Assembly (NCBI GenBank): GCA_902765395.1
Contig: CACWZP010000019.1
Span: 1-64,000, forward strand
Direction: 5' to 3'
Origin: an uncultured Eubacteriales bacterium
GTDB lineage: Bacteria; Bacillota; Clostridia; Christensenellales; Aristaeellaceae
Length of the DNA: 64,000 bases
In this document: positions 1 through 64,000 of the stretch, piece by piece
Numbering within the stretch: the stretch's first letter is position 1
How the letters are laid out: every line of letters begins with the position of its first letter
Made by a program: the position numbers and the translations under genes
The notes under the pieces: model-generated
Database searches by the model: none
What the model was told of the DNA's origin: nothing
What the model saw: the letters and a program-made list of their open reading frames with translations, nothing else

Positions 1-20
1 CTCGAAGGGCAGGGAGTGAA

Positions 21-41
21 TGGAAGCCCAGTGGGCTTCCA
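21..41. repeat. perfect 10-bp inverted repeat
   Basis: Two 10-bp arms separated by one base (tggaagccca / tgggcttcca) form a perfect palindrome. No T-run follows, so it is not a convincing intrinsic terminator. It may be the 3' hairpin of a gene lying left of the window, since a TGA stop occurs at 17-19. Confidence 0.5.
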
Positions 42-80
42 GAGCCTGCCCCGACCGAGCCCACAGGCGAGAATACCAAC

Positions 81-114
81 AAAGGGGCTGCCTCGCAAAG
101 AGACAGCCCCTTTT
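81..114. terminator. bidirectional intrinsic terminator
   Basis: A stem of GGGGCTG plus CTC (one mismatch), a 5-nt loop gcaaa, and the returning GAG plus CAGCCCC are flanked by AAA on the left and TTTT on the right. It lies just past the stop of the minus-strand acyltransferase-like gene and would also stop plus-strand transcription entering from the left. Confidence 0.75.
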
Positions 115-140
115 CTATCTTTTTCAGTTTTGCGCGCCGG

Positions 141-1025
141 TCACGGCTTGGCCTCGTGGTACTCGTTGCCCTCGTCGAAGGACACCTGCTCCGGCGGCTG
201 CTCCAGCAGCTCGGGATGGCGCAGGTAATGGGTGATGTCCTTGAAGAAGCGGGCGTAGTGTGCGCCGGAGCAGACGCGCTCGTCGGCGGTGATGCCCACG
301 GGCAGGTAGCGCTTCATCCGCGCCTCGCCGCCCTCCGCCACGGCCACCTTCTCCTCCATGCCCATGCCGAAGAACAGCCCCACGTTGCCGAAGTTGTACA
401 GGTGGTGGTTCACGTCGTGCAGGCGGATGGAGGCGGTGTTGGTGATGTACATGCCCACATAGAAGGGCAGCTCGTCCATCAGCGCGTTGGGGGCGATGCC
501 ATAGCGGTCCAGCAGCTTGATCAGCCCCACGACCAGCGTGGCCAGGCCGGGCACCGAGAACACAAAAGAGAGCAGCTTGTCCACGAAGCCGGGGCCGGCC
601 TCCTCGCCGCGGTTGGCCTCTACGGCGGCGTTCACGCGGTCGCGCACGTCGTAGATTGTGTCCTTCAGGTCGAACTTGATCTTCACCACGGCCTCGCCCT
701 TGTCGATGTTGCTGGGGTCCTTCAGCAGCGTGAAGGCGGCCGAGCAGTTGTTCCGGGCGAAGATCTGCTTGTTCATGATGAAGCGGTTCACCTTGGGGTT
801 GCGGCTGATGGCCCGCACATAGGCGGCGATGATGATCTGCATATAGGAGATCTGTTCGCCCTTTTCCAGCTTCTGCCTGCGGACGTAGTCGAACAGAACG
901 TCCAGATCCACCCGGTGCTTCAGGAACACCTGCGCGTCGCAGCGCATGGGCATGATATAGGGCGTGATCCGGATCACCGGGTCGATGCCCTTCACTCGCC
1001 TGCCGTCGGGCCTGCGTCCAAACAT
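141..1025 (-). CDS. 2-oxoacid dehydrogenase E2 catalytic-domain-like protein, active site degenerate
   Basis: This is a 294-residue protein resembling the CAT-like catalytic domain of 2-oxoacid dehydrogenase E2 subunits, without lipoyl or peripheral-binding domains. The C-terminal region that in true E2 enzymes carries DHRxxDG reads DERVCSG (about residues 248-254), so the catalytic histidine is Glu and the motif Asp is Ser. No E1 or E3 gene is nearby, so a pyruvate-dehydrogenase role is unlikely. It may be a structural or non-canonical acyltransferase. The start is chosen because GGAGGG sits 7 nt upstream of this ATG; an in-frame start 14 codons earlier lacks a ribosome site. It is transcribed alone. 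Confidence 0.75.
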   Translation of the reverse strand: MFGRRPDGRRVKGIDPVIRITPYIMPMRCDAQVFLKHRVDLDVLFDYVRRQKLEKGEQISYMQIIIAAYVRAISRNPKVNRFIMNKQIFARNNCSAAFTLLKDPSNIDKGEAVVKIKFDLKDTIYDVRDRVNAAVEANRGEEAGPGFVDKLLSFVFSVPGLATLVVGLIKLLDRYGIAPNALMDELPFYVGMYITNTASIRLHDVNHHLYNFGNVGLFFGMGMEEKVAVAEGGEARMKRYLPVGITADERVCSGAHYARFFKDITHYLRHPELLEQPPEQVSFDEGNEYHEAKP

Positions 1026-1079
1026 TTGAAATCCCTCCAACCGTTTTCTTCCTCTGTGTTTACACAAAACTCCAAATTA

Positions 1080-1108
1080 ATTATAACATATGTGTCAAAT
1101 CCATACAA
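1080..1108 (-). promoter_or_regulatory. sigma-A-type promoter
   Basis: On the minus strand TTGTAT and TATAAT are separated by 17 nt, with an extended -10 TG. It lies about 55 nt upstream of the acyltransferase-like start at 1025. The rest of 1109-1334 holds two hairpins (1201-1230 and 1265-1288) and no gene that I can support. Confidence 0.7.
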
Positions 1109-1264
1109 GCGCGATTTGTGGAAAGAACAAGGGATGCGTGGTAAATGGTCACAGGCTCCGGAAGGGACAAGCGGCGGCGATTTCAAACGACGCCGACATG
1201 ATGCCGCAGCGCGTGAAGGCCGTGCGGCATAACGGGTGCGCGAACTACTGATGCGACAGATTGG

Positions 1265-1288
1265 GGCGGCGGCCATGCGGCCGCCGCC
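1265..1288. repeat. GC-rich hairpin, possible terminator
   Basis: GGCGGCGGCC and GGCCGCCGCC are separated by four bases, about 45 nt past the stop of the minus-strand membrane-protein gene. It lacks a U-tract, so terminator function is only possible. Confidence 0.4.
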
Positions 1289-1334
1289 TCGCTGTCATCG
1301 GGGATTGAACGCCATCCCACAGGATGCGGTCGTT

Positions 1335-1703
1335 TTATTCCTCGGCGGCTGCTTCCTCCACGGGAGCCTCGTCGTCCGCTTCGGGCGCATCCCCGGCCTC
1401 TTCCGGCGCTTCCGCTTCCTCGTCCGGCACGATCTCGATCTCGCCCATCTCCAGGTCGAAGCCCACGGTGTGCATGGAGATGTCGTGGATGTCCTCCACC
1501 AGCGAGCCCAGGCCGATCATGGCGCAGCCCACGATCACGCCGATGCCCAGGGACAGCAGCGTCCACATCGTGCCGGTCAGCTCCAGACCGTAGCGCATGA
1601 ACAGCCATGTGAAGGGGATGGCCAGCACGCCCACCACCATCAGCAGGATGGACAGGGGATAGCGCTTGCGCGCCTCTTCCGCCAGGATTGCCTTGAACCT
1701 CAT
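1335..1703 (-). CDS. small membrane protein with acidic tail
   Basis: This is a 122-residue protein that I do not recognise. A basic N-terminus precedes two hydrophobic segments (about residues 16-36 and 44-66). The C-terminal third (about 88-122) is almost entirely Glu, Asp, Ala and Pro. Such a tail would lie on one face of the membrane, probably cytoplasmic given the positive N-terminus. The ribosome site GAGGAGGT sits just upstream of the ATG. It is followed 27 nt upstream by the adenosyltransferase gene on the same strand and may be the last gene of that operon. No function is assigned. Confidence 0.75.
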   Translation of the reverse strand: MRFKAILAEEARKRYPLSILLMVVGVLAIPFTWLFMRYGLELTGTMWTLLSLGIGVIVGCAMIGLGSLVEDIHDISMHTVGFDLEMGEIEIVPDEEAEAPEEAGDAPEADDEAPVEEAAAEE

Positions 1704-1730
1704 GTGATTACCTCCTCGTGGTATGTGTAT

Positions 1731-2246
1731 CTATTCTTCAATGCCCTTTCGCGCACACAGGCCCTTGTCCGCAAAATAGTGCTTCACGCAGCGCATCTCC
1801 GTGACCAGGTCGGCCTGCTGCAGTATGGCGGGGCTGGCCCCGCGCCCGGTGAACACCAGCTCCGTGGATGCCGGCCGGGCGTCGATGACGCGCAGCAGGT
1901 CACCTTCGTTCAGCAGGCCGCACATCAGCGCGCAGTTGATCTCGTCGGCAATGACCAGGTCGAAGCGCTCCAGCGCCCACAGGATGCGCTCCATCCCGGC
2001 ACTGGCGCAGGCCACGTCCTCCCGCTCGGCTTCCCGGCCCAGCAGCAGCCCCCTGTCGGAGCCGAATTGCTCCACCGTGATGCCGAGCTTCCCGAAGGGC
2101 TCCAGCTCGCTGGTGCCCCCGGCCTTCATGAACTGGCCGATGAACACCCGCAGCCCTGCGCCGGCGGCGCGCACCGCCAGCCCCAGCGCCGCTGTGGTCT
2201 TGCCCTTGCCGTCGCCAGTGTACACCTGAAACTGTCCAAGCTCCAT
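1731..2246 (-). CDS. cobO: cob(I)yrinic acid a,c-diamide adenosyltransferase (CobA/CobO type)
   Basis: It transfers the adenosyl group of ATP to reduced corrinoid, forming the cobalt-carbon bond of coenzyme B12. The 171-residue product has the family's N-terminal P-loop, GDGKGKTTAA (from about residue 11), followed by the GLRVFIGQFMK segment; length is normal. A longer open frame exists upstream, but the ATG at 2246 has GGGAGG five bases ahead and agrees with the family's start. Only 17 nt separate it from the upstream NlpC/P60 gene, so the two are probably cotranscribed. No other cobalamin biosynthesis gene is in the window, so it may serve salvage. Confidence 0.92.
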   Translation of the reverse strand: MELGQFQVYTGDGKGKTTAALGLAVRAAGAGLRVFIGQFMKAGGTSELEPFGKLGITVEQFGSDRGLLLGREAEREDVACASAGMERILWALERFDLVIADEINCALMCGLLNEGDLLRVIDARPASTELVFTGRGASPAILQQADLVTEMRCVKHYFADKGLCARKGIEE

Positions 2247-2263
2247 GCGATCCTCCCGTTTCA

Positions 2264-3010
2264 TCAAGCGTCGGGGTTTCGACCGAAGATGCTGTTCCAC
2301 AGCGACGCGACCCATTCCCGCGCGGCGCCGATCCTGCCAGGGATGTCCAGCCCCGCGAACCAGTCCCGCACGGGCTTCAGTCGTTCGCCGATCCATTCCC
2401 GCGCCGGCGCGAGGCGCTGGCCGATCCAGTCGATGGCCGGGGCCAGCTTCCGGGGGATGCCGGTGGAATCGAACCAGGCGGCGATCTGCGAACGGCTGGG
2501 CAGGTAGTAATAGGGCTGCACATACCGCCGCGCCCCGGTGAATTTCTCCAGGTAGAAGTCCTCCAGCGCGCTCATCTTCACCTCGCCGGTGGAAGAGGCG
2601 TGGATGAAGCGGTTGCCGCCGATGTAAAAGCCCATGTGGTCGCTGGGGTCCTTGTCGGCCACGGTGTCAAAGCACACCACGTCGCCCGCCAGCAGGTCCC
2701 TGGGGTTTTCGATCAGCGGATAGCGCTCGTCCGTGCCGATGACGGCGGCGGCGTGGTAGGGGAACTCGAAGCCCTCCGGCTCCAGGCAGTACATCACAAG
2801 CCCGCTGCAATCGAACTGGTCCGGCCCAACGGCCCCCAGCACGTAGGGCTTGCCCAGGTGCTCCATCGCCCGCAGCACCACCACTTCGCCCTGGGTGTAC
2901 CCGGAGCAGGTGAGCACGATCAGCGCCAGGCACAGCCACAGCGCCCAGGTTTGAATGATGAAAAACCGGGCGGCGCGGTGGGGCTGGAAGCGCTTTCGTT
3001 TGCGGGACAT
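2264..3010 (-). CDS. NlpC/P60 family cell-wall hydrolase, membrane anchored
   Basis: This is a 248-residue putative peptidoglycan endopeptidase. A basic N-terminus is followed by one hydrophobic segment (about 17-36), probably an uncleaved anchor. The NlpC/P60 core shows the catalytic triad positions Cys68 (FDCSGL), His125 (DHMGF) and a third polar residue, His137. After the domain comes an unusual tail (about 175-248) in which a short amphipathic pattern with WIG-x-RL-type repeats recurs several times. Substrate is unknown; the family cuts gamma-D-Glu to diamino-acid linkages. The ribosome site GGAGGAA is clear. It lies 12 nt downstream of trmB, so it sits in a co-directional cluster. Confidence 0.88.
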   Translation of the reverse strand: MSRKRKRFQPHRAARFFIIQTWALWLCLALIVLTCSGYTQGEVVVLRAMEHLGKPYVLGAVGPDQFDCSGLVMYCLEPEGFEFPYHAAAVIGTDERYPLIENPRDLLAGDVVCFDTVADKDPSDHMGFYIGGNRFIHASSTGEVKMSALEDFYLEKFTGARRYVQPYYYLPSRSQIAAWFDSTGIPRKLAPAIDWIGQRLAPAREWIGERLKPVRDWFAGLDIPGRIGAAREWVASLWNSIFGRNPDA

Positions 3011-3022
3011 GGGTTTCCTCCG

Positions 3023-3700
3023 TCAATCTTTGGTATTTGGCGCGTCGTCCAGCATCCGCGCGATCAGGAAGTGGATGTTCTTGCCCTGGGCGGTGTACAT
3101 CTGCTCGTGCTCGCTGACGTAGTTCGGCGCAAAGCCGGAGGCGTGCAAGTCGTCGGTGAGGTACGCGATCTCAAAGCCGCACTCGGCGAAATAGCGCTTC
3201 GAGGCCATGAACAGCGCGTCGTTGTCGGTCTTGAACCAGATCTCCCCGCCAGGCCTTAAAAACGCCCGGTACTGCGTCAGCTGCCTGGGGTGGGTCAGGC
3301 GGCGCTTGTGGTGCTTGGCCCGCTCGTCCCAGGGGTTGGGGAAGGAGATGTAGATGCGCTCGATGCCGTCGGCGGCGTTGAACGTGTCGTGGATGCGCAG
3401 GGCGTCCACGGCGGAGAGCAGTATGTTCCCCGGCGGCTGCTCGCCGTAGGCCGCGCGGATGTTCTTCACCGACACCGCCAGCACGTGGCGCACCTCGTCC
3501 ACGGCGATGTAGTTCACGTCCGGGTTCTCGTGGGCCATCTGCGCGGTGGACACGCCCTTGCCGCAGCCGATCTCCAGCATCACGCGCTGCCTTTTCTCAA
3601 ACAGCTCCGGCCATCGGCCGATGTGCTTCGAGGGCTCCTCGATGAAAAACGGGCAGCTGTCCAGCAGGGGTTCCGTCCAGGCCCTTCTTCGCATGCGCAT
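3023..3700 (-). CDS. trmB: tRNA (guanine-N7-)-methyltransferase
   Basis: TrmB makes m7G46 in the variable loop of many tRNAs using S-adenosylmethionine. The 225-residue protein has the SAM-binding loop EIGCGKG (about residues 43-49), the acidic VDALR region, and the family motif FPNPWDERAKHHKRRL; family members usually have FPDPW, so Asn replaces Asp here. Length is typical. The ribosome site AAAGGAG lies within the end of the upstream small membrane gene, whose stop is 3 nt from this start, so translation is probably coupled. An alternative ATG two codons in would be farther from the ribosome site. Confidence 0.93.
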   Translation of the reverse strand: MRMRRRAWTEPLLDSCPFFIEEPSKHIGRWPELFEKRQRVMLEIGCGKGVSTAQMAHENPDVNYIAVDEVRHVLAVSVKNIRAAYGEQPPGNILLSAVDALRIHDTFNAADGIERIYISFPNPWDERAKHHKRRLTHPRQLTQYRAFLRPGGEIWFKTDNDALFMASKRYFAECGFEIAYLTDDLHASGFAPNYVSEHEQMYTAQGKNIHFLIARMLDDAPNTKD

Positions 3701-3703
3701 GGA

Positions 3704-3940
3704 TTACTGCTGCTCCTTTGCCTCGGATTCGGCCTTCGCGGCCTCCTCCCTGCGCTTGGTGACCGTGTGCATCCAGTACAGCAGCCCCACGCCGCCCAGG
3801 GTGGACACCACCCACAGGATCGACGCCAGCCGCACCTGCCCGGCCAGCATCAGCGCCAGCCCGGCAATGTAGAGCCCCACCAGCACCAGAGCGGTGATCG
3901 AGCGCAGTTTTCGCAGCATCGCCGTCCGCTTGTCTTCCAT
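3704..3940 (-). CDS. small two-helix membrane protein
   Basis: This is a 78-residue protein with two hydrophobic segments (about 14-34 and 38-57) and a charged C-terminus rich in Lys, Glu and Ala. I do not recognise a family. GGAGGG lies 7 nt upstream of the ATG. It is the first gene of the block trmB, NlpC/P60, cobO and membrane protein, all closely spaced on the minus strand. Confidence 0.75.
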   Translation of the reverse strand: MEDKRTAMLRKLRSITALVLVGLYIAGLALMLAGQVRLASILWVVSTLGGVGLLYWMHTVTKRREEAAKAESEAKEQQ

Positions 3941-4041
3941 CGCACATCCCTCCGTTTAAACCTGTAACATTACAATATTCGCCCCGAAAGGGCGTTTGTC
4001 CTGCCGGAGAACGGAATTTTATCGCAAAATGCGCGTTTCAC

Positions 4042-4070
4042 TTGCGCCTTTTTCGCTTTTGCGCTATACT
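4042..4070 (+). promoter_or_regulatory. promoter of the small acidic protein gene
   Basis: TTGCGC and TATACT are 17 nt apart, 25 nt upstream of the start codon at 4095. Both hexamers are close to sigma-A consensus. Confidence 0.7.
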
Positions 4071-4094
4071 GACACCTGCAAGGAGGCGAGAGCC

Positions 4095-4400
4095 ATGTTT
4101 CCGATACAGACCTTTCTGGACCGCTTCGGCGCGCTGCTGGAGCAGCTGGACGCCCTGGCGGAGGACTGCGCCGTGGACGCGGCGGAGGACCTGGACGACC
4201 TGAACGCGGAGTTCGAGGACGCGCTGATGCTGCTGGGCGAGTGCAAGAGCGACGACGACCCGGAGGCACTTTCCGACGCGCTGGAGGACTTGAAGGCCCT
4301 GGCCGGGGACTATCGCGCTCTTTCGGGCGACATCCCCGAAGCCGCCGCCCTGGCCGACCAGCTGCAGATGGCGGCGGACATGGCGCTCGGCAACCTGTGA
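4095..4400 (+). CDS. small acidic, probably helical protein
   Basis: This is a 101-residue, strongly acidic, Leu/Ala-rich protein, predicted to be mostly alpha-helical and soluble, with no motif that I recognise. Heptad-like spacing of Leu and Ala would allow a coiled-coil bundle. The start is chosen by the adjacent AAGGAGG ribosome site; an upstream in-frame ATG has none. It is monocistronic, with its own promoter at 4042-4070 and a new promoter following its stop. Function unknown. Confidence 0.75.
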   Translation: MFPIQTFLDRFGALLEQLDALAEDCAVDAAEDLDDLNAEFEDALMLLGECKSDDDPEALSDALEDLKALAGDYRALSGDIPEAAALADQLQMAADMALGNL

Positions 4401-4404
4401 CGGC

Positions 4405-4433
4405 TTGCCAATTCCCGTCGAATCAGTTATAAT
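4405..4433 (+). promoter_or_regulatory. promoter of the 4467 membrane-protein gene
   Basis: TTGCCA and a perfect TATAAT are separated by 17 nt, beginning 5 nt past the previous stop codon. Confidence 0.75.
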
Positions 4434-4466
4434 ATTGTCATTCCATTTGCAAAGGACGATGCCCCT

Positions 4467-5069
4467 ATGAAGCGTTTCCGCCCCTATTGCGCGGGCTATA
4501 TCGTGCTGTACGTGCTGACCCTGCTCAGCCTGGCCGACGTGAGCTATACCCTTTATTGTACGGTGAAGGGCGTGCAGCCGTCCCCGTTTAACTTCTCCTT
4601 CTTCGCCTACATCGTGTTCGCTTTCGCGCTGTGCTATCTGTGGATGTACGGCCGCAGCCAGGTGGCCATAGACGGCCAGCGGGTGCGCGTGGCGTTTCCC
4701 ATCAACCGGCGGCCCAGGGAGGGCGAGAGCCGGGCGATGTTCATCTATCGCCAGGGCGAGACGGACACCCGCTTCGTGGACAAGACCTTCCGGCTGGACG
4801 CCATCACCCGCTATGGCTACGTGGAGGACCTGGGCTATGAGCGCATCGACGAGGGCGGGGCGGGGGAGAACAACAAGCTGTTCCCCGTGCACGAGGTGGC
4901 CTTCATCACTCGCGACAACAAGCGCTATCACATGAACGCCGGCATCTACTCAAAAAAGCAGCGCCGGGAGATGTTCGCCCTGATCGAAAAGGGCAGCGGC
5001 GTGAAGCCGGAGGGAAAGCTGGGGGAGGAATTGGGAATAAGGAATGAAGAATGGGGAGTGAGGAATTGA
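4467..5069 (+). CDS. two-TM membrane protein with repeat-derived C-terminus
   Basis: This is a 200-residue protein not assigned to a family. Two hydrophobic segments (about 9-33 and 44-62) are followed by a soluble domain of about 115 residues that ends in an amphipathic region with basic residues. The last dozen residues are encoded by a purine-rich low-complexity repeat (5026-5070), so the natural C-terminus was probably replaced when the repeat arrived. AAAGGA lies 10 nt upstream of the ATG. It sits alone between its promoter and a converging gene. Confidence 0.7.
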   Translation: MKRFRPYCAGYIVLYVLTLLSLADVSYTLYCTVKGVQPSPFNFSFFAYIVFAFALCYLWMYGRSQVAIDGQRVRVAFPINRRPREGESRAMFIYRQGETDTRFVDKTFRLDAITRYGYVEDLGYERIDEGGAGENNKLFPVHEVAFITRDNKRYHMNAGIYSKKQRREMFALIEKGSGVKPEGKLGEELGIRNEEWGVRN

Positions 5070-5070
5070 A
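5026..5070 (+). repeat. purine-rich GGAAT-type low-complexity repeat
   Basis: Short units such as ggaattggg, aataaggaatg, aagaatgggg and gtgaggaatt follow one another. The same kind of repeat occurs at 46581-46662. Here it encodes the last residues of the membrane protein ending at 5069. Confidence 0.6.
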
Positions 5071-5227
5071 GTCGGTTCCGGCTTTCCGTAGTGGCGGCGC
5101 TAGCGCCGCCGTCATTCGTATGGACGCTCCGCCGGGAGCCTTGCCCTGGAAACAATACGCGCGGGAGCGAAGCTTCGCTCCCGCGCGTATGTATGATGCG
5201 GGCGTCGTCCCAAGCGGGACCGCCGCG

Positions 5228-6293
5228 TCAGCAGTAATAGGTCTTGCCCTGGTAGGTGATGGTCACGCTGGCGGCGTCGTAGCTGCCGAAGGCGTCCTCC
5301 GCCTTGAATTCTTTCCGGGAATAGCCGATGCCGAGCTTCGCCAGCGCCTCGGGCGTGACGGCGGCGGCAAGATGGCCGAGGCAGTATTCGATATCGTGGC
5401 TCGATTCCCCGGCGGTGTAGGCGGGGATGTTCTTAAACGCCGCGTCCACGGCCTCGTCGCGCAGGGCCTCGATGCCGTCGACGCCGTCCAGCTTCTGCGC
5501 GAACAGCAGCCTGAGGCAATGGCTCGCCATGTTGCAGCCGACCTCCGCGTCCCGAATGAAGGCCGCCAGCAGCTCGGGCCGGTCGCTCTCCCTGTTTTCC
5601 ACGCGGGCCTCGATGGATTTTTCGGCATCCATCCAGCGTTCGGCTCTTGCTTCTCTGTAGAGAATGGGCAGTTCCTCGGCGGGAGCCTTGAACATCAGGT
5701 CGCGGAACGCTTTTTCCCGCAAATTCTTTCGACCGGCGTTCTGATAGATGCGGCGCAGGTCGTCGTCGCTGACCCGATCGGGCAGGTAGGGAGTGAATTG
5801 CGGGTCGGTCTCGGCGATCAGGGCGTCGATGTAGCGGCTGAACTGTTCGTCCGTCAGCTGATTATGGGCATACCTGCTTACATAATTGTCGTCCAGCACG
5901 TCCCGCGCCTTTTCCCGTTCGTGCGCGCTGGGCGCGCCAGTCATCAGCGACAGCAGCGCGTCCGCGTCGTCGATCCCTTCAATGGCGTTGAGCCGCACAT
6001 TCAGGTCGTCGGATCGGGTGGCGATTTCATACAGCGCCGCCTGGTCGGTGATCTTGTCGAAGAGATCGCTGAGAGAGCATTTTGTGTGGCCCTTCAGCGC
6101 GATCTGCTTCAGATGCGCCGGGTCGGATAGGCGCTCCAGGGCGGCGTTTGCCAAAGAGAAGGATTCGCCTTGTTCCACGATTTTCGCGAGCATCGCCTGG
6201 TCGGTGATTCTCTCGATGGCGGCGAACGGCGGCGATCGCCTTGTCCAGCTTTCTGGGGTTCTCCGTCGTCCATGCCGGTGCAAAAAGTCCCAT
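5228..6293 (-). pseudogene. HEAT-like repeat protein, frameshifted near the N-terminus
   Basis: The protein is built of short helical repeats of the type ITDQAxLAxIA... and LSDPAHLKQIA, common in Clostridia proteins that start MGLF. The start at 6293 has a strong AAGGAGG site and encodes MGLFAPAWTTENPRKLDKAIAA, but the remaining 330 or so codons are in another frame. The switch coincides with an imperfect 10-bp tandem duplication (gatggcggcg / aacggcggcg, 6215-6234). Removing one copy rejoins the frames as ...AIAAIERITDQA. The downstream frame has only a weak TTG start, so full-length product should not be made unless this is a sequencing error. Confidence 0.75.
6215..6234. repeat. imperfect 10-bp tandem duplication causing a frameshift
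   Basis: Two adjacent 10-bp copies differ at two positions. Ten is not a multiple of three, so this duplication shifts the reading frame of the HEAT-like gene after codon 22. Confidence 0.75.
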
Positions 6294-6341
6294 AATGATG
6301 CCTCCTTGAATGCTTATAACGTCATTAATAAATACATAATG

Positions 6342-6370
6342 ATTATATCATAAATGCGGGAGACGCGCAA
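6342..6370 (-). promoter_or_regulatory. promoter of the HEAT-like gene
   Basis: TTGCGC and TATAAT are 17 nt apart, about 50 nt upstream of the MGLF start. An intact promoter and ribosome site show that the lesion in the gene is recent. Confidence 0.7.
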
Positions 6371-6536
6371 GGGGTAAACGATTTCCGGTCACGGCCAACG
6401 CCGGACCGCGAGACGCCGCTTTGCTGCGATCCGCTGATCGTGCGAGCATGAAAAAAGGCGCTTCACGGAAACCTGTGGGATATTAAGTAACCGATATGTG
6501 CATTTCTATTCAGCACTGTTTGTAAACGAAACGTAC

Positions 6537-6604
6537 AGATCCTTCGCTTCGTTCAGGATGACACCGAAGCGAATCCGCGTCATCCTGAACGGAGCGAGGG
6601 ATCT
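6537..6604. repeat. 26-bp inverted repeat element
   Basis: Two 26-bp arms (6537-6562 and 6579-6604) match at 24 of 26 positions around a 16-nt loop; the arms contain ttcaggatgac. Related, more diverged copies lie at 26867-26905 and 37612-37702. It sits in the 387-bp gap between the HEAT-like gene and leuS, which otherwise holds only the promoter at 6342-6370. It is probably a non-coding mobile palindrome. Confidence 0.7.
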
Positions 6605-6680
6605 TTCTGTTTCTTATTTGAGAATAGTATGAAAAAAACCGGGGTGGCCTGAAGCCGCCCCGGCGGGGATTTGTTGAGCC

Positions 6681-9101
6681 TTACCCAACCACGATATTGA
6701 CCAGCCTGCCCGGCACGAACACGAACTTTTTAACGGCCTTGCCGGCGATCAGCTTCTGGATCTCCTCGGTCTGCATGAAGTAGTCCTGGGCGGTGTCGCG
6801 GGTCAGGTCGGCGGGCACGTCCATGCGTCCGCGCAGCTTGCCGTTGATCTGCAGGGCCACCTCCACGGTGTCCTTCACCAGCGCGGCCTCGTCGTACTTC
6901 GGCCACGCGGCGTACATCAATTCGGAATCGGACAGCTGGCACAGCTGGTTGATCTCCTCGGTGATGTGGGGCGCCACGGGGTTCAGCAGCTTCACCAGCG
7001 CCAGCAATTCGGCCCTGGTGACGCTGCCCTTGGCGTAGATGGCGTTCACCAGCGTCATCATGGCGGCGATGGCGGTATTGTACTTCATCTTTTCGTAGTC
7101 CTCGCCCACCTTCTTGATGCAGGTGTGCACGTCATAGGCCATGTCCTTGCGGATGCCGTTTTCGTCGGTGAGCATCTCCATCAGGCGCCATACGCGGTCC
7201 AGGAAGCGCTTGCAGCCCTTCACGCTGTCGTCGTTCCAGGGGGCCGCGGCGGTGTAATCGCCCATGAACAGCACGTACAGCCGCAGCGTGTCCGCGCCGT
7301 ACTGCTTCACGATGTCCAGCGGGTCGACCACGTTGCCCTTGGACTTGCTCATCTTCTCGCCGTCGCTGCCCAGGATCAGGCCCTGATAGCTGCGCTTGGC
7401 GTAGGGCTCGGGGGTGTTCACCTCGCCGATGTCGTACAGGAAGCGGTGCCAGAAGCGGCTGTACAGCAGGTGGCGGGTGACGTGCTCCATGCCGCCGTTG
7501 TACCAGTCCACGGGCATCCAGTACTTCATCTCGTCCATGGAGGCGAAGGCCTGGTCGTTGTGGGGATCCACGAACCGCAGGAAGTACCAGCTGGAGCCGG
7601 CCCACTGGGGCATGGTATCGGTCTCGCGTTTGGCGGGGCCGCCGCACTTCGGGCAGGCGCAGTTCACGAAGGATTCGATGCGGGCCAGCGGGCTCTGGCC
7701 GTCCTGGCCGGGCTCGAAGTTCTCCACATCCGGCAGCGTCAGCGGCAGCTGGTCATAGGGCACGCCCACCGTGCCGCAGACGGGGCAGTGGATCAGCGGG
7801 ATCGGCTCGCCCCAGTAGCGCTGGCGATTGAAGGCCCAATCCTTCATCTTGTACTGGACGCCCTTCCTGCCGATGCCCTTTTCGGCCAGGAACTTGAGCA
7901 TCGCGGCGATGGAGTCGGCCTTGTTGTCGTACTGGTTCAGGAATTCGGAGTTCACCATGGGGCCGTTGCCGGTGTAGGCCTCCTGGGTGATGTCGCCGCC
8001 CTTGATGACCTCGATGATGTCCACGCCGAACTTGGTGGCAAACTCCCAGTCGCGCTGGTCGTGGGCGGGCACGGCCATGATCGCGCCGGTGCCGTAGCCC
8101 ATCATCACGTAATCGGCGATGAAGATGGGGATCTTCTTGCCGTTGACGGGGTTGACCGCCATCAGGCCCTCCAGCTTCACGCCGGTCTTGTCCTTGGCCA
8201 GCTGGGTGCGCTCAAACTCGGTCTTCTTGGCGCACTGGTCGCGGTAGTCCACCACGGCGCTCCAGTTGGCGATGCGGTCCTGGTACTTGTCCAGCAGCGG
8301 ATGCTCCGGGGCCATGACCATGAAGGTGACGCCGAAGAGGGTGTCCGGCCGGGTGGTGTAGATCTCCAGCTGCTCGTCCACACCGTCCAGCGTGAAGTCC
8401 ACGAACGCGCCGGTGGAGCGGCCGATCCAGGTGACCTGCTGCTGCTTGATGCTCTCGGGATAGTCCACGGTCTCCAGGCCCTCCAGCAGCTTGTCGGCAT
8501 ACTGGGTGATGCGCAGGTACCACACGTCCTTGGGCAGCTGCACCACGTCGCTGTGGCACACGTCGCACTTGCCGCCCTGGCTGTCCTCGTTGGACAGTAC
8601 CACCTTGCAGTGGGGGCAGTAGTTCACCAGCGTCTTGGCGCGGAACACCAGGCCGTGCTCGAACAGCTTCAGGAAGATCCACTGGGTCCACTTGTAGTAA
8701 TCCGGCAGGGAAGTGGAGATCTCCCGGCTCCAGTCGAAGGAGAAGCCGATCTGCTTCATCTGATCCTTGAAGTGATCCACGTTCTTGGTGGTGATCACGT
8801 GGGGATGGGTGTTGGTCTTGATGGCGTAGTTCTCCGCTGGCAGGCCGAAGCTGTCAAAGCCCATGGGGAACAGCACGTTGTAGCCCTCCATGCGGCGCTT
8901 GCGGGCGATCACCTCCAGGCCGGAATAGGCCTTGATGTGGCCCACGTGCATGCCCGCGCCGGAGGGATAGGGGAACTCCACCAGGCCGTAGAACTTGGGC
9001 TTGTCATGGCTGGCCTGCGCCTCAAAGGCGTGGGTCTCGTCCCAGTGCTTCTGCCATTTGCTCTCGATGCCCTGGGGATTGTAGGTGGGAATGTTGTTCA
9101 T
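6681..9101 (-). CDS. leuS: leucyl-tRNA synthetase
   Basis: It charges tRNA-Leu with leucine. The 806-residue class I synthetase shows the HIGH signature as HVGH (in PYPSGAGMHVGHIKAY), a CP1 editing domain with the TTRPDTLFG motif (about residue 240), zinc-type Cys pairs CPHCK and CDVCH, the KMSKS loop (DGEKMSKSKGN) and the C-terminal anticodon-binding region. The start at 9101 has GAGGTG six bases upstream; an ATG six codons earlier has no ribosome site. Expression is controlled by the T-box leader just upstream. Nothing is missing. Confidence 0.97.
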   Translation of the reverse strand: MNNIPTYNPQGIESKWQKHWDETHAFEAQASHDKPKFYGLVEFPYPSGAGMHVGHIKAYSGLEVIARKRRMEGYNVLFPMGFDSFGLPAENYAIKTNTHPHVITTKNVDHFKDQMKQIGFSFDWSREISTSLPDYYKWTQWIFLKLFEHGLVFRAKTLVNYCPHCKVVLSNEDSQGGKCDVCHSDVVQLPKDVWYLRITQYADKLLEGLETVDYPESIKQQQVTWIGRSTGAFVDFTLDGVDEQLEIYTTRPDTLFGVTFMVMAPEHPLLDKYQDRIANWSAVVDYRDQCAKKTEFERTQLAKDKTGVKLEGLMAVNPVNGKKIPIFIADYVMMGYGTGAIMAVPAHDQRDWEFATKFGVDIIEVIKGGDITQEAYTGNGPMVNSEFLNQYDNKADSIAAMLKFLAEKGIGRKGVQYKMKDWAFNRQRYWGEPIPLIHCPVCGTVGVPYDQLPLTLPDVENFEPGQDGQSPLARIESFVNCACPKCGGPAKRETDTMPQWAGSSWYFLRFVDPHNDQAFASMDEMKYWMPVDWYNGGMEHVTRHLLYSRFWHRFLYDIGEVNTPEPYAKRSYQGLILGSDGEKMSKSKGNVVDPLDIVKQYGADTLRLYVLFMGDYTAAAPWNDDSVKGCKRFLDRVWRLMEMLTDENGIRKDMAYDVHTCIKKVGEDYEKMKYNTAIAAMMTLVNAIYAKGSVTRAELLALVKLLNPVAPHITEEINQLCQLSDSELMYAAWPKYDEAALVKDTVEVALQINGKLRGRMDVPADLTRDTAQDYFMQTEEIQKLIAGKAVKKFVFVPGRLVNIVVG

Positions 9102-9124
9102 GTGATGCACCTCGTACAATTATT

Positions 9125-9372
9125 GATGAAAATAAAAAACTCCGCCTCGATCAAGAGACGGAGGATCAATCCTTCGCGGTACCACTCTCGTTGGCCTCCC
9201 GGGGGAAGCCCGCTCGGTGCCGGTAACGGCGGCGGCCGTTCCTTTCGGAAATGCTCCGGAGCGAGTTCGGCGGGGCGCGACGCTGCCTTCCAGCCTGGGC
9301 ACATGGTGCCGTGGGCAGCTCTCTGTGGACGCGTGAAATGATGACCGCTTACTGCTCTCCTTCAATGCGATT
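9125..9372 (-). promoter_or_regulatory. T-box leader (tRNA-Leu sensing) with terminator
   Basis: On the minus strand the conserved T-box AGNGTGGTACCGCGAAGG lies at 9171-9190. It is followed by an intrinsic terminator at 9133-9163 (CTCCGTCTC, 6-nt loop, GAGGCGGAG, six T). Upstream, stem I carries AGTAA on its 5' side opposite GAACTC on its 3' side, placing the specifier codon CTC (Leu) at 9263-9265. Uncharged tRNA-Leu(GAG) should stabilise the antiterminator and switch on leuS. Confidence 0.93.
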
Positions 9373-9375
9373 CCT

Positions 9376-9405
9376 ATTATAGACGGCCATCCGGGGCCTT
9401 GTCAA
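9376..9405 (-). promoter_or_regulatory. promoter of the leuS T-box transcript
   Basis: Perfect TTGACA and TATAAT hexamers are separated by 18 nt. Initiation here would give a leader of about 265 nt before the leuS start. Confidence 0.85.
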
Positions 9406-9417
9406 GCGCGGAAGGTT

Positions 9418-9450
9418 AAAAAACCGGGCGAACTGCGTTCACCCGGTTTT
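9418..9450 (-). terminator. intrinsic terminator of secG
   Basis: A 14-bp stem with one mismatch (AAAACCGGG ... CCCGGTTTT) and a 3-nt loop ends in a T-run on the minus strand, 17 nt past the secG stop. Confidence 0.85.
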
Positions 9451-9466
9451 GCATCGACAACTTGAA

Positions 9467-10012
9467 TCAGTTGTTGGCGGTCTCCTCGGCAGCCTCTTCG
9501 ACGGCCTCGGCGGCATCCTCGGCGGCGCCTTCGACGGCCTCGGCGGCATCCTCGGCGGCGCCCTCAACGGCCTCGGCGGCATCCTCGGCGGCGCCCTCAA
9601 CGGCCTCGGTAGCTTCCTCAGCGACATCCTCGGCAGCCTCGGTGGCTTCCTTGGCAGCGTCCTCGGCAGCCTCGGTAGCTTCCTCAGTAGCCTCTTCCGC
9701 CTCGTCGGCGGTGTCCTCGACGGCCTCTTCCACGGTCTCAACCGCGGCGGGAGCGGCGGTGCTGCCGGTGTTATGGGTGGTCACGATGGTGGCCACGATG
9801 GCCAGCACAATGAAGATGGCCGCGGCGATCTTGGTGTAGTTCTGCAGGCGGCCTTCCATGCTCTTGGCCTTGTTCTTGCCAAAGAAGGTTTCAGCGCCGC
9901 CGCCGATCGCGCCCAGACCCTGACGCTGGCCCTCCTGCATCAGCACGGTCACGATGAGAACGATGGAAATCAGAATCAGCACGATGTCGATGATAATGGA
10001 AACAGCGGTCAT
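9467..10012 (-). CDS. secG: preprotein translocase subunit SecG with long acidic repeat tail
   Basis: SecG assists SecYEA-driven protein export. The first 80 residues are a normal SecG: hydrophobic helix 5-25, the conserved linker QEGQRQGLGAIGGGAETFFGK, and a second helix about 58-78. The family usually ends there at about 75 residues, but this protein continues for some 100 residues of Glu/Ala-rich sequence with an 11-residue period. Three units at DNA level are 33-bp tandem copies at 9503-9601. The tail should form a charged helix. The ribosome site AAGGAGG is strong. The gene stands alone with its own promoter and terminator. Confidence 0.93.
   Translation of the reverse strand: MTAVSIIIDIVLILISIVLIVTVLMQEGQRQGLGAIGGGAETFFGKNKAKSMEGRLQNYTKIAAAIFIVLAIVATIVTTHNTGSTAAPAAVETVEEAVEDTADEAEEATEEATEAAEDAAKEATEAAEDVAEEATEAVEGAAEDAAEAVEGAAEDAAEAVEGAAEDAAEAVEEAAEETANN
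9503..9601 (-). repeat. 33-bp tandem repeat in the secG tail
   Basis: Three nearly identical 33-bp units begin at 9503, 9536 and 9569, each encoding 11 residues of the acidic tail. Further diverged units continue to about 9720. Such an array can change copy number without breaking frame. Confidence 0.85.
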
Positions 10013-10111
10013 GGAACTTCCTCCTTAAGTATGGACACATATCTTGATTCATCCGGCGCGTCCCGCCGCCAAAGGGCGCACGAAACCCGCGTCGATCAAA
10101 CACACTGGATT

Positions 10112-10140
10112 ATTATAGCACGGTTCAAATCAAAACGCAA
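10112..10140 (-). promoter_or_regulatory. promoter of secG
   Basis: TTGCGT and TATAAT are 17 nt apart, with TGC directly before the -10 hexamer. Confidence 0.8.
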
Positions 10141-10272
10141 CCATGTTTTTAATGAAAACAGGGGGTTTGCACCATAAAATGACGGTTAAATGTTTGCGGA
10201 GAGCGGAGCGTCACGCCCACGGCGGCGCAGGGCGCCACCGCTGTGCAGGGGAGGCCGGCGGGATTGTCTCCG

Positions 10273-11127
10273 CTACTCCTCAAACAGCTCGCCGATCTTC
10301 AGCTTCGCCCGGTACACCTCGTTGCGGGCGTAACCGGCTTCCGTCGCCGCCTGGGCAGCCTGGCGCAGGTCGTCGCCCTCCAGCACGCGCGACAGCATGA
10401 ACGCCGCGGCCTCCGGGCGCTGGACGGGGGCCTCCGCGGGCGGGAGCATCGAGATGTCCACCGCCAGGCAGTATTCGCCCTTCTCCACGCTGGGATTGGC
10501 CTGGAGCTCCGCCAGCACCGCCGGGGCCGTGCCGCGGTAGAGGCGCTCGTAGCGCTTGGTCAGGTCGCTGCACACGCACACAAGGCACTGGGGCCACTTT
10601 TCCGCCAGCGCCGCAGTCAGCTCCACGATCCGGTGGGGGGATTCGTACAGCACGAACACGGGGATCCCCGCCCGCCGGATGGCGTCCAGCTTGTCCGTGA
10701 GCGCCTTTTTCTCCCGGGGCAAAAAGCCGTAGAAGGCGAACTCCCGGGCGTCGAAGCCGCTGGCGGACAGGCAGGTGGCCACCGCCGTTGGCCCGCATAC
10801 CGGCTCCACGGGGATGCCGGCCTCCCAGCAGGCGCGCACCAGCAGGTGCCCCGGGTCGGAGATGCCGGGTGTGCCGGCGTCACAGGTCAGCGCCACGGTC
10901 AGGTCCTCCGCGAGCATCTTTTCCACGATCTGCGGGGCCTTGCCCTCCTCGTTGTGCCGGTGGCAGGAGGTCATGGGCTTCTTCAGGTCAAACTGATTCA
11001 GCAGCTTCATCGTCACCCGGGTGTCCTCGGCGGCGATCAGGTCGGCCGCCTCCAGCGCCTCGCGCATCCGGGACGTCAGATCGTTCAGGTTGCCGATGGG
11101 GGTGGCGACCACGTACAGCTTGGGCAT
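10273..11127 (-). CDS. rsmI: 16S rRNA (cytidine(1402)-2'-O)-methyltransferase
   Basis: RsmI 2'-O-methylates C1402 in the decoding centre of 16S rRNA, next to the base N4-methylated by RsmH (also in this window). The 284-residue tetrapyrrole-methylase fold shows the N-terminal VATPIGNLNDLT, AAEDTR (about 33-38), CDAGTPGISDPG (about 82-93) and GPTAV motifs. The ribosome site GGAG is 8 nt from the ATG. It lies 12 nt downstream of the YdcF-like gene, so it is probably the last gene of a minus-strand operon that includes another 16S rRNA methyltransferase. Confidence 0.95.
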   Translation of the reverse strand: MPKLYVVATPIGNLNDLTSRMREALEAADLIAAEDTRVTMKLLNQFDLKKPMTSCHRHNEEGKAPQIVEKMLAEDLTVALTCDAGTPGISDPGHLLVRACWEAGIPVEPVCGPTAVATCLSASGFDAREFAFYGFLPREKKALTDKLDAIRRAGIPVFVLYESPHRIVELTAALAEKWPQCLVCVCSDLTKRYERLYRGTAPAVLAELQANPSVEKGEYCLAVDISMLPPAEAPVQRPEAAAFMLSRVLEGDDLRQAAQAATEAGYARNEVYRAKLKIGELFEE

Positions 11128-11139
11128 GATCGAATCTCC

Positions 11140-11955
11140 TTATCCGTTATCATGGGCCGGGTCGGCCGCGGAGGCATACATAGGATTGGCCTCGCGGACG
11201 CGATCCCCATAGACGACCTTCAAGGCCTCGAAGGCGCTGACCACGTCTTCCGGGACGTCCACGTGGGCGATGTATCCCTTCCCATTCGGCCCGTAGCCGC
11301 CCGTGTCGTCGGTCAGCCGGGGGATCTCGCCCATCAGCAGCCGGATGTAACGCGGCATGTCCCACATGCCGTGGATGTCTTCTTCATAGACCAGCTCGCC
11401 GCCCGCCCGGCAGACGGTGGCGGCGTAGGCGGCGTAGTTGACGATGCGCAGGCCCTTGGGCGCGTATTTGCGCATGCCGGCGTCCATCCGGCGCTGCATC
11501 GTCGCGTCCTGGCACAGCAGGATGCTCTCGCAGGGCACGCTGTGCGCGTGCAGCAGCGCAAGCAGGTTGGTGATGTTGTTGCCGCAGTTGGTGGATGCCG
11601 TCTCCAGAAAGTCCGCCTCACAGCCGTGCACATGGCGCAGGTAGCGCTGGAAGACCTCGGCCTCCGGCAGGTCGGCGGTCTCGATCTGCGGATACTCGCC
11701 GTGCACCCTCAGCCGCAGAGATTCAGTCGTGTGCCCCTCGCCGCCGACGATGACCGTGGTCCTCGCCAGGCCGCCGCGGATGGCCCGGGCCAGCAGGTCT
11801 CCGCCCGCGAGGATGCTGCCGCCGAACAGCACCATCACGTCCACGCGCCCGATGCCGAAAGCCTCAATGAGCGCGGCGCGGTCGAGCCGCTCGATATCCC
11901 GCTGGCCGCAGAAGCGGGCGAGGGTATTGATATACTCACAGACGCGATCCTGCAT
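11140..11955 (-). CDS. YdcF/DUF218-like protein
   Basis: This is a 271-residue protein with the DUF218 (YdcF/ElyC/SanA) pattern: a hydrophobic strand leading into VLFGGSILAGGD, then IVGGEGHTTESL, STNCGNNITNLL and CQDATMQRRM, matching the family's D-GG, GG, E-x-x-S/T-x-N and R segments. There is no signal peptide or transmembrane segment, so it is cytoplasmic like YdcF, which binds SAM; its reaction is unknown. The start lies 3 nt beyond the stop of the methyltransferase gene, and the ribosome site overlaps that stop, so the two are translationally coupled. Confidence 0.8.
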   Translation of the reverse strand: MQDRVCEYINTLARFCGQRDIERLDRAALIEAFGIGRVDVMVLFGGSILAGGDLLARAIRGGLARTTVIVGGEGHTTESLRLRVHGEYPQIETADLPEAEVFQRYLRHVHGCEADFLETASTNCGNNITNLLALLHAHSVPCESILLCQDATMQRRMDAGMRKYAPKGLRIVNYAAYAATVCRAGGELVYEEDIHGMWDMPRYIRLLMGEIPRLTDDTGGYGPNGKGYIAHVDVPEDVVSAFEALKVVYGDRVREANPMYASAADPAHDNG

Positions 11956-11958
11956 GGT

Positions 11959-12762
11959 TCATCTCCCGCCGCCCGGCTGCGCCAGCACGAAAAACAGCTC
12001 GTTCTCCGTCTCGAAGGAGCCGACTTCGGTACGGTTTGACGGCATGTGCCCTGCCATCCACTCGGCGTAGTGCGCCGCCATGCCCACGTTTCGGCCGCCC
12101 AGCGTGCGGGTGGGGAAGGAGACGACGATATAATCGGCGTTCACAGCGTTCATCACGTCCAGCGCCGCGCCGCTTCTCTGCCGCTCCAAAAGCGGCAGCA
12201 GCTTGAACATCAGGCACAGGTCAAAGTGTTTCCCGGGGATGGCGCCGGGGCAGAGGACGTCCGCGCAGACGCCCCTGACCGGCGCTCCGTAGGTCTCGCC
12301 GAAGCCGTTGACGGCGGATACCGCGAGGCCTGATATGTCCACGCCCGTGGTGTCGATGCCCCGCGAGCCGAGGTAGATGGGGTTGATGCCGCAGGCCAGG
12401 TCTAAAACAGACCGAGGTCGGCTTGTTATGTCGAACAGGCGCGAATAGAGGGCATCCATGGCTGCGATGGGCAGCCTCTCCCGGGTGGAGGCATGCCGGG
12501 AGAGCATTCTTTCCAGACCGATGTCGGTTTTCTTTATCGACCACTCCTGCATGTCCCAGGCCAGGTGTTTGGCTTCGTCCGGCGTCATGAACGCGCCGCT
12601 GATGCCGTGCAGCGCCTCACGGGCGGCCTTCTCGGCGTCCCTGGGCTTCTTGTATTTGCGCTGGCATTCCTCCCACACACGGCGCACCGTGTCCGGGCAG
12701 ATGTCGCGGTAGTTCTTCGATTGCAGCAGCTTGTCCAACGGATCGTTGCGCTGTTCAGCCAT
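11959..12762 (-). CDS. Arm/Rmt-like 16S rRNA (guanine-1405-N7) methyltransferase homologue
   Basis: The 267-residue protein strongly resembles aminoglycoside-resistance 16S methyltransferases (ArmA, RmtB, Sgm; FmrO family). From memory of RmtB it shares the N-terminal helical domain (YRDICPDTVRRV, LHGISGAF), HASTRERL (90-97), the SAM loop LACGINP (122-128), FKLLPLLE (186-193) and SFPTRTLGGR (215-224). Two positions conserved in RmtB/Sgm (Lys and Glu of GKGMEANY) are Val226 and Ala229 here, so activity is uncertain. It is flanked by housekeeping RNA-modification genes with similar base composition, not by mobile DNA. GAAGGAG precedes the ATG. It may confer high-level resistance to 4,6-disubstituted aminoglycosides or act as an intrinsic modifier. 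Confidence 0.85.
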   Translation of the reverse strand: MAEQRNDPLDKLLQSKNYRDICPDTVRRVWEECQRKYKKPRDAEKAAREALHGISGAFMTPDEAKHLAWDMQEWSIKKTDIGLERMLSRHASTRERLPIAAMDALYSRLFDITSRPRSVLDLACGINPIYLGSRGIDTTGVDISGLAVSAVNGFGETYGAPVRGVCADVLCPGAIPGKHFDLCLMFKLLPLLERQRSGAALDVMNAVNADYIVVSFPTRTLGGRNVGMAAHYAEWMAGHMPSNRTEVGSFETENELFFVLAQPGGGR

Positions 12763-12853
12763 GAGGACGCTCCTTCAAACCGGGTAAGCATATGGAAGCC
12801 GGGAGGCCATTCGACGGCCGACTCGGCGTCGAGAGAAAGCGCGACAGCAAATG

Positions 12854-13939
12854 TCACTCGGCACTGCCGAGCAATGCCATCAGCCGCCCGTAGAACCGCA
12901 GGTTGTGGGCGGTGGCCAGGCGCAGGGCGGCAGGGTCGTTCACCTTGAACAGGTGGTGCAGGTAGGCCCGGGAGTATTTCCGGCACAGCACGCAGTCGCA
13001 GGCGGGGTCCACGGGCCCGGCCTCCCGGCGATGCTCGTCGTCCAGGATGTACAGGAATTTGTAGAACTTCCCGTCCGCGCGGCGCACGCCCTCGGGCGTG
13101 TCCATGCCGTCCAGCCAGGTGTACAGCCGCTGGTGCCGCGCCTCCCGGGTGGGGATCACGCAGTCGAACAGCGTGTAGCCCATCTGGACCAGCTGGGCGA
13201 TCTCCTCCGGCCGGCCCAGGCCCATGGCGTACTTGATCTTGCCGTCCGGCATGGCGTCCGCGGCCATTTTGAGGATGTCCGGGCGGAAATTGCCGTCGGA
13301 ATCCAGCGGCCAGCCGCCGAAGCCGTAGCCGTCGAAGCCGATCTCCTCCAGCCGTCGCCCGCACTCCATGCGCAGATCCGGGTCGCTGCCGCCCTGCACG
13401 ATGCCGAACAGCTTGGGCTTTTTGTCCAGCTTCTTCGCCAGCTTGTCGAACTCCGCCCGGCAGCGCTCGCCCCACTTCACGGTCAGATCCACACTGCGCC
13501 GCTGCACGTCCATGGGGTCGTCCGGGTGGGTGCACATGTCCAGCGCCATCATGATGTCCGAGCCGTACTGGAACTGCACCTGGATGCACTTTTCCGGCGT
13601 GAAGGTCAGCTTTTCCCTGCCCCGGTCGGGCCGGAAGATGATCTCCTTGTCCCGGATCTCGCCGTATTCCGGGTTTTCCCGGATCAGCGAATACAGCTGG
13701 AACCCGCCGGAGTCGGTGAGGATCGCGCCTGAGTACCCGGTGAAGCCGTGCAGCCCGCCGAGGCTCTTGATGAGCTTCGCGCCGGGCTTGGTCATCAGGT
13801 GATAGCTGTTCATCTCGCAGCCCTGCAGGCCCGCCGCGTCCACGTCCTCGAACGCGCCCGCGCGGATCGCGCCGTAGGTGGCGTCCGGGAAGAAGGCCGG
13901 CAGTCGGACGGAGCCGGAGGGGGTTTCCAAATATTGCAT
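12854..13939 (-). CDS. tgt: tRNA-guanine transglycosylase (queuine/preQ1 family)
   Basis: It exchanges G34 of GUN-anticodon tRNAs for a 7-deazaguanine. The 361-residue protein has general-acid Asp76 (LTDSGGFQ), catalytic Asp259 in LFDCVIPTREARH, and a C-terminal zinc site CDCVLC plus a downstream His. The base-pocket loop, usually GGLAVGE, reads GGWPLDSDGN (208-217), so substrate choice may differ from classical preQ1 enzymes. No queuosine synthesis gene (queC-D-E-F, queA, queG) is in the window. GAGGT lies 4 nt before the start. It is on the same strand as the methyltransferase gene 91 nt downstream. Confidence 0.92.
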   Translation of the reverse strand: MQYLETPSGSVRLPAFFPDATYGAIRAGAFEDVDAAGLQGCEMNSYHLMTKPGAKLIKSLGGLHGFTGYSGAILTDSGGFQLYSLIRENPEYGEIRDKEIIFRPDRGREKLTFTPEKCIQVQFQYGSDIMMALDMCTHPDDPMDVQRRSVDLTVKWGERCRAEFDKLAKKLDKKPKLFGIVQGGSDPDLRMECGRRLEEIGFDGYGFGGWPLDSDGNFRPDILKMAADAMPDGKIKYAMGLGRPEEIAQLVQMGYTLFDCVIPTREARHQRLYTWLDGMDTPEGVRRADGKFYKFLYILDDEHRREAGPVDPACDCVLCRKYSRAYLHHLFKVNDPAALRLATAHNLRFYGRLMALLGSAE

Positions 13940-13985
13940 AGATACCTCGTTGGAGAGTGGAGTTGAAGACGGTGCTGAGGCGACT

Positions 13986-14504
13986 CTACAGGGAAAGTGA
14001 TGACAGGATTCGTTCGACGTTCACTTCGATGGGCAGAGCTGCGTCCAGCGCCAGCACCGGGCAGTCCAGCCCGATCAGGCTCTCTTCGACGCTGGCGTCA
14101 GTGCGGGCGGCGGCCATGGCGTGAAAGCGCCGCTGGCCTTCGTACATGTCGCCCCCGGGCAGCACCCGCGCGCCGAACCGTTGAAGCTCCCGCTGCTCGA
14201 TGCGGGACATTCGCAGGCCCGCCGGCGCTTGCAGCCATGCAGCCAACGCAGCGTGGCTTCGAATGGCCTCACCCAGGTCGGCGCGGACGGAGGACAGCAC
14301 GAAATCGCCGTGTGCACGGATGTCCTCCAGCATCCTCCGGCGCACCTCGTCTTTCGACCGGGCATTGGCGTAGGGCACGGTCATGTCGGGGAAGTAGTAA
14401 TCCTCCACATCCAACCGCAGCCATCCAAGGCGCGCTGCCAGCGCGCGGCCCAGTGTGGTCTTGCCGCAACCGTTCAGGCCGACGATCAGAATGCCCCGCG
14501 TCAT
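13986..14504 (-). CDS. small P-loop kinase-like protein, coupled to rsmH
   Basis: This is a 172-residue nucleotide-binding protein starting with a clear Walker A, GLNGCGKTT (about residues 9-17), after a beta strand, then the short LDVEDYYFPD segment typical of shikimate, adenylate or nucleoside kinase-like proteins. A lid-like region rich in Arg follows. I cannot name the substrate. Its ATG overlaps the rsmH stop in ATGA, so its translation is coupled to rsmH. The long open frame upstream of this ATG is just rsmH read in another frame. Confidence 0.8.
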   Translation of the reverse strand: MTRGILIVGLNGCGKTTLGRALAARLGWLRLDVEDYYFPDMTVPYANARSKDEVRRRMLEDIRAHGDFVLSSVRADLGEAIRSHAALAAWLQAPAGLRMSRIEQRELQRFGARVLPGGDMYEGQRRFHAMAAARTDASVEESLIGLDCPVLALDAALPIEVNVERILSSLSL

Positions 14505-15448
14505 AGCTTTTCCAGTATCCGCAAACTCGCGCTTCTCGACCTCGGGTTCTGCGCCAGCTCCGCGTCGGAGGCCGTGATGGGTTTGCGGGTGACGAGCTTC
14601 ACCGTGGGCTTCTTCCCACAGACGCACACGGGGAAGGACTTGGGGCAGGTGCAGGGGTCGGCGAGGCTTCGGAAGGTGTTTTTGACGATGCGGTCCTCCA
14701 GAGAATGGAAGGTGATCACGCACAGCCGCCCGCCGGGGTTCAATAAACCGACCAAAGTCCGAATTGCTGGCTCCAGTGGGTCCAGCTCGTCGTTCACCGC
14801 GATGCGCAGCGCCTGGAAGGTGCGCCGGGCCGGGTGGCTGCCGTCCGTGGAGCGGAACTTCTTCGGGATGGCGGCGTCGATAATGTCCACCAGCTGGGAC
14901 GTGGTTTCGACCGAAGTCTGTTTTCGACGGTCGCAGACCACCCGGGCGATCTGCCGCGCCCACTTCTCCTCGCCGTAGTCGCGCAGGATGCGGTTCAGCT
15001 CGTCTTCGCTCCAGGTGTTCACGATCTCCCGCGCCGTCAGGCCCTGGCTCTGGTCCATGCGCATGTCCAGCGCAGCGTCGTCGTGGTAGGAAAAGCCCCG
15101 CTCGCGCACGTCCAGCTGGTGGCTGGACACGCCCAGGTCGACGAGGATCCCGTCCAGACCCCGGTCTATTTTAGCCTCCGCCAGCAGCGCGGGGGCGTCG
15201 TGGAAGTTGCCCCGCAGGCACGTAAAGCGGGCCGGAGTCTCGATGCCCCCCAGCCGCGTGGAGGCCGCCTCGATGGCGTCGGCGTCCCGGTCGATGCCGA
15301 TGAGCAGGCCACCTTCGCCCAGGCGCTTCAATATCTCGGAAGAATGGCCCGCACCACCGAGGGTGCAGTCGAGATAGACCCCGGTCGGTTTTACGTTCAG
15401 CCCGTCCAGACATTCGTTCAGCAGGACGGGGAGATGGTGAAATTCCAT
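14501..15448 (-). CDS. rsmH: 16S rRNA (cytosine(1402)-N(4))-methyltransferase
   Basis: RsmH (MraW) methylates N4 of C1402 in 16S rRNA; RsmI makes the 2'-O-methyl on the same base. The 315-residue protein shows the start MEFHHLPVLLNE, the SAM loop DCTLGGAGHS, DLGVSSHQLD, RTFQALRIAVN and FHSLEDRIVK motifs. GAGGGAG lies 5 nt before the chosen ATG; a 48-codon extension upstream has no ribosome site. Unusually, it is not next to mraZ, ftsL or pbp genes as in a standard dcw cluster. Confidence 0.96.
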   Translation of the reverse strand: MEFHHLPVLLNECLDGLNVKPTGVYLDCTLGGAGHSSEILKRLGEGGLLIGIDRDADAIEAASTRLGGIETPARFTCLRGNFHDAPALLAEAKIDRGLDGILVDLGVSSHQLDVRERGFSYHDDAALDMRMDQSQGLTAREIVNTWSEDELNRILRDYGEEKWARQIARVVCDRRKQTSVETTSQLVDIIDAAIPKKFRSTDGSHPARRTFQALRIAVNDELDPLEPAIRTLVGLLNPGGRLCVITFHSLEDRIVKNTFRSLADPCTCPKSFPVCVCGKKPTVKLVTRKPITASDAELAQNPRSRSASLRILEKL

Positions 15449-15484
15449 GTGAACTCCCTCGAAAGTGATCTGATAATATAAATC

Positions 15485-15611
15485 GTTCCCGGCGGCGTGT
15501 ACGCCGGGAACGGTGGTAATTTTTCCGAAGGGAAATCCCATTTGCCCGAAGGAAAAATTCCAACCTTGCGGATTTGACGGCCGGAGTTCCAAGGGAACTC
15601 AAGTCAAATCC
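15485..15611. repeat. stack of nested inverted repeats
   Basis: Three palindromes stand side by side. 15485-15511 is GTTCCCGGCG / CGCCGGGAAC. About 15521-15562 is AATTTTTCC / GGAAAAATT with an inner GGG / CCC. About 15569-15612 is GCGGATTTGAC / GTCAAATCCG with an inner GTTCC / GGAAC. They fill the region between trpS and rsmH. Confidence 0.65.
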
Positions 15612-15628
15612 GGAGGGGGCGGCAGTGG

Positions 15629-15650
15629 AGGGGGAGCTTGCTCCCCCTTT
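15629..15650. terminator. terminator-like hairpin after trpS
   Basis: GGGGGAG and CTCCCCC are separated by four bases, immediately beyond the trpS stop. A T-run follows only on the plus strand (TTT), so efficiency for trpS is doubtful. Confidence 0.45.
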
Positions 15651-15653
15651 GCA

Positions 15654-16664
15654 TCAAATCTTCCACGGCGCGATGCCCAGCTTCTTGCGCACCTTCAGCA
15701 TGGTGCGGTGGGCGATGGCGCCGGCGCGCTCCCGGCCGGAATCCATCACCTGCTGCAGGTAGGCCTTGTCGGCGGAGATGCGGTCGTACTCGCTCTGGAT
15801 GGGCGAAAGCGTCTCGATCACCGCGTCGGCCACGGCGTCCTTGAACTTGCCGTAGCCCTGGCCGTCGTACTCGGCGGTGATGTCGTCCATGCTCTTGCCG
15901 GTCAGCGCGGACAGGATGCTCATAAGGTTGGCCACGCCGGGCTGCTTCTCCGGGTCGAACACCACGCGGTTCTCGCAGTCCGTCACGGCGTGGCGCACCT
16001 TCTTGCGGATCACGTCGGGCTTGTCCAGGATGGCGATGTAGGTCTCCTCCGGGTCCGACTTGGACATCTTGCGGGTCGGCTCCTGCAGCGACATCACGCG
16101 CGCGCCCACCTTCGGGAAGTAGCCTTCCGGGATGGTGAACACGTCGCCGTAGACGCCGTTGAAGCGCTCGGCGATGTCCCGGGCGATCTCCAGGTGCTGC
16201 TTCTGGTCCGCGCCGATGGGCACCAGGTCGGTCTGGTACAGCAGGATGTCTGCCGCCATCAGCACCGGATAGGTGAACAGGCCGCAGTTGATGTTGTCGG
16301 CGTGCTTGGCTGACTTGTCCTTGAACTGGGTCATGCGGCTCATCTCGCCCATGTAGGTGAAGCAGTTCAGGATCCAACCCAGCTCCGCGTGGGCGGCCAC
16401 CTGGCTCTGGAAGTAGATGATGTTCTTCTCCGGGTCCAGGCCACTGGCCAGGAAGATGGACATGGTGCGCAGGCAGGCCTTGCGCAGCTCGGCGGGGTTC
16501 TGGCGCACGGTCAGCGCGTGCAGGTCCACGATGGAGTACAGGCAGTCGTACTCGTCCTGCAGCAGCGAGAAATTGCGCAGCGCGCCGATGTAATTGCCCA
16601 GCGTCAGGTTGCCCGTGGGCTGTATGCCGGAAAAGATGCGTTTCTTTTGAATCTGCTGTTCCAT
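15654..16664 (-). CDS. trpS: tryptophanyl-tRNA synthetase
   Basis: It charges tRNA-Trp. The 336-residue class I synthetase shows the HIGH-equivalent GIQPTGNLTLGNYIGA near the N-terminus, the tryptophan pocket segment LLYQTDLVPIGADQKQH, and KMSKS as RKMSKSDP (about residue 198). Length matches bacterial enzymes. GGAGG lies 8-9 nt before the ATG. It is transcribed alone from a strong promoter; no T-box or trp attenuator is visible in the short leader. Confidence 0.97.
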   Translation of the reverse strand: MEQQIQKKRIFSGIQPTGNLTLGNYIGALRNFSLLQDEYDCLYSIVDLHALTVRQNPAELRKACLRTMSIFLASGLDPEKNIIYFQSQVAAHAELGWILNCFTYMGEMSRMTQFKDKSAKHADNINCGLFTYPVLMAADILLYQTDLVPIGADQKQHLEIARDIAERFNGVYGDVFTIPEGYFPKVGARVMSLQEPTRKMSKSDPEETYIAILDKPDVIRKKVRHAVTDCENRVVFDPEKQPGVANLMSILSALTGKSMDDITAEYDGQGYGKFKDAVADAVIETLSPIQSEYDRISADKAYLQQVMDSGRERAGAIAHRTMLKVRKKLGIAPWKI

Positions 16665-16707
16665 GGATTGAACCTCCGATTATCAATAGGCATTATATTC
16701 TATTTTG

Positions 16708-16736
16708 ATTATAGCACGCTCGCAGGGGCGCGTCAA
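16708..16736 (-). promoter_or_regulatory. promoter of trpS
   Basis: TTGACG and TATAAT are 17 nt apart, with TGC before the -10 hexamer, about 45 nt upstream of the start codon. Confidence 0.85.
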
Positions 16737-16745
16737 ATTATTAAT

Positions 16746-16795
16746 TAGGGAGCAGGGAGTAGGGAGAGGGAGCAGGGAGCAGGGAGCGGGGATGG
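16746..16795. repeat. GGGAGCA low-complexity repeat
   Basis: About six degenerate copies of the heptamer gggagca/gggagta lie in tandem between the trpS promoter and the 3' end of the ABC-F gene. The tract is similar in style to the purine-rich tracts elsewhere in the window. Confidence 0.7.
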
Positions 16796-16821
16796 CGGCT
16801 GCCGCGGGGCGGCAGCGTTTC

Positions 16822-18615
16822 CTACGGCCTGCTCGCTGATGCCTGCTCCGCGATGCGCTCCGCCAGGTCGTTCAGGTACACCCAGCGCTCGGTCTTGTGC
16901 TCCAGCTCCGCCTCCAGCGCCTGCTTCTGCCCGGTCAGCTCCTGCAGCTTCACATAGTTGCTGGCGTTTTGGGCGATGGCTTCGTCGCAGGCGGCGATCT
17001 GCGCCTCCAGGGCCTCGATGTCCGCGTCGATGGTGTCGTACTCCCGCTGCTCCTTGAAGCTGAACTTCAGCTTCTGCGGCCGGTTTTGCGGCTTCTGGGC
17101 GGACACGGTCTTCTTCGGCGCGGCGGCCTTTTCCGCCACCTTCCGCTTTTTCAGGTAGTCGCCATGGTTTCCCTCGTAGCGGTTGACCTGTCCCCCGGGT
17201 ACCACCTCGAAGATGCTCCCGGCCACCTTGTCCAGGAACCAGCGGTCGTGGCTGACGGCGATCACCGCGCCGGGGAAGGTGTCCAGATAGTCCTCCAATA
17301 TGGTCAGCGTCTCGATGTCCAGGTCGTTGGTGGGCTCGTCCAGCAGCAGTATGTTCGGTGCGGCCATCAGTATGCCCAGCAGGTACAGCCTGCGCCGCTC
17401 GCCGCCGGACAGCCTGCCGATGGTGGAGTACTGCAGTTCCGGGGTGAACAGGAACCGCTCCAGCATCTGGGCGGCGGAGAAGCGCCCCTCCTCCGTGCGC
17501 ACATCCGAGGCGATCTCGTGGATGTAGTCCCAGGGCCGCTGGCTCATGTCCAGTTCCCGGCCCTCCTGGGTGAAATAGCCGATCTTCACCGTGCCGCCGT
17601 ACGCCACCGTTCCGGAATCCGGCGGGAGCGTCCCGGCGATGAGGTTTAAAAGCGTGCTCTTGCCCGCGCCGTTGGGGCCGACGATGCCGATGCGGTCGTC
17701 CCGCAGCACGGTGTAGGAGAAGTCGGCGATGACGGCCCTGCCGCCGTAGGACTTACTGACGTGGTCCAGCTCGATGGTCTTGCGGCCCAGCCGGGACGCC
17801 GCCCCCGCCACGGCCACGGTGCCCTGCGCTTCCGGCCCAGCCTGGGCCTTCAGCGCCTCGTAGCGGGCGATGCGCTCGGTGGACTTGGTGGAGCGCGCCT
17901 GGCAGCCCCGCATGATCCACTCCGTCTCCTTCTTTAAAAGCTGCTGGCGCTTGCGCTCGCTGGCGGTGGCCATCTCCAGCCGCTGGGCCTTCAGCTCCAG
18001 GTAGCCGGAGTACTTGGCGTCGTACAGGTACAGCTCTCCGCGGTCCAGCTCGGCGATCCTGTTCGTCACCCGGTCCAGGAAATAGCGGTCGTGGGTGACC
18101 ATCACCAGCGCGCCGGTGAACCGCTGCAGCCGCTGCTCCAGCCAGGCCACCATGTCGCCGTCCAGGTGGTTCGTGGGCTCGTCCAGCACCAGTATGTCCG
18201 CGGGGTGCACGAACACGCTGGCCAGGGCCACCCGCTTGCGCTGGCCGCCGGAGAGGGCGCTCACCTTCCGGTCGAAGTCGGTGATGCCCAGCTTCGTGAG
18301 GATCGTCCGCGCCTCGTATTCGTTCAGCGCGCGGAATTCGGCGGGAAAGTCGGCGAACACCTGCTCCATCACGGTGTTGTCGTCGTCCATCCTGGGCGTC
18401 TGGGGCAGGCAGGCCAGCTGCACGTTGGGGTCGCGGCTCACGCGGCCGGAATCCGCCGCCTCCGCGCCCGCCAGCACCTTCAAGAGCGTGCTCTTGCCGG
18501 TGCCGTTCCCGCCGATCAGGCCCAGCCGGTCGCCGGCGTTCAGATACAGCGTCACGTCCCGGAGCAGCTTCCTGTCGCCATAGTCCTTGGCGAGGTGTTC
18601 AGCGGACAGCAGCAT
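16822..18615 (-). CDS. ABC-F family ATPase (Uup/YfmR type)
   Basis: This is a 597-residue soluble protein with two ABC ATPase domains and no membrane part, so it is a translation factor-type ABC-F protein, not a transporter. Walker A motifs are GGNGTGKST (about 35-43) and GPNGAGKST in the second half; signatures are LSGGQRKRVALA and LSGGERRRLYL; Walker B motifs are ILVLDEPTNHLD and ILLLDEPTNDLD. A linker with charged helices joins the domains. The C-terminal region (about 525-597) is a two-helix coiled coil beginning KEQREYD, as in Uup and YfmR. AGGAGG precedes the ATG. Confidence 0.92.
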   Translation of the reverse strand: MLLSAEHLAKDYGDRKLLRDVTLYLNAGDRLGLIGGNGTGKSTLLKVLAGAEAADSGRVSRDPNVQLACLPQTPRMDDDNTVMEQVFADFPAEFRALNEYEARTILTKLGITDFDRKVSALSGGQRKRVALASVFVHPADILVLDEPTNHLDGDMVAWLEQRLQRFTGALVMVTHDRYFLDRVTNRIAELDRGELYLYDAKYSGYLELKAQRLEMATASERKRQQLLKKETEWIMRGCQARSTKSTERIARYEALKAQAGPEAQGTVAVAGAASRLGRKTIELDHVSKSYGGRAVIADFSYTVLRDDRIGIVGPNGAGKSTLLNLIAGTLPPDSGTVAYGGTVKIGYFTQEGRELDMSQRPWDYIHEIASDVRTEEGRFSAAQMLERFLFTPELQYSTIGRLSGGERRRLYLLGILMAAPNILLLDEPTNDLDIETLTILEDYLDTFPGAVIAVSHDRWFLDKVAGSIFEVVPGGQVNRYEGNHGDYLKKRKVAEKAAAPKKTVSAQKPQNRPQKLKFSFKEQREYDTIDADIEALEAQIAACDEAIAQNASNYVKLQELTGQKQALEAELEHKTERWVYLNDLAERIAEQASASRP

Positions 18616-18690
18616 GGGCAAACCTCCTGTCAGGGTTGATTGCATGATGCAGGGGCGCCTCAACGGCGCCCCTGCAGGGGACAAGACGGA

Positions 18691-19818
18691 TCAATCCAGC
18701 TTCTTCAGGAAGCACCGCCTGCGCTTGTGCTGCTCGGTCTTGAAGAAGTTCCACTGGCTCTGCACCTTGTGGTTGGTCTCCAGCTGGGGGCCGGTCTCGG
18801 CCTTGGTGATGCCCATTTTGTGGCAGCCCTTCAGCACATGGTTCAGCAGGATGGCGTTCACGGCCTTGTTCTGGTACTCCGGCGTCACCGCCACCAGGAA
18901 CAGATCCAGCGTGTCGTTCACCTTCAGCGCCCGCAGCACGCCGATCCACCCCAGGGGGAACAGCCTGCCGTGGCTCTTCTTCAGCGCCTTGGCCATGCTG
19001 GGCGCGGACACGCCGAAGCCCACCAGCTCGTCGTGCTCGTCCAGCACGAAGCAGGCCAGCTCCGGGTTGATGAGGGGGATGAACTTTTTGGCGTAGCGGC
19101 GGATCTGCCGCTCGTCCAGGGGCACGGTGCCGTACAGGTCGGAATAGGCCGTGTTCACCAGCCGGAACACCTTTTCGATCAGCGGCGGGTAATCCCGGCG
19201 GGATTTCGTCTCGGCGATGTGCAGGTTGGAGTAGCGCATCACGCGCTCGGCCAGCTTGTCCATGCGGGTGCAGGTGTGCTCGTCGTAGGGCACGTCGATC
19301 AGCATCTCCACCCAGTCCACGTCCTTCACGTAGCCCAGGCGAGCGAGGTGGTCGACGTAATAGGGAAAGTTGTAGTAGGTGATGAACATGCTCCGGCGGT
19401 CAAAGCCCTCCACCAGCATGCCCTCGCGGTCCAGGTCCGTGAAGCCCAGCGGGCCGTGCACCTCGTTGCAGCCCTTCTCCCGGGCGAAGTCCTCCACGGC
19501 CTTGAACAGGGCGGAGGAGACCTCGAAGTCGTCGATGAAGTCCACCTGGGTGAAGCGCATGCGGCTCAGACCCCACTTTTCGTTGGCACGCTTGCTGAGT
19601 ATGGCGCCGATGCGGCCCACCACCTGGCCGTCCCGCCAGGCCAGCCAGCACTTGGCTTCGCAGTAGGAGAAGGCCGGGTTCTTCTTCGGGTTCCAGTCGT
19701 CCAGGTCGTCGCCGATCATGGCGGGGATGTACTGGGGCACGTCCTTGTACAGCACGTTCGGATAGTTGACGAACTTCTTCAGCTCCGAACGGGTTTTGAC
19801 TTCCCTGATCTCGATCAT
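18691..19818 (-). CDS. GNAT-superfamily acyltransferase-like protein
   Basis: This is a 375-residue cytoplasmic protein similar to long GNAT-fold proteins of Firmicutes and Bacteroidetes that pair a partial N-terminal GNAT region (QVVGRIGAI) with a second C-terminal one (LDLFLVAVTPEYQNKAVNAILL, a VxPxxQ-like acetyl-CoA loop). The substrate is unknown. The start at 19818 has only a weak GGGGG upstream. Earlier in-frame ATGs have none and lie at or before the transcription start expected from the promoter, which supports this choice. It sits 75 nt upstream of the ABC-F gene and may share its transcript. Confidence 0.78.
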   Translation of the reverse strand: MIEIREVKTRSELKKFVNYPNVLYKDVPQYIPAMIGDDLDDWNPKKNPAFSYCEAKCWLAWRDGQVVGRIGAILSKRANEKWGLSRMRFTQVDFIDDFEVSSALFKAVEDFAREKGCNEVHGPLGFTDLDREGMLVEGFDRRSMFITYYNFPYYVDHLARLGYVKDVDWVEMLIDVPYDEHTCTRMDKLAERVMRYSNLHIAETKSRRDYPPLIEKVFRLVNTAYSDLYGTVPLDERQIRRYAKKFIPLINPELACFVLDEHDELVGFGVSAPSMAKALKKSHGRLFPLGWIGVLRALKVNDTLDLFLVAVTPEYQNKAVNAILLNHVLKGCHKMGITKAETGPQLETNHKVQSQWNFFKTEQHKRRRCFLKKLD

Positions 19819-19852
19819 GCAAATCGCCCCCATGCATATCGTTCCCGGCACA

Positions 19853-19881
19853 AGTATAGCATAATCCCCGGGAATGTGCAA
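19853..19881 (-). promoter_or_regulatory. promoter of the GNAT-like gene
   Basis: TTGCAC and TATACT are 17 nt apart, with TGC before the -10 hexamer. Confidence 0.8.
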
Positions 19882-19949
19882 ATCATTTGTTGCGCAATAA
19901 CAGGCGGGGACGGCTTTGTGCGCCGTCCCCGCGCAAGACGCTGCTCCGG

Positions 19950-20645
19950 TTACTTCCGCTTGCTGTCGCTCATGATGGCGACGATGCGCAAGAACAGGTT
20001 GATGATGTCCAGGTACAGCGAGGCGGACAGGTCGATGGCGTTGTCCACCGTGCGGGCGCAGGTGTTGGCCCGGGCCCAGTCATAGCCGATGTACAGCGAG
20101 AAGATGCCCGCGCCCAGCCATTCGTACACCATGCCGGCGCGGTTTTTGAACAGCAGCAGGCTGATCAGGCTGCCCACGATCGTGAACAGCAGCGAGAAGA
20201 ACAGCACCCGGCCCAGCTTCAGGAAGAAGCCGGTGAACAGCGTGCCCGCGATCATGAACGACAGCGTGACGATGGCCGTGATCAGCACGGCGCTCTTGAT
20301 GATGCTCACCGGCACGCCCGACAGCGAAAGGCACAGCACCATGCCGATGGGCGCGGCGATCAGCGTGTAGCCCACGAAGCTCAGAGCCGGGCCGCCCTTG
20401 GACACCATGAAATTGCCCGCGAGCACCAGCACGAAATAGCCGATCAGGAACACCCAGGGGCTCATGTTGCTGACCAGCCGGATCACCTTTTCGGCGAACA
20501 GCGCCACCGTCAGGTAGTTCAGCACGAAGCCGTAGAGCAGCATGCCGCCGATGATCAGGTTGAATGCCCGCTCCGAAATCTCCACATCGCCTTCCCGCAG
20601 CGTTTGGCGTTCGGCCAGGACCATTTGAGAATTGCCAAGAGCCAT
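19950..20645 (-). CDS. Bax inhibitor-1/YccA family membrane protein
   Basis: This is a 231-residue integral membrane protein with seven hydrophobic segments between about residues 28 and 222 and the family's conserved features, including AGTLFTGFF-like and SLYIGYDWARA segments with an Asp near the last helix (BI-1 proteins use paired Asp as a calcium/pH gate). The N-terminal 25 residues are cytoplasmic and polar. AAGGAGG lies 6-7 nt before the ATG. It is a single gene with its own promoter. Confidence 0.88.
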   Translation of the reverse strand: MALGNSQMVLAERQTLREGDVEISERAFNLIIGGMLLYGFVLNYLTVALFAEKVIRLVSNMSPWVFLIGYFVLVLAGNFMVSKGGPALSFVGYTLIAAPIGMVLCLSLSGVPVSIIKSAVLITAIVTLSFMIAGTLFTGFFLKLGRVLFFSLLFTIVGSLISLLLFKNRAGMVYEWLGAGIFSLYIGYDWARANTCARTVDNAIDLSASLYLDIINLFLRIVAIMSDSKRK

Positions 20646-20678
20646 GACAGGACCTCCTTGCTTGTTCCGTTTCCCATA

Positions 20679-20706
20679 TTTTAACCAACCTTTCCCTTCC
20701 TGTCAA
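20679..20706 (-). promoter_or_regulatory. promoter of the BI-1 family gene
   Basis: TTGACA and TAAAAT are 16 nt apart, about 30 nt upstream of the start codon. Confidence 0.7.
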
Positions 20707-20790
20707 CCGCTGCGCACGCCCGACGAAGGAAAAGCATACTGTTAAATATAGCGCCTTTTCAGAAAAAGGGCGGTTGCGGGTATATTTTTG

Positions 20791-20799
20791 TGCTATAAT
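20791..20799 (+). promoter_or_regulatory. extended -10 promoter of ddl-murF
   Basis: TGC-TATAAT lies 35 nt before the ddl start. No good -35 hexamer is seen at 17 nt, so the extended -10 probably carries the promoter. Confidence 0.6.
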
Positions 20800-20833
20800 G
20801 ACAAAGATCACGATATATTGGAGGCAATCGCCT

Positions 20834-21877
20834 ATGAAGATAGTGGTGCTGTGCGGCGGGTTGAGCATGGAGCGCAACGTATCCATCACCAGCGGCACGC
20901 TGATTTGCAAGGCCCTGCGCAAGCTGGGCCACAGGGCTGTGCTGGTGGACATGTTCTACGGCCTGGAGGACTTTGATACGCCCATAGAGGAGCTGTTTGA
21001 CAACCTGCCTCCGGTGGAGACGGTGCCCGTGGCGGGCGAGCCGGACCTGGAGCAGGTGAAGGCGTCCCGCAAGTGGAAAAGCCCCAGCAAGGTGGGCAAG
21101 GGCGTTTTCGAGCTGTGCGCCCTGGCGGACGTGGTGTTCCTGGGCCTGCACGGGGCCTGCGGCGAGGACGGCCGCATCCAGGCCGCCTTCGACCTGATGG
21201 GCATCCCCTATACTGGCAGCGGCTATCTGGGCAGCGCCCTGGCCATGGACAAGGACCTGACCAAGCAGCTGGCCAGCGCGGCGGGTGTGCGCACGCCCAA
21301 GTGGCGCATCGCCAGCTACAGCCGCGAGCCCGTGGAGCAGATGGCCGCGTCCGTGGACCTGCCCTGCGTGGTGAAGCCCGTGGACAGCGGCTCCAGCATC
21401 GGCGTGGCCATTCCCCGCACGAAGGAGGAGCTGCTGGCCGCCCTGGAGGCCAACCGGCACCTGGGCCGGGTGATCCTGGAGCAGTACGTGCTGGGCCGGG
21501 AGATCGACGTGGGCGTGCTGATGGGCATGAGCCTGCCCTCCATCGAGATCATCCCGAAGGTGGGCTTCTACGACTATAAGAACAAGTACCAGGCCGGGGC
21601 GACGCTGGAGATCTGCCCCACGCCCATCGACCCGAAGATCGAGGAGAAGCTTCGGGAGACGGCGCTGAAGGTGCACCTGCTGCTGGGGCTGAAGACCTAC
21701 TCCCGGTCGGACTTCATCGTGGACAAGGACGGGAATGTGTACTTCCTGGAGATCAACACCCTGCCGGGCATGACCCCCACGAGCCTGATGCCCCAGGAGG
21801 CCGCGGCCGTGGGCATCAACTATGAGCAGCTGTGCCAGAGGATCGTGGACGACGTCATGGGAGGTGCGAAGGCCTGA
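20834..21877 (+). CDS. ddl: D-alanine--D-alanine ligase
   Basis: It forms D-Ala-D-Ala for peptidoglycan. The 347-residue ATP-grasp enzyme shows LHGACGEDGRIQ (about 103-114), the central YTGSGYLGSALAMDKD, ATP-binding VVKPVDSGSSIGV, EIDVGVLMG, and the C-terminal metal site YFLEINTLPGMTPTS. GGAGG lies 9 nt before the ATG. Its stop TGA overlaps the murF start by one base, so the two enzymes that make and attach D-Ala-D-Ala are translationally coupled. Confidence 0.96.
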   Translation: MKIVVLCGGLSMERNVSITSGTLICKALRKLGHRAVLVDMFYGLEDFDTPIEELFDNLPPVETVPVAGEPDLEQVKASRKWKSPSKVGKGVFELCALADVVFLGLHGACGEDGRIQAAFDLMGIPYTGSGYLGSALAMDKDLTKQLASAAGVRTPKWRIASYSREPVEQMAASVDLPCVVKPVDSGSSIGVAIPRTKEELLAALEANRHLGRVILEQYVLGREIDVGVLMGMSLPSIEIIPKVGFYDYKNKYQAGATLEICPTPIDPKIEEKLRETALKVHLLLGLKTYSRSDFIVDKDGNVYFLEINTLPGMTPTSLMPQEAAAVGINYEQLCQRIVDDVMGGAKA

Positions 21878-23238
21878 TGAAGCCGTTTCTGCTGAGCGAC
21901 GCCCTGCGCGCCATGGGCGGGCAGTACTTTGGCGACGAAGCTGCGCTGGGCCGCACGATCACCCGGGTGACCAGCGACAGCCGCGACGCCGGGGAAGGCG
22001 CGCTGTTCGTGGCCTTCAAGGGCAACCGCGTGGACGGCCACTGCTTCATGGCCGCATGCATCGAAAAGGGGGCCGTCGCCTGCGTCACCGAGCGGGAGCC
22101 CGCCGAGGGCGAGCGGCCCGCCATCATGGTGGACGCGTCCCTTCGCGCTGTGGGCGCGCTGGCGGCCTGGCACCGTTCGCGCTTTCATATTCCCGTGATC
22201 GGCATCACCGGCAGCGTGGGCAAGACCACCACCAAGGAGATGGTGGCCGCGGTGCTGGGCGAGCGGTTCAACACCCACAAGACCCAGAAGAACTTCAACA
22301 ACGAGTTGGGCGTGCCCCGCACGCTGCTGGGCCTGGACGACGGCCACGAGGCGGCCGTGGTGGAGATGGGCATCTCCGACTTCGGCGAGATGCGCCGGCT
22401 GACGAACATGGTCCGGCCCACTATCGCGGTGTTCAGCGTCATCGGCGACGCCCACCTGGAGTTCCTGGGCGACCGGCCGGGTGTGCTGCGTGCCAAGGGC
22501 GAGATCTTCGAGGGCATGGACGAAAGCGGCCTGGCCGTGCTGAACGGGGACGACCCGTTGCTGGCGGCGTGCCGGCCCAATATGCGCCGGGTGCTGTACG
22601 GGCAGGGGGAGCGCTGCGACGTGCGGGCGGAGAACGTCAGGAACCTGGGCGAGGACGGCATCGCGCTGACCATTCGCCACGCGGGTGGCGCGTTCGAGGC
22701 GAGGATCCCCGCCTTCGGCAGCCACATGATCTACGCGGCCCTGGCCGCCGCCGCCGTGGGCCTGGAATTGGGCCTGACGGACGGAGAGATCGCCCGGGGC
22801 ATCGCCCACTATCAGACCGTGGGCGACCGGGCGCGGGTGCTGCACGCCAACGGGATCACCGTCGTCAGCGACTGCTACAACGCCAACCCCAACTCCTGCC
22901 GCGCCGCGCTGGACTCCCTGGCCGCGCTGGGCGGGCGCAGGGTGTGCGTGCTGGGCGACATGCTGGAGCTGGGCGAACAGACCGCCGCGCTGCACAGCGC
23001 CGTGGGGGCGTACGCCGCAGGGCTGGGCATCGAGAAGATCGTTGCCTGCGGCCCGCTGGCCGCGCACATCGCGGACGGCGCGAAGGCTGCGGGGGGCGAC
23101 GCCGTTTACTTCCCCGACAAGGCCGCGCTGCTGGCTGAACTGGACGGGATCATTTGCCCCGGCGACAGCGTGCTGGTCAAGGCCAGCCACAGCATGGCGT
23201 TTGAGCAGATCGTGGAAGCGCTGACGAAAACGGAATAG
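21877..23238 (+). CDS. murF: UDP-N-acetylmuramoyl-tripeptide--D-alanyl-D-alanine ligase
   Basis: MurF adds D-Ala-D-Ala to UDP-MurNAc-tripeptide, the last cytoplasmic step in making the peptidoglycan precursor. The 453-residue Mur ligase has the N-terminal SDSR motif (33-36), the P-loop GITGSVGKTTTKEM (about 109-122), NFNNELGVP, the MGISDFGEM Mg site, GDAHLEFLG and the C-terminal SDCYNANPNS motif. The GGGAGG ribosome site is inside the end of ddl, which overlaps by one base. A strong terminator follows 10 nt after the stop. Confidence 0.96.
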   Translation: MKPFLLSDALRAMGGQYFGDEAALGRTITRVTSDSRDAGEGALFVAFKGNRVDGHCFMAACIEKGAVACVTEREPAEGERPAIMVDASLRAVGALAAWHRSRFHIPVIGITGSVGKTTTKEMVAAVLGERFNTHKTQKNFNNELGVPRTLLGLDDGHEAAVVEMGISDFGEMRRLTNMVRPTIAVFSVIGDAHLEFLGDRPGVLRAKGEIFEGMDESGLAVLNGDDPLLAACRPNMRRVLYGQGERCDVRAENVRNLGEDGIALTIRHAGGAFEARIPAFGSHMIYAALAAAAVGLELGLTDGEIARGIAHYQTVGDRARVLHANGITVVSDCYNANPNSCRAALDSLAALGGRRVCVLGDMLELGEQTAALHSAVGAYAAGLGIEKIVACGPLAAHIADGAKAAGGDAVYFPDKAALLAELDGIICPGDSVLVKASHSMAFEQIVEALTKTE

Positions 23239-23248
23239 ATGAATAATA

Positions 23249-23276
23249 GCCTCCCCATTGCGATGGGGAGGCTTTT
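23249..23276. terminator. intrinsic terminator between murF and the ferritin-like gene
   Basis: A 10-bp perfect stem (GCCTCCCCAT / ATGGGGAGGC) with loop tgcg is followed by TTTTCT on the plus strand. It lies between converging genes. Confidence 0.85.
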
Positions 23277-23285
23277 CTCATGGCT

Positions 23286-24539
23286 TCAGCACTCCGCTCC
23301 CTGTACCCGCCCCACACTCGTGTTGTCCGCCCTGCGGTCCCGCAGCGCGGGCACGGGGTTCGGCGCGGTCTCGAAGCGATAGTCCTCGCCGTCCCGGGCG
23401 ATCACCTTTTCGATGATGGCGTGGCTCTCCACGCCGTTCACATCCCGGTTCACGATGCCCTGGTACTTGAAGAAGTCGGCGCTGGGGCTCAAATCGTTCA
23501 CGTTCGTCCAGTCCTCCCGCAGCGCGGTGTTGCACACGGTGCAGCCCAGGATGCCCCGCACGTATTCGATATTCCCGGTCAGCAGCAGCGGCTCGGGGAA
23601 CGTGCCGTCCGGGATCACCTGGGCGGCCTCCCTGCCCTCGTAGGTCTCCAGCAGCTCCGCCGCCGCGTGCAGGTGGCTCACCTCCTGCATGAACAGCATC
23701 TCCCAGATGTCCCGGATGCGCGGGTCGGTCTCCGTCTCCATGGCGCTCCAGTAGAGGTAGCACTCGGTATACTGGTGGTTGAGGAGCCCCTCCAGCCAGG
23801 TCTGCTCCGTGTCCATCAGGCTTCCGTACTGGGTGACGTGCTGCTCCTCCACCATGCCGATCTCCCGGTACAGCTTCTGGCCCCAGGCAGTGGGGTAGAA
23901 CGCGGCCACGTTCATGTAGTAGTTCATGGTCTGCTGCTCGGCGGGGGTGATGATGCCGGTGCACAGCCGCGTCATGGGCGAGGCCGTGGCGTTCTGGATG
24001 TGGAACTTCACGGAATCGAAGGGGTGCCTGTGGTGGGCGATGGTGGGCCGCCCGGGCATGATCTCAGTGTAGCGGCCCACGAGGGTCTCCGCATGCTGCC
24101 GGTCGTCGAACTCCATCAGGTCGGCATAGCGGTACAGGTGGTCGAAGTCCTCCAGCAGCGCAAAGTCCAGCGCCTGCTTCACATAAGGGTTGTCCTCCCG
24201 CTTTGCCAGGCCCGCCGTCAGGTCCACCGCCAGCTGCTCGTAGCCGATGGTGTGCTCCAATATCGTCTCGTCCGCCGGCTTCAGCGCGCCGATCAGCTTC
24301 TGCTGCTGCTGTTCGAGCCTCCGCATCAACGCGATCTGCCGCCGCAGCTCGTTGTCGCCCGCGTGGCGGGAGAACTGGTGGCTGTACCACACCTGCTCAA
24401 ACTCCGTGCCGTTCATCAATATCACCCGGCAGCGGGTGTAGGGGTCCACCGTCCGCTTGTCGTAGGGAACGGGCGTCATCCGCCCCCAGTCCATGATCAG
24501 GCTCTCCAGCGGCCTGGCCGCCAACTCAAATGGATTCAT
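23286..24539 (-). CDS. ferritin-like (diiron-type) protein of unknown function
   Basis: This is a 417-residue soluble, mostly helical protein. It has several Glu/His pairs of the ExxH kind spaced as in ferritin-like four-helix bundles, including VEEQHVTQYGSL and LFMQEVSHLHAAAEL, each preceded by a helix with a lone Glu (ECYLYWSAMETE). A dimetal site is likely, but the reaction is unknown. The N-terminal part carries an aromatic-rich EQVWYSHQFSRH segment. Translation most likely starts at 24539, where AAAGGAG stands 8 nt upstream. The gene stands alone, converging on murF. Confidence 0.7.
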   Translation of the reverse strand: MNPFELAARPLESLIMDWGRMTPVPYDKRTVDPYTRCRVILMNGTEFEQVWYSHQFSRHAGDNELRRQIALMRRLEQQQQKLIGALKPADETILEHTIGYEQLAVDLTAGLAKREDNPYVKQALDFALLEDFDHLYRYADLMEFDDRQHAETLVGRYTEIMPGRPTIAHHRHPFDSVKFHIQNATASPMTRLCTGIITPAEQQTMNYYMNVAAFYPTAWGQKLYREIGMVEEQHVTQYGSLMDTEQTWLEGLLNHQYTECYLYWSAMETETDPRIRDIWEMLFMQEVSHLHAAAELLETYEGREAAQVIPDGTFPEPLLLTGNIEYVRGILGCTVCNTALREDWTNVNDLSPSADFFKYQGIVNRDVNGVESHAIIEKVIARDGEDYRFETAPNPVPALRDRRADNTSVGRVQGAEC

Positions 24540-24600
24540 TGCCCACGCTCCTTTTCGCATTTTGCGGATAGTATATGCAAAGGCACGTGGATTTATAATT

Positions 24601-24648
24601 GAGATAAGGAACCGTCCCTAATTCTCAAGGAACCGTCCCTAATTCTCA
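24601..24648. repeat. two 21-bp direct repeats of the GGAACCGTCCC family
   Basis: Identical units of 21 bp occupy 24606-24626 and 24627-24647, directly between the start of the ferritin-like gene and the ftsH promoter. They share the core ggaaccgtccc with the twin-hairpin elements at 40711 and 41771. Confidence 0.8.
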
Positions 24649-24663
24649 AAATACTGACCATCT

Positions 24664-24693
24664 TTGACAATCAGTTGACAATGGGTGTATAAT
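24664..24693 (+). promoter_or_regulatory. promoter of ftsH
   Basis: TTGACA and TATAAT are 18 nt apart. A second TTGACA begins 11 nt inside the spacer, too close to serve this -10. Confidence 0.8.
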
Positions 24694-24736
24694 TAAGTGG
24701 TAAACTGATCCTGTGACCAGGAAGGAAGGTGCGCAA

Positions 24737-26584
24737 ATGAACGAAGTGAAGAAGCCGAGACAGCCGCTGGTCTTCTATTATGTGCTGGCCATCGCTGCGA
24801 TTATACTGTTCAACAGCCTCGTCGCGCCGCTGCTGTTTTCGCCGCGGGTGACGGAGGTAAGCTACGACGAGTTCATGACCATGACCGAGGACAAGAAGAT
24901 CGCCGAGGTGATGATCGAGGACAACCAGATCATGTTTGCCGACGCCGAGGGCAATCTGTACAAGACGGGCCTGATGGACGACCCGCAGCTGACCCAGCGG
25001 CTGTATGAAAGCGGCGCGAAGTTCGCCAGCCAGATCGTGGAGCAGATGTCGCCGATCCTGTCGTTTTTGGTCTCCTGGGCGCTGCCGCTGGTGCTGATGA
25101 TTGGCCTGGGCCAGTATTTCAGCAAGAAGCTGGTGGAGAAGGCCGGGGGCGGCGCGGGCAGTATGATGTTCGGCATGGGCAAGAGCAACGCCAAGGTGTA
25201 CGTGAAGAGTACCAGCGGCATCAAGTTCGACGACGTGGCCGGCGAGGACGAGGCCAAGGAGATCCTCTCCGAGATCGTGGACTTCCTGCACAACCCCAAG
25301 AAGTATGAGGAGATCGGCGCGAAGATGCCCAAGGGCGCGCTGCTGGTGGGCCCTCCCGGCACGGGCAAGACGCTGCTGGCCAAGGCGGTCGCCGGCGAGG
25401 CCAACGTGCCCTTCTTCTCCATCTCCGGCTCCGAGTTCGTGGAGATGTTCGTGGGCATGGGCGCGGCCAAGGTGCGCGACCTGTTCAAGCAGGCCAATGA
25501 GAAGGCCCCCTGCATCGTGTTCATCGACGAGGTGGACGCCATCGGCGGCAAGCGCGACGGGCGCATCGGCGGCAACGACGAGAGGGAGCAGACGCTGAAC
25601 CAGCTGCTGACCGAGATGGACGGCTTCGACGGCTCCAAGGGCGTGGTGATCCTGGCGGCCACCAACCGGCCCGAGAGCCTCGACCCGGCGCTGCTGCGCC
25701 CCGGCCGGTTCGATCGGCGCGTGCCGGTGGAGCTGCCCGACCTGCAGGGCCGCGAGGCGATTTTGAGAGTGCACGCGAAGAAGGTGCAGATGCAAAAGAA
25801 CATCGACTTTGCCGCCGTGGCCCGCGCGGCCGCCGGCGCTTCCGGCGCGGAGCTTGCCAACATCGTCAACGAGGCGGCGCTCAGGGCCGTGCGCGACGGG
25901 CGGCGGCTGGTGACCCAGGCCGACCTGGAGGAGAGCGTGGAGGTCATCATCGCGGGCTACCAGAAGAAGAACCGGGTGATGAGCGACAAGGAGAAGATGG
26001 TGGTGGCCTATCACGAGATCGGCCACGCGCTGGTGGCGGCGAAGCAGAGCGAGTCCGCGCCGGTGCACAAGATCACCATCATTCCGCGCACCAACGGCGC
26101 GCTGGGCTACACCATGCAGGTGGAGGAGAACGAACACTTCCTGCTCACCAAGGAGGAGCTGGAGAACAAGATCGCCACGTTCACCGGCGGCCGGGCCGCC
26201 GAGGCGCTGATCTTCCATCAGATCACTACCGGAGCCTCCAACGACATCGAGCAGGCCACCCGCCTGGCCCGGGCGATGATCACCCGCTACGGCATGAGCG
26301 ACGAGTTCGGCATGGTGGCCATGGAGCAGCTGACCAACCAGTACCTGGGCGGCGACACCACGCTGGCCTGCTCCGCCGAGACCGCCAACCACATCGACGT
26401 GGTGGTGCGCAACCTGATCGCGGCCCAGTACGACAAGGCCTATAAGATCCTGCAGGACAACATCCAGCAGCTGCACGCCCTGGCCAAGTACCTCTACGAG
26501 CACGAGACCATCACCGGCGAGGAATTCATGGACATCCTGCACAAGACCACCCCGCAGATCGCCGCGGCGACGGCGGTGGAGTGA
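24737..26584 (+). CDS. ftsH: ATP-dependent zinc metalloprotease FtsH
   Basis: FtsH is a membrane AAA+ protease that degrades misfolded membrane and regulatory proteins. The 615-residue protein has two transmembrane segments (about 14-34 and 108-128), an AAA+ module with Walker A GPPGTGKT (about 205-212) and Walker [13 protein letters not shown], a second region of homology [18 protein letters not shown], and a zinc protease domain with HEIGH (usual form HEAGH) and the distal Asp in [12 protein letters not shown]. The ribosome site GGAAGGTG precedes the chosen ATG. It is monocistronic. Confidence 0.97.
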
Positions 26585-26629
26585 TGGCGCCCGCCTGAGG
26601 CCCTCCCCTTCAGGGGCATCGAACGCCCG

Positions 26630-26654
26630 GAAAAATGTCCAGAGGACATTTTTC
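26630..26654. repeat. perfect 11-bp inverted repeat after ftsH
   Basis: GAAAAATGTCC and GGACATTTTTC flank a 3-nt loop 46 nt past the ftsH stop. It may act as a partial terminator or belong to the repeat mosaic filling 26585-26944. Confidence 0.6.
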
Positions 26655-26767
26655 AGTAAGATGGGGCCGAAGGCCCGTGGCAGGTGCCCCGCAGGGGCGG
26701 GAGAGGTCGTTTTCCCTGCCTCCCATTGTGGGGAGCGGGAAAGCCATCCGCCATACCCGCCAACCAC

Positions 26768-26802
26768 AGCCAAGGAACGCCAACGGCGTGCCTTGGCTTT
26801 TT
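26768..26802 (+). terminator. intrinsic terminator upstream of nagA
   Basis: A 14-bp stem with one mismatch (AGCCAAGGaACGCC / GGCGTGCCTTGGCT) and loop aac is followed by TTTTT. It most likely ends the ftsH transcript. Confidence 0.8.
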
Positions 26803-26866
26803 CGCGGTTCGGTGGTAAAATGGAAGCACAGAGCGGCTCCTTCGCCTGGCTTAACATGCCTTGAGT

Positions 26867-26905
26867 GTCTTCCTGAGCGGAGGCACAGCCGGAGTCGAAG
26901 GATCC
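26867..26905. repeat. half copy of the ttcNtcGAgcg palindromic element
   Basis: This single arm resembles the right arms of the elements at 6579-6604 and 37652-37702 (cctgagcgg ... agtcgaagga). It lies 40 nt before the nagA start. Confidence 0.45.
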
Positions 26906-26944
26906 TTTCCCCGATACGATTACGCTGTGATGGAGGCGATCAAC

Positions 26945-28081
26945 ATGAAATACATCATCAACGGCACCCTCCTGCTCCCGGACGGCGAAATCACCGGCGC
27001 GGCGCTGGCCGTGGACGGCGGCAGGATCGCGGGCATCGCGAAAGAAGTCCCGGCGAACGCGGAGGTGATCGACGCCGCGTGCGGATACGTGTCCCCGGGG
27101 CTCATCGACGTGCACTGCCACGGCTTCATGGGCTGGGACACCTCAAACGGCAGCCTGGACGAGCTGCGGGAGATGTCCCGCCAGGCGGCGAGGTGGGGGA
27201 CCACCTCATGGCTGCCCACTACCATGACGCTGGACTGGCCGGTGCTGGAGAAGTGCTTTTCCGCCATCCGCGCCGCCCGGGACGAGAGCCTGACGGACGG
27301 CTGGCGCGGCGCGCAGGTGCTGGGCTGCCACGCCGAGGGGCCCTTCATCAACATGAAGAAAAAGGGCGCCCAGGCGGGCGGCAGCATCCAGGCGCCGGAC
27401 ATCGAAAAGCTGCGGCCCTGGGCGGACGTGGTGAAGCTGATGACCGTCGCGCCGGAGGTGGACGGGGCGCTGGACTTCATCCGCGCGGCCAGCGCGCTGG
27501 GCGTGGTGATCTCCATGGGCCACACCGCCGCCACGGCTGAAGAGGCCCTCGCGGGCGTGGACGCGGGCGTGACCCACGCCACCCACACCTTCAACGCCAT
27601 GACGCCCATGACCCACCGGGAGCCGGGCGTGGCGGGGGCGGCGCTGGTGGACGGTCGGGTGTACTGCGAGCTGATCGCCGACACCTTCCACGTATCGCCG
27701 CTGCTGTTCCCGCTGATGGCGAAGCAGAAGGGGGACCGCCTGGTGCTGATCACCGATTCCATCCGGGAAGCCCACCTGCCCGACGGCCCCCACGACCGCG
27801 ACGGGCAGACCATCGTCGTGAGCGGCATCCGGTTGCGCTTCCCCAACGGTACCATCGCCGGCAGCGCCCTGACCATGGACCGGGCCGTGCGCAACTTCAG
27901 AGAGCACACGGGCCTGCCGCTTTACGAGGTGGTGAACATGGCCTCGCTGTATCCGGCGCGCTCCGTCGGCGCGGACACCTGCAAGGGCTCGCTGGAGAGG
28001 GGCAAGGACGCGGATTTCCTCATCACCGACGCCGATTTCAACGTGCGCGCCACGTTCGTGCGCGGCGAGCGGGTGTATTGA
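26945..28081 (+). CDS. nagA: N-acetylglucosamine-6-phosphate deacetylase
   Basis: It removes acetate from GlcNAc-6-phosphate, feeding amino sugars to glycolysis or peptidoglycan. The 378-residue amidohydrolase shows DVHCHGFMGWDT (about 57-68), the metal-ligand region HAEGPFINMKKKGAQ, SMGHTAAT, THTFNAMTPM and the catalytic Asp region LITDS. GGAGG lies 8 nt before the ATG. The usual partner nagB is not adjacent, so the gene stands alone. A terminator follows 38 nt after the stop. Confidence 0.95.
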   Translation: MKYIINGTLLLPDGEITGAALAVDGGRIAGIAKEVPANAEVIDAACGYVSPGLIDVHCHGFMGWDTSNGSLDELREMSRQAARWGTTSWLPTTMTLDWPVLEKCFSAIRAARDESLTDGWRGAQVLGCHAEGPFINMKKKGAQAGGSIQAPDIEKLRPWADVVKLMTVAPEVDGALDFIRAASALGVVISMGHTAATAEEALAGVDAGVTHATHTFNAMTPMTHREPGVAGAALVDGRVYCELIADTFHVSPLLFPLMAKQKGDRLVLITDSIREAHLPDGPHDRDGQTIVVSGIRLRFPNGTIAGSALTMDRAVRNFREHTGLPLYEVVNMASLYPARSVGADTCKGSLERGKDADFLITDADFNVRATFVRGERVY

Positions 28082-28118
28082 AGCGAGGGCATTTCCCGTC
28101 GCGCATCCCCGATCTGTC

Positions 28119-28153
28119 GAAGCCTTCCCCGCGCGCTGGGGAAGGCTTCTTTA
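28119..28153 (+). terminator. intrinsic terminator of nagA
   Basis: A 12-bp perfect stem (GAAGCCTTCCCC / GGGGAAGGCTTC) with a 7-nt loop is followed by TTTAT. Confidence 0.85.
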
Positions 28154-28161
28154 TGCCGTCC

Positions 28162-28190
28162 TTGACAATAGTAAGGTCAATGTATATAAT
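28162..28190 (+). promoter_or_regulatory. promoter of the first Ig-like secreted protein
   Basis: Perfect TTGACA and TATAAT hexamers with a 17-nt spacer lie 57 nt upstream of the start codon. This is the best consensus promoter in the window, suggesting abundant product. Confidence 0.88.
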
Positions 28191-28246
28191 AAATATGTAA
28201 CACAACGGCGAAACCGATTCGACAGATCCATTAAGGAGGGAAGCCC

Positions 28247-29275
28247 ATGAAGAAGGTATTCAGTTTACTGCTCGTACTGATGCTGGTGCTGTCCATTGCC
28301 GTGCCCGGCATGGCCGCCGGCAAGGCCAAGACGAAGATCGCCCTGAACCAGAAGGGCACCGTGACGCTGGCGCTGAACAAGACCCTGCAGCTCACCGCCA
28401 CAGTGAGCACCGGCGCCGCCGTAAAGTGGAAGAGCAGCAAGAAGAGCGTCGCTTCGGTGGACGCCAACGGTCTGGTCACCGCCCACAAGGAGGGCAAGGC
28501 CACCATCACCGCCAAGGCTGGCGGCAAGACCGCGAAGGTTACCATCAAGGTGGTCGACCCCCTCAAGCCGAAGAAGCTCACCATCGGCCAGGGCAAGAAG
28601 ACCACGCTGTACACGGGCGACAAGCTGACGCTGGTCACCAGGCTGGCTCCGGAGACCGCCAGGAGCGAGCTGACGTTCAAGAGCAGCAAGAAATCCGTCG
28701 CAAGCGTGGACGACAAGGGCGTGGTCACGGCCCGCAAGAAGGGCAAGGCGAAGATCACCGTCACCTGCGTGAAGAACAAAAAGGCGAAGGCGACGATCAC
28801 CGTCACCGTGAAGGAAAAGATCGTCACCAAGCCTGAAAACGACCTGCTGCGCTACCTCGGCGCGTATGCCAAGACCACGGCGAAGAAGCTGGGCCTCAAG
28901 AAGCGCACCAACTTTGGTTCCGCCGCCGAATACTTCTGGAAGAGCAAGGCGGTCGAGCTCTATTGCCTCGGCAGCTATGAGCGCGGATATGTGAGCGGCT
29001 GCACCATCAAGGGCAAGACCAAGTACAACATCGCGGGCATCACCTATGGCATGAGCGAGAAGGAAGTCCCTGGCATCCTGGCCAAGAACGGCTTCAAAAC
29101 GGACGCCAGCTTGAACAAGTGGAACAAGAAGGGCACGATTACCTACGACAAGCCGTACCTCGATGCAGGGATCGCCCTCGACGTCACCTGCAAGAAGGGC
29201 AAGGTGACCTACGTGTACGCGATCTTCTACGGTGATAACCTGCGCCCCGCCGATGCCTATGACGGGCTGTCGTAA
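28247..29275 (+). CDS. secreted protein with two bacterial Ig-like (Big_2) domains
   Basis: This is a 342-residue exported protein. The signal peptide (1-23, ending PGMAAG) has no lipobox. Two Big_2 domains follow (about 28-103 and 108-190), each with the W/FKSSKKSVASVD...G.VTA..KGKA.IT pattern. The C-terminal 150 residues form a unique domain rich in Lys, Tyr and Gly. It is very basic and may bind cell wall polymers. A paralogue with three Big_2 domains lies at 52634-53866; their signal peptides and a C-terminal GVTFGM/GITYGM segment are alike. The ribosome site AAGGAGG is strong. Single gene. Confidence 0.85.
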   Translation: MKKVFSLLLVLMLVLSIAVPGMAAGKAKTKIALNQKGTVTLALNKTLQLTATVSTGAAVKWKSSKKSVASVDANGLVTAHKEGKATITAKAGGKTAKVTIKVVDPLKPKKLTIGQGKKTTLYTGDKLTLVTRLAPETARSELTFKSSKKSVASVDDKGVVTARKKGKAKITVTCVKNKKAKATITVTVKEKIVTKPENDLLRYLGAYAKTTAKKLGLKKRTNFGSAAEYFWKSKAVELYCLGSYERGYVSGCTIKGKTKYNIAGITYGMSEKEVPGILAKNGFKTDASLNKWNKKGTITYDKPYLDAGIALDVTCKKGKVTYVYAIFYGDNLRPADAYDGLS

Positions 29276-29386
29276 GCAGGCGGATGGACGCGCCTCCGGC
29301 GAAAACCACAATCGCAAATAATGCATACCGGCCTTCCGAGAGGGGGCCGGTTCCGTATAATCGCAACAGCTTTAACCTCTCCTTCA

Positions 29387-29415
29387 TTGACTGGACCAAT
29401 GCACCGTGCTATAAT
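29387..29415 (+). promoter_or_regulatory. promoter of the glycine riboswitch-glyA transcript
   Basis: TTGACT and TATAAT are 17 nt apart, with TGC directly before the -10. Confidence 0.85.
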
Positions 29416-29447
29416 GGTGCCACAGATGAATAGGCCGTTTGATGTTT

Positions 29448-29622
29448 GCAGGAGAGCGGACGGGCAGCCGTCCCGCCGAAGGAGAGACACTCTCAGGCGT
29501 TCCCCCGGGAATGAGGACTGCAAGCGGACGGCACTCTGGAGACGCCCGCGGAGCGCGGGGGCCGAAGGTGAAAGCGCGGGGGAACCTGCGCGAATCTCTC
29601 AGGCAAAAGGACAGAGCGAGTT
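29448..29622 (+). promoter_or_regulatory. tandem glycine riboswitch
   Basis: Two aptamers stand in series. The first begins ggagagcgg at 29451 and holds gccgaaggag with actctcaggc. The second (about 29535-29618) holds gccgaaggtgaaa and ends with the signature atctctcaggcaaaaggac. It lies between the promoter and glyA. Glycine binding should set expression of serine hydroxymethyltransferase through the hairpin at 29663-29686. Confidence 0.93.
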
Positions 29623-29662
29623 TCTTCGACCGGCACCATACCGGTGGAAGCGACGCCCTGCG

Positions 29663-29686
29663 ACCGATGCCTGCATCGGTTGTTTT
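29663..29686 (+). terminator. expression-platform terminator of the glycine riboswitch
   Basis: ACCGATGC / GCATCGGT with a 2-nt centre is followed by TGTTTTC. It stands between the second aptamer and the glyA ribosome site. Confidence 0.7.
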
Positions 29687-29718
29687 CATGTAACGACAGA
29701 AAATGGAGGGCAACAGCA

Positions 29719-30966
29719 ATGGTACAGGAGAGCATGGAGTTTATTCGCAGTTATGACCCGGAGATCGGCAGCATCATGCTGAAGGAGCTGGAGCGCCAGC
29801 GCCACAACCTGGAGCTGATCGCGTCGGAGAACATCGTGACCGAGCCGGTGATGGCGGCGATGGGTTCGGTGTTGACCAACAAGTACGCCGAGGGCTATCC
29901 GGGGCACCGCTACTACGGCGGCTGCGAATACGTGGACGAGGTGGAGAACGTGTGCATCGAGCGCGCCAAGAAGCTGTTCGGCGTGCAGTTTGCCAATGTG
30001 CAGCCCCACAGCGGCTCCCAGGCCAACGCGGCCGTGTACCTGGCGCTGTGCCAGCCCGGCGACACCGTGATGGGCATGGACCTGAGCGCCGGCGGCCACC
30101 TGACCCACGGCTCCAAGGTCAGCTTCTCCGGCAAGCTGTACAACAGCGTGTCCTACGGCTGCGATCCGGAGACAGGCCTGATCGACTATGACCAGGTGCG
30201 TGCCCTGGCGCTGGAGCACCGCCCGAAGATGATCATCGCCGGCGCGTCCGCCTATCCCAGGATCATCGACTTCGAGAAGTTCGGCCAGATCGCCAGGGAA
30301 GTGGGCGCCTACTTCATGGTGGACATCGCCCACATCGCGGGCCTGGTGGCTGCGGGCGAGCATCCCAGCCCGATCCCGTATGCCGATGTGGTGACCACCA
30401 CCAACCACAAGACTCTGCGCGGTCCCCGCGGCGGCATGATCCTGACCAACGACGCGGACATTGCCAAGAAGATCAACAGCGCCATCTTTCCGGGCACCCA
30501 GGGTGGCCCGCTGATGCACGTGATCGCGGCCAAGGCCGTGGTGCTGGGCGAGGCCCTGAAGCCGGAGTTCAAGCAGTACCAGCGCCAGATCGTGGCCAAC
30601 GCCGCCGCCATGGCGAACGCGCTGCTGGAGCGCGGCGTGAAGCTGGTGTCCGGCGGCACCGACAATCACCTGATGCTGATCGACCTGAAGCAGGCCGACA
30701 TCAGCGGCCGGGAGCTGGAGGAGCGCCTGGACCAGGTGCACATCACCGTGAACAAGAACAAGATCCCCGGAGACCCCCGCTCCGCCAAGGAGACCTCCGG
30801 CATCCGCGTGGGCACCCCGGCCATCACGGCCCGCGGCTTCAAGGAGGCCGAGGCCCGGGAGGTGGGCGAGCTGCTGGCCCTGGCCGCCCAGGACTTCGAC
30901 GCGAAGAAGGGCGAGATCCTGGAGCGCGTGGACGCCCTGTGCACCCGGTTCCCGATCTACGAATAA
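29719..30966 (+). CDS. glyA: serine hydroxymethyltransferase
   Basis: It interconverts serine plus tetrahydrofolate with glycine plus methylene-tetrahydrofolate. The 415-residue PLP enzyme shows [24 protein letters not shown], the PLP-contact segment [17 protein letters not shown] and the Schiff-base lysine in [14 protein letters not shown] (about 225). GGAGGG lies 8 nt before the ATG at 29719; an open frame running upstream into the riboswitch is not used. Control by the glycine riboswitch links one-carbon flow to glycine level. Confidence 0.97.
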
Positions 30967-30972
30967 TCATTC

Positions 30973-31005
30973 AAAAACCATGCCGGCTCTGCCGACATGG
31001 TTTTT
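30973..31005. terminator. intrinsic terminator of glyA
   Basis: AAAAACCATG and CATGGTTTTT with an inner TGcCGGC / GCCGaCA stem lie directly after the glyA stop; T-runs exist on both strands. Confidence 0.85.
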
Positions 31006-31021
31006 GGCAATATGCGAGAGA

Positions 31022-31066
31022 CATAAAAGGCCCATCCCTTGCCGAAACGGCAGGGGACGGGCCTTT
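31022..31066 (-). terminator. intrinsic terminator of the 31-33 kb minus-strand genes
   Basis: A long stem AAAGGCCCaTCCC...GGGAcGGGCCTTT with loop region TGCCGaaaCGGCA ends in TTTTAT on the minus strand, 4 nt past the stop at 31070. Confidence 0.85.
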
Positions 31067-31069
31067 GCG

Positions 31070-31495
31070 TCAGGATTGTTCTTCCTCGAACAGGTATGGC
31101 CTGTCGTGGTAGTAGCGGTAGAGCGTGATGCCCCACAGCGCCACGATCCCGGCGGGGACGATCCGCCTTCCCAGGCTGTCCGCGCCAAAGGAATCCAGCA
31201 GCAGGTCGATGGCCGCCAGGATGACCGCCGCCGCGAGGCACACGCCCAGCAGCTCCTTCGGCGCCTGGGGCCGGAAGGCGGCCAGGTCGAACCGCGTCTT
31301 GACGGTGAACGCGCCCACCAGCATCAGCCCCACGGCCAGCGCGATGACGGGCCAGGCGGGGTGCACGCCGTTCTCATTCACAAATTGAATGTCCAGGAAT
31401 CCCTGGATCACCGCTACCAGCGCATAGGCCCAGAGGAAAAAGAAGATCAGCGCCTTGTGAAACCATGGATGGAAAACGGGCTTCTGCTCGCTCAT
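31070..31495 (-). CDS. four-helix membrane protein
   Basis: This is a 141-residue protein with four hydrophobic segments (about 16-35, 46-64, 84-103 and 109-127) and a cytoplasmic C-terminus ending in acidic residues. No family is recognised. The ATG at 31495 is chosen because GGGAGA lies 9 nt upstream; a GTG three codons earlier would sit directly on that site. It starts 5 nt beyond the stop of the secreted-protein gene, so the two are cotranscribed. Confidence 0.72.
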   Translation of the reverse strand: MSEQKPVFHPWFHKALIFFFLWAYALVAVIQGFLDIQFVNENGVHPAWPVIALAVGLMLVGAFTVKTRFDLAAFRPQAPKELLGVCLAAAVILAAIDLLLDSFGADSLGRRIVPAGIVALWGITLYRYYHDRPYLFEEEQS

Positions 31496-31500
31496 GCGGG

Positions 31501-32073
31501 TCACTCTCCCTGCCCGGTCAGCATCGACGCCACCAACTCGGCCTCGGCGTCCAGTTTGGCCTGGTAGTCCTCCGCCGCCGGGTCGAGGATCTCAGCGCCG
31601 CCGTAGTTCATGTGCGTCATGTCCGCCGTCCAGGCGCACAGGAAGGCGGATTCGCCCAGCATGTTGTCGTACTCAATGGTGTAATAGCCCGCGCTGCCGG
31701 TGTCCGGGTCGTAGACCATGTAAATTCGGAAGCACTGGGGGCTCACCTCCGGCGCGGGCATGCCGATCTGCAGCACCGTCATGCCGTCCGGCTCGTACCA
31801 GTGCAGGGTGAAATCCCCCTCCTGATAAGGGTAATCCACGCCGTTTTCGTCGGCCAGCGCCGTCCAGAGGGGATAGATGCCATTCTCCTTCAGCACGTCC
31901 AGCATCACCTGGGGATCCTCGTGGAAATAGCGGGGCAGTACGTTGTGCTCGAAGAAGTAGCGCATGCGCTCCAGCGTGACGCCGGAGGCCTCCTCCTCCG
32001 GGGCGGCCTCGGCCAGCGCGGGCAGGGTCGCCAGCAGCATGAGCGCCAGCAGCATCGCAATCAGTCTCTTCAT
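31501..32073 (-). CDS. small secreted protein
   Basis: This is a 190-residue exported protein. A signal peptide (1-22, LPALAEA) with no lipobox Cys is followed by a compact domain with aromatic and acidic residues (GDFTLHWYEPDGMTVLQIG, YMVYDPDTGSAGYYTIEYD) that suggests a small beta-rich fold. No family is recognised. AAAGGAG precedes the ATG. The same operon has a secreted peptidoglycan-binding protein upstream, so an envelope role is likely. Confidence 0.72.
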   Translation of the reverse strand: MKRLIAMLLALMLLATLPALAEAAPEEEASGVTLERMRYFFEHNVLPRYFHEDPQVMLDVLKENGIYPLWTALADENGVDYPYQEGDFTLHWYEPDGMTVLQIGMPAPEVSPQCFRIYMVYDPDTGSAGYYTIEYDNMLGESAFLCAWTADMTHMNYGGAEILDPAAEDYQAKLDAEAELVASMLTGQGE

Positions 32074-32110
32074 GGTATTCTCCTTTCCGTTGGTGAGTTT
32101 GGCACCGGGG

Positions 32111-33274
32111 TCAATCGGCGATGCGGCACTCGAAGTAGCTGACGTCGTCGAGGTCGATGTCCCGGACGTCGCCGTTTTCCATCACGACCGTCTTGACGCC
32201 GACGTAGACGGCGTAGGTGCTGTAGTACTTGTTGATCGCATAGGGATAGGCGTCCTTGGCGTTCAGGTAGTGCCCCGGCTCGATGTACTTCATCATTTCC
32301 AGTTCAAAGTGGTAGAGCTCGCCGCCGTTCGGGGACAGGTTGATCTTGTTGCCGTACATGTCCGTCTGGTAGAAGCTCAGCACATAGCCGCGGATGGCCG
32401 TGTCCGGGGAGCGGTTGACCAGTTCGACCTCCAGGAAACCGTTTTCAAGCCCGAGATCCAGGGGCGTCTCCACGATGTACGATCCGGCGATCATCAGCGG
32501 CAGATAGGGCTCCACATAGTACTTCGCGCTGCTGGAGTAGAGCAGCTCCTGCATTTCGGGCGTGGCCTGGCTGCCGATGGGCAGGCCGTTCTGCTCGCAG
32601 AAGGAGCGCACCGCCGTGCAGGTGTTTCGCCCGAAGGAGCCGTCCACCTTGTCGTTCAGGTAGAACAAATCCGTCAGCCGCTGCTGTAAATCGCGCACCG
32701 CCTGGCCCTTGCTGCCCTGCTTCAGCGTCTTGAAGTCGTAAGAGGCGGGGGTGTAGGCCGGCGCGGTGCCGCCGGTGGTGGGGACATAGCCGTCGTTGCC
32801 GCCGCCGCTGGGAGCGGGGTCCGAGTCGCCCAGGTTCAACACATTCAGCGAGACGTGCTGTTCGAACAGATGCTCATAGGTATCGCTGTTCATCGCCACC
32901 AGGTCCATCTCGATCTGGCGGGGATTGCTGATGGCCGCGCCGCTGACGACGGTGTCCTCGTCGGTGGTCATGAACATGATGTCCTGATTGCCGTCGCCGT
33001 ACTCCGTGTAGGGGTCGAGGGTGACGCCCGCGCTCTTCACCGGCACGCCGTTTACCGTGGCGTTCTTCGCGCTGATCCAGATTTTGGTGTCCGTGTCGTT
33101 GGAGGCATAGACGTACAGCTGCAAAAAGGGCGGGTCGGTGCCGGAGATTTCGTAGTTCAGGGCGCGCAGCTCGATGCCGTTCTGGCTGAGCAGCGCTGTA
33201 TCCGCCATCGCGGGAAGCGACAGGGCGCAGATCGCCAGCGCCAGCGCCAGCAGCATAGCAATTCTCTTCTCCAT
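32111..33274 (-). CDS. secreted protein with a PG_binding_1-like domain
   Basis: This is a 387-residue exported protein. It has a signal peptide (1-25, ending PAMAD), an N-terminal beta domain (about 28-155), a Ser/Gly/Pro linker (about 153-175), and a peptidoglycan-binding type 1 motif (LKQGSKGQAVRDLQQRLTDL ... VDGSFGRNTCTAVRSF, about 183-225). The C-terminal part resembles cell-surface domains with Tyr and Asn. The ATG at 33274 has AAAGGAGAG at proper distance; an ATG two codons earlier touches the ribosome site. First gene of a three-gene envelope operon. Confidence 0.82.
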   Translation of the reverse strand: MEKRIAMLLALALAICALSLPAMADTALLSQNGIELRALNYEISGTDPPFLQLYVYASNDTDTKIWISAKNATVNGVPVKSAGVTLDPYTEYGDGNQDIMFMTTDEDTVVSGAAISNPRQIEMDLVAMNSDTYEHLFEQHVSLNVLNLGDSDPAPSGGGNDGYVPTTGGTAPAYTPASYDFKTLKQGSKGQAVRDLQQRLTDLFYLNDKVDGSFGRNTCTAVRSFCEQNGLPIGSQATPEMQELLYSSSAKYYVEPYLPLMIAGSYIVETPLDLGLENGFLEVELVNRSPDTAIRGYVLSFYQTDMYGNKINLSPNGGELYHFELEMMKYIEPGHYLNAKDAYPYAINKYYSTYAVYVGVKTVVMENGDVRDIDLDDVSYFECRIAD

Positions 33275-33312
33275 GGCCATCTCTCCTTTCGGATCGCTGA
33301 TTGTTTGTGTTA

Positions 33313-33341
33313 ATTATAACATCTGTTTTTAATAAAAACAA
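33313..33341 (-). promoter_or_regulatory. promoter of the 31-33 kb envelope operon
   Basis: TTGTTT and TATAAT are 17 nt apart, with TGT before the -10 hexamer. Confidence 0.72.
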
Positions 33342-33343
33342 CG

Positions 33344-33411
33344 AGCGAGCCGGGAATCACCGGTTTTGTCACGCTTTCGGTCGTGACAAAGATGGTAACT
33401 CCCGGCTCGCC
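33344..33411. repeat. large two-level hairpin
   Basis: The outer arms are GCGAGCCGGGA and TCCCGGCTCGC; inner arms are TTTGTCACG and CGTGACAAA around a 7-nt loop. It lies past the 3' end of the phospholipase D gene and may act as its terminator, although no long T-run follows. Confidence 0.6.
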
Positions 33412-33448
33412 CGTGAAGCGGGACGGCCCTGCGTCGCGGGAACCGCGG

Positions 33449-34903
33449 CTACACCATGCACCTGAACAGCTGCATCACGCCGCCGATGACGCGCATCATC
33501 AGCTTCCTGCCAAACGACAGCGGCGGGATCTTAAGCCCGTCCGGCACCTCGGAGGTCTCCTCGTCGATCACCCTGCGGCTGTCCGCGTGCAGCGCCTCCA
33601 TGTGGCTTCGCAGCAGCGCGTTGACCTCCTCGCCACGGATCACCAGCATCAGCTCCGTGTCCACATAGGTGCTGCGCATGTCCAGGTTGAAGGAGCCGAT
33701 CACCGACAGGCAGTCGTCGATGGCCAGGGACTTGCCGTGGTAGGAATCGCCCCCGGCGTACTCCAGCAGATGCATCCCCGTGGCGATCACCTCGCCCCGG
33801 TGGTACAGGTAGTCGCCGCTGGCCACCACGTTGGCGCCGTTCTCCACGGCGTTGATCATCAGCGTGACGGGCACCTTTTCGGCGATTTCGGCGAGGCTCT
33901 TTCGCATATACTCGTTCAGCACGGCATAGGGGCTGTGCAGGATCACATCCTCCCTTGCCCGCCCCGTCAGCGCGCACAGCGTGGCGAACACCACCGGCTG
34001 CTTGGCGTCGGTGTTGATGGGGTTCGACACCAGCCACACGCCCTTGGTGGGCAGGGTCATGGCCTCGTAGTCGGCCGGTGCGAATAGCCCCGGCATCGAT
34101 TCGGACAGCGCCGTATACCGCGCCCGCAGGCTCTCCAGCACGTCGTCCCGCTTCGCGTCGTCGATGGCCCAGCTGCGAGGCGCTTCGGAGGCGGCCCAGA
34201 TGGTCTCGAAGTAGTCCCGCACCTGAAGAAGCGAACTCTCCCCGCCGGCGGTCGCGCCGTGGGCCGTGTTGTACACCAGCGCCTCCCGGTCGTTGCTGTA
34301 GGTGCCGGAGGGGGAGACGTATTCGCCCAGGAAGTGGTCGAACATGTTGCGCCCGCCCAGTATGTAGCCGAAGTCGTCCACGATCACATACTTGTCGTGC
34401 ATGCGACCCATGTGCCGCCAGGGCAGGAAGAGGGAGGGCGGGTTGTAGAACCGGATATCCACGTTCTCATGGGCGTTGAAGGCCCTGAACAGGTCGCTGC
34501 GCTTCACGGTGGCCAGGCCCGTCATGCCGTCGATCAGCATCCGCACCTTCACGCCCGCGTCCGCCCGCTCCAGCGCTGCGCACAGGATGTCCCGGGCGCT
34601 CTCGCTGTCCCGGGTGTCATAGGTGGTGATGACGATCTCCTCCCGGGCCTGGTGGATCAGCCGCAGCCGCTCGTTCAGCGCCTGGCCGCGCTTTTCCAGT
34701 ATGGTCGCCCGGTCGGGGCTGTCCGCGTCCGCCTGCATATCCTCCGCCCGGGCTTCGATGACCGCGGCGTTCTCAGCCGACAGCTCCGGCAGGCGGGCGA
34801 ACGGCGCGAAGCCGCCCACCACCTGGAACAGCACCAGGGCGAGGATCAACAGCAGTATGGTGCGGAGAATGTGCCGCCTGCGTTTCCCTTGTCGTCTGGG
34901 CAT
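33449..34903 (-). CDS. phospholipase D/cardiolipin synthase-like protein
   Basis: This is a 484-residue protein with one N-terminal membrane segment (about 13-33) after a very basic start, then two PLD domains with HKD motifs MHDKYVIVDD (about 180) and YHGKSLAIDD (about 400), each followed by GG/GSxN. It probably transfers phosphatidyl groups on the outer membrane face, but cardiolipin synthesis is not proved by sequence. GAGGAGG lies 9 nt before the ATG at 34903. It follows rluF by 14 nt and is probably cotranscribed. Confidence 0.87.
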   Translation of the reverse strand: MPRRQGKRRRHILRTILLLILALVLFQVVGGFAPFARLPELSAENAAVIEARAEDMQADADSPDRATILEKRGQALNERLRLIHQAREEIVITTYDTRDSESARDILCAALERADAGVKVRMLIDGMTGLATVKRSDLFRAFNAHENVDIRFYNPPSLFLPWRHMGRMHDKYVIVDDFGYILGGRNMFDHFLGEYVSPSGTYSNDREALVYNTAHGATAGGESSLLQVRDYFETIWAASEAPRSWAIDDAKRDDVLESLRARYTALSESMPGLFAPADYEAMTLPTKGVWLVSNPINTDAKQPVVFATLCALTGRAREDVILHSPYAVLNEYMRKSLAEIAEKVPVTLMINAVENGANVVASGDYLYHRGEVIATGMHLLEYAGGDSYHGKSLAIDDCLSVIGSFNLDMRSTYVDTELMLVIRGEEVNALLRSHMEALHADSRRVIDEETSEVPDGLKIPPLSFGRKLMMRVIGGVMQLFRCMV

Positions 34904-34917
34904 CGGTTCGCGCCTCC

Positions 34918-35628
34918 TCAATCCAGCGCCGCCATCAGCGCGTCCAGCTCGTCCTTCGTCAGCTCCCGCCATTGGCCGGGCTGGAGCCTGCCCAGGCGCA
35001 GGTTCATGATGCGCACCCGGCGCAGGTGGGTGACGTTGGCGCCCAGGGCCTCGCACATCCGGCGGATCTGGCGGTTCAGCCCCTGCACCAGCACGATGTT
35101 GAAGCTCCTTTCGCCGGTGCGGCGCAGCTTGCAGGGCAGGGTGACGGTGTCCAGTATGGGCACGCCCGCCATCATCTTTTTCGCAAACTCGGCGGTGACG
35201 GGCCGGTCGATGGTCACCTCGTACTCCTTCTCGTGCCCCCCGGCAGCGCGGAGCATCCGGTTCACGATCTCGCCGTCGCTGGTGAGCAGCAGCAGACCCT
35301 CGCTGTCCTTGTCCAGCCGGCCCACGGGGAAGATGCGCACGGGATGGCCCACGTAGTCCACCACGTTCATGGGCTCGCGGGGGTCGGCGGTGCAGACGAT
35401 GCCCCGGGGCTTGTTCAGCAGGATGTACACCTTCTCGCCCTCGCCGGACAGCGGCTTTCCGTCCACGGTGACCGCCATTCCCGGCAGCACCCGGTCGCCC
35501 AGCGCGCCCGCGCGCCCGTCGATTTTCACCCGGCCCTCCTCGATCAGCCGGTCCGCCTCCCGCCGGGAGCAGTAGCCGCTCTCGGCCATGTATTTGTTCA
35601 GCCGAACGCCCGGCTGCTTGTTCTCCAT
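34918..35628 (-). CDS. rluF: 23S rRNA pseudouridine synthase (RluF-like)
   Basis: This is a 236-residue RluB/E/F-type pseudouridine synthase: S4 RNA-binding domain at the N-terminus (VRLNKYMAESGYCSRREADRL..., about 7-60), then the catalytic domain with the essential Asp in GRLDKDSEGLLLLT, followed by HEKEYEVTIDRP and GLNRQIRRMCEALG. The RIMNLRLG and HEKEY details resemble E. coli RluF (U2604), but that assignment is from memory. GGAGG lies 6 nt before the ATG. First gene of the rluF-PLD pair. Confidence 0.88.
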   Translation of the reverse strand: MENKQPGVRLNKYMAESGYCSRREADRLIEEGRVKIDGRAGALGDRVLPGMAVTVDGKPLSGEGEKVYILLNKPRGIVCTADPREPMNVVDYVGHPVRIFPVGRLDKDSEGLLLLTSDGEIVNRMLRAAGGHEKEYEVTIDRPVTAEFAKKMMAGVPILDTVTLPCKLRRTGERSFNIVLVQGLNRQIRRMCEALGANVTHLRRVRIMNLRLGRLQPGQWRELTKDELDALMAALD

Positions 35629-35658
35629 ATCGCGCCTCCGAAGTGTGTTTTCTTTAGT

Positions 35659-35667
35659 ATTATAGCA
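35659..35667 (-). promoter_or_regulatory. extended -10 promoter of rluF
   Basis: TGC-TATAAT lies 31 nt upstream of the start. The -35 region is poor. Confidence 0.6.
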
Positions 35668-35704
35668 CAATCAAGGGCGCAAGGAAAGGCCCACACGCAA
35701 GCCA

Positions 35705-35730
35705 AAGGCCTTCCCCATGGGGAAGGCCTT
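35705..35730 (-). terminator. palindromic terminator-like hairpin after the VWA gene
   Basis: A 26-bp perfect palindrome (AAGGCCTTCCCC / GGGGAAGGCCTT around AT) lies 15 nt past the stop. Only TTT follows on the minus strand. Confidence 0.65.
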
Positions 35731-35745
35731 CAATGTGTCGATCCC

Positions 35746-37419
35746 TTACTCCTCCAGCGCCTGGGCCCGCTGGGCGATCTTCACCAGGGAGAAGAACTCC
35801 TCGCGGTATGCGTCGCTGAGGGGCGCCTGCTTCAAAAGCTCCATCACGGTCTCGTAGCTGGCGTCGCCCCTGTGCTCGCTGTCGTTGAGGATCATGCCGA
35901 ACTCGGCCACGGCGGAGGCGAACAGGAAGTCGCCAGAGGGCTGCTCCGCGAAGGCGTCCTCGCCGATGACGGTGGTCTCGAGAACGCTCTCGTCGTCGCC
36001 AGGCTCCTTGTAGCGGGTGGAGAGCGTGGCCCACTCGCCGCTCTGGCCGGCCTCGGTCAGGGTGCTGTCCTGATACTTCAGGCCGCTCTGCGCGCCGTCC
36101 TCGCCGGCGGGCACCAGCTCGTACAGCACGGTCACGCAGGCCCCCGCGCCCACCTCGCCGGCGTCCTTGGTGTCGTCCTCGAAGTCCTGGTTCTCCAGCG
36201 CCCGGTTCTCATAGCCGATCTGCCGCCAGGCGGAGACCTTCGCCGGGTTGAACTCGATCTGGAACTTCACGTCGTCGGCCACGCTGTACAGCGTCTGGGT
36301 CAGCTCCTCGCACAGCACCTTGCGGGCCTCGAGGATGGAGTCGATGTAGTAGTAGTTGCCGTTGCCGTCGTCGGCCAGGGTCTCCATCTTGGTGTCCTTG
36401 TAATTGCCCTCGCCAAAGCCCAGCACGGACAGGTAGATGCCGGCCTCCTTCTTCCTGGAAACGTAGTCGTGCAGGTCGCTCTCGCTGGTCATGCCCACGT
36501 TCAGGTCGCCGTCGGAGCACATTATCACGCGGTTGTTCCCCTTGGGCCGCAGGTACTTCTGGGCGATCTCATAGGCCTGCTCCAGGCCGCGCTCGCCGTT
36601 GGTGGAGCCGTCGGCGTACAGCGCGTCGATGGCGCTCATCAGCTTCGCCTTGTCCTTCACGGGGCTGGCGCCCTCGATCAGCACGTCCTCGCCGCTGGCG
36701 TAGGTGACGATGGACACGGTGTCCGCGTCGGTCAGCTCGTCCAGCAGCATGGTCAGCGCCTTCTTTACCAGGCCCAGCTTGTTTTCATAGGCCATGGAGC
36801 CGGACACGTCCACCAGGAACACCAGGTTGCTGCCGCCCTCGGCGGCCTCGGGGGCGTCCGCCGCCCGCACGCCCAGCAGGAGCAGCGTGTTCTCACCGTT
36901 CCAGGGGCACTTCGCCAGCTGGGCCGTCACGCCGAACTTGCTGCCGTCCTGGGGGGCGGGGTAGTCGTAGCGGAAGTAGTTCAGCATCTCCTCCACCCGC
37001 ACCGCGCCGGAGGGGATCTCGCCGGCGTACCAGCCGTCGTTCAGCATCCGGCGCAGGTTGCAGTAGGACGCGGTGTCCACGTCGGCGGAGAAGGTGGACA
37101 GCGGGTCGGTGGCCACCTTGCGGAAGCCGTTTTCCGCGATTGCGGCGTATTCCTCGGTGTTGAACTCCTCGTAAGCGTCGTAGTAGGCGCCGCCCGCGGC
37201 CATCATGGGCATCGCCCACTCCTCGGTCTCCGCGGCGTACAGTCCGTCGTCCATGGCCTCGTACAGCGGTTCGCTGGTGCTCACCGGCTGGGGCGCGTTC
37301 TTGTTCTCGGTGCCGCGGTAGCCGCCGTACATGGTCATCAGGAACATCGGCAGCGCGCAACCGGCCAGCAGGCAGGCCGTCACCGCCAGCGCCGCGATCA
37401 ACAATACCTTCTTCTTCAT
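35746..37419 (-). CDS. VWA-domain lipoprotein (YfbK-like)
   Basis: This is a 557-residue surface lipoprotein: the lipobox LLAGC (Cys22) follows a short hydrophobic stretch. A VWF-type N-terminal domain (about 70-185: STFSADVDTASY, RVEEMLNYFRYDYP) precedes the VWA domain (about 200-390), whose MIDAS loop is DVSGSM with later Thr and Asp, and then a DUF3520-type C-terminal region (RALENQDFEDDT...). It should bind divalent cations and a protein or cell-wall ligand. GGGAGGG precedes the ATG. A strong hairpin (37505-37537) stands in the leader. Confidence 0.88.
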   Translation of the reverse strand: MKKKVLLIAALAVTACLLAGCALPMFLMTMYGGYRGTENKNAPQPVSTSEPLYEAMDDGLYAAETEEWAMPMMAAGGAYYDAYEEFNTEEYAAIAENGFRKVATDPLSTFSADVDTASYCNLRRMLNDGWYAGEIPSGAVRVEEMLNYFRYDYPAPQDGSKFGVTAQLAKCPWNGENTLLLLGVRAADAPEAAEGGSNLVFLVDVSGSMAYENKLGLVKKALTMLLDELTDADTVSIVTYASGEDVLIEGASPVKDKAKLMSAIDALYADGSTNGERGLEQAYEIAQKYLRPKGNNRVIMCSDGDLNVGMTSESDLHDYVSRKKEAGIYLSVLGFGEGNYKDTKMETLADDGNGNYYYIDSILEARKVLCEELTQTLYSVADDVKFQIEFNPAKVSAWRQIGYENRALENQDFEDDTKDAGEVGAGACVTVLYELVPAGEDGAQSGLKYQDSTLTEAGQSGEWATLSTRYKEPGDDESVLETTVIGEDAFAEQPSGDFLFASAVAEFGMILNDSEHRGDASYETVMELLKQAPLSDAYREEFFSLVKIAQRAQALEE

Positions 37420-37504
37420 GGTTTTTCCCTCCCGTGTGTTTGTTGTTGCCCTTTGGACGGGAGCAGCTGGGGAAAGGTTCCAGAGAAATGGAAAATTCTG
37501 GCGG

Positions 37505-37537
37505 AGAAAAAACCGGCCTCCCGCGAGGGGAGGCCGG
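37505..37537 (-). terminator. intrinsic terminator-type hairpin in the leader of the VWA gene
   Basis: CCGGCCTCCC / GGGAGGCCGG with a 5-nt loop is followed by TTTTTT on the minus strand, 86 nt upstream of the VWA start. No gene on that strand ends nearby, so it may attenuate the VWA transcript. A near-identical hairpin lies at 52565-52587. Confidence 0.65.
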
Positions 37538-37611
37538 AGGGCTTGAGCGGAATTGTGCGGCTGGAGCGTTTCGAGGGAAATGTGTTGTGAGAACCGTTCC
37601 CGCGACACAGG

Positions 37612-37702
37612 TTCTTCGCTTTGCGCAGAATGACGACAAAACGCCGTGCTGTCATTCTGAGCGGAGCATTGCAGTATGCAATGCGCAGTCGAAGAATCTG
37701 TA
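37612..37702. repeat. palindromic element with a secondary insertion
   Basis: The left arm ttcttcgctttgcgcagaatgac (37612-37634) pairs with a right arm beginning gtcattctgagcggagc (about 37651) and ending gcgcagtcgaagaa. The right arm is interrupted by an extra palindrome, GCATTGCA / TGCAATGC, at about 37666-37684. It shares its architecture with 6537-6604. It lies in the 432-bp gap between the VWA gene and rlmI. Confidence 0.6.
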
Positions 37703-37851
37703 CATACAATCTCGATAGCCGTCCCTCAATACCTTGGAAGCTCTGAATTTCCCCCCCCCGTTGCCGCTCCCTCGTTCTTGTGCTCCATACCAACCAGAAT
37801 TTACACTCATATGCTATGATAACCCCATCAAACACAGAGAGGATCATCAGC

Positions 37852-39021
37852 ATGGCAACCATCACGCTGCGCAAGACCCGGGAGACCCGGGTGCGCGGGG
37901 GACATCCCTGGATCTACGCGTCGGAGATCGAGAAGGTGGAGGGCGCGTTTGAAAACGGCGACATCGTGGACGTGAACGACTTCCGCGGCAAGTTCATCGG
38001 CCGGGGCTTCTACAACCCCGCCAGCCAGATCTCCCTGCGCATACTCACCCGCAACGACGAGAAATGCGACCGGGCCTTCTTTGAAAAGCGCGTGCGGGAC
38101 GCCTGGGAGTACCGCAAGCTGCTGTGCGACCCCATGAGCTGCCGCCTGATCTATTCGGAATCCGACTTCCTGCCCGGGCTGGTGGTGGACAAGTTCGGGG
38201 ACATTCTGGTGCTGCAATCCCTGAGCCTGGGCATCGAGCGCATCAAGGACATGCTTTGCGACATCCTGATGGAGGTGGTCAAGCCCGCCGGCATCTGGGA
38301 GCGCAGCGACGTGCCCGTGCGCCGGCTGGAGGGACTGGAGCAGACCACGGGGCTGCTGCGGGGCGAGGTACCGGACGAGGCGGACATGGTGGAAAACGGC
38401 ATCCACTTCCTGGTGGACGTGAAGCACGGCCAGAAGACCGGCTTTTTCCTGGACCAGAAGCAGAACCGGGCCGCCATCGCGCCGCTGTGCAAAGATGCCC
38501 GGGTGCTGGACTGCTTCTGCCACAACGGCTCCTTCTCCCTCCACGCGGCGAAGTACGGCGCCAGGAGCGTGCTGGGCGTGGACATCTCCGAGGAGGCCCT
38601 GGAGGTGGCCCGCCGGAACGCGGCGATCAACGGCTTCACCAACGTGACCTTCCGGGCCGCCAACTGCTTCGACCTGCTGCGGGAGCAGACCGACGCGGGG
38701 GAGCAGTACGACCTGGTGATCCTGGACCCGCCGGCCTTCACCAAGAACAAGGCCGCGGTGCAGAGCGCCATCCGCGGCTACAAGGAGATCAACCTGCGGG
38801 GCCTGAAGCTGGTGCGCCCCGGCGGCTTCCTGGTCACCTGCTCCTGCAGCCAGCACGTGCTGCCGGAGATGTTCCAGGACGTGATCAACCAGGCCGCCCG
38901 GGACGCGAAGAAACGCATCCGCCTGGTGGAGTACCGCACCCAGGGCTATGACCATCCGATCCTGCCCCAGAGCGTTGAGACCAGGTACCTCAAGACCATG
39001 ATTCTACAGGTGATGGAGTGA
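37852..39021 (+). CDS. rlmI: 23S rRNA (cytosine-C5)-methyltransferase, RlmI family
   Basis: This is a 389-residue class I SAM methyltransferase of the RlmI/YccW family, expected to make m5C in 23S rRNA. It has an N-terminal PUA domain (about 1-75, with GHPWIYASEI), a middle domain ending in GIHFLVDVKHGQKTGFFLDQ, a SAM loop region VLDCFCHNGSFSLHAA, and the catalytic DPPAFTKNK motif with the second Cys region TCSCSQHV. GAGAGGA lies 8 nt before the ATG at 37852. An extended -10 (TGC-TATGAT, 37812-37820) is the likely promoter. It is followed by a damaged nuclease gene. Confidence 0.93.
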   Translation: MATITLRKTRETRVRGGHPWIYASEIEKVEGAFENGDIVDVNDFRGKFIGRGFYNPASQISLRILTRNDEKCDRAFFEKRVRDAWEYRKLLCDPMSCRLIYSESDFLPGLVVDKFGDILVLQSLSLGIERIKDMLCDILMEVVKPAGIWERSDVPVRRLEGLEQTTGLLRGEVPDEADMVENGIHFLVDVKHGQKTGFFLDQKQNRAAIAPLCKDARVLDCFCHNGSFSLHAAKYGARSVLGVDISEEALEVARRNAAINGFTNVTFRAANCFDLLREQTDAGEQYDLVILDPPAFTKNKAAVQSAIRGYKEINLRGLKLVRPGGFLVTCSCSQHVLPEMFQDVINQAARDAKKRIRLVEYRTQGYDHPILPQSVETRYLKTMILQVME

Positions 39022-39118
39022 GCGGGACATGAACGGCGCGGACGTGAAGAACCGGAGCAAGCACTTTGATTCCATCGAGGCGTTTTACCACGCGACCTAA
39101 GGCAGCCTGGAGGCTCTG

Positions 39119-39916
39119 GTGGACGAGCTGGCCCGGATCGTGGAAACGAAGGACAGGCCGGTGACCTGCGGCCAGCGCGACGCTTGGCGGAATTCCCTGC
39201 CCGATCTGGCGAAGCTGCTGCGGGACCCCATGGGGTATCTGCGCGACACCGTCGGGGAGCAGACCCGCCTGGTCGATGAGCTGCGGCGGTTCGCCGTCCC
39301 CGGGGACCTGGCGCGGGCGCTGAAATACAGCAGCGTGAAGCAGCTGCGCCAGACGCTGGAGGCTGCGGCGCACAGCCTGGAGGCGCAGCGGGACAGCCTG
39401 GCCGAGTGGCTGGTGAAGAACGGGGACGCGCCCATCCGCTTTCCGGAGGATCTGCAGATCGAGCTGGAACAGCCGCTGCAGGTGTACGGCAGCTGCAAGC
39501 GCGTGGACGCGCTGCTGTGGCGCAGGCAGGAAGACGGCAAGGTGATCTATGTGGTGATGGAGCTGAAGCAGTGGACGGAGGACAACATCATCGTCGACTT
39601 CGACCGCACCGAGGTGCGCATCAAGAGCGAGGAGAACCGGCCCCTCGACCACCCCGTGAAGCAGGCGCTGGAATACGCGGCCATGCTGCCCGGCAAGGCC
39701 ATCTGCGGCCATGCCGTGGAGCCGGAGAGCGCCATCCACGCCTGCGCCTACCTGCACAACCAGCTCTATGAGGGCAGCCAGCTCTACGACGCCGGCTTCA
39801 GGAAGCAGATCTGCGAAGTGAACGGCAGGGAAGATAAAAAACGCTTCAAGCTGTTCAGCCGCGGCCACTGCAACGCGCTGATCAAGCAGCTGGATCTTTG
39901 GCTGAACGCCCGATGA
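39119..39916 (+). CDS. PD-(D/E)XK nuclease-like protein, N-terminus cut by a nonsense codon
   Basis: The 265 readable residues look like the nuclease half of DUF2075-type nuclease-helicase proteins: QRDAWRNSLPDLAKLL, then RVDALLW ... IYVVMELKQW (Asp and Glu-x-Lys of a PD-ExK site), and CAYLHNQLY. The helicase half is absent; the frame ends at 39916. In the same frame, an ATG at 39029 encodes 23 family-like residues (SIEAFYHAT) and then a TAA at 39098-39100, which looks like a Tyr codon changed to stop. A GGAGG five bases before the GTG at 39119 could allow re-initiation, so a shortened protein may still be made. Confidence 0.65.
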   Translation: MDELARIVETKDRPVTCGQRDAWRNSLPDLAKLLRDPMGYLRDTVGEQTRLVDELRRFAVPGDLARALKYSSVKQLRQTLEAAAHSLEAQRDSLAEWLVKNGDAPIRFPEDLQIELEQPLQVYGSCKRVDALLWRRQEDGKVIYVVMELKQWTEDNIIVDFDRTEVRIKSEENRPLDHPVKQALEYAAMLPGKAICGHAVEPESAIHACAYLHNQLYEGSQLYDAGFRKQICEVNGREDKKRFKLFSRGHCNALIKQLDLWLNAR

Positions 39917-39941
39917 CCCTGCCCCTCCGAGGTGAACCCAT

Positions 39942-40697
39942 ATGCCATTGAACCGCGACTTTCCCCTGATGGAATACGACCCCAATCCCCGCGCGGTGCT
40001 GGAGCCGGGGCACGACGCGCCGGGCCTGCGCCTGCCGGAGAGCTGCGCCTTTCCCTTCCTGGGGGACACCGTCCACGACTATGCCCGCGAGCACGGCCTG
40101 AGCGTGCTGGGCGAGTGCGTGACCATCACCAAGCGCTATCCGGTCTATCAGGTTTCCGATCGCGTCTGCCTGTGCGAGGCCCCCATGGGCGCGCCGGCGG
40201 CCGCCTGCGTGATGGACTGGCTGATCGCCTGCGGCGTGAGGCGCGTCGTGGCGGCGGGTTCCTGCGGGGCGCTGATCGACCTGCCGGAGAACGCCTTCGT
40301 GCTGCCGCGGCGCGCGCTGCGGGACGAGGGCACGTCCTTTCACTACCTGCCCGCCGCCCGCTGGATCGACTTGGACGCCGACGTGCGCGGGCGGATCGAG
40401 CGGGTGCTGGCCGCCGAGGACCTGCCCTACATCGAAACCGATACCTGGACCACCGATGCCATCCACCGGGAGACACGGGACAAGATCGCCAGCCGCCGGG
40501 CCGAGGGCTGCGGCGTGGTGGAGATGGAGTGCGCGGCGCTGGCCGCCGTGGCCAGGTTCCGCGGCGCGAAATTCGGCCAGTTCCTCTATACCGCAGACAC
40601 CCTGGCCGACGCGGAGGCCTACGACGAGCGGGATTGGGGTACGGATTCGCTGGCCCCGGCGCTTCGGCTGTGTCTGAAGATTGCTTCGGAGATTTAA
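39942..40697 (+). CDS. purine/uridine nucleoside phosphorylase family protein
   Basis: This is a 251-residue PNP_UDP_1 enzyme that splits nucleosides with phosphate. It shows the glycine-rich phosphate/ribose loops (APMGAPAAACVMDW; VAAGSCGALI, about 104-113) and the substrate glutamate motif VVEMECAALAAVA (about 192-204), typical of uridine and purine nucleoside phosphorylases. Exact nucleoside not decided. GAGGTG precedes the ATG by 7 nt. It follows the damaged nuclease gene by 25 nt and may be cotranscribed from the rlmI promoter. Confidence 0.88.
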   Translation: MPLNRDFPLMEYDPNPRAVLEPGHDAPGLRLPESCAFPFLGDTVHDYAREHGLSVLGECVTITKRYPVYQVSDRVCLCEAPMGAPAAACVMDWLIACGVRRVVAAGSCGALIDLPENAFVLPRRALRDEGTSFHYLPAARWIDLDADVRGRIERVLAAEDLPYIETDTWTTDAIHRETRDKIASRRAEGCGVVEMECAALAAVARFRGAKFGQFLYTADTLADAEAYDERDWGTDSLAPALRLCLKIASEI

Positions 40698-40710
40698 ATG
40701 GAGATTCACG

Positions 40711-40804
40711 AATGAGATTAGGGGACGGTTCCTCATCTCATTTTTGAAATAAACCGGGGTGCTTTACTTTGTGAGATAAGGAACCGTCCCCTTATCTCAT
40801 TTTT
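40711..40804. repeat. twin-hairpin GGGGACGGTTCC repeat element, left copy
   Basis: The first hairpin (gagattaggggacggttcctcatctc, centre ggggacggttcc) and second hairpin (tgagataaggaaccgtccccttatctca) are inverted copies of each other, separated by about 32 nt. The element ends in TTTTT. The same design recurs at 41771-41857. Confidence 0.8.
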
Positions 40805-40891
40805 AGGAATCGATGGATGTGTTTACCCAAAATATCAAGCCTGTTGCGAAAAAGCGTGTTAATATGGACCCACGGTACCGGAATCAATTGA

Positions 40892-41704
40892 ATGGGGAAT
40901 GAAAGCGTGGGAAAGCTGGAAGTGCTGATGGATGCGCTAGACTACATTGAGGCGCACCTCACCGAGGAGATCCGCACGGAGCAGGTGGCGGAAGCCTGTT
41001 TTTGCTCCAAGTCGGGGCTGGAAAAGCTGTTTCGCAACGTCAACCATCTGTCGGTGCACGACTACGTGATCCGCCGCAGGATGTCGCTGGCGGCGCGGGC
41101 GCTGCTGGCCGACCCCGACGCGCGGGTGATCGACCTGGCTGTGCAGTATGGCTACGGCAGCCACGAGGCCTTCGCCCGGGCATTCCGGCAGGCCTGGGGC
41201 GTCAATCCCTCCGAATACCGGCGACAGCGGCGCGGCTTCGTGCTGTTTCCAAGGCTCACGGTTCCCCCGGAGGAGGAGCAGATCATGGGCAAGAAGCACG
41301 TGGACATCACCGAACTGTACGACCTGTTTCAAAGGCGGCGCGACTGCTGGTTCGTCTGCTGCGACATTCAGGGGCTGATCCCCATCAACGAAATCTCCCG
41401 AAGGGCCGGGGACGCGGCTATACTGGAAGCCCTGGGGCGCATGAGCGACGCGGCGGGGGAGGAAGACGTGGTGTTCCGCATCGGCGGCGACGAGTTCGCG
41501 CTTTTGACGGCCTCCCCGGAGCGGGCGTACGCCGAGGGCGTGATGAACCGCATACTGGCCCACAACGGCGAGTGCGTCCGTTGGGAAGGCCGCGATATCC
41601 CGCTGTCCCTCTACGGCAGCCTCGTCCGCTGGGACGAGCGGAACCTGCGATACAGCGAGCTGTTCGCCGGGCTGCATCGGGTCATAGACGGGAGCAAGGA
41701 ATAA
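40892..41704 (+). CDS. AraC-type regulator fused to a GGDEF domain
   Basis: This is a 270-residue protein with two modules. Residues about 10-115 are an AraC-type double helix-turn-helix (EQVAEACFCSKSGLEKLFR; VIDLAVQYGYGSHEAFARAFRQAWGVNPSEYRR). Residues about 150-265 form a short GGDEF domain with an intact FRIGGDEFALL motif (198-202) and IPINEISRRAGD in the usual metal-site region. No I-site RxxD is obvious. The protein could read or make cyclic di-GMP while binding DNA. The ATG has no clear ribosome site; a GTG at 40907 with GGGGA upstream is an alternative. Identical-type repeats flank the gene on both sides. Confidence 0.8.
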   Translation: MGNESVGKLEVLMDALDYIEAHLTEEIRTEQVAEACFCSKSGLEKLFRNVNHLSVHDYVIRRRMSLAARALLADPDARVIDLAVQYGYGSHEAFARAFRQAWGVNPSEYRRQRRGFVLFPRLTVPPEEEQIMGKKHVDITELYDLFQRRRDCWFVCCDIQGLIPINEISRRAGDAAILEALGRMSDAAGEEDVVFRIGGDEFALLTASPERAYAEGVMNRILAHNGECVRWEGRDIPLSLYGSLVRWDERNLRYSELFAGLHRVIDGSKE

Positions 41705-41770
41705 CAGAGCCATTCAAAAGTCAGAGGAAACCGGATTGCCACGTCACCCTGACGGACTCCTCGCAAAGAC

Positions 41771-41857
41771 GAGATAAGGGGACGGTTCCTTATCTCATTT
41801 TTTGGAATCGATCGGTGTGTTTTACCCTGTGAGATAAGGAACCGTCCCCTTATCTCA
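41771..41857. repeat. twin-hairpin GGGGACGGTTCC repeat element, right copy
   Basis: gagataaggggacggttccttatctca (41771-41797) and its inverted copy (41830-41857) each form a 9- to 10-bp stem. The spacer ggaatcgat-ggtgtgtttta resembles the sequence right after the left copy at 40806-40826, so both loci derive from one longer repeat. Confidence 0.8.
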
Positions 41858-41860
41858 CGC

Positions 41861-41897
41861 AGTCCTCCCGCCCTTGAATCAGCGGGGCGGGAGGACT
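41861..41897 (-). terminator. hairpin ending the his operon
   Basis: A 13-bp perfect stem (AGTCCTCCCGCCC / GGGCGGGAGGACT) lies 25 nt past the hisIE stop; no clear T-run follows. Confidence 0.6.
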
Positions 41898-41921
41898 GGC
41901 AAGTGCGCGCGGCAGCGATTA

Positions 41922-42587
41922 TCAGCGGGCATTGCCCGTCATCTTTTCCTGCTTCACCTTGTGGTCGATCACGTGGCGGCGAGCCAGCTCGCTGTGGATG
42001 TCCTCCAGGGAGATGCCCATCTGGATCATCAGCACCATCACGTGGTAGGTCAGGTCGGCGATCTCGTAGATGGTCTCGGCCTTGTCCTCGGCCTTGCCGG
42101 CGATGATCACCTCGGTGGATTCCTCGCCCACCTTCTTGAGGATCTTGTCCAGGCCCTTTTCAAACAGATAGGTGGTGTAGCTACCTTCCTTCTTCTCCGT
42201 CTTGCGGCCCTCGATCAGCTTCATCAGGCCGGCCAGGGAGAAGGCGTGGTTGGTGTCGCTCTCAAACACGGGGTTGGTGAAGCAGCTGTCCGTGCCCAGG
42301 TGGCAGGCGGGGCCGTCCTTGTTCACGAGGACCACCAGCGCGTCCCTGTCGCAGTCGGCGGTGATGGACACGATGTGCTGGAAATTTCCGCTGGTTTCGC
42401 CCTTCAGCCAGAGTTCCTGCCGGGAGCGGCTGAAGAAGCAGGTCAGCTCCTTCTCCATGGAGATTTGAAGGCTCTCCCGGTTCATGTAGGCCAGGGTCAA
42501 CACGTCCTTGGTCTGAGCGTCCACCACGATGGCGGGGATCAGGCCCTTCTCGTCGAATTTCAGGGTGTTGATGTCAAAATCAATCAT
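41922..42587 (-). CDS. hisIE: bifunctional phosphoribosyl-AMP cyclohydrolase / phosphoribosyl-ATP pyrophosphatase
   Basis: It carries out steps 2 and 3 of histidine synthesis. The 221-residue fusion has the HisI domain first (about 1-110: [25 protein letters not shown], the metal site [11 protein letters not shown] and CHLGTDSCF) and the HisE domain after a linker (about 125-221: [30 protein letters not shown]). Length is typical of fused enzymes. GGAGGT precedes the ATG. Last gene of the his operon. Confidence 0.96.
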
Positions 42588-42672
42588 GGCTACCTCCTGC
42601 GGTCATAGGATTGTAAAACGATGTGTTTCGTACTGCTGTGCACACGAGCAGCATAGCGTCAGGAAGTGGACA

Positions 42673-43434
42673 TCACGCCATCCGCACGTTGATGCCGTTT
42701 TCCCGCAGTTCCCGCTTCAAATCGGGGATCTGCACCTCGCCGAAGTGGAAGATCGAGGCCGCCAGCCCCGCGTCCACCTTGTCGAGCGCCTTGAACAGGT
42801 CGATGAAGTGCTGGATGTTTCCGGCCCCGCCTGAGGCGATCACCGGCACGTTCACCACCCGGCAAACCGCGTCCAGCATCTCCAGGTCGAAGCCGCCCTT
42901 CACGCCGTCGGTGTCGATGCTGTTCAGCACCACCTCGCCCGCGCCGCAGTCCACGCAGCGGGCGATCCAGTTGACGGCCTCCATGCCGGTGTCCTCCCGG
43001 CCGCCCTTGGCGAACACGCGGAACTCGCCGTCCACCCGCTTCACGTCCGCGGAGATTACCACGCACTGGCTGCCGTAGCGCTCGGCGGCCGCGGGGATCA
43101 GGCCAGGATTGTGGATGGCACCGGAGTTCACCGAGACCTTGTCCGCGCCGCACTTGAGCACCCGGTCGAAGTCCTCCAGCGTGTTGATGCCGCCGCCCAC
43201 GGTCAGCGGGATGAACACCCGCTCGGCCACCTGCTTCAGGATGTCCGTGAACAGCGCGCGGCCCTCGGCGGAGGCGGTGATGTCGTAAAACACCAGCTCG
43301 TCCGCGCCGCACTGGGAATAGTACTCCGCCAGCTTCACCGGGCTGGACACGTCCGCCAGGCCCAGGAAGTTCACGCCCTTTACGACGCGCCCGTCCTTCA
43401 CGTCCAGGCAGGGGATGATGCGCTTGGTAATCAT
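42673..43434 (-). CDS. hisF: imidazole glycerol phosphate synthase, cyclase subunit
   Basis: HisF with HisH converts PRFAR and ammonia to IGP and AICAR. The 253-residue TIM barrel starts MITKRIIPCLDVKDGRVVKG with the catalytic Asp11, has a phosphate loop TVGGGI (about 79-84), the second catalytic Asp in ADVKRVDG (about 130), and ASGGAG (about 225). GGAGG precedes the ATG. It is separated from hisA by 124 bp filled by an inverted-repeat element. Confidence 0.97.
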   Translation of the reverse strand: MITKRIIPCLDVKDGRVVKGVNFLGLADVSSPVKLAEYYSQCGADELVFYDITASAEGRALFTDILKQVAERVFIPLTVGGGINTLEDFDRVLKCGADKVSVNSGAIHNPGLIPAAAERYGSQCVVISADVKRVDGEFRVFAKGGREDTGMEAVNWIARCVDCGAGEVVLNSIDTDGVKGGFDLEMLDAVCRVVNVPVIASGGAGNIQHFIDLFKALDKVDAGLAASIFHFGEVQIPDLKRELRENGINVRMA

Positions 43435-43460
43435 GCTGCCTCCTTGTTGTTTGTGGAATC

Positions 43461-43556
43461 AGCTTTCCCGCCGCAGCGGGGAAGTGGCGCGAAGCGCCGA
43501 TAGGGCGCCCCACCGCCCCCTTTGGGGCACCTCCCCATTGAGATGGGGAAGCTTTC
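43461..43556. repeat. inverted-repeat element between hisF and hisA
   Basis: The element starts agctttcccg and ends ggggaagcttt, so its ends are inverted. Inside are hairpins GGCGC / GCGCC, ccccctttgggg and CTCCCCATTgagATGGGGAG. It lies within the his operon and would fold in the message; no gene is seen. Confidence 0.6.
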
Positions 43557-43558
43557 GG

Positions 43559-44284
43559 TCATCCTTTGACTGAAAGGCTGACCTGTATGGCTTCCTTCAG
43601 GTCGATGTCCCCGGTGTACACCGCCTTGCCGATGATGGCCCCGTAGAGCCCCAGCGCCGACAGGGCCTTCACGTCCTCCAAGGTGGATACGCCGCCGGAG
43701 GCCACGATGTCCATGCGGTACTTGCGCTGCAATTCGGCGTACAGCGCCCGGTTCGCGCCTTGCATGGCGCCGTCCCGGCTCACGTCGGTGCAGATCAGCG
43801 TCCGCGCGCCCATGGCCTGGTACTTCTCGCAGAAGGCGTCCAGCGTCATGCCGGAGAGCTCCAGCCAGCCGCGGATGGCCACCTCGCCGTCCTTCACGTC
43901 CGCGCCCAGGGCGATGGCCTCGCCATACTGCTCGATGGCGGCGCGGGAGAAGGCCTCGTCGGCGATGGCCGCCGTGCCCAGGATCACCCGCTTCACGCCC
44001 GTGTTCAGGTACTTTTCGATCACGGCCATGTCCCGGATGCCGCCGCCGATCTCCACGAACAGGCCGGTGTTCTGTGCCACGCGCCGGACGACCTCGAAGT
44101 TGGGCGTGCCGCCGTCACGGGCGCCCTCCAGGTCCACCATGTGCAGGTGCTTCGCCCCGGCGGCCTCGAACCGCCGCGCAGCGTTCAGCGGGTCGTCGTC
44201 GTAGACGGTCATTTGGGCGTAGTCGCCCTTGAACAGCCGCACGGCCTTGCCGCCTACCAGGTCAATCGCGGGAAATATGTTCAT
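43559..44284 (-). CDS. hisA: ProFAR isomerase (HisA)
   Basis: HisA opens the ribose ring of ProFAR to give PRFAR, step 4 of the pathway. The 241-residue barrel shows IFPAIDLVGGKAVRLFKGDY with the catalytic Asp8, VEIGGGIRD (about 75-83), the second Asp in CTDVSRDGAMQG (about 130) and ASGGVST. Its ATG overlaps the hisH stop in ATGA, giving coupled translation. Confidence 0.97.
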   Translation of the reverse strand: MNIFPAIDLVGGKAVRLFKGDYAQMTVYDDDPLNAARRFEAAGAKHLHMVDLEGARDGGTPNFEVVRRVAQNTGLFVEIGGGIRDMAVIEKYLNTGVKRVILGTAAIADEAFSRAAIEQYGEAIALGADVKDGEVAIRGWLELSGMTLDAFCEKYQAMGARTLICTDVSRDGAMQGANRALYAELQRKYRMDIVASGGVSTLEDVKALSALGLYGAIIGKAVYTGDIDLKEAIQVSLSVKG

Positions 44285-44901
44285 GCTTCACCATTCCAAT
44301 TAATGAAAGATTTAAGGATGCCCAGCCCCACGTCGCCGCTCTTTTCCGGGTGGAACTGGCAGCCAGCCACGTTGCCCCGGGCCACGGCGGCGGTCAGCGG
44401 CGCGCCATATTCGGCATTGGCGATCACGGCGTCGCCGCACTTCGCGCCATAGTAGCTGTGGACGAAGTACACACAGTCGCCGGGCTTCACGCTGGCGAAT
44501 ATGGGGTGGGGCTTCACGTCGATCAGCGCGTTCCAGCCGATGTGGGGAATCTTCAAATCCGCGGGGATGACCTCCGATATGGGCCGCACCTCGCCGGGGA
44601 TCAGCCCCAGACCCTCGTGCTGGCCGAACTCGAAGGACCTGTCCAGCAGCAGCTGCATGCCCAGGCAGATGCCCATGATGGGCGTGCCGCGGGCCGCCGC
44701 GTCCTTCACCACCGCGTCCAGGCCGGTCTGGCGCAGCTTCCGGGCGGCGTCGCCAAAGGCGCCCACGCCGGGCAGCAGCACGTGGTCGGCGGACAGTATG
44801 GCATGGGCGTCGCCGGTGACGACGGCGTCCCCACCCACGGTCTTTACCGAGTGGGCCAGCGAGAACAGGTTGCCCACGCCGTAATCAATGATCGCAATCA
44901 T
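44281..44901 (-). CDS. hisH: imidazole glycerol phosphate synthase, glutaminase subunit
   Basis: HisH supplies ammonia from glutamine to HisF. The 206-residue class I amidotransferase starts MIAIIDYGVGNL, has the nucleophile Cys in GICLGMQLL (about residue 80) and the His-Glu pair in QFHPEKSG (about 185-192). AAAGGCG lies 4 nt before the ATG, which overlaps the hisB stop in ATGA. Confidence 0.96.
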   Translation of the reverse strand: MIAIIDYGVGNLFSLAHSVKTVGGDAVVTGDAHAILSADHVLLPGVGAFGDAARKLRQTGLDAVVKDAAARGTPIMGICLGMQLLLDRSFEFGQHEGLGLIPGEVRPISEVIPADLKIPHIGWNALIDVKPHPIFASVKPGDCVYFVHSYYGAKCGDAVIANAEYGAPLTAAVARGNVAGCQFHPEKSGDVGLGILKSFINWNGEA

Positions 44902-45485
44902 AATACGCCTTTCGTCGACGGGATCTCCCCGTTCAGGCTCGGGTCGATGGCCACGGCCTGCCTGAGGCTCCGCGCCACGGACTTGAATGCGCCTTCCACG
45001 ATGTGGTGGCTGTTCTCGCCGGAGAGCTGACGGATGTGCAGGGTGACGTTGGCCTTGCGCACGAACCCCAGCCAGAACTCCTTGACCAGCTCGGTGTCGA
45101 AGGTGCCGATCTTTTCCGTGGGCACGTCCAGCGCGTAGACGAGGGTGTCCCGCCCGGAGATGTCCACCGCGGAGAGGATCAGCGCCTCGTCCATGGGCAG
45201 GATGGCACTGCCATAGCGGTTGATGCCGCCCATGTCGCCCAGGGCCTCGGCGAACGCGCTGCCCAGGCAGATGCCGATGTCCTCCACGGTGTGATGGTCG
45301 TCCACATCCGTGTCGCCCACGCACTTCACCGTCAGGTCGAAGCGCCCATGCTTCTTGAAGAGCGTCAGCATGTGGTTCAGAAAGCCGCAGCCGGTGTCGA
45401 TCTCGCCCGCGCCGGTGCCGTCCAGATCCAGCGTCAGGCGGATGTCCGTCTCCGCCGTGCGGCGGATGATCTCGGATGTACGCAT
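44898..45485 (-). CDS. hisB: imidazoleglycerol-phosphate dehydratase
   Basis: It dehydrates IGP to imidazole acetol phosphate. The 195-residue protein is the monofunctional form, without the N-terminal phosphatase domain of enterobacterial HisB. Manganese-site repeats are seen as GFLNHMLTLFKKHGRFD, DDHHTVEDIGICLG and SGENSHHIVEGAFKS. The ATG at 45485 has AAGGAG 8 nt upstream; an in-frame GTG three codons earlier lies on the ribosome site. hisH overlaps its end. Confidence 0.96.
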   Translation of the reverse strand: MRTSEIIRRTAETDIRLTLDLDGTGAGEIDTGCGFLNHMLTLFKKHGRFDLTVKCVGDTDVDDHHTVEDIGICLGSAFAEALGDMGGINRYGSAILPMDEALILSAVDISGRDTLVYALDVPTEKIGTFDTELVKEFWLGFVRKANVTLHIRQLSGENSHHIVEGAFKSVARSLRQAVAIDPSLNGEIPSTKGVL

Positions 45486-45497
45486 AGGGCTCACTCC

Positions 45498-46559
45498 TTA
45501 AGTCTCGGAAAGGATTTCCTTTAATTTCAACATCAGCACCGCCATTTCCTGCTCCGCGCCGATGGTGATGCGCAGGAAATCCGCGATGCGGGGGCTGTCG
45601 AAGTGGCGCACCAGCACGCCCCGGGCCTTCAATTCCCGGTACAGCCAGCCGCCGTCCACGCCCGGCTTGCGGGCGAACACGAAGTTGGCCAGGCTCGGCA
45701 GCACCTCAAAGCCCAGGACCCGCAGCTGCTCAACCGTGGCTTCGCGGGTTTTGACGATCCGTCGGCAGTTGTCGGCGTTGTAGTCGTCCCGCGCCAGGGA
45801 CGCCACGCCCGCGGCCAGCGTCATGCGGTTGACGCTGTAGGGGTTGGTGCTGTACTTGATGCGCTCCAGGTCGGCGATCACGCCCTCCCGGGCGATGGCG
45901 AAGCCCAGCCGCGCGCCGGCCAGCCCGCGGGACTTGGAGAACGTCTGCACCACCAGCAGGTTGTCGTACTTTTCGACGAGGGGCAGGCAGCTTTCGGCGC
46001 CGAAGTCCACATAGGCCTCGTCGATCAGCACCACGTGCTCCGGGTTCGCCGCCACGATGCGCTCCACCTGATCGCGCGTCAGCGCCATGCCGGTGGGGGC
46101 GTTGGGGTTGGCGATGACGATGAAGCCGCCGAGGTTCATGTAGTCCGCCGGGTCGATGGAGAAGTCCTCCTTCAGCGGCACGGGCCGCGCCTGGATGCCG
46201 TGCAGCGCGGCATAGACGCTGTAAAAGCCGTAGCTGATGTCCGGGAAATACGCGGGCACGTCCCCGCCGGCGAAGGCCATGAACGCGAAGTTCAGGATGT
46301 CGTCGGAGCCGTTGGACACGAACACGTTGGCCCGCTTCATGCCGTAGCGCTGGGCCAGCGCATCCCGCAGGTCGGCACACACCGGGTCGCTGTACAGCTG
46401 GGCGCGCGCGGCCTCCTTCGCCGCCGCCTCCATCACGCCCGGGGCCGGGGGATAGGGGCTCTCGTTGGTGTTCAGCTTCACATAGCGCATGTCCCGCGGC
46501 TGCTCGCCGGGAGTGTACGCCTCGAGGGATTGGTACTTATCGGAGAGGTATCTGCTCAT
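45498..46559 (-). CDS. hisC: histidinol-phosphate aminotransferase
   Basis: This is a 353-residue PLP aminotransferase that forms histidinol phosphate from imidazole acetol phosphate and glutamate. It shows KLNTNESPYPP, SNGSDDILNF, the NPNAPTG loop (about 155-161), DEAYVDF, and the Schiff-base Lys in TFSKSRGLAGARLG (about 220). AGGAG stands 9 nt before the chosen ATG. The upstream in-frame extension is encoded by a low-complexity repeat and is not used. Ends 13 nt before hisB. Confidence 0.96.
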   Translation of the reverse strand: MSRYLSDKYQSLEAYTPGEQPRDMRYVKLNTNESPYPPAPGVMEAAAKEAARAQLYSDPVCADLRDALAQRYGMKRANVFVSNGSDDILNFAFMAFAGGDVPAYFPDISYGFYSVYAALHGIQARPVPLKEDFSIDPADYMNLGGFIVIANPNAPTGMALTRDQVERIVAANPEHVVLIDEAYVDFGAESCLPLVEKYDNLLVVQTFSKSRGLAGARLGFAIAREGVIADLERIKYSTNPYSVNRMTLAAGVASLARDDYNADNCRRIVKTREATVEQLRVLGFEVLPSLANFVFARKPGVDGGWLYRELKARGVLVRHFDSPRIADFLRITIGAEQEMAVLMLKLKEILSET

Positions 46560-46580
46560 TGTAACGCGCTCCTGGTTTTG

Positions 46581-46662
46581 AATGAGGAATGAGGAATTAG
46601 GAATGAACAGTGACACACACCCAATTCTTCATTTTTCAGTCTTCAGTATTCATTTTTCATTT
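46581..46662. repeat. GGAATGA low-complexity inverted repeat between hisD and hisC
   Basis: aatgaggaatgaggaattaggaatga on one side is followed by the complementary-style cttcatttttcagtcttcagtattcatttttcatttc. It fills almost all of the hisD-hisC gap. Confidence 0.65.
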
Positions 46663-46669
46663 CGTGTTT

Positions 46670-47947
46670 TCAGGATTCACTGAATCTTGAAAGCACGCTC
46701 CTGGCGTGTCCCTCCAGCCCCTCCTTGCGGGCGAAGCGGGCGATCTTGTCGGACACGGCGGACAGGGCTTCGCGGGTGAAGTAGGTGTACTGGCTCTTCT
46801 TCACGAAGTCGTCCACGGACAGCGGGCTGTAAAACCGGGCGGTGCCGCCGGTGGGCAGCGTGTGGTTCGGCCCGGCCAGGTAATCGCCCAGCGCCTCAGG
46901 GCAGTTGCGGCCCATGAAGATGGAACCGGCGTGCTTCACCTTGTCCAGGTAGTCGAAGGGATTGTCCACGCACAGCTCCAGATGCTCCGGCGCGATGGCG
47001 TTGGCGATCTCGATGGCCTGGTCCAGGTTGTCCGCCACGATGATCTTGCCGTTCACGTCGATGGATGCGGACGCGATCTCGACCCGGGGCAGCAGGCGCA
47101 CCTGCCGCTCCACCTCCGCCTGCACGGCCTCCGCCAGCTGGGCGCTGTCGGTGACCAGCACGGCGCTGGCCATCCTGTCATGCTCGGCCTGGCTGAGCAG
47201 GTCGGCGGCCACTTCCCGGGGGTCGCTCCTCCCGTCGGCGACCACCAAGATCTCGCTGGGCCCGGCGATCATGTCGATGGCCACCCGGCCGAACACCTGC
47301 TTCTTGGCCTCCGCCACGAAGGCGTTGCCGGGGCCGACGATCTTGTCCACGCAGGGCACGGTCTCGGTGCCCCAGGCCAGCGCGGCCACCGCCTGGGCGC
47401 CGCCCACCTTGATGACCCGGTCCACGCCGGCCACCTTGGCCGCGGCCAGTATGGCCGGGTTCACGCTGCCGTCCCGGGCGGGGGGCGTGACCATCACGAT
47501 CTCGCCGCAGCCGGCGATCTTCGCGGGGATGGCGTCCATCAACACGGTGGAGGGATAGGCCGCCGTGCCGCCGGGCACGTACAGGCCCACCTTGTCCAGC
47601 GGGGTCACCTTCTGGCCCATCACCACGCCGTCGCGCTCCGCAATGATGAAGGATTGGCGCACCTGCTTTTCGTGGAAATTGCGGATGTTCGCCGCGGCGG
47701 TCTCCAGCACGTCGATGAACTCCGGCTCCATGGCGGCCATGGCGGCGTCGAATTCGACGGGGGAGACCTCCAGCGAGGTCAGCTTCACCCGGTCGAACTT
47801 CTCGCAGTAGTCGAACAGCGCCGCGTCGCCGCGATTTTTCACCTCGGCGATGATGTCAGAAACGATCCCGGCCACGTCCACCTCGGGCACGCTGCGGGCG
47901 AAGATATCCTCATTGGCGACCTCGCCGTATTTCATGATCCTGATCAC
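46670..47947 (-). CDS. hisD: histidinol dehydrogenase
   Basis: HisD performs the last two oxidations to histidine. The 425-residue zinc enzyme has GQKVTPLDKVGLYVPGG, GGAQAVAALAWGTE, MIAGPSEILVVAD, the catalytic zinc segment LLSQAEHD (about 257-264) with Gln and His ligands, NGKIIVADN and the C-terminal GPNHTLPTGGTAR. It starts with GTG at 47947, 7 nt after AAGGAGG; this GTG overlaps the hisG stop (GTGA). Confidence 0.97.
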   Translation of the reverse strand: MIRIMKYGEVANEDIFARSVPEVDVAGIVSDIIAEVKNRGDAALFDYCEKFDRVKLTSLEVSPVEFDAAMAAMEPEFIDVLETAAANIRNFHEKQVRQSFIIAERDGVVMGQKVTPLDKVGLYVPGGTAAYPSTVLMDAIPAKIAGCGEIVMVTPPARDGSVNPAILAAAKVAGVDRVIKVGGAQAVAALAWGTETVPCVDKIVGPGNAFVAEAKKQVFGRVAIDMIAGPSEILVVADGRSDPREVAADLLSQAEHDRMASAVLVTDSAQLAEAVQAEVERQVRLLPRVEIASASIDVNGKIIVADNLDQAIEIANAIAPEHLELCVDNPFDYLDKVKHAGSIFMGRNCPEALGDYLAGPNHTLPTGGTARFYSPLSVDDFVKKSQYTYFTREALSAVSDKIARFARKEGLEGHARSVLSRFSES

Positions 47948-48567
47948 AGTGAAACCTCCTTCGCGAGCCCACGCTGTATGGCCTCGATTTCAGCGCTCTT
48001 GAACTTGAAGCTGGCCTTGTTGGCGATCAGCCGGGCGCTGATGGGCACGATGGTCTCGTAGGGCTCCAGGTCGTTTTCCAGCAGCGTCTTGCCCGTCTCC
48101 ACGATGTCCACGATCACGTCGGAAAGGCCGAGGATCGGGGCGATCTCGATGGAGCCGTTCAGGTGGATGATGTCGATGTCCCGACCCAGCCCGGCATAGT
48201 AGGTGCGGGCGATGCGGGCGAACTTGGTGGCCACCCGCAGCGTGCGCTCCGGGTTGTCGCGAAAATCCTTCTTCGCGGCCACTGCCATGCGGCACCTGCC
48301 CACGTTGAGGTCGAGGAGCTCGTACACCTCCGGCGCGTACTCCAGCAGGATGTCCTTGCCGGCCACGCCGATGTCCGCCGCGCCGCGCTCCACGTAGATG
48401 GCCACATCCGAGGGCTTCACCCAGAAATAGCGCACCCCGGCGGCCTCGTTTTCAAAGATCAGCTTGCGGTTCGGCTCCAGGATCGACGGGCACTCATAGC
48501 CCGCCGCGGCGAACATGCCGTATACCTTCTCGCCCAAACGCCCCTTGGGCAGGGCGACATTGACCAT
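47944..48567 (-). CDS. hisG: ATP phosphoribosyltransferase, short form catalytic subunit
   Basis: It joins ATP and PRPP, the first step of histidine synthesis. At 207 residues it is the short HisG that lacks the C-terminal regulatory domain and needs HisZ, encoded just upstream. Motifs: NVALPKGRLGE, GAADIGVAGKD (about 66-76), and the PRPP loop DVIVDIVETGKTL (about 150-162). The ribosome site AAGGAGG is 20 nt before the ATG; a TTG at 48576 is 11 nt from it and could be the real start. Confidence 0.95.
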   Translation of the reverse strand: MVNVALPKGRLGEKVYGMFAAAGYECPSILEPNRKLIFENEAAGVRYFWVKPSDVAIYVERGAADIGVAGKDILLEYAPEVYELLDLNVGRCRMAVAAKKDFRDNPERTLRVATKFARIARTYYAGLGRDIDIIHLNGSIEIAPILGLSDVIVDIVETGKTLLENDLEPYETIVPISARLIANKASFKFKSAEIEAIQRGLAKEVSL

Positions 48568-48605
48568 GGTCTTCAAGATTCTCTTTTCCTCCTTGAGATA
48601 TGGGG

Positions 48606-48690
48606 GATATGAATGAGAGTATAGAGCTGAGAGTTCAGAGTTAAGATAACAGGCCAATGATCTGAACTCTGAACTCTTAACTCTGAAAGC
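48606..48690. repeat. GAGTTCAGAGTTAAGA inverted repeat between hisZ and hisG
   Basis: gagagttcagagttaagat (48630-48648) faces tctgaactctgaactcttaactctga (48661-48686) in inverted orientation. The right part supplies the last codons and stop of hisZ. Confidence 0.7.
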
Positions 48691-49753
48691 GTATGCTTTC
48701 CCGATACCGCAGCTTCTCTGGCACGGCCTTCTGGGCGGTGACCCGCTTGCCCTGCGCGGTCAGCTGGCGCACGGCCCTGGCCAGCGCGGCCACGTCGGCG
48801 CCGTCGTCGTAGAGCAGCAGCGTGTCCACGTCGTAGGGCCGCTCGCCGTCGCCCAGGCGCTCCAGCAGATCCATGTAGATGGCAAAGCCCACGGCCCGGG
48901 CGCTCTTGCCCATGCGCTGCATCAGCTTGTCGTACTGCCCGCCAGAGAGCACCGAAGCGGGGATGCCGTCGATATAGCCCATGAACACGATGCCGTTGTA
49001 GTAGTTCATGTCGTTGACGATGGAGAAGTCCAGGCTGATTTTGTCCAGCCCCTCCGCCGCCAGCGCCTCGGTGACCCGCTGCAGCTCGTCCAGCGCCGCC
49101 TTTGCCGCGCCGCCTTTGCAGTAGGGCATCAGCGCCGGGATGACCTGCGCCGCCGGGCCGTGGGAGGCGATCAGGGCCAGTATGCCGTCGATGTCAACCT
49201 CCGGGCACAGCTTGCGCACGCCGTCGGCGTTCTTCTCACCGATGCAGGCAAGCACACCCTGCCGCGCGTCGGCGTCCAGCCCCAGCGCGTCCACCAGCGC
49301 CGACACCACGCCCATGTGGCTGATGTCCAGCACGTAGTTTTCGTCGATCAGCGCCAGGCTGCGCGCCGCCAGCGAGATGACCTCGCACAGGTTGTAGAGC
49401 CCCACGTCGCCGATGCACTCCAGGCCCGTCTGCATGATCTCCTTGAAGCAGCGGGTGGAGCCGGACACGCGGTACACATTTTCGTTGTAGTACAGCTTTT
49501 GAACGCAGCCGGCCGTCACGCGGGCGTTCTTGATGATGGACAGCGTCACGTCCGGCTTCAGAGCCATCAGCCGCCCGTCGGTGTCGGTGAAGGTGATGAT
49601 GCCGTCGGAGACGAGGAAGTCCTTGTTGCGCACGTACAGGTCGTACTCCTCGAACTTGCCCATCTTGAACGGGCTGTAGCCGTACTGGCGATACAGCCCC
49701 CGCAGCGCGTACAGCACGCGCTCCTCCGGCTTCAGCGGATACTTGGCTTCCAT
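48677..49753 (-). CDS. hisZ: ATP phosphoribosyltransferase regulatory subunit
   Basis: HisZ is a catalytically inactive histidyl-tRNA synthetase paralogue that activates short HisG and senses histidine. The 358-residue protein has the class II core (KPDVTLSIIKNARVTAG; YYNENVYRVSG; the conserved FSIVNDMNYYNGIVFMGYI) and ends early, in codons supplied by a repeat (RESIRFQS). Family members are often 380-420 residues. GGGAGG precedes the ATG by 6 nt. First gene of the his operon. Confidence 0.94.
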   Translation of the reverse strand: MEAKYPLKPEERVLYALRGLYRQYGYSPFKMGKFEEYDLYVRNKDFLVSDGIITFTDTDGRLMALKPDVTLSIIKNARVTAGCVQKLYYNENVYRVSGSTRCFKEIMQTGLECIGDVGLYNLCEVISLAARSLALIDENYVLDISHMGVVSALVDALGLDADARQGVLACIGEKNADGVRKLCPEVDIDGILALIASHGPAAQVIPALMPYCKGGAAKAALDELQRVTEALAAEGLDKISLDFSIVNDMNYYNGIVFMGYIDGIPASVLSGGQYDKLMQRMGKSARAVGFAIYMDLLERLGDGERPYDVDTLLLYDDGADVAALARAVRQLTAQGKRVTAQKAVPEKLRYRESIRFQS

Positions 49754-49784
49754 GGCGAGCCTCCCGAATTTGGTTTGCTTTATT

Positions 49785-49813
49785 ATTTTAGCACTTTAGC
49801 GCGATAAAGTCAA
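49785..49813 (-). promoter_or_regulatory. promoter of the his operon
   Basis: TTGACT and TAAAAT are 17 nt apart, with TGC before the -10. The leader is only about 25 nt, so no T-box or attenuator is present. Confidence 0.8.
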
Positions 49814-49901
49814 TTATGGAGAGGTTAAATCCCAACTGACATGATTATACTGCATGCCGGTCACAGGTTAAAGCACGAATGCGTGAAAAGTGAGCCCCAA
49901 A

Positions 49902-50240
49902 AGGGCTGTCTCAACATGATTGTCGGGGCCATCCGTTGGTTGTCCCCGACAATCATGCACATATCCAGTGAATTGGCGCTGCGCGCCATGAATCGTGCTG
50001 CGCACATGATTTGCATATGAACGCATGATTTGAATGGCTCCCCTTCCAACGCGCCGGACTGCCGACTTCGCAATCCTGCGGATTGGGAAACGGTACCGGG
50101 CGCAATTCACGCACGAATAGCAGTCGCGCCGGTGCTGCCGCCGACCCGATTTGCGTGGGCGGCGGTGCGTAAAGGGCAAATCATGGCCGTCAGGCCAATT
50201 CACGCGTCGAAGGCGTAATTCATAGGGGCTGTCTCATTTT
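49902..50240. repeat. palindrome-rich intergenic region
   Basis: No gene is seen in the 503 bp between hisZ and the DUF4177 gene. It holds a hairpin GATTGTCGGGG / CCCCGACAATC (about 49918-49955) and several scattered gaattNgcgc / aattcacgc / catgattt words in both orientations. A final stem GGGGCTGTCTCA / TGAGACAACCCC (50224-50252) follows the DUF4177 gene. Confidence 0.5.
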
Positions 50241-50252
50241 GAGACAACCCCC
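50224..50252 (-). terminator. hairpin after the DUF4177 gene
   Basis: GGGGCTGTCTCA and TGAGACAACCCC form an 11- to 12-bp stem a few bases past the stop at 50257. The T-run on the minus strand is weak. Confidence 0.5.
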
Positions 50253-50256
50253 TGCG

Positions 50257-50421
50257 TCAGATCTTCCTGCCCAGCGTCACGATCATGGGCGTGCTGTTCA
50301 CGGAGAACGCAGCGCCGGAGATGACGTCGGTGGCGATCACCTGCCAGCCCTCGCCGGCAAGCGCGTTGATATCCTTTTCAGCGTCCCTCACGCTGGTGGT
50401 GATGACCTTGTACTCAATCAT
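50257..50421 (-). CDS. DUF4177-like small protein
   Basis: This is a 54-residue protein with the DUF4177 pattern: MIEYKVIT at the start and LAGEGWQVIATD in the middle. Function unknown. GAAGGAA stands just before the ATG at 50421, and it lies 13 nt downstream of the prohibitin-like gene, so they form a two-gene operon. Confidence 0.8.
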   Translation of the reverse strand: MIEYKVITTSVRDAEKDINALAGEGWQVIATDVISGAAFSVNSTPMIVTLGRKI

Positions 50422-50434
50422 GGTGGTTTCCTTC

Positions 50435-51331
50435 TTATTGATTTTGTGCATCCGTGGAAGCGCCGCCCAGCAGGTCGCTGAGGTTCATGATGGTGCCGGT
50501 GCCGCCCATCACGGTGGGCAGCTTGCCGTCCCAGCGCTCGGCCAGGGTGTTCTGGATGGTCTGGTCGGTCAGGTTCTTGTTGATGGATTCCAGCCGGAAG
50601 GCCTCGGCCTCGGCGGCCAGCTTCACGGCGTTGGCCTTGGCCTCCGCCTCGATGCGCACCTTTTCCGCGGCGGCCTCCGCCTGCTTGATGGCCACCTGCT
50701 TCTCCCGCTCGGCCTGGGCGATGGCGGTCTCGTTCTCGGTGGCGGCCTTCTTGCGCACCTGCTCGGCCACCTGTTTGGCCTCGACGGCGTTGATGAAATC
50801 GGTGGAGAAGTCGAAGTCGATGATGTTGAAGTCGGTGACGGTGATGCCCATGCCGGTCAGCTTCGCGTCCAGCTCGTCGCGCATCTTGTCGGACGATTCG
50901 GCGCGCTTGCTGATCAGCTCCTCGGCGGTGTACTGGGCGCACACGCTCTTCAGCGCCTCGTGGGTGGCGGGCACAATGATGTTCTGCTCGAAGGCCGTGC
51001 CGTAGCTCTTGTACACCGAGAAGCTGCTCTCCGCCCGCAGACGGTAGTTCACGGCCAGCTTGGCCGATACGGTCTGTATGTCCTTGGAGAAGGCCTCGGT
51101 GTTCAGCTCCAGCTTCTGCACCCGGTTGTCCATGCTGACGATCTCCTGGATGAAGGGGATGTGCATGTGCACGCCCTCGGACAGGGTCACGCCGTCCTGC
51201 ACCTTGCCGAAGGTGAGCAGGATGCCGGTGGAGCCCACGGGCACGCGGGCGAAGCTGTTGGCCAGCAGCGCCGCGAGCGCCACGATGATGATGACGACGA
51301 CTACGCCGTGCTTTGCCAGCTTGTTGAACAT
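50435..51331 (-). CDS. SPFH/prohibitin-like membrane protein
   Basis: This is a 298-residue SPFH (band 7) protein: one N-terminal transmembrane segment (about 8-28), then the SPFH domain (about 30-200; FARVPVGSTGILLTFGKV, SAKLAVNYRL) and a long helical Ala/Glu/Lys coiled coil (about 185-255) with AEREKQVAIKQAEAAAEKVRIEAEAKA-type repeats. Such proteins form large membrane rings, often near proteases like FtsH (elsewhere in the window), but a link is not shown. AAGGAGG precedes the ATG. Confidence 0.9.
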   Translation of the reverse strand: MFNKLAKHGVVVVIIIVALAALLANSFARVPVGSTGILLTFGKVQDGVTLSEGVHMHIPFIQEIVSMDNRVQKLELNTEAFSKDIQTVSAKLAVNYRLRAESSFSVYKSYGTAFEQNIIVPATHEALKSVCAQYTAEELISKRAESSDKMRDELDAKLTGMGITVTDFNIIDFDFSTDFINAVEAKQVAEQVRKKAATENETAIAQAEREKQVAIKQAEAAAEKVRIEAEAKANAVKLAAEAEAFRLESINKNLTDQTIQNTLAERWDGKLPTVMGGTGTIMNLSDLLGGASTDAQNQ

Positions 51332-51387
51332 GGTTGTTTCCTCCTTATCTTTGGTACGGCGGGGCTTGATTGCCTCGCGACGGTATT

Positions 51388-51396
51388 ATTATAGCA
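51388..51396 (-). promoter_or_regulatory. extended -10 promoter of the prohibitin-DUF4177 operon
   Basis: TGC-TATAAT lies 57 nt upstream of the start codon; the -35 region is poor. Confidence 0.6.
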
Positions 51397-51426
51397 AATC
51401 GGCGGGGCAGGGGAAGGGCTTTCCCA

Positions 51427-51468
51427 TAAAAACCCGCCCCGGACATCCGAATTGTCGCGGGGCAGGTA
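51427..51468 (-). terminator. intrinsic terminator of the 52318 gene
   Basis: CCtGCCCCG and CGGGGCgGG flank a 16-nt loop and are followed by GTTTTTAT on the minus strand. Confidence 0.65.
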
Positions 51469-51490
51469 CGATTTGACAGATTGTCGGGGT

Positions 51491-52318
51491 TTACTCGTGG
51501 TCCACCGCGTTCACCGGGGTGATCACCTTGCCGTCCAGGACGGTGAAGCTCACGTCGCCGCCAAAGGGATAGTAGGCGAAGGAGGCGTCCTTGGCGTCGG
51601 GCAGCTTGTAGCCGATCACCAGCGCCAGGGAGTAGATGCCCTCCTGATACTGGCTCACGTTCAGGGTGATCTGGTAATCGCAGGCGGTGGCGTTCTGGCA
51701 AACGGCGCCGTCGTGGGGCAGCCCGGAAGCGCCGGCCACCAGCGGCAGCTCATAGCCGACCCTCTGGCCGGAGGCCACCTGGGTCACCACCAGCCAGCTC
51801 TTGGCCTGGGCGCCGTCGAAGCCCTCCACGTTCACGTAGCCGTAGCCGCTGATTACCATCAGCTGGTTATCGTCGGGCGCGGACACGTAGCAGCCGGTGA
51901 TGCCGGTCTTGCCGTTCTCGGAGGCCGTGCCGGGCAGGTTGGGCAGCTTCGTCATCGGCACCGCCGCAGAACCCGCGGGCAGCTGGGTGGGCTCGGGCGT
52001 GGGCTCCGGGGTGGGCTCGGGCGTGGGCTCGGGCGTGGGCTCCTCCGTGGGCTCGGGTGTGACGGTCAGGTCCACCTCGTCCTCGGGCAGGTCAAACTCG
52101 GAGCCTTCCTCCACCGGCTCGTCCTCGGGCACTTCCGGCTCCGGCGTGGTCTCCACATAGGGCCGCATGGTGGTCTCGGGGTCCACCTGGTCGGAGTAGT
52201 CCAGCTTCGCCAGCGCGAAGTAGATCACGGCCAATATGATGAAAAGGATGATTAAACCAATGATGAAATAGAGCACCGCCAGGCCCTTGGCCTCGCGCTT
52301 GCGACCCTTCTTTAGCAT
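51491..52318 (-). CDS. membrane-anchored protein with a Pro-Thr-Glu linker
   Basis: This is a 275-residue protein. A basic N-terminus and one transmembrane segment (about 14-36) are followed by an acidic stretch and a PTPEPT tandem linker (about 88-112, encoded by 12- to 18-bp repeats at about 51993-52055). The extracellular C-terminal domain (about 125-275) is beta-rich (LMVISGYGYVNVEGF, YSLALVIGYKL). It resembles sortase-less surface proteins of Clostridia; no family name. GGAGGG lies 7 nt before the ATG. Confidence 0.72.
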   Translation of the reverse strand: MLKKGRKREAKGLAVLYFIIGLIILFIILAVIYFALAKLDYSDQVDPETTMRPYVETTPEPEVPEDEPVEEGSEFDLPEDEVDLTVTPEPTEEPTPEPTPEPTPEPTPEPTQLPAGSAAVPMTKLPNLPGTASENGKTGITGCYVSAPDDNQLMVISGYGYVNVEGFDGAQAKSWLVVTQVASGQRVGYELPLVAGASGLPHDGAVCQNATACDYQITLNVSQYQEGIYSLALVIGYKLPDAKDASFAYYPFGGDVSFTVLDGKVITPVNAVDHE

Positions 52319-52364
52319 GTCCAGTCCCTCCAAATCATTGCGTGTATCCAATTATGGCTTTCCT

Positions 52365-52373
52365 ATTATAGCA
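52365..52373 (-). promoter_or_regulatory. extended -10 promoter of the 52318 gene
   Basis: TGC-TATAAT lies about 47 nt before the start codon, without a good -35. Confidence 0.55.
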
Positions 52374-52507
52374 ACCATAATCATAATTCACCCGCAGCGG
52401 CCTTGTCAATGACTATGGGGGAAATGTAGAAATAAAGTTACAATATAGGGGGGAACAGGGGACGGGGAACAGGAATATCGGCTGTGGCAGATCCCGCAGG
52501 GGCAGCG

Positions 52508-52562
52508 TTGCGCCGCCTGCCTTTGGCGCTCCGTCCGCTGATCGTGCACAATTCCAATAGAG
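52508..52562. repeat. about 50-bp repeat, inverted relative to 54323-54378
   Basis: Read on the minus strand it matches the plus strand at 54323-54378: shared blocks are CTCTATT, GAATTGTGCACGAT, GCGGACGGA and GCCAAAGGC. The two copies bracket the Ig-like gene and its divergent regulator. The 315-bp gap 52319-52633 also contains the -10 at 52365, a G-rich run and the hairpin at 52565-52587, but no gene. Confidence 0.7.
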
Positions 52563-52564
52563 AA

Positions 52565-52587
52565 CGGCCTCCCGCGAGGGGAGGCCG
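52565..52587 (-). terminator. terminator-like hairpin after the second Ig-like gene
   Basis: CGGCCTCCC / GGGAGGCCG with a 5-nt loop lies 47 nt past the stop at 52634. It is nearly identical to the hairpin at 37513-37537. The following TTCTCTATT is only moderately T-rich. Confidence 0.6.
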
Positions 52588-52633
52588 GTTGGCCGCAGGC
52601 AGGGCGGCGATGCCGCCGTCCCGCGCTTCGGGC

Positions 52634-53866
52634 TTATTCATACACGGGATCAAGGAGCATATTCGTCAGCTTGCCCTTCTTGAAGGTCATGCTGACACAG
52701 GCGGTTTTGCGTTCCAGGAAGCATTCGATGTTGCCGTTGGGGTCAGGTTCTTCCCACTCCAGATTCCAGCCCTTGCTCTTCAGCGTCGAAATCGCCTTAT
52801 CCTTCTCCATGCCGAAGGTCACGCCGTTCAGGTTGTGCTTGCAGGGAGTATAGATATCCGCTGAGTAGAAGACCGCATCCGCCGTGGTCTTGCCGATTGT
52901 GATTATGCTAATGCCGTCCCCGCGCAGGACGATCCAATGATCGCCACCTTCATCGTAGGACTTGGCGACTTTGAGACTGTAATTCTGGATGGCGTAATCG
53001 GCGGTCTTCCCGATCAAATCGAACAGGTCCTTGCCGCTCACCTTCGGGGCTTTGTTCACCTTGATGGTGATGGTTGCCTTGGCCTTCTTGTTGCTCTTGC
53101 TGGTCACGGTGATTTTCGCCGTGCCCTTCTTGATGGCGGTCACCTTGCCGTTGGCGTCCACGGTGGCCACGGACTTCTTGCTGCTCTTGAAGGTCAGGTC
53201 CTTCCGGGCCGTGGACGGGGTCGGCGTGATGGTGAGCTGCAGGCTGCCGCCCTCGGTCAGGGTTTGCTTCTTGCCCTGGTTGATGTTCAGCTTCGTAGGC
53301 TTGTAGGGATCCTTCACGGTGATGGTGATGGTCGCCTTCGCCTTTTTGTTTTTCGCGGAGGTGACGGTGATCTTCGCCTTGCCCTCCTTGTGGGGGATGA
53401 CGACGCCGTTCTCCACCGTGGCCACGCTCTTCTTGCTGGTCTTGAAGTTCAGACTGCTCCAGGCCGTGTCAGGCTTGAAGGCGATGGTCAGCGGCAGCGT
53501 CTTGTCGATGTCCAGCGTAGCCTTTTTGCCTTGCTCGATGGTCAGGCCCGTGGGCTTGGCGGGGTCGACCACCTTCACGGTGACCTTCGCAGTCTTGCCG
53601 CCTGCCTTGGCGGTGATGGTGGCCTTGCCTTCCTTGACGGGCGTCACCAGGCCGTTTTCAACGGTGGCCACGCTCTTCTTGCTGCTCTTCCAGGTGGGCG
53701 TCGCGCCGGTGGACACGGTGGCGGTGAGTTGCAGGGTCTCGCCCAGCTTCAACTCCACGGTGCCCTTGTGGGACAAGGTGACCTTGGTCTTGCCCGCGGC
53801 CATGCCGGGCACGGCGACGGACAGCACCATCAGCAGCACGAGCAGTAGTGAAAATACCTTCTTCAT
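52634..53866 (-). CDS. secreted protein with three bacterial Ig-like (Big_2) domains
   Basis: This is a 410-residue exported protein and paralogue of the one at 28247. The signal peptide (1-24) is nearly identical. Three Big_2 domains follow at about 27-100, 105-185 and 190-270, with the recurring FKSSKKSVATV and KKAKATITI patterns. The C-terminal 130 residues differ, but share NLNGVTFGMEKDKAISTLKSKGW with the paralogue's matching segment. It is highly basic, suggesting binding to anionic wall polymers. GAGGAGG precedes the ATG. Its promoter region is shared with the divergent XRE gene. Confidence 0.86.
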   Translation of the reverse strand: MKKVFSLLLVLLMVLSVAVPGMAAGKTKVTLSHKGTVELKLGETLQLTATVSTGATPTWKSSKKSVATVENGLVTPVKEGKATITAKAGGKTAKVTVKVVDPAKPTGLTIEQGKKATLDIDKTLPLTIAFKPDTAWSSLNFKTSKKSVATVENGVVIPHKEGKAKITVTSAKNKKAKATITITVKDPYKPTKLNINQGKKQTLTEGGSLQLTITPTPSTARKDLTFKSSKKSVATVDANGKVTAIKKGTAKITVTSKSNKKAKATITIKVNKAPKVSGKDLFDLIGKTADYAIQNYSLKVAKSYDEGGDHWIVLRGDGISIITIGKTTADAVFYSADIYTPCKHNLNGVTFGMEKDKAISTLKSKGWNLEWEEPDPNGNIECFLERKTACVSMTFKKGKLTNMLLDPVYE

Positions 53867-53899
53867 GGGAATTCCTCCTCTTAAAATAATTACAGAGAT

Positions 53900-53928
53900 A
53901 TTATAAATGGTAACAATCCAAAAGTCAA
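53900..53928 (-). promoter_or_regulatory. promoter of the second Ig-like gene
   Basis: TTGACT and TATAAT are 17 nt apart. The XRE start codon is only about 70 nt away on the other strand, so a bound XRE protein could block it. Confidence 0.78.
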
Positions 53929-53995
53929 CATAATGAATTCAAAAACATGCCGATAGAATATAATTTCGATAGTAAAATAAACTGAGGTGTTGCAA

Positions 53996-54301
53996 TTGAA
54001 TTCGGCATTGTCTGCCCAGGTGGGCGAAAGAATAAGGAGCCTGCGAAAGGCCCGCAAATGGTCACAGGCCGACCTTGGCCGTCTGATTGGCGTGCACAAG
54101 GTGACGGTGGGCCAATATGAAAGCGGAGATCGCAGCCCGTCCTATGACGTGCTGCTGAAGATCGCCGATACGTTCAAGGTCAGCACCGATTATTTGCTGC
54201 GGGGGAGCGAAACAGGGCGGATTTCGATGACGGGTTTTTCGGACGAATCCATCAGCGCCCTGGCCGCGTTCCTGTCCGAGGTTCAGAATGAGAAAGAATA
54301 G
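53996..54301 (+). CDS. XRE-family transcriptional regulator
   Basis: This is a 101-residue DNA-binding protein. The HTH_3 domain (about 9-65) shows VGERIRSLRKARKWSQADLGRL and HKVTVGQYESGDRSPSYDVLLKIAD. A short C-terminal helix (about 80-101) is probably for dimerisation. The start is taken as TTG at 53996 because GAGGTG lies 6 nt upstream; a GTG at 53987 would overlap the ribosome site. It is divergent from the Ig-like gene, which it may regulate. It is followed by a clear terminator. Confidence 0.85.
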   Translation: MNSALSAQVGERIRSLRKARKWSQADLGRLIGVHKVTVGQYESGDRSPSYDVLLKIADTFKVSTDYLLRGSETGRISMTGFSDESISALAAFLSEVQNEKE

Positions 54302-54331
54302 AGCCGTGCCGCTTGGCATGGCTCTATTCTT
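54300..54331 (+). terminator. intrinsic terminator of the XRE gene
   Basis: AGAGCCgTGCC and GGCAtGGCTCT with loop GCTT are followed by ATTCTTT. It begins within the stop codon. Confidence 0.8.
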
Positions 54332-54378
54332 TGAATTGTGCACGATTGGCGGACGGACTGCCAAAGGCGGGCGATTGC
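54323..54378. repeat. about 50-bp repeat, inverted relative to 52508-52562
   Basis: See the partner copy. About three quarters of positions match by eye when one copy is reversed. It overlaps the end of the XRE terminator. Confidence 0.65.
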
Positions 54379-54514
54379 CGCTTCAGTCAAATAGACCGCG
54401 CGGTCCGGCGGAGGCCGCAGGAATCCGCCGGAAATCGTTTTTAGAATTAACACGCCCGATCGCGCAAACCAATCCCATGTGTGCTATCATATTGCATCAA
54501 AAGGGGGCATGTCC

Positions 54515-56056
54515 ATGGCGGTTTCCGAGAAGATCATCATACTGGACTTCGGCGGCCAGTATAACCAGCTGATCGCCCGGCGCATCCGCGAGGCGGGCGT
54601 CTATTGCGAGATCCTGAACTATGCCGCGCCCATCGACACCTGGCGGGACGAGGCGCTGAAGGGCGTCATCCTCACCGGCGGGCCGAACAGCGTTTACGGC
54701 GAAAACGCGCCGCGGCTGGGCAAAGAGGTGTTCGAGCTGGGCGTGCCGGTGCTTGGCATCTGCTACGGCATGCAGCTGATCAACTACGTCTACGGCGGCG
54801 AGGTTTCCAGCGCGGAGGTGGGCGAGTACGGCCACACGCTGCTGACCACCGAGGACGCACCGCTGTTTCAGGGCGTCAGCCGCCAGACGGCGGTGTTCAT
54901 GAACCACCGCGACCGGGTCAGCGCGCCGCCCAAGGGCTTTTCCATCGACGCTCACACCGACCACTGCCCCGTGGCGGCCTTCTCCGACGCGGCGCGGGGC
55001 GTCTACGGCGTGCAGTTCCACCCGGAGGTGAAGCACTCCGTGGAGGGCGTGAAGATGCTGCGCAACTTTGCCTTCAACATCTGCGGCTGCAAGGGCGGCT
55101 ATCGCGCCGAGGACATGATCGGCCGCATGGTGGCCGACATCCAGCGGCAGGTGGGCAGCGGCAGGGTGGTCGCGGGCCTGTCCGGCGGCGTGGATTCCTC
55201 CGTGGCCTGCGCCCTGGCGGGACGCGCCCTGGGGCCGGACCAGCTGACCTGCGTGTTCGTGGACCACGGCCTGCTGCGCAAGGACGAGGCGAAGCAGGTG
55301 ATGGCCACCTATCGGGACAACCTGGGCCTGAACGTGATCCACGTGGACGCCTCCGACCGCTTCCTGGAGGCGCTTGCGGGCGTCACCGAGCCGGAGCGCA
55401 AGCGGCACATCATCGGCGAGCTGTTCGTGCGGGTGTTCGAGGAGGAGGCGCGCAGGATCGGCGCGGATTTCCTGCTCCAGGGCACCATCTATCCCGACAA
55501 GATCGAGAGCGGCATGGGCGGCAGCGCCACCATCAAGAGCCACCACAACGTGGGCGGCCTGCCCAAGGACAGCCTCTTTACGAAGGATCACATCATCGAG
55601 CCGCTGTCCATGCTGTTCAAGGACGAGGTGCGCGCCGTGGGCGAGGGCCTGGGCATTCCCCGCGACATGGTCTGGCGCCAGCCCTTCCCGGGCCCTGGCC
55701 TGGCCGTGCGCGTCATCGGCGACATCACCCGCGAGAAGCTGGACATCCTGCGCGAGTGCGACGCCATCTATCTGGAAGAACTGAAAAACGCCGGCCTCTC
55801 CGACGCCATCTGGCAGTCCTTCGCCGTGCTCACCGGCGTGCGCACCGTGGGCTGCATGGGCGACGACCGCACCTACGGCTACTGCGTCGCCTTGCGCGCT
55901 GTCACCTCCGACGACGCCATGACCGTCGAGGCCGCCGAGATTCCCTATGCCGTGCTCAAGACCTGCACCAGCCGCATCATCGGCGAAGTCCCCGGCGTTA
56001 ACCGCGTCGTCTACGACGTGACCGGCAAGCCGCCGGGAACGATTGAGTGGGAATAA
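54515..56056 (+). CDS. guaA: GMP synthase (glutamine-hydrolysing)
   Basis: It converts XMP to GMP. The 513-residue protein has the glutaminase domain first (about 1-190: LDFGGQYNQLIARRIRE, the nucleophile Cys in GICYGMQLI, QFHPEVKHS) and then the ATP-pyrophosphatase domain with the P-loop GLSGGVDSSVA (about 223-233) and the dimerisation domain with GSATIKSHHNVGGLP and the C-terminal KPPGTIEWE. AAGGGGG lies 7 nt before the ATG at 54515; an ATG two codons earlier is too close. An extended -10 TGC-TATCAT at 54482-54490 is the probable promoter. Confidence 0.97.
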   Translation: MAVSEKIIILDFGGQYNQLIARRIREAGVYCEILNYAAPIDTWRDEALKGVILTGGPNSVYGENAPRLGKEVFELGVPVLGICYGMQLINYVYGGEVSSAEVGEYGHTLLTTEDAPLFQGVSRQTAVFMNHRDRVSAPPKGFSIDAHTDHCPVAAFSDAARGVYGVQFHPEVKHSVEGVKMLRNFAFNICGCKGGYRAEDMIGRMVADIQRQVGSGRVVAGLSGGVDSSVACALAGRALGPDQLTCVFVDHGLLRKDEAKQVMATYRDNLGLNVIHVDASDRFLEALAGVTEPERKRHIIGELFVRVFEEEARRIGADFLLQGTIYPDKIESGMGGSATIKSHHNVGGLPKDSLFTKDHIIEPLSMLFKDEVRAVGEGLGIPRDMVWRQPFPGPGLAVRVIGDITREKLDILRECDAIYLEELKNAGLSDAIWQSFAVLTGVRTVGCMGDDRTYGYCVALRAVTSDDAMTVEAAEIPYAVLKTCTSRIIGEVPGVNRVVYDVTGKPPGTIEWE

Positions 56057-56168
56057 GGTACAATCCGCGAAAGTGCCTGAAAACACGGGCTTTTCGGGGT
56101 ACGCGATAACCGGATGATACTGTTTTGATACTATTTTCCGGGTTTCCATTATTCTGTAGGATATCGCG

Positions 56169-56708
56169 TTGGCACTGGTATTGGTAATGGGTATTGCGGC
56201 GTTCGCTGAAACAGCTGAACCTGCAACGGATCCCGTTCCCGCTGTAACGGAAGAAGCTCCGGCTGAGGAAGCGGCTACCGCTGCTGAAGCAGAGAAAACT
56301 GATGAAAACGCGGCCCTCCAGGATGCCCTGGACGCCTGGCGCAGCGCGCGGGAATCCAAACGCGTGGACGATCTGGCTGAGGAACTGAACGGCTATGTGG
56401 AGGCCGGCGCGATGACGCTGGGACAGGCTGACCTGATCCTGAACAGCGTGAAAGAACGCCTGGCTGCCAAGAACGGCGAGTGCCCGAACTGTGGCTATCA
56501 GTTCCAGAACAACACTCCCAGGATGGGCGGCCAGAAGGGCCCGCGCGGTGGCCGCATGATGCAGGGTGGCCAGATGAACGGTCAGATGCCTGGCGGCTGG
56601 ATAAACGGCCAGCAGCAGATGCCCGGCAATCAGCAGCAGCCTGACGCACAGAGCGGCACAACGCCCAACAGTCCGATGAACGGCCAGCAGCAGGTACCCC
56701 AGAGGTAA
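56169..56708 (+). CDS. small exported protein, probably lacking its original N-terminus
   Basis: The 179 codons begin with a possible TTG. The start of the product is a hydrophobic signal-like stretch ending MGIAAFAETA, but the usual positively charged MKK-type n-region is absent: in frame, a TAG stop lies three codons upstream. The rest has an acidic Ala/Glu region, a helical segment (DALDAWRSARES, about 54-95), a Cys pair CPNC (about 104-107), and a Gly/Gln/Met/Asn-rich tail. TAGGA seven bases before TTG is a weak ribosome site. Product may be exported poorly or not at all. Confidence 0.5.
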   Translation: MALVLVMGIAAFAETAEPATDPVPAVTEEAPAEEAATAAEAEKTDENAALQDALDAWRSARESKRVDDLAEELNGYVEAGAMTLGQADLILNSVKERLAAKNGECPNCGYQFQNNTPRMGGQKGPRGGRMMQGGQMNGQMPGGWINGQQQMPGNQQQPDAQSGTTPNSPMNGQQQVPQR

Positions 56709-56805
56709 ACCTGCCCTGAGTGAGAATCCTTGACACACTGAACCCCGACGACCATGTTGCCTGGCAAGCGGCATGGCCGGCGGGGCATGTTTTGCGTTCA
56801 CGCCC

Positions 56806-56834
56806 TTGACTTTTGATCCCTGTTGCGATATTGT
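56806..56834 (+). promoter_or_regulatory. candidate promoter of the response regulator
   Basis: TTGACT and TATTGT are 17 nt apart, about 150 nt before the start codon. The match of the -10 is moderate. Confidence 0.5.
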
Positions 56835-56988
56835 CTTCTTGGGGCAGGGCTTGTTTTTTCCTTACATCGGCCTCTGGAACGCGCGGGCGCCTGACGCATG
56901 TGCGGCGGGTCGATGGCGATTGATAGCGGCAAGGGTCATGGCGCGACGGTCACTATCACCCTTCCGGATACGAAAGAGAGTGAGAGCC

Positions 56989-57876
56989 ATGCGGATAATC
57001 TGCATCGATGACGAGCGGCTGATCCTGGAGCGCACGGTTTCGCTGTGCCGGGAGCTTCCGGAAACGGAGGAGGCCGTGGGCTTTACCCATCCCCGCAAGG
57101 CGCTGGAATGGGTGGCGGAGCACCCCGTCGACCTGGCGCTGCTGGACGTGGAAATGCCGGGGATGAGCGGCATCGAGCTGGCGGCGGCCATCAAGGAAAG
57201 GCGGCCGGATGCCGCCATCATCTTCGTGACGGCCTATCCCAAGTATGCGGTGGACGCCTTTGCGGTGCGGGCCTCGGGCTATCTACTCAAGCCCGTCACG
57301 AAGGAAGCCCTGGAGTCAGACGTGACCCACGCGCTTTCCGGCAGGCGCAAGCCGCTGGAGGGCCATGTGGTGGTGCGCACCTTCGGCGGCTTCGACGTGC
57401 GGGCGGACGGCAGGACGGTGGAGTTTCGGCCCGCCAAGTGCAGGGAGATCCTGGGCTACCTGGTGGACAGGCAGGGAGCGACGGTCACGAAGGCGGAGCT
57501 GTTCGCAGCGCTGTGGGAGAATCGCCCCTACGACCGGGGCATGCAGAAGCAGCTGGACAACTACGTGCGCTCCCTGCGAACCACCCTGAGGGAATACGGG
57601 ATCGAGGACATGCTTGAAATGGGTCGGGGCACGCTGCGCGTGCGGCCGGAGCACTTTGTCTGCGACCTGTATCGCTTTCTGGAGGGGGACCAGGATGTGG
57701 TGCAGAGCTATCGGGGCGAGTACATGAGCGCTTGGTCCTGGGCTAGCATGACGGAGAGCCTGCTGACCTGGAGAAGGCGGGGGGGCATAATTATTAAATG
57801 CATGTTAAATCGCAAAAGCAGCCGGCTTTTGCGATTTTTTAATGGACAATCAATGGACATCGCCTGTTACACATAG
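56989..57876 (+). CDS. response regulator with a winged-helix DNA-binding domain
   Basis: The 295 residues begin with a REC domain (about 1-118: CIDDER, phospho-acceptor Asp53 in LLDVEMPGMSG, VTAYPKYAVDA, LLKPVTK). Then comes an OmpR/SARP-like winged helix (about 130-225: RTFGGFDVRADGRTVEFRPAKCREILGYLV ...). No sensor kinase is adjacent. The frame runs 27 residues past the expected end through a terminator at 57807; one base less in the G7 run at 57779-57785 would stop it at TAA a few codons on. The ribosome site is weak (AGAGAG). Confidence 0.82.
   Translation: MRIICIDDERLILERTVSLCRELPETEEAVGFTHPRKALEWVAEHPVDLALLDVEMPGMSGIELAAAIKERRPDAAIIFVTAYPKYAVDAFAVRASGYLLKPVTKEALESDVTHALSGRRKPLEGHVVVRTFGGFDVRADGRTVEFRPAKCREILGYLVDRQGATVTKAELFAALWENRPYDRGMQKQLDNYVRSLRTTLREYGIEDMLEMGRGTLRVRPEHFVCDLYRFLEGDQDVVQSYRGEYMSAWSWASMTESLLTWRRRGGIIIKCMLNRKSSRLLRFFNGQSMDIACYT
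57807..57841 (+). terminator. intrinsic terminator inside the end of the response regulator frame
   Basis: A 13-bp perfect stem (AAATCGCAAAAGC / GCTTTTGCGATTT) with a 5-nt loop runs into a T-tract. It lies upstream of the present stop codon at 57876. Confidence 0.85.
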
Positions 57877-57903
57877 ATGTAGGAGGAATATGCCTGCCGG
57901 GGA

Positions 57904-58878
57904 TCACATATGCTGCAGCCCCTCCAGAAATGCCGCGGCGCGATCCACCCAGCCTTCGGCGGCGGTGCCGCTGCCGTCGCCCCAGCCGTGCCCGCCCTTC
58001 TCGATGATCTCGGCGCGGACGGGAATGCCCCGCTCTTGGAGCAGCCGCTCCAATGTCAGGCTGTGCGCTACGGGCACAGCGGGGTCGTCCTTGGCGTGGA
58101 CGAGATAGCAGGGCGGATAGCTGTCCGTCATGCAATCCGGGACATCGAAGGAACGGGCATAGGCTTCGTCAAATCCGGGACCGAACATGCGGCCCATGAA
58201 GTGCAGCCGGGCCTGCGGGTCGGGGATGAATTCAGGGGCGGTGGAGATGGCGGGGTAGATGGGGAACAGCGCGATTGGGCGCGGACAGCCGTACTTTGCC
58301 CAGCCGTTGGGCTCGGTGCCGTAGATGGTGACGAGGCTTCCGCCGGCAGAATAACCGTTGACCACGTAATCGGTATTGACGAGGCCAAATTCAGATGGAT
58401 TGGCCAGGATGAGCTTTACCGCCGCGGCCAGATCCTCCACCGGCGCGGGCAGCGTGACGCCCTCGCCAACCCGGTAATTCAGCGCAAAGACGTTATAGCC
58501 CAGCGCGTTCAGCCGGGCTCCGACCGGAAAGGACTCTACGGCGGAGCACACGCAGCTGTATCCGCCGCCAGAGACGCAGATGACAAAAGGTTTGTCGGAG
58601 GGCTGGTGCTCGGCGGGCAGGAAGAACAGCTTGGCATCGCGCTTGTCCCCTTGCCCTTGGGGGTAGACATCGTACAGCATCCGGCGCGTTGACGCCACCT
58701 GACACAGGCGTTCCAACCCGCGAAGCATGCTGTCCGCGTCCCAGGTGGGCTGGCTGGCGAGCATCTGGCTGATGGACATTTCCGCGGCCGGGCGGCCATC
58801 GTCGGTGTACCTGTACATCAGGTAGTCGACGCAGGCCTTCAGCTCCGGAATATCCGTGAGGCGGGTGCTGGCGTTCAT
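57904..58878 (-). CDS. alpha/beta hydrolase, probable carbohydrate esterase
   Basis: This is a 324-residue cytoplasmic hydrolase with no signal peptide. Ser177 in NGYSAGGS is the nucleophile, Asp264/265 in HAKDDPAVP and His297 in GGHGWG complete the triad, and SGGGY (about 103-107) is the oxyanion loop, as in BD-FAE and acetyl-xylan or feruloyl esterase-like proteins. Its place next to a LacI regulator and a sugar transporter fits removal of acyl groups from imported oligosaccharides. GGAGGG precedes the ATG. It lies 25 nt downstream of the lacI-type gene. Confidence 0.88.
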   Translation of the reverse strand: MNASTRLTDIPELKACVDYLMYRYTDDGRPAAEMSISQMLASQPTWDADSMLRGLERLCQVASTRRMLYDVYPQGQGDKRDAKLFFLPAEHQPSDKPFVICVSGGGYSCVCSAVESFPVGARLNALGYNVFALNYRVGEGVTLPAPVEDLAAAVKLILANPSEFGLVNTDYVVNGYSAGGSLVTIYGTEPNGWAKYGCPRPIALFPIYPAISTAPEFIPDPQARLHFMGRMFGPGFDEAYARSFDVPDCMTDSYPPCYLVHAKDDPAVPVAHSLTLERLLQERGIPVRAEIIEKGGHGWGDGSGTAAEGWVDRAAAFLEGLQHM

Positions 58879-58903
58879 CGAAAACCCTCCTTCGCTGTGT
58901 TCG

Positions 58904-59953
58904 TCAATTCCTGGGCTTGCAGCTGCCGCGGCAGACGAGGCGGACGGGGCAGACGACGTTCTGCGGCGGCCTCTCGTCGCCGTGGATGCGATCCCGGAGC
59001 AAATCGATGGCCTGGCGGGCCATCTCGGCAAAGTCACATTCCACGCTGCACAGGTCGGCGGGGAAGTGCTGCACGCCCTGGATGTTATCGAAGGAAACGA
59101 TGCCCACGTCCCAATCCTGGAGCAGCGGGGTCTGTTGGAGCACGGACTGGACGTGCCAGGCCTCCTCGTCGCAGAACACGAACAGGCCGTCCACGCCCTC
59201 CTCACGCCAGCGCAGGAGCCGGTTGGTTATGGAGGCGTGCCAGCTCAACACCGGCGCATCCTCACGGGTCGGGTCGAAGTGGATGTAGGTGTGGCGATCC
59301 TCCCGGGGAATGCCCGCCTCGTCGCAGGCGCGGTTGAAGCCCTCCAGGCGCTTTTCATAGCTGTATACGATGCGCAGGTTGGAAAGATAGGCCAGGTTGC
59401 GCCTGCCGTTGTGAATCAGATGGCTCACGGCCAGGTAAGCGCCCTGCTCCTCGTCGCTGGTCACGCTGTCGGCCACGTCCTCGCCCAGGGCGCGAGACAT
59501 CAGCACGAAGGGAATGCCCAGGGCGTTCAGGCGCTCAATGGTGCGCAGACTCTCATTGGTGGGGAAGAGCAGGATGCCGTCCACCCGCCGGGCCACGGCT
59601 GCCTCCACCATCTGCTCCTCCAGGTCCGCCCGGTCCCGGGAGCACATGAACAGCAGGCTGTAGTCCCGCATGGCGGCGGCGTCCTGGATGGTGTCGGCCA
59701 TGATGCCATAGAAGGGGTTGGACATGTTGCCCAGGATCACCGCCAGCGTGCGCGTGCGCCCGGAGCGCAGGGAGCTGGCGATGGCATTGCCCATGTAGCC
59801 CATTTCCCGGGCCACCTTCTGGATGCGCTCGCGGGTTTCGCGGGCGATGTCATCCTTGTTCCGAAGCGCGTGGGACACCGTGTTCACGGAATAGCCCGTT
59901 TCGCGGGCGATGTCCTGCATGGTGACGCGCTGAATGCCGCTTGATTGTCTCAT
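58904..59953 (-). CDS. LacI-family transcriptional regulator
   Basis: This is a 349-residue repressor. The N-terminal helix-turn-helix (about 10-33) reads VTMQDIARETGYSVNTVSHALRN, with the hinge helix at about 50-62 (NAIASSLRSG). The periplasmic-binding-protein-like effector domain (about 65-345) has SNPFYGIMADTIQ and VDGILLFPTN. The ligand is unknown; the divergent genes suggest an arabinose- or xylose-containing sugar. ACGGAGT lies 6 nt before the ATG. A -10 like TATAAT on the minus strand at 59995-60000 is its likely promoter. Confidence 0.92.
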   Translation of the reverse strand: MRQSSGIQRVTMQDIARETGYSVNTVSHALRNKDDIARETRERIQKVAREMGYMGNAIASSLRSGRTRTLAVILGNMSNPFYGIMADTIQDAAAMRDYSLLFMCSRDRADLEEQMVEAAVARRVDGILLFPTNESLRTIERLNALGIPFVLMSRALGEDVADSVTSDEEQGAYLAVSHLIHNGRRNLAYLSNLRIVYSYEKRLEGFNRACDEAGIPREDRHTYIHFDPTREDAPVLSWHASITNRLLRWREEGVDGLFVFCDEEAWHVQSVLQQTPLLQDWDVGIVSFDNIQGVQHFPADLCSVECDFAEMARQAIDLLRDRIHGDERPPQNVVCPVRLVCRGSCKPRN

Positions 59954-60064
59954 AGTATTACTCCGTTGAACGCCATATGGAAGCTTTTGTCAGCATTATA
60001 AGCGAACAATATTAATTTCCCTTTTGTGAAGAACACATTTTTACGAAAAAAACGCTTTTGCCCC

Positions 60065-60094
60065 TTGACAAGCACAAGAATACCATGCTATGAT
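60065..60094 (+). promoter_or_regulatory. promoter of the sugar transport operon
   Basis: TTGACA and TATGAT are 18 nt apart, with TGC before the -10. The operator palindrome starts 15 nt downstream. Confidence 0.83.
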
Positions 60095-60109
60095 TATCAC
60101 AGTCAAGAG

Positions 60110-60123
60110 CATTAACGTTAATG
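60110..60123 (+). promoter_or_regulatory. LacI-type operator
   Basis: The 14-bp perfect palindrome CATTAACGTTAATG has the central CG of LacI-family sites. It overlaps the expected transcription start, so the adjacent LacI protein would repress the operon here. Confidence 0.78.
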
Positions 60124-60245
60124 TTATCGTTTAGGAATTGGCGAATTTGCCATAAATCTGCATGATTGGTTAAGCCCTTGACCTCAGAACCCCGTTGAAT
60201 TGATTAGCGCCTGACGCTATTCAAATAATGAAGGAGGAAATTCCC

Positions 60246-61529
60246 ATGAAGAAACTGTTTGCTATGGCTCTGGTTCTCTGCATGCTGATCGGCACCTTTG
60301 CCGTCGCGTCCGCAGAGGAAGTGACCACCCTGACCATGTGGACGTTCATCGCCCAGCATCAGGAGTTCTTTGAGAAGGCCGCCGAGCGCTGGAACGGCGA
60401 CAACCCCGACCGTCCCATCGCCGTGGAAGTGACCACCATCGGCTATGACGACATGCACAACAAGCTGAAGGTCGCCCTGCAGGCCGACGAAGGCGCGCCT
60501 GATATGTGCGACGTAGAGCTGGGCCAGTTCCCGAACATTCTGGCTTTCTCCGACAAGCTGCTTGACCTGACCCCCGCGATGGAGCCCTACATGGCCGACC
60601 TTGTGCAGGCCCGCCTGGAGATCTACGCCAAGGACGGCAAGTACTACGGCGCTCCGCTGCACGTCGGCGCGATGGTTTGCTTCTATGACAAGGCCCTCCT
60701 GGAGAGCGCTGGCGTCAACTACGAAGATATCAAGACTTGGGACGACTGGTATGAGGCCGGCCTGAAGCTGAAGGAAGCCGATCCGGAAGCCTGGATGGGC
60801 ACCGTCGAGACCAGCACCCAGTGGGTCGCTTCCCTGATGCTGGCGCAGCAGGGCACCGACTGGCAGGATGGCGAGAACGCCTTCATCAACACCCCCGAAC
60901 TGGCCAAGGTCATCGACACCCAGAAGTCCTGGCTCGAGGCCGGCATCTGCGAAGTTTGCCCCGGCGGCCAGCCCGACACCGAGGAAGGCAAGGCCTACAT
61001 CGCCAACAACAAGATCGCCTGCGTCATCATGCCCTTCTGGTTCATGAGCCGCTTCACCGATGAAATCGGCGAGAGCTGCAAGGATCGCTACGTCCTGGCT
61101 CCCTGCCCCGTGTTCGAGGAAGGCCAGCTGCAGTCCATCGGCCAGGGCGGCACCGGCACCGTCGTGTACGCCAACGGCACCAATCCCGAGCTGTGCGCCG
61201 AGTTCCTGGCCTATGCCAAGGTTTCTCCCGAAGGCGAGGCTCAGATTTGGGACGTCATGGGCTTCGACCCCTGCAACACCTCCATCTGGGACGACGAGTC
61301 CATCATGAAGAAGGACGACAACAAGTTCAACCAGTACTTCATCGGCTATCCGATCGACGCCCTCCTGCCCATCAAGGACAACATCGGCTACATCCTGTCC
61401 ACCTCCATCAGCCCCACCATCAACAACTACCTGGGCACCACCCTGTGGAACGAGGTTTATGTGGATGGCGTGGATACCGCCGAGGCCCTGGAGACCGCTC
61501 AGGACGCCATCGACAGCGACCTGTTCTAA
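60246..61529 (+). CDS. extracellular sugar-binding protein of an ABC transporter
   Basis: This is a 427-residue family 1 solute-binding protein. A signal peptide (1-23, ending AVASAEE) directs export, but no lipobox Cys is present, unusual for a Gram-positive binding protein. The mature part shows LTMWTFIAQHQEFFEKAAERWN, the mid-region DKALLESAGVNYEDIKTWDDWYEAG, and many aromatic residues suited to sugar stacking. AAGGAGG lies 8 nt before the ATG. It is the first gene of the transport operon, with a hairpin after its stop. Confidence 0.92.
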   Translation: MKKLFAMALVLCMLIGTFAVASAEEVTTLTMWTFIAQHQEFFEKAAERWNGDNPDRPIAVEVTTIGYDDMHNKLKVALQADEGAPDMCDVELGQFPNILAFSDKLLDLTPAMEPYMADLVQARLEIYAKDGKYYGAPLHVGAMVCFYDKALLESAGVNYEDIKTWDDWYEAGLKLKEADPEAWMGTVETSTQWVASLMLAQQGTDWQDGENAFINTPELAKVIDTQKSWLEAGICEVCPGGQPDTEEGKAYIANNKIACVIMPFWFMSRFTDEIGESCKDRYVLAPCPVFEEGQLQSIGQGGTGTVVYANGTNPELCAEFLAYAKVSPEGEAQIWDVMGFDPCNTSIWDDESIMKKDDNKFNQYFIGYPIDALLPIKDNIGYILSTSISPTINNYLGTTLWNEVYVDGVDTAEALETAQDAIDSDLF

Positions 61530-61553
61530 TCTGAATCCTTCGTAACCTTTACA

Positions 61554-61590
61554 GCATGGGAGCGGAGCTTTGCTCCCTCCCATGCCTTTA
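61554..61590 (+). terminator. intercistronic hairpin after the binding-protein gene
   Basis: GCATGGGAGcGGAGC and GCTCCcTCCCATGC form a long stem followed by CTTTAT. It probably reduces permease synthesis relative to the binding protein. Confidence 0.75.
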
Positions 61591-61659
61591 TGTGACGGGG
61601 GCCTGCATGAGGGCCCTTGACGCGATCGAAAGAAAAACCAACAAGAGAGGGGTTATTCG

Positions 61660-62853
61660 ATGCAAGCTCAAGCGGTTGTGCCGCGCACGCGCGGCGACGG
61701 CAGGCGGGCGCTCGTCCTGCTGATCTGCGGAGCGCTGTTGCTGGTGATCGGCATTGTGGGCCTGTTCTCGCTGCAGGGCAAGGCCGTGCGCTTTGACAGC
61801 GCCTATGATTCCCACGGCGATCTGAGTCCGTTCTTCTTTGGCACCCTGGAGGAGGGCCAGAGCTATTCCTTCCTGCAGAATCTGTGGCTGGGCGTGGCTC
61901 GCTATCGGCTGTGGGTGATCCTGGCGGGCCTGGCTTTGATCGTGGCCTATGTGGCGCTGAACCGCGACCTGCTCTATTCCCAGAGCGTGGCGCCCTATGT
62001 GTTCGTGCTGCCCTTCATCATCACCTTCCTGGTGTTCTTCCTCTATCCGTTCATCTCCACCGTGATGATGAGCTTCCAGGAAATCACCGGCGCGGGCACG
62101 AAGTGGATCGGCCTGAAGAACTATCAGGATCTGTTCGCCAACAAGAACTTCTATACCGCGGTGCGCAACTCCGTGATCTACATGGTGCTGACCTGCGCCA
62201 TCCTGATCCCGGTGCCGATGCTGCTGGCCTATCTGGCCGAAACCGGGCTTTCCAAGATGGGCAAGCTGTTCAAGACCGTGGCCTTCATGCCGGTGCTGTG
62301 CTCCGTCGTGGTTGCCGGTATCATCTTCCGAATGATGTTCAGCGAGCTGGACGGCGCGATGATGAACCAGCTGCGCGGCGTGTTCGGCCTGAAGCCCATC
62401 ACCTGGCTGAAGGACCAGAACGGCTCCATGTTCGCCATGGTGCTGCTGTGCTTCTGGCGCTGGACCGGCATGAACATGCTGTATTACATGGCGGGCCTGA
62501 AGTCGATCTCCAAGGAGCTCTATGAGGCCGCGGACATCGACGGCGCCAACGGCGTGCAGAAGTTCACCAAGATCTGCCTGCCGCTTTTGAAGCCCACGAC
62601 CATTTACGTGCTGACCATTTCCATCTACGCGGGCCTGGCGATGTTCACGGAGAGCTACATGATCTTCGGCGGCAACAACAGCCCCAAGAACTACGGCCTG
62701 ACCATCGTCGGCTACCTGTACCGCTACGGCTTTGAGAAGGTCGACAAGTTCGGCTTCGCCTCTGCCGTCGGCCTGGTGCTGCTGGCTGGCGCGTTGATCA
62801 TCACCCTGGTGCAGCTGCGCATCACCGGCGTGATCGGCAAGAAGGAGGACTGA
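61660..62853 (+). CDS. sugar ABC transporter permease (MalF/AraP type)
   Basis: This is a 397-residue membrane protein. Two extra N-terminal helices (about 17-38 and 84-104) precede the six-helix permease core, as in MalF-like proteins. The EAA loop EAADIDGANGVQKFTKICLPLLKPT (about 285-308) marks contact with an ATPase, which is not in the window and must be shared (MsmX-type). AGAGGGG lies 7 nt before the ATG. The second permease follows after 2 nt. Confidence 0.92.
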   Translation: MQAQAVVPRTRGDGRRALVLLICGALLLVIGIVGLFSLQGKAVRFDSAYDSHGDLSPFFFGTLEEGQSYSFLQNLWLGVARYRLWVILAGLALIVAYVALNRDLLYSQSVAPYVFVLPFIITFLVFFLYPFISTVMMSFQEITGAGTKWIGLKNYQDLFANKNFYTAVRNSVIYMVLTCAILIPVPMLLAYLAETGLSKMGKLFKTVAFMPVLCSVVVAGIIFRMMFSELDGAMMNQLRGVFGLKPITWLKDQNGSMFAMVLLCFWRWTGMNMLYYMAGLKSISKELYEAADIDGANGVQKFTKICLPLLKPTTIYVLTISIYAGLAMFTESYMIFGGNNSPKNYGLTIVGYLYRYGFEKVDKFGFASAVGLVLLAGALIITLVQLRITGVIGKKED

Positions 62854-62855
62854 CC

Positions 62856-63722
62856 ATGAACAAGAAAATGTCCAATCCCGTCGCGAAGGTGCTGCTGGGA
62901 ATCTTCTTCGTCATCCTCTGCATACTGTTCCTCATTCCGCTGTACGCGCTGCTGCTGGGCACCTTCAAGGGCGGCGCGGAGCTGTTCGTCAGCGGCCTGA
63001 ACCTGAACCCCACCTTTGAGCTTTTGCACACAAAGGCCTGGAAGTATCTGTTCACGGGCGTGATGTCAAACGGCGAATACAACCCCCACGATTACTTCCT
63101 CTGGTACAAGAACAGTCTGCTGGTGGTGCTGGTGCAGGGCAGCCTGACGCTGCTGCTGAGCTCCATGGTGGCCTACGGCCTGGCGAAGTACAACTTCAAG
63201 GGCAAGAATGTCATCTTCATGTGCGTGCTGATGGTGATGATGGTGCCGCTGGAGATCCTGATGCTGCCCATGTACACCCAGGTGAACGCCATGGGCCTGC
63301 GCAACTCCTACGCGGGCGTGATGCTGCCCTTCCTGGTCTCGATGAGCGCGGTGTTCTTCTTCCGACAGTTCCTCACGGGCATTCCCTATGAGATGATCGA
63401 GGCGGGCCGCATCGACGGCTGCACCGAGTACGGCGTGTTCTTCCGAATCATCATGCCGGTGATGAAGCCGGCCTACGCCTCCATGGCGGTGCTGACCGGC
63501 ATGGGCGCGTGGAACGCCCTGCTGTGGCCGATGCTGGTGCTTTCCGACATGAAGAAGTACACCATCCCAATCGGCCTGAACACGCTCTGGTCTCCCTACG
63601 GCAACAACTACGACCTGATGATCACCGGCTCCTGCTTCGCGATCCTGCCGCTTCTGCTGATCTACCTGTTCGCGCAGAGGTTCATCGTCGAGGGCATGAC
63701 CGCGGGCGCGGTGAAGGGCTGA
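62856..63722 (+). CDS. sugar ABC transporter permease (MalG/AraQ type)
   Basis: This is a 288-residue membrane protein with six transmembrane segments and the MalG-type EAA loop EAGRIDGCTEYGVFFRIIMPVMKPA (about 184-208). It pairs with the preceding permease to form the channel. GGAGG lies 7 nt before the ATG, inside the end of the upstream gene. The GH43 gene follows after 3 nt, so binding protein, permeases and enzyme form one operon. Confidence 0.92.
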   Translation: MNKKMSNPVAKVLLGIFFVILCILFLIPLYALLLGTFKGGAELFVSGLNLNPTFELLHTKAWKYLFTGVMSNGEYNPHDYFLWYKNSLLVVLVQGSLTLLLSSMVAYGLAKYNFKGKNVIFMCVLMVMMVPLEILMLPMYTQVNAMGLRNSYAGVMLPFLVSMSAVFFFRQFLTGIPYEMIEAGRIDGCTEYGVFFRIIMPVMKPAYASMAVLTGMGAWNALLWPMLVLSDMKKYTIPIGLNTLWSPYGNNYDLMITGSCFAILPLLLIYLFAQRFIVEGMTAGAVKG

Positions 63723-63725
63723 TCC

Positions 63726-64000
63726 ATGAGACGGCTTATGATCGCGGCGCTTGCGCTGATGCTGCTGGTGTCGGCATCGGCGCAGGCCGCCCAGGTGAAG
63801 TTTGGCAACGCCGGCGTCCACGATCCGTCCGTGCTGTATGACGACGGCACGTACTACATCTACGGCAGCCACATGCAGGCGGCGAAGTCGAAGGACTTGC
63901 AGGACTGGAAGCTGTTTTCCAAGCTGGACAAGTGCACCCTCCAGCCGAATTACGGCAGCGAGTTCAAGGAGGCCCTGACCTTTGCCGAGACGGGCACCTT
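63726..64000 (+). CDS. glycoside hydrolase family 43-like enzyme (5' part only)
   Basis: The first 91 codons of a gene cut by the window edge. It has a signal peptide (1-22, ending ASAQAA), so the enzyme is exported. VHDPSVLYDDGTYYIYGSH (about 31-49) is the GH43 start with the general-base Asp33, followed by AAKSKDLQDWKLF. Family members split alpha-L-arabinofuranosyl or beta-xylosyl bonds. The start lies 3 nt past the permease stop. Confidence 0.85.
   Translation, partial: MRRLMIAALALMLLVSASAQAAQVKFGNAGVHDPSVLYDDGTYYIYGSHMQAAKSKDLQDWKLFSKLDKCTLQPNYGSEFKEALTFAETGT

Follow-up and report, generated by a model that had tools for sequence, protein, structure and literature searches.

The rmt gene at positions 11959–12762 of the window, the stretch of 64,000 nucleotides analysed here, appears to be a native 16S rRNA methyltransferase gene, coupled to a transglycosylase paralogue (Tgt2), of a herbivore-gut Clostridia lineage that is the probable source of the plasmid-borne resistance genes rmtD and rmtG; taken as a whole, this explanation is likely to be right. 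The gene would be vertically inherited in an apparently uncultured lineage, and its product would place m7G at G1405, a side effect of which should be ribosomes that no longer respond to 4,6-disubstituted deoxystreptamine aminoglycosides. It would work within a housekeeping cluster together with RsmH and RsmI, modifiers of C1402 three nucleotides away. Tgt2 would be evolutionarily bound to Rmt, the two enzymes sharing an RNA target or acting on coupled ones, and captured pieces spanning the trpS end through the rsmI start, with IS91-type and IS26 elements beside them, would have given rise to plasmid rmtD and rmtG. The features of the locus are as follows.

10273..11127, minus strand: rsmI, 16S rRNA C1402 2'-O-methyltransferase, downstream end of the operon (TIGR00096, 199.4 bits; cut-off 167.9)
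11140..11955, minus strand: DUF218-like gene inserted locally between rmt and rsmI (PF02698, 26.8 bits, slightly below the cut-off of 27.6)
11959..12762, minus strand: rmt, putative chromosomal FmrO/Rmt-family 16S rRNA (G1405-N7) methyltransferase, 267 aa (profile searches, alignment, structure)
12854..13939, minus strand: tgt2, paralogue of tRNA-guanine transglycosylase, non-canonical and paired with rmt, 361 aa (PF01702, 306.9 bits)
13301..13318, minus strand: codons for GGWPLD in Tgt2 (residues 208–213), the changed nucleobase-pocket loop; canonical Tgt has GGL[AS]VGE
13986..14504, minus strand: small kinase-like gene of AAA type, inserted locally between rsmH and tgt2 (PF13238; NF004861, partial)
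14501..15448, minus strand: rsmH, 16S rRNA C1402 N4-methyltransferase, with the start chosen at MEFHHLPV (TIGR00006, 381 bits; cut-off 154.3)
15654..16664, minus strand: trpS-like tRNA synthetase of class I (W/Y), forming the upstream end of the segment shared with rmtG plasmids (PF00579, 251.2 bits)

The rmt open reading frame fills exactly the interval given, starts with ATG and is present in one copy in the source genome (3.4 Mb, 53 contigs). It encodes a real member of the FmrO/Rmt family. The protein scores 123.1 bits against Pfam FmrO (cut-off 27) and 267.8 bits against NCBIfam NF000466, the model of Rmt family 16S rRNA (guanine(1405)-N(7))-methyltransferases (cut-off 250), and its top match among solved structures is RmtF (6pi9, E 1.5e-57), followed by RmtB and Sgm; these results bear out the homology to Arm/Rmt enzymes that an earlier note had claimed from the sequence. 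The RmtD, G, F, B, H, E and C subfamily models are all matched below their cut-offs, with 267.2 bits for the RmtD model NF000007 (exception cut-off 500 bits) and 225 bits for the RmtG model (cut-off 500), placing the protein outside both named subfamilies. The predicted structure (pLDDT 94.2) features the helical N-domain and Rossmann fold of RmtB and RmtF, with TM 0.83–0.86 over the query against the crystal structures of RmtF (6pi9) and RmtB (3frh), so that the modelling proposed in the same note also speaks for the assignment.

The motifs HASTRERL, LACGINP, FKLLPLLE and SFPTRTLGGR, listed in that note, are all found in the translation. At 23 positions the seven acquired enzymes RmtB1, C, D1, E, F1, G and ArmA are identical; the window Rmt keeps 21 of these, the changes being K to R41 and L to M204, and 77 chromosomal relatives keep 20–23. 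The residues Val226 and Ala229 were correctly numbered, Ala229 standing where six of the seven acquired enzymes have Glu. They had been taken as a hint of altered activity, which is weak because RmtG has V and A at the matching positions and the first is V in RmtD, RmtF and RmtC as well; the notion that the pair marks lost activity was rejected on the same ground. Identity to the window Rmt is about 51% (50.6–51.8%) for RmtD and 45–47.4% for RmtG, which belong to the same fold family, 43.8% and 42.0% for RmtF and RmtB, and 29.7% and 24.1% for RmtC and ArmA. By structure matches, RmtC, ArmA and the producer enzyme Sgm share the fold of the window protein.

Family membership and the retained residues make it most likely that the window Rmt would put m7G at G1405 of the decoding centre. 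16S sequences were retrieved from 11 of 25 genomes, ten of which could be read, the eleventh (G868) being without the stretch. The sequence CCCGUCAC around position 1405 is identical in four Rmt carriers (three Chloroflexota, one Nitrospirota) and six Rmt-less genomes; an altered 16S target in carriers was rejected on the strength of the four read. No 16S match came from seven carriers of the window's order that were tried, or from the window genome.

The gene is embedded in a conserved order, trpS-rsmH-tgt2-rmt-rsmI, and leuS also lies nearby in the window. A scan found 213 relatives, of which 80 named loci from Clostridia, Chloroflexota, Nitrospirota and Armatimonadota were kept; many of these are too short to hold all five genes, and matches were found to tgt2 in 77, rsmI in 52, rsmH in 40 and trpS in 29. 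In particular, tgt2 lies within 400 bp of rmt on the same strand in 75 of the 80 loci, across all four phyla. The five others have tgt2 farther off (L139, L147), a match within 100 bp of the contig start (L107, L113) or none seen (L125). rsmI adjoins the tgt2-rmt pair outside the Clostridia as well (L118, L121, L137, L138, L145, L146). The kinase-like gene is matched in three of the 80 loci, outside the conserved order, and was rejected as a conserved member of the operon; matches to the DUF218-like gene are confined to the source genome's own loci. The housekeeping rRNA/tRNA surroundings described in the earlier note are thus confirmed by rsmI, the Tgt paralogue, rsmH, trpS and leuS. Its placement of rmt off any mobile element likewise agrees with the absence of mobile-element families among the immediate rmt neighbours scanned and with the presence of the gene throughout most of its genus. 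Acquired enzymes reportedly interfere with the action of RsmI at C1402 and of RsmF at C1407 (available part of PMC12406665).

Within the genus, NF000466 matches at E <=1e-10 occur in 27 of 28 genomes, 26 of them above the cut-off, and the genome lacking one is 67% complete. In the wider samples, each of which counts the window genome, Rmt occurs in 53 of 200 genomes of the family at E <1e-10 (69 at E <=0.001; 26 above the cut-off), in 8 of 297 of the order and in 4 of 391 of the class. An acquired (mobile) 16S methyltransferase is recognized by carriage on a plasmid or transposon; the window rmt is instead a chromosomal gene, core in its genus, unlike plasmid rmtD and rmtG, and with its conserved gene order it looks intrinsic. 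By their record titles, its relatives include metagenome-assembled genomes from horse faeces and from the gut or rumen of sheep, roe deer, goat and water buffalo. Named relatives include many RUG isolates, which we take to be from rumen, 'Lapin' isolates, probably from rabbit to judge by the word itself, Candidatus Faecivicinus and Candidatus Pullichristensenella.

Comparison with a sister species (L075) gives dN/dS of 0.134 for rmt, 0.022 for trpS, 0.043 for rsmH, 0.023 for tgt2, 0.024 for rsmI and 0.015 for leuS, at 90% identity for rmt and 98–99% for its cluster neighbours. The gene is under purifying selection, yet it is the fastest-changing of the cluster, several times faster than trpS, rsmH, tgt2 and rsmI. 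For remoter pairs the estimator often reverted to a cruder method, and those values are not comparable. Carriage by phage was rejected: no relative of the window Rmt was found in viral contigs, and two 'phage' records match at 26%, over the same query range as armA. These two records, CAKLQH020000068.1 and CAKLQF020000043.1, are short entries labelled 'Acinetobacter phage' with an armA-like FmrO gene and are possibly mislabelled mobile-element contigs.

The link to clinical resistance lies in the flanks of the plasmid genes. Searching plasmids with the window Rmt returned 1,588 records, all below 60% identity, the best among the matches listed being RmtD1 at 50.6%. Searching with the window Tgt2 returned 69 records, 12 of them at 60–80% identity, and all 12 carry rmt: two rmtD, eight rmtG and two rmtB2 (one strain). 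An ordinary enterobacterial Tgt is about 39% identical to the window Tgt2. Since Tgt2 at 60–80% identity accompanies 12 plasmid records as against more than 1,000 with an Rmt relative, it is evidently unneeded for acquired resistance.

Six of the 12 plasmids were opened. As in the window, tgt2 lies directly upstream of rmtD and rmtG, with pieces of trpS, rsmH or rsmI in the same order. The rmtG plasmid reproduces the window arrangement of trpS end, rsmH, tgt2, rmtG and rsmI start, with identities of 73% (72.6%) over the last 95 residues of trpS, 76% over the whole of rsmH, 77% for tgt2, 45% for rmtG and 81% over residues 1–79 of rsmI. The rmtD2 plasmid holds the last 126 residues of rsmH (83%), tgt2 (80%) and rmtD2 (51%), and the rmtD1 plasmid a 45-residue rsmH end (61%), tgt2 (80%) and rmtD1 (51%). 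The two rmtB2 plasmids opened, from one strain, also carry tgt2 (64%), followed by a metallophosphoesterase gene and rmtB2 (41%). Transposases of the IS91 type are found close to rmtG, rmtD2 and rmtB2, whereas rmtD1, rmtD2 and rmtB2 have IS26 nearby. Unlike the window, the rmtF and rmtB1 genes opened have no tgt2 match within 3.5 kb on either side, and the rmtC and armA genes opened none within 3 kb; none was seen near rmtE in the stretch opened. The tgt2-rmtD1 and tgt2-rmtG segments are each repeated within one plasmid (L059, L150). The metallophosphoesterase gene (L063, 5646–6455; L149, 4646–5455) sits between tgt2 and rmtB2 on both plasmids of one Providencia strain, and could possibly serve as a tag for the rmtB donor; no match to it, or to the CorA and antiporter genes by rmtB2, was found in the fetched chromosomal loci.

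The plasmid segments reach about 74% DNA identity at best with the nearest fetched chromosomes, and the exact donor species of the rmtD and rmtG segments was not found among these. RmtD is at most 57% identical to any fetched chromosomal Rmt, while its Tgt2 neighbour reaches 83%.

Trees were built for Rmt (69 rows, and a wider one of 96 rows) and for Tgt (75 rows), on sets leaving out RmtA, RmtH, Sgm and WarA. The window Rmt falls within the FmrO family, the outcome on which the earlier note had staked its assignment. RmtD1/D2 and RmtG form a group (98/94) nested in a Clostridia clade of 35 rows (100/98), RmtF, which the Rmt tree also puts among these Clostridia, joins two genomes of the window's family (98/87), RmtE groups with a genome of the same class (100/99), and RmtB stands in a 55-row clade (100/99) as sister to the remaining 53 rows (97/91). 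RmtC and ArmA lie outside the window clade in the 96-row tree, on long branches whose join is unsafe. In the Tgt tree, Tgt2 and canonical Tgt are split at 100/100; the Tgt2 of rmtG groups with metagenome-assembled genomes L081 and L098 (98/97), that of rmtD falls within a 37-row clade (97/83), and that of rmtB2 is sister to 53 rows in a 54-row clade (100/99). As RmtD and RmtG are sisters and their Tgt2 proteins are not, the two may be separate captures, or the trees may not be fully resolved.

Together, the plasmid flanks and the tree nesting make the window's Clostridia lineage the probable source of rmtD and rmtG; the same lineage is likely to be the source of rmtF and rmtB too. Gene context and nesting point to transfer from chromosome to plasmid; a donor lineage outside the sample could also have supplied both. 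The earlier note had offered an ancestor or reservoir of acquired resistance and an intrinsic rRNA modifier as alternatives. Both descriptions hold, the gene being native by its genus-wide presence and order, and a likely source by the plasmid flanks and trees.

The association of Rmt with Tgt2, on which the earlier note is silent, extends well beyond the window. The window genome has two TGT genes, 37% identical: tgt2, and one followed by a yajC-like open reading frame. In a chosen set of 37 genomes, all 21 Rmt carriers have Tgt2 and at least one ordinary-type TGT match (Tgt2 is in two pieces in G554 and G475, and the ordinary TGT of G475 is in fragments), and all 16 non-carriers have exactly one TGT, at 35–38% identity. 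A census of 200 genomes of the family found 51 with both, two with Rmt only, none with Tgt2 only and 147 with neither (Fisher p 1e-45); one of 201 genomes of Chloroflexota, the phylum of Levilinea, found 35, four, none and 162, respectively (p 5e-35). These p-values ignore shared ancestry and are descriptive. Tgt2 without Rmt was thus seen in 0 of 309 Rmt-less genomes of the two censuses, where absences are not error-free (the screen missed the Tgt2 of G1026) and 13 of the 200 genomes from the family yielded no TGT at all.

Of six Rmt carriers scored as lacking Tgt2, three in fact have it, two are truncated at contig ends and one is a true exception. In the family, the end of tgt2 lies at a contig end in G153, and rmt itself is cut in G078. 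In Chloroflexota, the Tgt2 overlooked in G1026 is adjacent to rmt, that of G927 is cut by a contig end, rmt is cut in G981, and the one clear exception, G1050 (L219), has its FmrO gene on a 2.9 Mb contig with no Tgt2. The two genes are retained even where they are unlinked: in G049, G077 and G040, rsmH-tgt2 and rmt-rsmI are on separate contigs, in G049 well inside both. The paired Tgt2 of G554 (C25:23606-24847), matched in two pieces, is one open frame of 459 aa, perhaps with an in-frame insertion. Two FmrO genes occur in some Chloroflexota, in tandem in G868 (Levilinea, L222 3790–5414), G1042 and G1074, 3 kb apart in G978 and, in G1018, on two contigs; the additional gene may act on a different target.

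Tgt2 retains the TGT fold, the model (pLDDT 93.2) giving TM of about 0.84–0.87 to Zymomonas TGT, and like canonical Tgt it has Asp102, Asp156, Asp280 and the zinc ligands. It scores 296.8 bits against TIGR00430, the equivalog model of queuosine Tgt, below the cut-off of 306.75. The pockets of 92 distinct paired Tgt2 proteins, from fetched loci and plasmids, were compared with 11 canonical TGTs, in the numbering of the Z. mobilis enzyme. The catalytic machinery is kept, with D280 in 92 of 92 and in the canonical enzymes, D102 in 91 (one gap) and each zinc ligand in 89–91. The base-recognition loop is different: the alignment pairs GGLAVGE of Z. mobilis with GGWPLDS of the window Tgt2 (L231W, A232P, V233L, G234D and usually no E235). 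Position 232 is proline in 92 of 92 paired Tgt2 (serine in ten canonical enzymes and alanine in one), position 231 is tryptophan in 91 (leucine in all 11 canonical), and E235 is present in six (all 11 canonical). In Tgt, the Ala232 backbone amide binds guanine N7 via a water, guanine and preQ1 are accommodated by a flip of the Leu231/Ala232 peptide that Glu235 balances, and serine at 232 is common in bacteria (available part of PMC3660597). The Leu231/Ala(Ser)232 switch with Glu235 is thus absent from Tgt2, and N7 sensing cannot work in the same way because a proline at 232 has no amide NH. Pro232 would be in keeping with a base whose position 7 is blocked or carries a substituent, and N7 is the atom that the partner enzyme is predicted to methylate.

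On the co-occurrence, we infer that Rmt and Tgt2 form a joint rRNA-modification system with the same or a coupled RNA target. A bolder form would have Tgt2 act as an rRNA transglycosylase on the product of Rmt, taking m7G1405 or another 7-substituted base and swapping it out. It is suggested by the failure to find Tgt2 without Rmt in the two censuses, by the proline in place of the N7-sensing NH and by the neighbouring Trp, and is to our minds doubtful; if true, it would mean a hypermodified decoding-centre base or an eraser of m7G by base exchange. A simpler view is that the two genes are merely co-regulated, Rmt acting on 16S rRNA and Tgt2 changing the wobble guanines of tRNA, for instance to another base, with no shared substrate. 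TGT enzymes of known function act on tRNA, Tgt2 keeps its zinc site and catalytic aspartates, and rsmH, rsmI, trpS and leuS give the locus the look of a translation gene cluster. However, the absence of genomes with Tgt2 only, set against 51 and 35 with the pair, exceeds what membership of an operon needs, and so does retention of both genes when unlinked. The 21 carriers tested also have an ordinary-type TGT match (fragments in G475), and Pro232 with the loss of Glu235 in 86 of 92 removes the known guanine/preQ1 switch. Co-regulation alone is possible, if somewhat short of probable.

Two further alternatives concern Rmt itself. The chromosomal enzyme may have diverged to another RNA site and lost m7G1405, as its fast evolution relative to the neighbours and Ala229 might suggest; this is improbable in view of the Val/Ala pair shared with RmtG, the invariant positions kept here and in the 77 relatives, and the fold match to RmtF and RmtB. 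That the window gene is a recently acquired resistance gene in a commensal outside the source lineage would fit its passing a resistance-gene model (NF000466) and its patchiness in the family, order and class samples. This is highly implausible and was rejected on the genus distribution, the conserved gene order and the tree, in which the plasmid genes nest within the chromosomal ones; the rmt dN/dS also speaks against it. The preferred reading remains a native Rmt coupled to Tgt2.

The nearest chromosomal relatives of RmtD and RmtG found, with the flanks attached, are those of gut commensals with rmt in a housekeeping cluster, and the origin of rmtD and rmtG becomes directly testable. Antibiotic producers have been named as ancestors of clinical 16S methyltransferases (available parts of PMC12406665 and PMC12340973). 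The present findings imply that modifying the ribosome can be the ordinary job of an enzyme acting at the aminoglycoside site, and the pairing of a Tgt subfamily with Rmt in four phyla would be a new RNA-modification pair. An rmtG operon that includes rsmH, tgt and rsmI (rsmL as printed) has been published before (PMC9311965, section 3.8, seen in excerpt, which cites Passarelli-Araujo 2019), as has a putative tRNA ribosyltransferase upstream of rmtG (PMC3904158, in excerpt). A literature search over partial texts, with term matching in PMC10400643 and PMC12188727 included, found neither a Clostridia origin of rmtD/rmtG nor the Tgt2-Rmt pairing; Passarelli-Araujo 2019, Doi 2008, Tijet 2011 and Srinivas 2023 may say more. 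What we did not find in print is the chromosomal source lineage of rmtD and rmtG, the rmtG operon itself being known.

Named cultured carriers of the pair are Chloroflexus islandicus, Dictyobacter and Levilinea saccharolytica. Elsewhere in the window, an ABC-F protein (16822–18684, minus strand) just upstream of trpS-rsmH scores 474.8 bits against NF000355, a ribosomal protection-like ABC-F model (cut-off 380). A Methyltransf_4 protein (3023–3700, minus strand), presumably a TrmB-like tRNA m7G enzyme, gives a sub-threshold match to the NpmA model (26.9 versus 60 bits).
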